From NCBI GenBank assembly GCA_027064745.1, contig JAMOPD010000227.1, positions 1 through 10,809 on the forward strand: DNA of 10,809 nucleotides, given 5' to 3'. This stretch comes from Thermococcaceae archaeon. Lineage in GTDB: Archaea; Methanobacteriota_B; Thermococci; Thermococcales; Thermococcaceae. Made by a program: the position numbers and the translations under genes. A model generated the notes under the pieces. That model saw nothing but the letters and a program-made list of their open reading frames with translations, was not told where the DNA came from and ran no database searches. Position 1 is the first letter of the stretch, and every line of letters starts with the position of its first letter. Shown one piece after another: positions 1 through 10,809 of the stretch.

Positions 1-476
1 AACTCCCTAAGCGCTCTGCTACCAACGTGATGGCCGAAGTGGACCCTGTCGGCGACCGTTCCATGGGGTGGAACATGGGAGAGGATTATGTCCCCCTCGC
101 GGTAGTTTCGCTCGAGTATCCCTCCGATCTCATCCTCCGTCAGCTCCCATATGGTGTGGAATGGCGTGATGTTGGAGCCCCCGATTCCAACTATGCCTAC
201 TCCACCGACCTCAACACGCCTGTTGTGGGCGTTTATCCCCAGCTCCGTCAGGAGTTCCGGGACGTCTCTGCCGTCGCAGTTGCCGTGTACCGCCACCAGG
301 GGCATCCCGAGCTCAAGCATTGGTGCCAGGACTTCCCTCGCCTTATCGGAACCGCTGAAATGCGTGAGGTCTCCTGCCACCAGGAGGGCGTCAAATTCCC
401 CGCCCCTCAGCACCTCGGCAAGCTGGCGGGCCCTCTTGGCGTTTCCATGGATGTCGGTAACCGCTACGAACCTCAC
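1..476 (-). CDS. Calcineurin-like metallophosphoesterase (3' end cut by window)
   Basis: Probable metal-dependent phosphoesterase of the calcineurin-like fold; the substrate cannot be told. 158 codons are visible from a GTG start at 476-474, which follows a GGGGGTGG ribosome site. The metal-site motifs appear in family order: D-I-H-G-N at residues 8-12 (Asp8, His10), G-D-L at 35-37 (Asp36), G-N-C-D at 65-68 (Asn66) and L-S-H at 132-134 (His134). The last motif, usually GHxH, would lie beyond the window edge, so the gene is incomplete here rather than broken. The start lies 11 bases after the htpX stop, so this is probably the third gene of the Fap7-htpX-phosphoesterase operon. High GC at third codon positions matches the other genes up to about 3220. 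The family call is solid; the role is unknown. Confidence 0.85.
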   Translation of the reverse strand, partial: MRFVAVTDIHGNAKRARQLAEVLRGGEFDALLVAGDLTHFSGSDKAREVLAPMLELGMPLVAVHGNCDGRDVPELLTELGINAHNRRVEVGGVGIVGIGGSNITPFHTIWELTEDEIGGILERNYREGDIILSHVPPHGTVADRVHFGHHVGSRALRE

Positions 477-487
477 GGGACCACCCC

Positions 488-1348
488 CTACGTGTAGATG
501 CCCATCTCTTCGGCGAGCTTCAGGAGCCTCTCGGCCCGATCCTTCGTTGGAGGGTGCGTGGAAACCATGTCCGCGAGGTCGCCCCGGAACGGGTTGACTA
601 TGAAGATGGGTGATGTCGCGAGGTTCCCTCCCCGCATCGGGCGGAAGGAGATTGCCTTTTCGAGCTTGAGAAGGGCACTGGCCAGGGCGAGCGGTTTCCC
701 GCTTATCCTCGCGCCGTGTTCATCCGCGGAGTACTCGCGCGAGGGACTGAGGCCAACGTGAAGGAAAATCCCCGCTATCGGCGTGAGAATCCTCAGAAGG
801 AGGCCATCGTTAGGGTTGCTCCTCTTCCTGGTGCGGGAGGGCGGGTTTATCAAGCGGTCGATGGAATAGGCCACGCCAAGGAGGGAGCCACCGATCACGG
901 AGACTAGGGTCTGAAGGGGCGTGTCGTTGTTGATTATGTGGGCAATCTCGTGGGCAATGGCGCCCTCTATTTCCTCGGGGTCCAGAACCCTGAGAAGGCC
1001 ATAGGTCAGAACTATCGTGCTGCTCCCGGGCCCCTTGCCGGCGGAGAATATGTTGGGGGTTCCAACCGGGGCCAGGGCCAGCTTGGGAACCGGAATCCCG
1101 GCGCTGGAGGCGAGCTTTCTCAGCACGGCATACAGGTAGGGATAGTCACTCTCCCCAACGAGCCTTGCCCGGTACCACCTCATCAGAATCCGGTCGCCGT
1201 ACCAGTAAACCAGGAAGTACGCGATGAGAACCACAACGATGGCCGCAGTGAGGCCCCTTCTCTCCCACAGGAGATACCCAATAATGACCGGGATAATTGC
1301 AACGAGGAGTATCGTGAGCAGAAACCTGAGCCATTTGAGGGCTCCCAT
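488..1348 (-). CDS. htpX: HtpX-like M48 family membrane zinc metalloprotease
   Basis: Membrane-bound zinc endopeptidase of family M48B. HtpX proteins take part in quality control of membrane proteins (family knowledge). The 286-residue length is normal. Two hydrophobic helices near the N-terminus (about 8-27 and 34-50) are followed by a cytosolic catalytic part with the zinc motif H-E-I-A-H at 133-137 (His133, His137, catalytic Glu134). The third ligand is probably Glu205 in SREYSADEHGA, and STHPP lies at 263-267. Further hydrophobic stretches near 147-163 and 185-200 are the usual second pair of membrane segments. The ATG at 1348-1346 starts 2 bases after the stop of the upstream Fap7-like gene, so the two are almost certainly co-transcribed and perhaps translationally coupled. 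No catalytic residue is missing. Confidence 0.9.
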   Translation of the reverse strand: MGALKWLRFLLTILLVAIIPVIIGYLLWERRGLTAAIVVVLIAYFLVYWYGDRILMRWYRARLVGESDYPYLYAVLRKLASSAGIPVPKLALAPVGTPNIFSAGKGPGSSTIVLTYGLLRVLDPEEIEGAIAHEIAHIINNDTPLQTLVSVIGGSLLGVAYSIDRLINPPSRTRKRSNPNDGLLLRILTPIAGIFLHVGLSPSREYSADEHGARISGKPLALASALLKLEKAISFRPMRGGNLATSPIFIVNPFRGDLADMVSTHPPTKDRAERLLKLAEEMGIYT

Positions 1349-1350
1349 AT

Positions 1351-1893
1351 TTAATCCCCTCCGAGCATTAGATACTGGACGACGTCATCGTAAGCCCAGC
1401 TCCAGTCGACTATTCCAACCCTCCTCTTCACCCCCTCATTCAGGAGGGATAGAATCTCGTCAACCACTTCATCGGGAGTTTTGCCTGTGGTGTCCACCTC
1501 TATGACGTTTTCGTTCTCCTCGATGGCCTCGACGAGGATAACGTCCACGAGCTCTGCCTCGACGTTCTCGGCAAGCTTTTTGCGGGGATAACCCCTGGAT
1601 TCGAGCCTCTCGGCCACCATCTTGGGATGCAGGCGGAGAACCACGACAACATCGGCTGGAACCAGGTGACTCAGGTGACCGTCTATCACAACATCCCTCC
1701 CGGAGAACTCCTCTCCAACTGCTCGGAAGAGCTCGTCAACGTCTATCTCGATTTCATCCCCTACCTTCTCCCCGATGCCCTTTGCCAGGGCGAAGTCCTT
1801 TATGCTCACGTATTCATACCCAAGCCTTTCGCTCAGGATTTTGGAGACCGTGGTTTTACCGACTCCGGGAGTACCACTCACGGCGATTATCAT
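1351..1893 (-). CDS. Fap7-type adenylate kinase / ATPase (ribosome biogenesis)
   Basis: Small P-loop kinase of the Fap7/hCINAP (KAD6) family. Members have adenylate kinase or ATPase activity, and the archaeal and eukaryotic proteins bind ribosomal protein uS11 during small-subunit maturation (family knowledge). The 180-residue protein has the Walker A loop GTPGVGKTT at 7-15, a hydrophobic strand leading to IDGHLSHL at 70-77 (Asp71, His73; the D-x-H motif of this family), an LR/GYPRKK lid region around 87-106, and the C-terminal GIVDWS signature at 160-165. The ATG at 1893-1891 follows GGGGGT. It is the first gene of a three-gene operon with htpX and a metallophosphoesterase; a TATA box lies about 45 bases upstream. 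Older annotations call such genes putative adenylate kinase. Which activity matters in the cell cannot be read from sequence. Confidence 0.88.
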
Positions 1894-1933
1894 CGATTTA
1901 CCCCCGAGAACTCACTCTATTTTGTTACCGGAA

Positions 1934-1943
1934 GTTTATATGC
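1934..1943 (-). promoter_or_regulatory. TATA box of the Fap7-htpX-phosphoesterase operon
   Basis: Reading the minus strand, GCATATAAAC matches an archaeal TATA box. It lies about 45 bases before the ATG at 1893, so transcription should begin near 1912 and leave a short leader containing the GGGGGT ribosome site. Confidence 0.6.
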
Positions 1944-1984
1944 TTGTTCCTCGTTAATCGTCGAATGTACATGTAGCATTCAGC

Positions 1985-1999
1985 GAAAACCTTTTAAGG
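1985..1999 (+). promoter_or_regulatory. BRE/TATA promoter of the coiled-coil gene
   Basis: GAAAACCTTTTAAGG has a purine/A-rich BRE followed by a TATA-like CTTTTAA. Its centre is about 27 bases before a start site near 2020. The AGGTGA ribosome site at 2022-2027 and the ATG at 2034 follow at normal distances. It is divergent from the TATA box at 1934-1943, so the two promoters share a 140-base region. Confidence 0.55.
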
Positions 2000-2033
2000 A
2001 CTATAGTTTCTATATAGACGCAGGTGACACGAA

Positions 2034-2249
2034 ATGGAGAGGCTAAAATTACTTCGGAGGAAGTTGCATGTTGTGAAGAAACAGAAGGAGCTCCTCATGC
2101 TTGAGGAGGCCAAACTCATAAGGGTGACCCGTCAGAAAAAGGTGGCCGCCAAGAAGCTCGCCAAGGTCAAGAAGGAGAAAGTTGCCCTCGCCCTTGAAGA
2201 GGCGAGGCTCGTCAGGGTTCTCAAGCAGAACGGCTATCCCGCCGTCTGA
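2034..2249 (+). CDS. Small basic coiled-coil protein with internal tandem duplication
   Basis: 71-residue protein of unknown function, almost entirely predicted helix and rich in Lys, Arg, Leu and Glu. Residues 10-34 and 41-65 are two copies of one 25-residue unit (period 31). I count 15 identical positions, with the pattern KLxxVKKxKxxLxLEEA(K/R)L(I/V)RVx(R/K)Q. It ends in a short non-helical NGYPAV tail. The ATG at 2034 has AGGTGA six bases upstream and a good TATA box, so the gene looks genuinely expressed despite its size. It is a single gene, divergent from the Fap7 operon and convergent on metK. The regular heptad-like spacing of Leu/Val suggests helix pairing, and the strong positive charge could suit nucleic acid or ribosome binding; both are inference. 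I do not recognise a named family. Confidence 0.8.
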   Translation: MERLKLLRRKLHVVKKQKELLMLEEAKLIRVTRQKKVAAKKLAKVKKEKVALALEEARLVRVLKQNGYPAV

Positions 2250-2282
2250 GTTTTTTCAAAACTTTTAGAAAAGGAGAAAAGT
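2250..2282. terminator. T-rich convergent termination zone between the coiled-coil gene and metK
   Basis: The 33 bases between two convergent stop codons carry TTTTTT at 2251-2256 and ACTTTT at 2261-2266 on the plus strand. On the minus strand, CTTTTCTCCTTTTCT follows the metK stop. Archaeal RNA polymerase terminates at T-runs, so both genes can stop here. CTTTTAGAAAAG at 2262-2273 is a small palindrome. Confidence 0.6.
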
Positions 2283-3500
2283 TCAGAAGACGTTGAGCTT
2301 GTTCTCCAGTATCATCTTCTGTATCTTCGTTATGTCCGCGAGCCATGCATCCGCTATTTCATAGGCCGGCTTCTGGATGGTTTCGAGGTGGTAGCCCTTC
2401 TTCGGGATAACCTGAACGCTCGCGACGAGCGGCTCGTCGATGGGCTTACCTATCTGGCTGAGTATCCTGACGTAGACCTCCTCGACGCCCTCGACCTGCT
2501 CGGCTATGTCGTTGGCGATGAGCATCGAGAGGAGGTTGTAAATCTTTCCGACGTGGCTGACCGGGTTCTTTCCGGCAGCAGCTTCCATGCTCATGTGCCT
2601 GTTCGGGGTGATGAGACCGTTCACGCGGTTGCCCCTTCCAACGCTACCGTCGTCGCCCGCCTCGGCGCTGGTTCCGGTGACGGTGATGTAGTAGATGCCC
2701 TTCTCGGGGTCGTCGGCGGTGTTGACGTAGACCTTTGTGGGTCTCTCGGTGTGGGTCTCGACAACCTCCCACGCTGCGTCGTGGATAGCCTCCTTGACGG
2801 CCATGTAGTCGTCCGGGGTGTCGACCTCGCTGTCAACTATCGCAGCGGCTATGGTGAGGTCTATCTCGTCGCCCTTCCTGAGCCCCATGACCTTGATGTC
2901 CTCACCGACGGCAGGATACTTCCTCTTGAACTCGTCGCTGTTGAGGAGCCTCTCGGTCTCGAGGACTATCCTCTCGGTCTCGCTGAGGGGGGCGTAGCCG
3001 ACTCCAAAGCTGGTGTCGTTGGCGAGCGGAATCGGGTTCTCTTTGGCCTTGTTGAAGACTCCAACGAGGTCAACGCTTCCCTGGCCTATGCGGGAGTCTA
3101 TGACGACGTGGTTCTCAAGGTCCAGGTGGCGAACGGCCTTTCTGAGGTAGTCCTTGGCGGCCCTGATGGCTATCTCGTGAACCGGGAAGAACTCGCGGTC
3201 AACCATCTCGACGGCCCTTCCTGAAAGAAGGATGTAAATTGGTTTTATAACCTCACCACCACCGAATTTAGGATATGCTCTTCCTCCAACAACCTCAACT
3301 TGATCCGTGTTGTGGTGTAGAATTATGCCATATCTCCTAATGTACTCCCTGCTCAATGCCCTGCTGACAGCTTCAGCTATACCATCGGCAATGCTGTCCG
3401 GGTGGCCGATTCCCTTCCTCTCAACGAGCTCAACTTTCTGCATCTCAACCGGAGTACGCATAAGCTCCTCCACAACTATATTCCTGACTTTCTCCGCCAT
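2283..3500 (-). CDS. metK: S-adenosylmethionine synthetase, archaeal type
   Basis: Makes S-adenosylmethionine from methionine and ATP in the cytosol, supplying methyl groups and polyamine precursors. The 405-residue protein matches the length and sequence style of archaeal MAT, which is only distantly related to the bacterial enzyme. Conserved parts visible are GIGHPDS at 30-36, [11 protein letters not shown] at 276-286 and [11 protein letters not shown] at 312-322. The frame stays open to 3521, but I place the start at the ATG at 3500-3498: GAGGTGAT sits six bases before it, and [12 protein letters not shown] is the usual archaeal N-terminus. A strong TATA box at 3536-3550 serves it. Odd point: codons 37-93 have AT-rich third positions (about 20 of 57 are G/C), whereas codons 94-150 have about 44 of 57. 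Composition therefore switches inside the gene near 3220. The protein shows no defect. Confidence 0.95.
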
Positions 3501-3535
3501 GATCATCACCTCTATGCGCACCTTAGTTCATTGCC

Positions 3536-3550
3536 TTATATATTTTTCGG
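3536..3550 (-). promoter_or_regulatory. BRE/TATA promoter of metK
   Basis: On the minus strand, CCGAAAAATATATAA is a near-ideal archaeal BRE plus TATA box. It predicts a start near 3513 and a leader of about 13 bases holding the GAGGTGAT ribosome site. Two adjacent 15-base inverted repeats (3556-3570 and 3571-3585) lie just upstream. Confidence 0.7.
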
Positions 3551-3555
3551 CATAA

Positions 3556-3585
3556 ATTAGGATTCCTAATATAACTAGTAGTTAT
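3556..3585. promoter_or_regulatory. Two adjacent 15-base inverted repeats between metK and translin genes
   Basis: ATTAGGA-T-TCCTAAT at 3556-3570 is a perfect 7-base inverted repeat around one base. It is followed without a gap by ATAACT-AGT-AGTTAT at 3571-3585, a perfect 6-base inverted repeat around three bases. Both lie directly upstream of the metK BRE, where an activator or repressor could bind. Operator function is inferred from position and symmetry only; in AT-rich DNA such symmetry can arise by chance. Confidence 0.35.
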
Positions 3586-3617
3586 TAAACTTAAACCCTC
3601 AAGAATGAACCGAGAAA

Positions 3618-3632
3618 CTCACACTTTTTAAG
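3618..3632 (+). promoter_or_regulatory. Probable TATA box of the translin-family gene
   Basis: CTTTTTAAG within this stretch resembles a TATA box; CGAGAAA a few bases upstream could be a BRE. A start near 3652-3655 would give a very short leader before the ATG at 3664. Confidence 0.4.
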
Positions 3633-3663
3633 CTCTTCTTCAAGAGAACTTACGGTGAAAATG

Positions 3664-4278
3664 ATGCTCTCGGAAATTATAGATGAGATAAGAAATGTTC
3701 TGGATGAAAAAGATCTCCTTAGAGAGGAGGCGCTGAAAATCACGAGAGAAATTGTGAGATTGAGTGGAGACAGTATAAAAGCTCTTCACAGAGGGGATAT
3801 AGAGACTGCATGGGAGAGGATTGAAAAAGTGAAGGAAAAGATAGAAATGTTGAATGAAAAGCTGTTGCCTCATCCGGACCTGTACTTTACCGGTTACGTT
3901 CAGAATGCTCATCAGGAGTTCGTTGAGGCTGTGCTTTTCTATTCCTACCTCACAGGTTCTGGGTTTCCATCACCTAAAGAACTTGGAGTGCCGGAGTCAA
4001 ATTATCTCCTCGGAATTGGGGACCTTATAGGAGAACTCAGGAGACACTTCCTTCTTCTACTTATGGAGAATAAAATTGAGGAAGCCCAGAACGTTTATGA
4101 AACCATGAGCCGGATTTATGAGGAACTAATGACGCTTGAATATCCGAAAGGCCTTGTGAATATACGACAGAAGCAAGATCAAGCAAGGTATATTGTTGAG
4201 AGAACCCTCGAAGATTTAACACGGGCAAAACTAACTAAAAGCCTTGAGGAGAAATTAAATAAGGCAATAAAAATGTAG
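3664..4278 (+). CDS. Translin family protein (archaeal translin/TRAX-like)
   Basis: All-helical protein of the translin/TRAX family. Eukaryotic translin-TRAX (C3PO) binds and cleaves RNA and single-stranded DNA; archaeal TRAX-like proteins form similar barrels (family knowledge). The 204 residues, from the ATG at 3664, contain the family core YFTGYVQNAHQEFVEA near 76-91 and YLLGIGDLIGELRR near 114-127. The C-terminal run has LVNIRQKQDQARYIVERTLEDL near 168-189, ending in a basic helix. The frame also offers GTG at 3655 and ATG at 3661. I chose 3664 because GGTGA at 3654-3658 then has five bases of spacing. Such genes are sometimes wrongly labelled haloacid dehalogenase, but no HAD motif is present. 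It stands 86 bases upstream of the endonuclease V gene, a second nucleic acid enzyme. Confidence 0.85.
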   Translation: MLSEIIDEIRNVLDEKDLLREEALKITREIVRLSGDSIKALHRGDIETAWERIEKVKEKIEMLNEKLLPHPDLYFTGYVQNAHQEFVEAVLFYSYLTGSGFPSPKELGVPESNYLLGIGDLIGELRRHFLLLLMENKIEEAQNVYETMSRIYEELMTLEYPKGLVNIRQKQDQARYIVERTLEDLTRAKLTKSLEEKLNKAIKM

Positions 4279-4364
4279 TTACATAATTAATGCTTTAAAC
4301 AGAATGAAACTAACGAAAAGCTTAGAGCGGAAATGTAATCATATAACTGCAGTTGGTGAGGGTT

Positions 4365-4922
4365 ATGAACCTTAAGAGGATCTCAGATGTGCAGAGAAAG
4401 CTCGCGGAGAGGATAATAGAGCGGCCAGTTGAATTAAGGATGATTAAGACAGTTGCTGCAGTTGATGTATCATATAGGGGAAACACTGCAAGAGCAGCCT
4501 TTGTTCTGTGCTCTTTTCCTGAATGCAGACTCTTGGAAGATAGGGTGATTAAAACCGAGGTTGATTTCCCTTACATTTCTACTTTTTTCTTTCTCAGGGA
4601 AACTAAGCCCGTACTGCTGGCTGTTAGGGATGAAGAATTTGATATTCTGCTGGTTGAGGGGCATGGAAAAGCTCATCCAAGAGGATATGGTCTGGCTTCT
4701 CATATAGGGTTACTTCTCAAGAGGCCTGTTATAGGAGTTGCCAAGAAACCCTTAAGAGACTATCCTGAGGGCACTCTGGTAAAAGTGGGAAAAGCTTATG
4801 TTAGTGTTGGAAACCTAATCGATTTAAGGAGTGCACAAAAAGTAATTGAAATACTCAATGATGATGGTTACCCAAAACCTCTTAAAATTGCAGATGCACT
4901 CTCTAGGGGGAAAGAAAAATGA
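4365..4922 (+). CDS. nfi: Endonuclease V (deoxyinosine-specific nuclease)
   Basis: Mg2+-dependent nuclease that cuts one base 3' to inosine in DNA, and in RNA for some homologues, starting repair of deaminated adenine. The 185-residue protein shows AAVDVSY near 31-37 with the first catalytic Asp34, LRE at 77-79 with Glu79, [19 protein letters not shown] near 95-113, and [12 protein letters not shown] near 119-130. Two positions differ from the Thermotoga enzyme as I remember it: Glu98 stands where the third metal-binding residue is Asp110, and the strand-separating wedge reads PYIS rather than PYIP. The TTG at 4353 and GTG at 4356 are in frame, but the ATG at 4365 has GGTGAG four bases upstream and gives the usual N-terminus. 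Its TGA overlaps the ATG of the riboflavin kinase gene. Confidence 0.9.
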
Positions 4923-5560
4923 AACGACTGAAGATCATGTTATCACTTGCAAAAAAAGGAGCTATTGGAGAGAAAAAGAAAATAACAGTTAGGGGTTTGG
5001 CAAATGAACTGGGATTTTCTCCTCAAACTGTGCTTAGAATACTTGATGAATTGGAGGGAGAGGGTCTGATAGTCAAGGAGATAATCGGAAGAAAAACATA
5101 TGTTGAAATTAGTGAAAATGGACTAAAATTTCTGGAAGAACTCTGCGATGAGATATATGATGTAGTGTATCAGGGAATAATAATAGGAGAAGTTATTTCT
5201 GGAATTGGGGAGGGCGCCTATTATGTTAGACATTATGCTCATCTTATTGAGGAATATCTTGGATTTACGCCATATCCCGGTACTCTTAATGTGAGGGTTA
5301 TATTCCCAAAAACAATATTTGATGCCCTCTGTGGAGCAAAACCTATTACCATCCCGGGATTTACTAAAGAAGGTAGAACATTTGGAGATGTTAAAGCCTA
5401 CAGAGTCATGATTGATGGAGTTGAAGGTGCTGTGGTAATACCATCTAGAACTATTCATCCACCACGGATAGCGGAGGTAATCTCTCCGGTTTATCTAAGA
5501 AAAGAGTTAAACCTTAAGGATGGCTCAAAAATAACTTTAAAGGTGGTAAAGTTAAAATGA
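4919..5560 (+). CDS. CTP-dependent riboflavin kinase with N-terminal HTH regulator domain (RbkR type)
   Basis: Bifunctional archaeal protein. The C-terminal domain (about 85-213, formerly DUF120) makes FMN from riboflavin using CTP, and the N-terminal winged-helix domain (about 1-75) binds DNA to control riboflavin genes (known for the RbkR family). HTH recognition region: [17 protein letters not shown] at 34-50. Kinase motifs: GIGEGAYYV at 95-103, PYPGTLNVR at 118-126, FTKEGRTFG at 148-156, IPSRTIH at 174-180 and EVISPVYLR at 186-194, all intact. At 213 residues it has both domains at full length. The ATG overlaps the endonuclease V stop as ATGA, with AGGGGGA upstream, and its own stop overlaps the next start in the same way. 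It is therefore translated from a polycistronic message. No riboflavin synthesis gene lies in the window. Confidence 0.92.
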
Positions 5561-6090
5561 GAAGATTGCTCTCTTCTTTAGCGTTTGCAGGAGTGGGAAT
5601 AACAATAAGTTTCGTGTTGATAGTAATGTCGTTCCATCCATCGACTAGTATGGACACACTGATACCAGTATATCTCGTCGGATTACTTGGAGGAGCATTT
5701 TACGGAGCAATAGGAAAAAGAGGTGGAGTGAATGCTTCAGGCGTGGCTTTTATTTTAGGTTTGACAATAACTGTTCTCCTGAATTTACTGTGGAGATACA
5801 GACCTCTTACGCTTGGTTATTCTATTGCATTCCTCGTAATAGTTATTGTGGGCATGTTTATGGTAGAGAGCAAGAGTGATTTAGATATAGCTTTAATTCC
5901 ATTTTCATATTTCGGCGGTTTCATAGTTGGAATGTTGCTGTTTATGAATGTGCATTTGGCAGAGGTTGAAGGCGCTGTCATGAGTGTGATGGTAACAGGG
6001 GTTATTGGGGCTTTTGTGTCTCTGGTTGTAGCTTTACTCAGAGTTATGTTTAATTTACGGAAACAGAAAAATGTTGAACTATTAAGGTAA
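5557..6090 (+). CDS. Six-helix membrane protein of unknown function
   Basis: 177-residue hydrophobic protein that I do not recognise. Six predicted membrane helices lie at about 5-25, 35-53, 59-79, 86-104, 110-131 and 139-165, with a short basic C-terminal tail (NLRKQKN). The second helix is glycine-rich ([12 protein letters not shown], 42-53), suggesting close helix packing. There is no signal peptide, cysteine pair or transporter motif. Its ATG overlaps the RbkR stop (ATGA at 5557-5560), so it is the last gene of the endonuclease V-RbkR-membrane protein operon. Linkage to a riboflavin kinase might hint at flavin or vitamin uptake, but the protein does not resemble the known riboflavin transporters I can recall. 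That link is speculation. Confidence 0.75.
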
Positions 6091-6164
6091 ATGGTGCGCA
6101 GACGGTTCGATTTGCAGGTACTGGAGGTTCCTACGTTGACGAAATAGCTTCAGCAATTTACTGA
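6078..6164 (+). pseudogene. Possible gene remnant (28 codons, glycine-rich motif)
   Basis: A short open frame with no start codon, ending at TGA 6162-6164. It reads like protein: RFAGTGGSYVDEIAS follows a short hydrophilic stretch. A GTGGSxxxE turn of this kind recalls nucleotide- or metal-binding loops, for example in Nif3-like proteins, but the match is too short to name. It lies just after the membrane protein stop in another frame. Confidence 0.25.
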
Positions 6165-6183
6165 TATCCCTCTCCCAAGGCTT

Positions 6184-6321
6184 TCAAAAAGTAACCCTAG
6201 CTGGATTTACCATGAAAGTATCATATTTTCCTTCTGGGAGCTTTTTGATGTCGCTTGCCCTTGAAATGAGCTTAAGTTTTCTCGTGTTGCTATCAAAATA
6301 TCTCAGTTCATATTTGTCCTT
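6184..6321 (-). pseudogene. Probable C-terminal gene remnant without a start
   Basis: A minus-strand frame of 45 codons between a TAA (6322-6324) and a TGA (6184-6186), with no usable start codon. The translation has a natural protein composition: KYELRYFDSN, then LKLISRASDIKKLPEG, then KYDTFMVNPARVTF. The frame stays open for about 30 more codons after the TGA (KPWERDISKLLKLF follows), as expected if an older gene was interrupted by a stop. I cannot name the family. It occupies the middle of the 6091-6486 stretch that has no intact gene. Confidence 0.4.
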
Positions 6322-6376
6322 TTACCCCGAGTTAGATGGCTAACAGTATTAAAAATATAAAATAACCTGTGAGAGC

Positions 6377-6428
6377 GCCTGAGGATAAATCCAGATATAA
6401 CTATAAGCCTGACCTATCCTGACAGTAT
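6377..6428 (+). repeat. Small repeat element, copy A (right end intact)
   Basis: This segment shares an ordered set of blocks with copy B at 9983-10047: AGGATAA, then AT(C/T)CAG, TATAACTA (6396-6403) and the exact 13-mer TAAGCCTGACCTA (6404-6416). Its right end TATCCTGACAGTAT (6415-6428) is the exact reverse complement of the left end of copy B (9983-9996). Its own left end (CGCCTGAGGATAA) looks like a decayed form of that terminus. An original element of about 55-65 bases with 14-base inverted ends would explain both copies. Confidence 0.5.
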
Positions 6429-6444
6429 CATAAAAACTAAAGCA

Positions 6445-6456
6445 ACATTTAAATAT
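6445..6456 (+). promoter_or_regulatory. TATA box of the PRC-barrel gene
   Basis: ACATTTAAATAT contains a good archaeal TATA box (ATTTAAATA, 6447-6455). It predicts a start near 6476 and a leader of only about ten bases before the ATG at 6487. The box lies just downstream of repeat copy A. Confidence 0.5.
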
Positions 6457-6486
6457 CATAGAGCTGAACTATTTCAGGTGATTAAA

Positions 6487-6696
6487 ATGGTGATAAGACT
6501 CTCAAAGCTCTATGGGAAGCAGATATACAACACTAAGGGCTATTACGTCGGTTATGTCGATGAAGTTCTTATCGATATTGATAGAGGATATGGCAAAGTG
6601 ATAGCTTTGGGACTGCCAGGAAAGAAAGTAGGCATTCCCTATGATAGGGTTACAGCCATAGGGGATATAATACTTGTAAAAACAAGAGAAGATTAG
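6487..6696 (+). CDS. Small PRC-barrel domain protein
   Basis: 69 residues making one PRC-barrel, a small beta-barrel found in RNA processing (RimM), photosynthetic reaction centres and, in archaea, cell-division proteins of the CdpB type. Visible pattern: GKQIYNTKGYYVGYVDEV near 10-27, where the G..V/I....G..VG.V.D motif of the fold lies, then LIDIDRGYGKVIALGL and the closing IPYDRVTAIGDIILV. The frame extends back to GTG 6478, but AGGTGAT at 6476-6482 points to the ATG at 6487. It is preceded by a TATA box and is probably monocistronic. Its TAG overlaps, on the other strand, the TAA of the RCK-DHH gene, so each gene must terminate inside the other's 3' end. T-rich CTTTCTTTAATTTT follows at 6697-6710. 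Its role here is unknown. Confidence 0.8.
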   Translation: MVIRLSKLYGKQIYNTKGYYVGYVDEVLIDIDRGYGKVIALGLPGKKVGIPYDRVTAIGDIILVKTRED

Positions 6697-8156
6697 CTTT
6701 CTTTAATTTTCAGAGCATCTAAAAATTTCTCTGTTATTGCTTCTTCTGCTAGTCTTAGAAGTGAGGATTTATCCTTAGCTAAAGTGAATATCCCCAAGGG
6801 GACTCTTGCACCACCCATCTGAGAATGCCCCCCACCACTTCCAATATTACCGAAAGCCTCTCTAAGGATTTTTCCGATATTCACTCTCACATCCCTCGTT
6901 CTAGCCGATATTTCTATACTATCATCGACTATACCAAATACAAGGACAGTATTTATCCCTTCAAGCCTTAAAAGAAAATCAGCAGATTCCGCAATAGCAT
7001 CTCTGCTCCTTATAAATCCGACGTTTGAAATAAGGACATTTTTGTATATTCTGCGGTTCATTATTGCCCTAGCGAGTATTTCAGCAGTCTCAGTTGAGAT
7101 ATCAGGATGTTCAATTTTATCAAGCAACTCATAATTGACCTTTTGGGTTAGAAACTCTATAGCTTTTAATTCAGCATGTCCAATTTTTGAAAACTTTTTT
7201 GTATCAATATAAATCCCATAAAACAACCCAGTTGCGAGGGTTTCTGACATCTCTAAACCAAGCATTTTCAGGTATTCAGCTAGTATAGAAGCTGAAGCAT
7301 TAACTTCAGGCCGTATGTCAAGAAAAGCGTCATCTGGAAGTATATCTTTAAGATGCTGGAGAATCTGGTGGTGATCAATTATTATTTTTATTTTCTTGAA
7401 GTCTTCCTCTTCGAGTATTGTTAAATTTCCATTAGGCTGACAGTCTATTAGTGCTATAAAGGGGAATCTTTTTAATTCATATGAACCTTTTGAAACTTTC
7501 CGAATATCTATACCGAGAATATTAACAAATGCCCGATTTTCATGATGGGTTATTTCCCCACCATAAAATATCTGAGGTTTTAACCCTGCATTCTGTGCTA
7601 TAACACTTAAAGCCATAGCACTTGAAAGTGCATCAGGATCTGGATTGTCATGGACGACTATAGCAAGCCCTTCTCCTTCCTTTTTCAATTCTTGAAGTTT
7701 CTTAACTAGCATGTTAGCATTTTTTCTCTCTCCAATATGAGATACAATACTTATTATGCTATTTACAATAGCCTTCTTTGGATAGATGGTATAGTCTATA
7801 TGAACTTCGGTTTCAAATTCTTCTCTGATCTCTTTTTCAAGATTTTCTACTTTTAGATCATCTGGGAGAATCGCAAGTATTGGAATATTTTTATTATTTG
7901 TCTTTATCACGTGAACCGTGCGTTTTATCAGAGATATATTTGCCACTGTTAGTACAGCGAGTTCAGCTTTATCAATTCCAGCTTTTAGCAATGTTGCAGT
8001 ATACGAGAAATCACCCTGTATAACTTGGAAACCACTCTCAGAGAGAGTTTTGGCTTTAAGTTCATCTTTTTCTATGATAACAACATCAAATTCACCCTTT
8101 AATGCCTCTGCTATTAATCTGCCAATTGAGCCTCCTCCGAATATCAGCACTCTCAT
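6693..8156 (-). CDS. RCK(TrkA-N)-DHH-DHHA1 fusion, probable NAD-sensing phosphoesterase
   Basis: 487 residues in three parts. Residues 1-135 are a TrkA-N/RCK nucleotide-binding domain: GGGSIGRLIAEAL at 7-19 (GxGxxG), the ribose-binding acid Glu29 in VVIIEKDE, and VIQGDFSYTATLLKAGI at 45-61. Residues 160-345 are a DHH phosphoesterase domain: HDNPDPDALSSA at 169-180 (Asp173, Asp175), Asp238 in LIDCQ, DHH at 261-263 and Asp318 in YIDT; all metal ligands are present. Residues 365-487 form DHHA1 with GSGGGHSQMGGA at 439-450. There is no membrane helix. DHH-DHHA1 enzymes split small phosphodiesters such as c-di-AMP or nano-RNA; RCK domains usually bind NAD(H). The inference is a phosphodiesterase tuned by redox state. 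AAGGTGGGG precedes the ATG. It is divergent from the three-repeat gene. Domain calls are sure; the substrate is not. Confidence 0.88.
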   Translation of the reverse strand: MRVLIFGGGSIGRLIAEALKGEFDVVIIEKDELKAKTLSESGFQVIQGDFSYTATLLKAGIDKAELAVLTVANISLIKRTVHVIKTNNKNIPILAILPDDLKVENLEKEIREEFETEVHIDYTIYPKKAIVNSIISIVSHIGERKNANMLVKKLQELKKEGEGLAIVVHDNPDPDALSSAMALSVIAQNAGLKPQIFYGGEITHHENRAFVNILGIDIRKVSKGSYELKRFPFIALIDCQPNGNLTILEEEDFKKIKIIIDHHQILQHLKDILPDDAFLDIRPEVNASASILAEYLKMLGLEMSETLATGLFYGIYIDTKKFSKIGHAELKAIEFLTQKVNYELLDKIEHPDISTETAEILARAIMNRRIYKNVLISNVGFIRSRDAIAESADFLLRLEGINTVLVFGIVDDSIEISARTRDVRVNIGKILREAFGNIGSGGGHSQMGGARVPLGIFTLAKDKSSLLRLAEEAITEKFLDALKIKES

Positions 8157-8183
8157 AAGTCCCCACCTTTTGAGTACAATAAT

Positions 8184-8212
8184 GTTTAAATATCTGCTTT
8201 GATATACTATGA
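8184..8212 (-). promoter_or_regulatory. Candidate TATA boxes of the RCK-DHH gene
   Basis: Two options are read on the minus strand: ATATTTAAA at 8184-8193 and AGTATATC near 8203-8210. The further one (predicted start near 8180) leaves room for the GGTGGGG ribosome site in the leader; the nearer one would start inside that site. The choice between them is open. Confidence 0.35.
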
Positions 8213-8228
8213 CGATGAATTTCCTAGC

Positions 8229-8256
8229 ATTCTTTAGGGAAGGGGATATATATATC
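8229..8256 (+). promoter_or_regulatory. Candidate promoter of the three-repeat protein gene
   Basis: The conspicuous GATATATATATC (8245-8256) is TATA-like, but it would place the transcript start at or after the ATG at 8271. ATTCTTTAG around 8230-8238 would start near 8259 and keep the GGTGGTGAT ribosome site. Unresolved. Confidence 0.3.
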
Positions 8257-8270
8257 TAATGGTGGTGATC

Positions 8271-9947
8271 ATGCAAGTGCCTGCCGAGCAGCCGATTAAG
8301 GAAAATATCGTGGTTACCGATATTCAGGAGCTTAAATCCATCGTAGACGAGGTTCTTTCAAATTCAAATGGAATTTTTCTGAAGATTTTCACAAAAGACT
8401 CTACTGGAAAATATTACATTATGATGCTCACAGACAGGTCAAAGCTCTTGGCAATAGAGGCCATGCTTGTTGACCAAAAAACTTCTGTAATGGGAGATGA
8501 AGCATTTGGGATATTTAAATCCCTTTTAGGAAAGCCCATGGTACTTGATATTTATCAGCTTGATGAAATAAGCCTTAAGCTCTCACTGGCGGATAATATT
8601 GATGCATACACCTCAACTCCCCAAGTTGCCATCTCAGAGCTTTTTGGAATGACATCAGAAACTAAAGAAGAAAAAGAATCTCTCCCACAACCAAAGGAAG
8701 AAGTCGGAACAGAAAGAAAAACTCCTATAAAAAAGGCAGAAATTAAACATGAAATAAAGAAAGAATCTAAACCACTTGTCCAAGAAAGCATAAAACAAAT
8801 AGAAGCCCCAGAGGTGGAAATCAGCCTGAGAGGGGGTTCAATTCCAGAGGGAGCATTTAAAAAATATGCAGAAGATCTTCTTAAAGAATCAAAGAGAATT
8901 AAAGGGCTAAAAATTACTAAAATAGTCTTTGAAGGTAATGTCGGGGAGGGTGTTGTTTATTTAAATGTGGCATTATACGGGTTTTCAAATGCTCCTCCGA
9001 TGCAGAAGGAAATAGCCGAGAAAAGAATGATGCATGCAATAAGTAAATATGCCCCCGTTATCTTCAGAGAAACCGGGATAAAAGCTATAATAAAAGGCAT
9101 GAAAATTGTAATTGATGGAGAGGAGGTTAGACCCCAAGAAATCGTGGAAAGAGATAAGAGGAAAACTGCTTCTGTTGGGAAAGATGGCGTAATAACCCTA
9201 ACAGCTCTCGAGGATTACTGGACATATTTTAGTGCTTTTTCAAAAACAATCCTCAAAGAAATTGAGGATGCGGGAATCAAAGTCAAAAAGATGTATGTGG
9301 ATGTCGTTGGAAGACAAGAATTTGAAATTAATGTTTCCCTAGCTGGAACTTCTAGCTCTGATATGGACAAGATAAAGGCTGAAACAACAGTGAGTGCTAT
9401 CGTTTCCAGACATGCAAGGGAAATAGGAAGAATTTTAAATAAATACACTACTGTCCGTAGGGTAACAGTAGAGCTGGAGGAAGCTAAAGGGCATGTGCCT
9501 TCTTTTAAGGCAGAAGAAATCATTAAAAAGAAAGCTGAACTTGAAAAAGAAGTTGAAATGTTGTTGAAACAGGCTGGGATAGATGAACTCGCACCATTCA
9601 CAGAGGAGAAGAAAAAGGAGACCGAACAAACACTTATTCAAAATCGTGTTAGACCTGCAATGGAAACTTTAAAATCAAGAATACATAGTGAGCTTAAACT
9701 TGTTCCAAGGGCCAGTTTTAAATGGCTCAAATTCAACTGGGATTTTGATGGAAAAGCCGCAAAAGTTGATATAGAAGCAAGTTTTGTAAAAGAAGAAATT
9801 GGTGGGCTGTTTGGAGCATTCTCTAGTGTTCCAGAGGAGAGGATAAAAGAGGAATCTACAGCAATCATAAAACGAGCTATCAAAGAAGTTTCCCAAGATT
9901 ACAGTATAACAATTGTACCAAGAAAGGTTGAAATAATAGTCAGATAA
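8271..9947 (+). CDS. Uncharacterised 558-residue protein with three repeated alpha/beta units
   Basis: I do not recognise a characterised family. Residues about 10-125 form a compact domain resembling DUF2226-type archaeal domains (helix, strands, then LLAIEAMLVD and MGDEAFGIFKSLLG, and IYQLDEISLKLSLADN near 94-109); this is a tentative match. Residues about 127-185 are a charged Lys/Glu/Pro linker. Then come three units with the same layout (helix, two strands, helix, strand), cores at about 214-282, 337-403 and 483-558: for example KITKIVFEGN/VVYLNVALYG, KKMYVDVVGR/FEINVSLAG and FKWLKFNWDF/AKVDIEASF, each followed by a long helix and a closing strand. A charged helix near 410-455 separates the second and third. 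No membrane segment or catalytic motif is visible. The ATG at 8271, after GGTGGTGATC, is preferred over 8259. It is divergent from the RCK-DHH gene; pyrimidine-rich CTTTATCTTTTATCTTT follows the stop. Confidence 0.75.
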   Translation: MQVPAEQPIKENIVVTDIQELKSIVDEVLSNSNGIFLKIFTKDSTGKYYIMMLTDRSKLLAIEAMLVDQKTSVMGDEAFGIFKSLLGKPMVLDIYQLDEISLKLSLADNIDAYTSTPQVAISELFGMTSETKEEKESLPQPKEEVGTERKTPIKKAEIKHEIKKESKPLVQESIKQIEAPEVEISLRGGSIPEGAFKKYAEDLLKESKRIKGLKITKIVFEGNVGEGVVYLNVALYGFSNAPPMQKEIAEKRMMHAISKYAPVIFRETGIKAIIKGMKIVIDGEEVRPQEIVERDKRKTASVGKDGVITLTALEDYWTYFSAFSKTILKEIEDAGIKVKKMYVDVVGRQEFEINVSLAGTSSSDMDKIKAETTVSAIVSRHAREIGRILNKYTTVRRVTVELEEAKGHVPSFKAEEIIKKKAELEKEVEMLLKQAGIDELAPFTEEKKKETEQTLIQNRVRPAMETLKSRIHSELKLVPRASFKWLKFNWDFDGKAAKVDIEASFVKEEIGGLFGAFSSVPEERIKEESTAIIKRAIKEVSQDYSITIVPRKVEIIVR

Positions 9948-9950
9948 TGG

Positions 9951-9975
9951 ATCTTGTCTTTATCTTTTATCTTTG
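9951..9975 (+). terminator. Pyrimidine-rich terminator after the three-repeat gene
   Basis: Right after the TAA at 9945-9947, the plus strand runs CTTGTCTTTATCTTTTATCT, a T-rich stretch of the kind archaeal RNA polymerase uses for termination. No hairpin is needed or clearly seen. Confidence 0.45.
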
Positions 9976-9982
9976 ACATAAC

Positions 9983-10047
9983 ATACTGTCAGGATAACCG
10001 GTGGGATTCAGTATAACTATTACTACTAAGCCTGACCTACTATTAAC
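9983..10047 (+). repeat. Small repeat element, copy B (left end intact)
   Basis: It begins with ATACTGTCAGGATA (9983-9996), the exact reverse complement of the right end of copy A. ATTCAG, TATAACTA (10012-10019) and TAAGCCTGACCTA (10027-10039) follow in the same order as in copy A, with two insertions: about 7 bases after AGGATAA and TTACTAC at 10020-10026. The right end is not recognisable and runs straight into the C/D box RNA gene. Confidence 0.5.
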
Positions 10048-10104
10048 TCAGCACTCAAGATCGTCATCATCCTTAACGTCAGTTTGCCTAGTTCATCATA
10101 GTTA
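10044..10104 (-). ncRNA. C/D box guide sRNA (2'-O-methylation guide)
   Basis: Archaeal C/D RNAs bind L7Ae, Nop5 and fibrillarin and direct 2'-O-methylation five bases from the D or D' box. On the minus strand all four boxes are canonical: C box ATGATGA (10099-10093), a 10-base guide ACTAGGCAAA, D' box CTGA (10082-10079), an 8-base spacer, C' box ATGATGA (10070-10064), a 12-base guide CGATCTTGAGTG and D box CTGA (10051-10048). TAAC (10104-10101) and GTTA (10047-10044) flank the boxes and can pair as the terminal stem. The size of about 61 bases is typical. The D guide predicts target CACUCAAGAUCG with methylation at its fifth base, C, which fits wobble C34 of a tRNA-Leu(CAA) anticodon loop. 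The D' guide predicts a C in UUUGCCUAGU; its target is unknown to me. Confidence 0.87.
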
Positions 10105-10131
10105 CTCCTTCTCCAATATGTGGATTTATTA

Positions 10132-10140
10132 GTTTATAAC
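10132..10140 (-). promoter_or_regulatory. TATA box of the C/D box sRNA
   Basis: GTTATAAAC on the minus strand lies just after the stop of the upstream gene. Its centre is about 27 bases from 10109, which is where the sRNA 5' end is expected. This suggests the RNA has its own promoter, although processing from the upstream gene's transcript is also possible. Confidence 0.55.
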
Positions 10141-10143
10141 TCT

Positions 10144-10809
10144 TCATCTCTTCACTGGAATTATGTTCTGATGCTTTATATCATACTTATATACACTCGG
10201 CTCGAATTCAAAGAGTGGAGATTTAAGAACGTACATTTGTTCTGAAATTTCATGATTGTTCCTTTCACTCAGAAACTCAACAACATAGTCATTAAATTCG
10301 ATATTCCATGATAGAAACTCCATAGAAACTCTATCCTTGTTCAAAAGGTATATTGAAAATAGATGTCTCCCGTTTATAGTCTTGTTTGATAACAAACGTT
10401 TAATAAGCTTAACAGTTCTATCTTCACCAATCTCAAAAGCCATACCGTCAACTGAGAATACAAACTCTACTATCCCCGTTTTGTTTGTCTTTTTGAAGAT
10501 CTCCCTATATATTTGCTCTAATTTTGGGATGTATGTTTCGGGATTAAAGACTTCTATCTTGTAGATATAATCGCCGGGGTAGTGGAAATCATATTTTGAA
10601 CCAAAAACATCAATTATTATCAAATTACCCTTTTTACCTTCTTCTTCTATATCCAATCCAACGGATTTTCCTCTCAGTATCAATTTTGGAAGTGGTAGGT
10701 TGTAATTTATAATAATCCCAAGATACCCTTTTGAAAGCTGATATTTTAGGATCTTAAATGGCATTGCCCATCCAAGTGAGAAAGAATCATAAATAACCAA
10801 CAAACTTGA
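10144..10809 (-). CDS. Degenerate RecA/KaiC-like protein, DUF257-like (5' end cut by window)
   Basis: 222 codons are visible and the frame is open to the window edge. The TTG at 10803 is a possible start, but LLVIYDSFSLGWAMPFKIL looks like the first strand and helix of a RecA/KaiC-like fold, so the gene probably begins further out. Where a Walker A loop would sit, the sequence is IYDSFSLGW with no GKT/S. A Walker-B-like strand NLIIIDVFG is present. The middle (YIPKLEQIYREIFKK, then GIVEFVFSVDGMAFEIGED) and the overall size resemble Thermococcales DUF257 proteins, which are thought to be nucleotide-binding relics without ATPase activity. That assignment is moderate. It is AT-rich like its neighbours. 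The TGA at 10146-10144 is followed at once by the TATA box of the C/D box RNA on the same strand. Confidence 0.6.
   Translation of the reverse strand, partial: SSLLVIYDSFSLGWAMPFKILKYQLSKGYLGIIINYNLPLPKLILRGKSVGLDIEEEGKKGNLIIIDVFGSKYDFHYPGDYIYKIEVFNPETYIPKLEQIYREIFKKTNKTGIVEFVFSVDGMAFEIGEDRTVKLIKRLLSNKTINGRHLFSIYLLNKDRVSMEFLSWNIEFNDYVVEFLSERNNHEISEQMYVLKSPLFEFEPSVYKYDIKHQNIIPVKR

Follow-up and report, generated by a model that had tools for sequence, protein, structure and literature searches.

Does the short interval between two convergent genes of a Thermococcaceae contig encode a small guide RNA, and which base would such an RNA modify? We addressed this question in a window of 10,809 nucleotides, the whole stretch of DNA that was analysed, which corresponds to contig C227 of a metagenome-assembled genome (MAG) consisting of 424 contigs with 85% completeness and 3.9% contamination. 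A preliminary description had proposed a C/D box sRNA that may guide methylation of the wobble base of tRNA-Leu(CAA). In all likelihood, the locus encodes a free-standing C/D box sRNA of the archaeal snoPyro_CD type, which is predicted to guide 2'-O-methylation of C34 in this tRNA.

Architecture of the sRNA locus

The sRNA is located on the minus strand between a plus-strand open reading frame of 562 aa ending at 9947 and a minus-strand open reading frame ending at 10144. Including its flanks, the gene was assigned to 10044..10104 in the preliminary description, and these ends are predicted. Read from 10104 to 10044 on the minus strand, the order is TAAC (10104-10101), a single T (10100), box C ATGATGA (10093..10099), the 10-nt D' guide ACTAGGCAAA (10083..10092), whose target is uncertain, box D' CTGA (10079..10082), the linker CGTTAAGG (10078-10071), box C' ATGATGA (10064..10070), the 12-nt D guide CGATCTTGAGTG (10052..10063), box D CTGA (10048..10051) and GTTA (10047-10044). 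From box C to box D, a complete C/D box sRNA can be read at 10099-10048. All four boxes are exact, their C-D'-C'-D order with RUGAUGA and CUGA motifs is that of an archaeal C/D box sRNA, and the two ATGATGA boxes, the two CTGA boxes and guide lengths of 10 and 12 bases were found as described before. A search with the two-box pattern RTGATGA-N8-14-CTGA-N1-12-RTGATGA-N8-14-CTGA returned this single match in the window and none in 2000 windows randomised with a first-order Markov model (0/2000), confirming the claim of a complete sRNA.

Two accessory features stood in part. The 4-base terminal stem TAAC/GTTA is present in the window, but stems of at least four pairs are no more common among homologues than expected by chance (17/96 compared with 15.0 expected with flanks dealt at random), which rules out the stem as a feature of the family. 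Likewise, the TATA-like element TTATAAAC (10132..10139, minus strand) lies 32 nt before box C and directly follows the upstream gene, whose stop codon is at 10146-10144, but the case for a TATA box is weaker than had been claimed. We determined the distribution of such strings in the 82 family copies outside the Pyrococcus-like genus, with distances given in nt upstream of box C. A TATA-like string occurs at 18-34 nt in 40/82 copies and at 24-40 nt, the stretch holding the window's own element, in 28/82. Three stretches nearer to box C contain one in 15, 13 and 11 of the 82 copies, stretches beginning 30-48 nt upstream in 1, 3, 3 and 0 copies, and the stretch at 54-70 nt in 9/56. TATA-like strings are enriched upstream of the family copies at 18-34 and 24-40 nt.

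The nine copies of the Pyrococcus-like genus (L117-L125) have no TATA-like string at 7-73 nt upstream (0/9); one such string is found at 6 nt and one at 74 nt. Their upstream sequence looks alike across species and possibly represents a gene end. For both reasons, the sRNA may be processed from a longer transcript in these genomes.

In three named Thermococcus and Thermococcaceae MAG records that contain the neighbour gene, the sRNA follows just behind this gene in every case; these records are apparently identical with our genomes G030, G087 and G092 and therefore not independent of the conservation counts given below. In addition, the MAG itself holds a second copy of the sRNA on contig C424 (L039, G000:C424, 2392-2444, minus strand), whose D' guide GCTCGGCAGAA is more typical than that of the window. 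Both copies have the same neighbour genes, with 53% and 74% protein identity, and for this reason the bin seems to hold a second Thermococcus strain.

The D guide and its predicted target

The MAG contains a tRNA-Leu(CAA) gene (L031, 1501-1588) with the anticodon arm GTGGA-CUCAAGA-UCCAC (GTGGACTCAAGATCCAC); given two strains in the bin, this gene may stem from a strain other than that of the window. Bases 2-11 of the D guide, counted from box D, form 10 contiguous Watson-Crick pairs with A31-C40 of this tRNA (ACTCAAGATC), placing the fifth guide base opposite C34, as expected for a wobble guide. This duplex exceeds the limit of 8 pairs below which the preliminary description would have given up the target, and it supports the predicted position U33-C34-A35-A36. 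It is also longer than the minimum of 9 Watson-Crick bp across the fifth base from box D that a passage of PMC4644070 describes as a guide criterion for rRNA and that we applied to stable RNA targets in general. Taken together, the pairing suggests that the sRNA very probably guides methylation of the first anticodon base in tRNA-Leu(CAA). For archaeal C/D RNPs, the optimum reportedly combines a 12-nt spacer with a duplex of 10 bp (Yang 2016).

tRNA-Leu(CAA) was the best match of the D guide among 36 distinct tRNAs, the 23S rRNA and the 16S loci of three relatives, a scan that is incomplete because the tRNA list of the MAG is without Met, Trp, Phe, Asn and others, and that left out 5S rRNA. 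No 16S gene was found in the MAG and the relatives' loci were used in its place; they extended about 1.5 kb beyond the gene in both directions, and several of the listed 16S matches fall outside the gene. When the D guide was shuffled, 11/1500 sequences reached at least 10 Watson-Crick pairs across base 5 in any of the tRNAs, the 23S rRNA or one 16S. The next best matches were tRNA-Ser(CGA) and tRNA-Leu(UAA), each with 9 Watson-Crick pairs and one G-U in the same register. That the wobble base of one of these two is the main target appears quite unlikely: tRNA-Leu(CAA) pairs perfectly, the G-U of tRNA-Leu(UAA) falls at the target base itself, and seven of the nine Pyrococcus-like genomes have a dedicated guide for tRNA-Leu(UAA), described below. 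Both tRNAs could be secondary targets.

To assess how widely the guide is kept, we compared related genomes using two approaches. A plain DNA search detected homologues in 39/61 genomes: the MAG studied here, every other genome examined from its genus (36/36) and 2/24 from beyond the genus. The ten pairing bases GATCTTGAGT are identical in the 36/36 same-genus sRNAs, while the bases beside them vary (base 1: G in 35, A in 1; base 12: C in 25, G in 8, A in 3). A pattern for the cassette of box C', guide and box D (TGATGA-N1-4-TCTTGAGT-N0-3-CTGA) matched 95/115 genomes of the phylum, compared with 0/115 for the reversed control. The comparison shows a single wobble-methylation guide, as predicted from its pairing, kept in 90/94 genomes of an archaeal family (59/61 of the genus, the MAG counted, and 31/33 of other genera); the four family genomes without the cassette are 74-91% complete. 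Outside the family but within the class, the cassette was detected in 5/21 genomes and was absent from 16/21, and the exact cassette was found in 0/151 genomes of one other phylum, that of G059. All 96 parsed sRNAs, two of them from the MAG, contain GATCTTGAGT (96/96), although the search pattern itself specifies 8 of these 10 bases; base 1 is G in 85, A in 9 and T in 2, and base 12 varies. The sRNA is single-copy in every matching genome except this MAG with its two copies.

On the side of the target, ACTCAAGATC is kept in 29/29 tRNA-Leu(CAA) genes parsed from 30 loci, one of which is cut at a contig end. Six of these 29 genes belong to class-level genomes that gave no match to the cassette pattern. 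Since the target sequence is also kept in genomes without the cassette, its conservation proves little for the guide.

The boxes, the complementarity of the guide and its conservation in the family can be read directly from the genomes, and the steps of the mechanism follow established knowledge of archaeal C/D RNPs. L7Ae would bind the C/D and C'/D' kink-turns, after which Nop5 and fibrillarin would join. The D guide would then pair with the anticodon arm of tRNA-Leu(CAA), fibrillarin would add the 2'-O-methyl group to C34, and the resulting Cm34 may tighten the reading of UUG codons.

The D' guide and competing readings

In contrast to the D guide, the D' guide of the window reaches no more than 7 contiguous in-register Watson-Crick bp with the RNAs scanned, fewer than the 9 bp required above, and the comparison with rRNA and tRNAs suggested in the preliminary description yielded no good methylation target. 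This does not bar the RNA from the C/D family, because tRNA-directed archaeal sRNAs with one target-less guide have been described (a passage of PMC7994747). When rRNA was searched for targets of nine D' guides and one further guide, no site common to orthologues was found.

The D' guide has a core that is conserved in the family. This core, CUCGGC (CTCGGC in the DNA), is present one base behind box C in 85/91 family sRNAs and extends to CTCGGCA in 80/91; columns 2, 5, 6 and 7 are invariant in 91/91 copies, and the guide is 11 nt long in 74/91. Six family copies break the core, among them the window, whose D' guide is 10 nt long. The conserved core raises the possibility that the apparently 'orphan' guide of a tRNA-directed sRNA is a second hold on the same tRNA.

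A second sRNA of the same layout bears on this point. A pattern for the anticodon of tRNA-Leu(UAA) matched 10/115 genomes, compared with 3 for the reversed control. Of the ten matches, L189 is an sRNA judged by its surroundings; the other nine look like chance by the same measure and were rejected. With L189 as query, a DNA search of 13 genomes revealed the sister sRNA in 7/9 genomes of genus g12, which we infer to be Pyrococcus-like, and in G110 (loci L214-L219 and L222, and also L220). The same search gave no sister match in G000, G012 and G097, where it missed the known Leu(CAA) copies as well, so that the sister sRNA may nevertheless be present there. The sister D guide NGATYTTAAGTG addresses U34 of tRNA-Leu(UAA), and in G069 the fifth base is the single difference between it and the Leu(CAA) guide encoded in that genome. 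Within tRNA-Leu(UAA), the sister D' guide NCCCGCGCAGCN is complementary to GCTGCGCGGG of the variable arm and T stem, with 10-11 bp in the tRNAs of four genomes compared and 11 bp in G069. From this complementarity, the sister sRNA can apparently pair with its tRNA through both guides, which is in line with a G47 prediction cited in a passage of PMC7668247.

Could both guides of the Leu(CAA) sRNA likewise act on tRNA-Leu, with the D guide methylating C34 and the D' guide anchoring the D-arm, perhaps without methylation? This reading would add to the best explanation and is compatible with it, the anchor being decayed in the window copy; we consider it possible, though tentative. Besides the conservation of the core and the two-guide pairing of the sister sRNA, it draws on the finding that four tRNA-Leu isoacceptors of the MAG contain the complement UGCCGAG in their D-arm (nt 9-15), while TGCCGAG occurs in neither the MAG 23S nor the three 16S loci with their flanks. 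Leucine isoacceptors, CAA included, are the best-pairing tRNAs for 83/91 D' guides; for three of these, tRNA-Gly pairs equally well. Among the permutations of CTCGGCA, a 7-mer chosen after inspection, 1/420 (the real one) complements tRNA-Leu(CAA) and 63/420 complement some tRNA. In addition, the spacer to box D' varies from 10 to 13 nt across the family, so that a fifth-base site would fall on nt 10, 9 and 8 in 70, 14 and 1 of the 85 CTCGGC sRNAs. A guide whose sequence is retained while the position it would methylate shifts is more consistent with a hold than with methylation. However, the pairing comprises just 8 pairs including a G-U in most copies, and in the D-arm register a mismatch divides the 7 pairs of the window copy into 5+2. 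Shuffle values against tRNA-Leu(CAA) are 0.006, 0.024, 0.029 and 0.044 for four CTCGGC guides; the window guide (0.049) and three CCAGGC guides (0.012, 0.048 and 0.32) pair at another site, nt 14-21. The CCAGGC variant occurs in five relatives, and no compensating change was found in the tRNA D-arms of the three examined. Moreover, the D' guides outside the family are different in 5/5 relatives. At class level, four of the five outside-family genomes (not G053) gave no support for two holds: in three of them only other leucine tRNAs were matched, with poor pairing, and in G044 the D' guide can form 8 bp with the T arm of tRNA-Leu(CAA), but this string is also the best match in several other tRNAs. 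The literature searched, with snoRNAdb and the original 2000-2001 papers outside its scope, contained no description of D' pairing with the tRNA-Leu D-arm.

Instead of meeting a target, the core could be kept for internal pairing with UGCUGA, which consists of the last bases of the D guide followed by box D. UCGGCA and UGCUGA can indeed form six pairs with one G-U, but seven family members with A for G at guide position 1 break this helix and CTCGGCA is unchanged in all of them (7/7). Furthermore, a hidden box D would be expected to block L7Ae binding, and we regard this reading as improbable. A more radical alternative would dismiss the whole pattern as a chance string or as the relic of a dead sRNA, for which one could cite the shortened D' guide with its altered core and the more typical copy on C424. 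This seems extremely unlikely in view of the 0/2000 randomised windows, the intact D guide and four boxes and the TATA-like element; the C424 copy, with its diverged neighbours, would belong to the other Thermococcus strain.

A broader reading, which we regard as doubtful, would be that the Thermococcaceae possess free-standing sRNAs, one for each UUR leucine tRNA, combining a wobble-methylation guide with a guide that anchors on tRNA identity. As part of it, the CUCGGCA anchor of the Leu(CAA) sRNA would be set in register with box C and not with D', and would not lead to methylation, and the D' anchor would act as a recognition or chaperone arm within the C/D RNP.

Some divergent copies deserve mention in their own right. 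In L110-L114, outside the family, the D guide is kept beside other D' guides (GAGATTCCCGG and similar), two of which match the MAG 23S by 9 bp (one G-U) at 116. The D' guide GCCAGGCTAGG of L072 (G011) forms 11 bp with the D-arm/D-loop of the window MAG's tRNA-Thr(UGU), with the fifth base at G15, and pairs with several other tRNAs over 10-11 bp, some of these duplexes including G-U. This altered D' guide may have found new tRNA targets.

Relation to known C/D box sRNAs

According to a passage of the review PMC7994747, four Pyrococcus C/D sRNAs address wobble bases, namely those of tRNA-Leu(CAA), Leu(UAA), Met and Trp; for the tRNA-Leu(CAA) guide, it cites Gaspin 2000, Omer 2000 and later work. 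For P. furiosus, the passages of PMC7668247 considered here cite C34 of tRNA-Leu(CAA) as a snoRNAdb prediction. They report Cm34 in 'some tRNAs', naming initiator tRNA-Met, and state that other predicted positions were not detected; they are silent on whether tRNA-Leu(CAA) was analysed. As far as these passages go, Cm34 of P. furiosus tRNA-Leu(CAA) is predicted and unconfirmed. With the site unconfirmed in Pyrococcus, the guide described here makes Cm34 in Thermococcus tRNA-Leu(CAA) clearly and cheaply testable.

The Rfam search, which had been proposed as a check, gave matches below threshold at the locus: RF00095 (snoPyro_CD) scored 24.1 bits against a cut-off of 45, sR3 20.8 against 41 and sR5 16.3 against 40. 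By comparison, RF00095 was passed by five of the six Pyrococcus-like orthologues tested (L117-L119, L121 and L122) with 46-56.8 bits. The window copy shares the architecture of this family at a much lower score. No match at the cut-off was obtained for L115, L165 and L180, nor for the Pyrococcus-like L125. RF00095 misses the Thermococcaceae orthologues outside the Pyrococcus-like genus (the window at 10045-10103, minus strand, as well as L115, L165 and L180).

The Pyrococcus guide for tRNA-Leu(CAA) addresses the same target base, and the g12 orthologues share the boxes, the D guide and the CTCGGC core, whereas the window copy differs by its 10-nt D' guide with an altered core and by a TATA-like element at a distance where the nine Pyrococcus-like copies lack one. 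The Leu(UAA) wobble guide of the Pyrococcus-like genus is a sister in layout but differs in the site of its D' guide, which pairs with the variable arm and T stem. A further likeness exists to sR50 in the tRNA-Trp intron, which guides Cm34 and Um39 (a passage of PMC7994747): here, too, two guides act on one tRNA, the wobble base included. However, sR50 is encoded within the intron of its own target, whereas the window sRNA is a separate gene. Altogether, guides for this target are already in the literature for Pyrococcus, and the window contributes a divergent copy to a known family.
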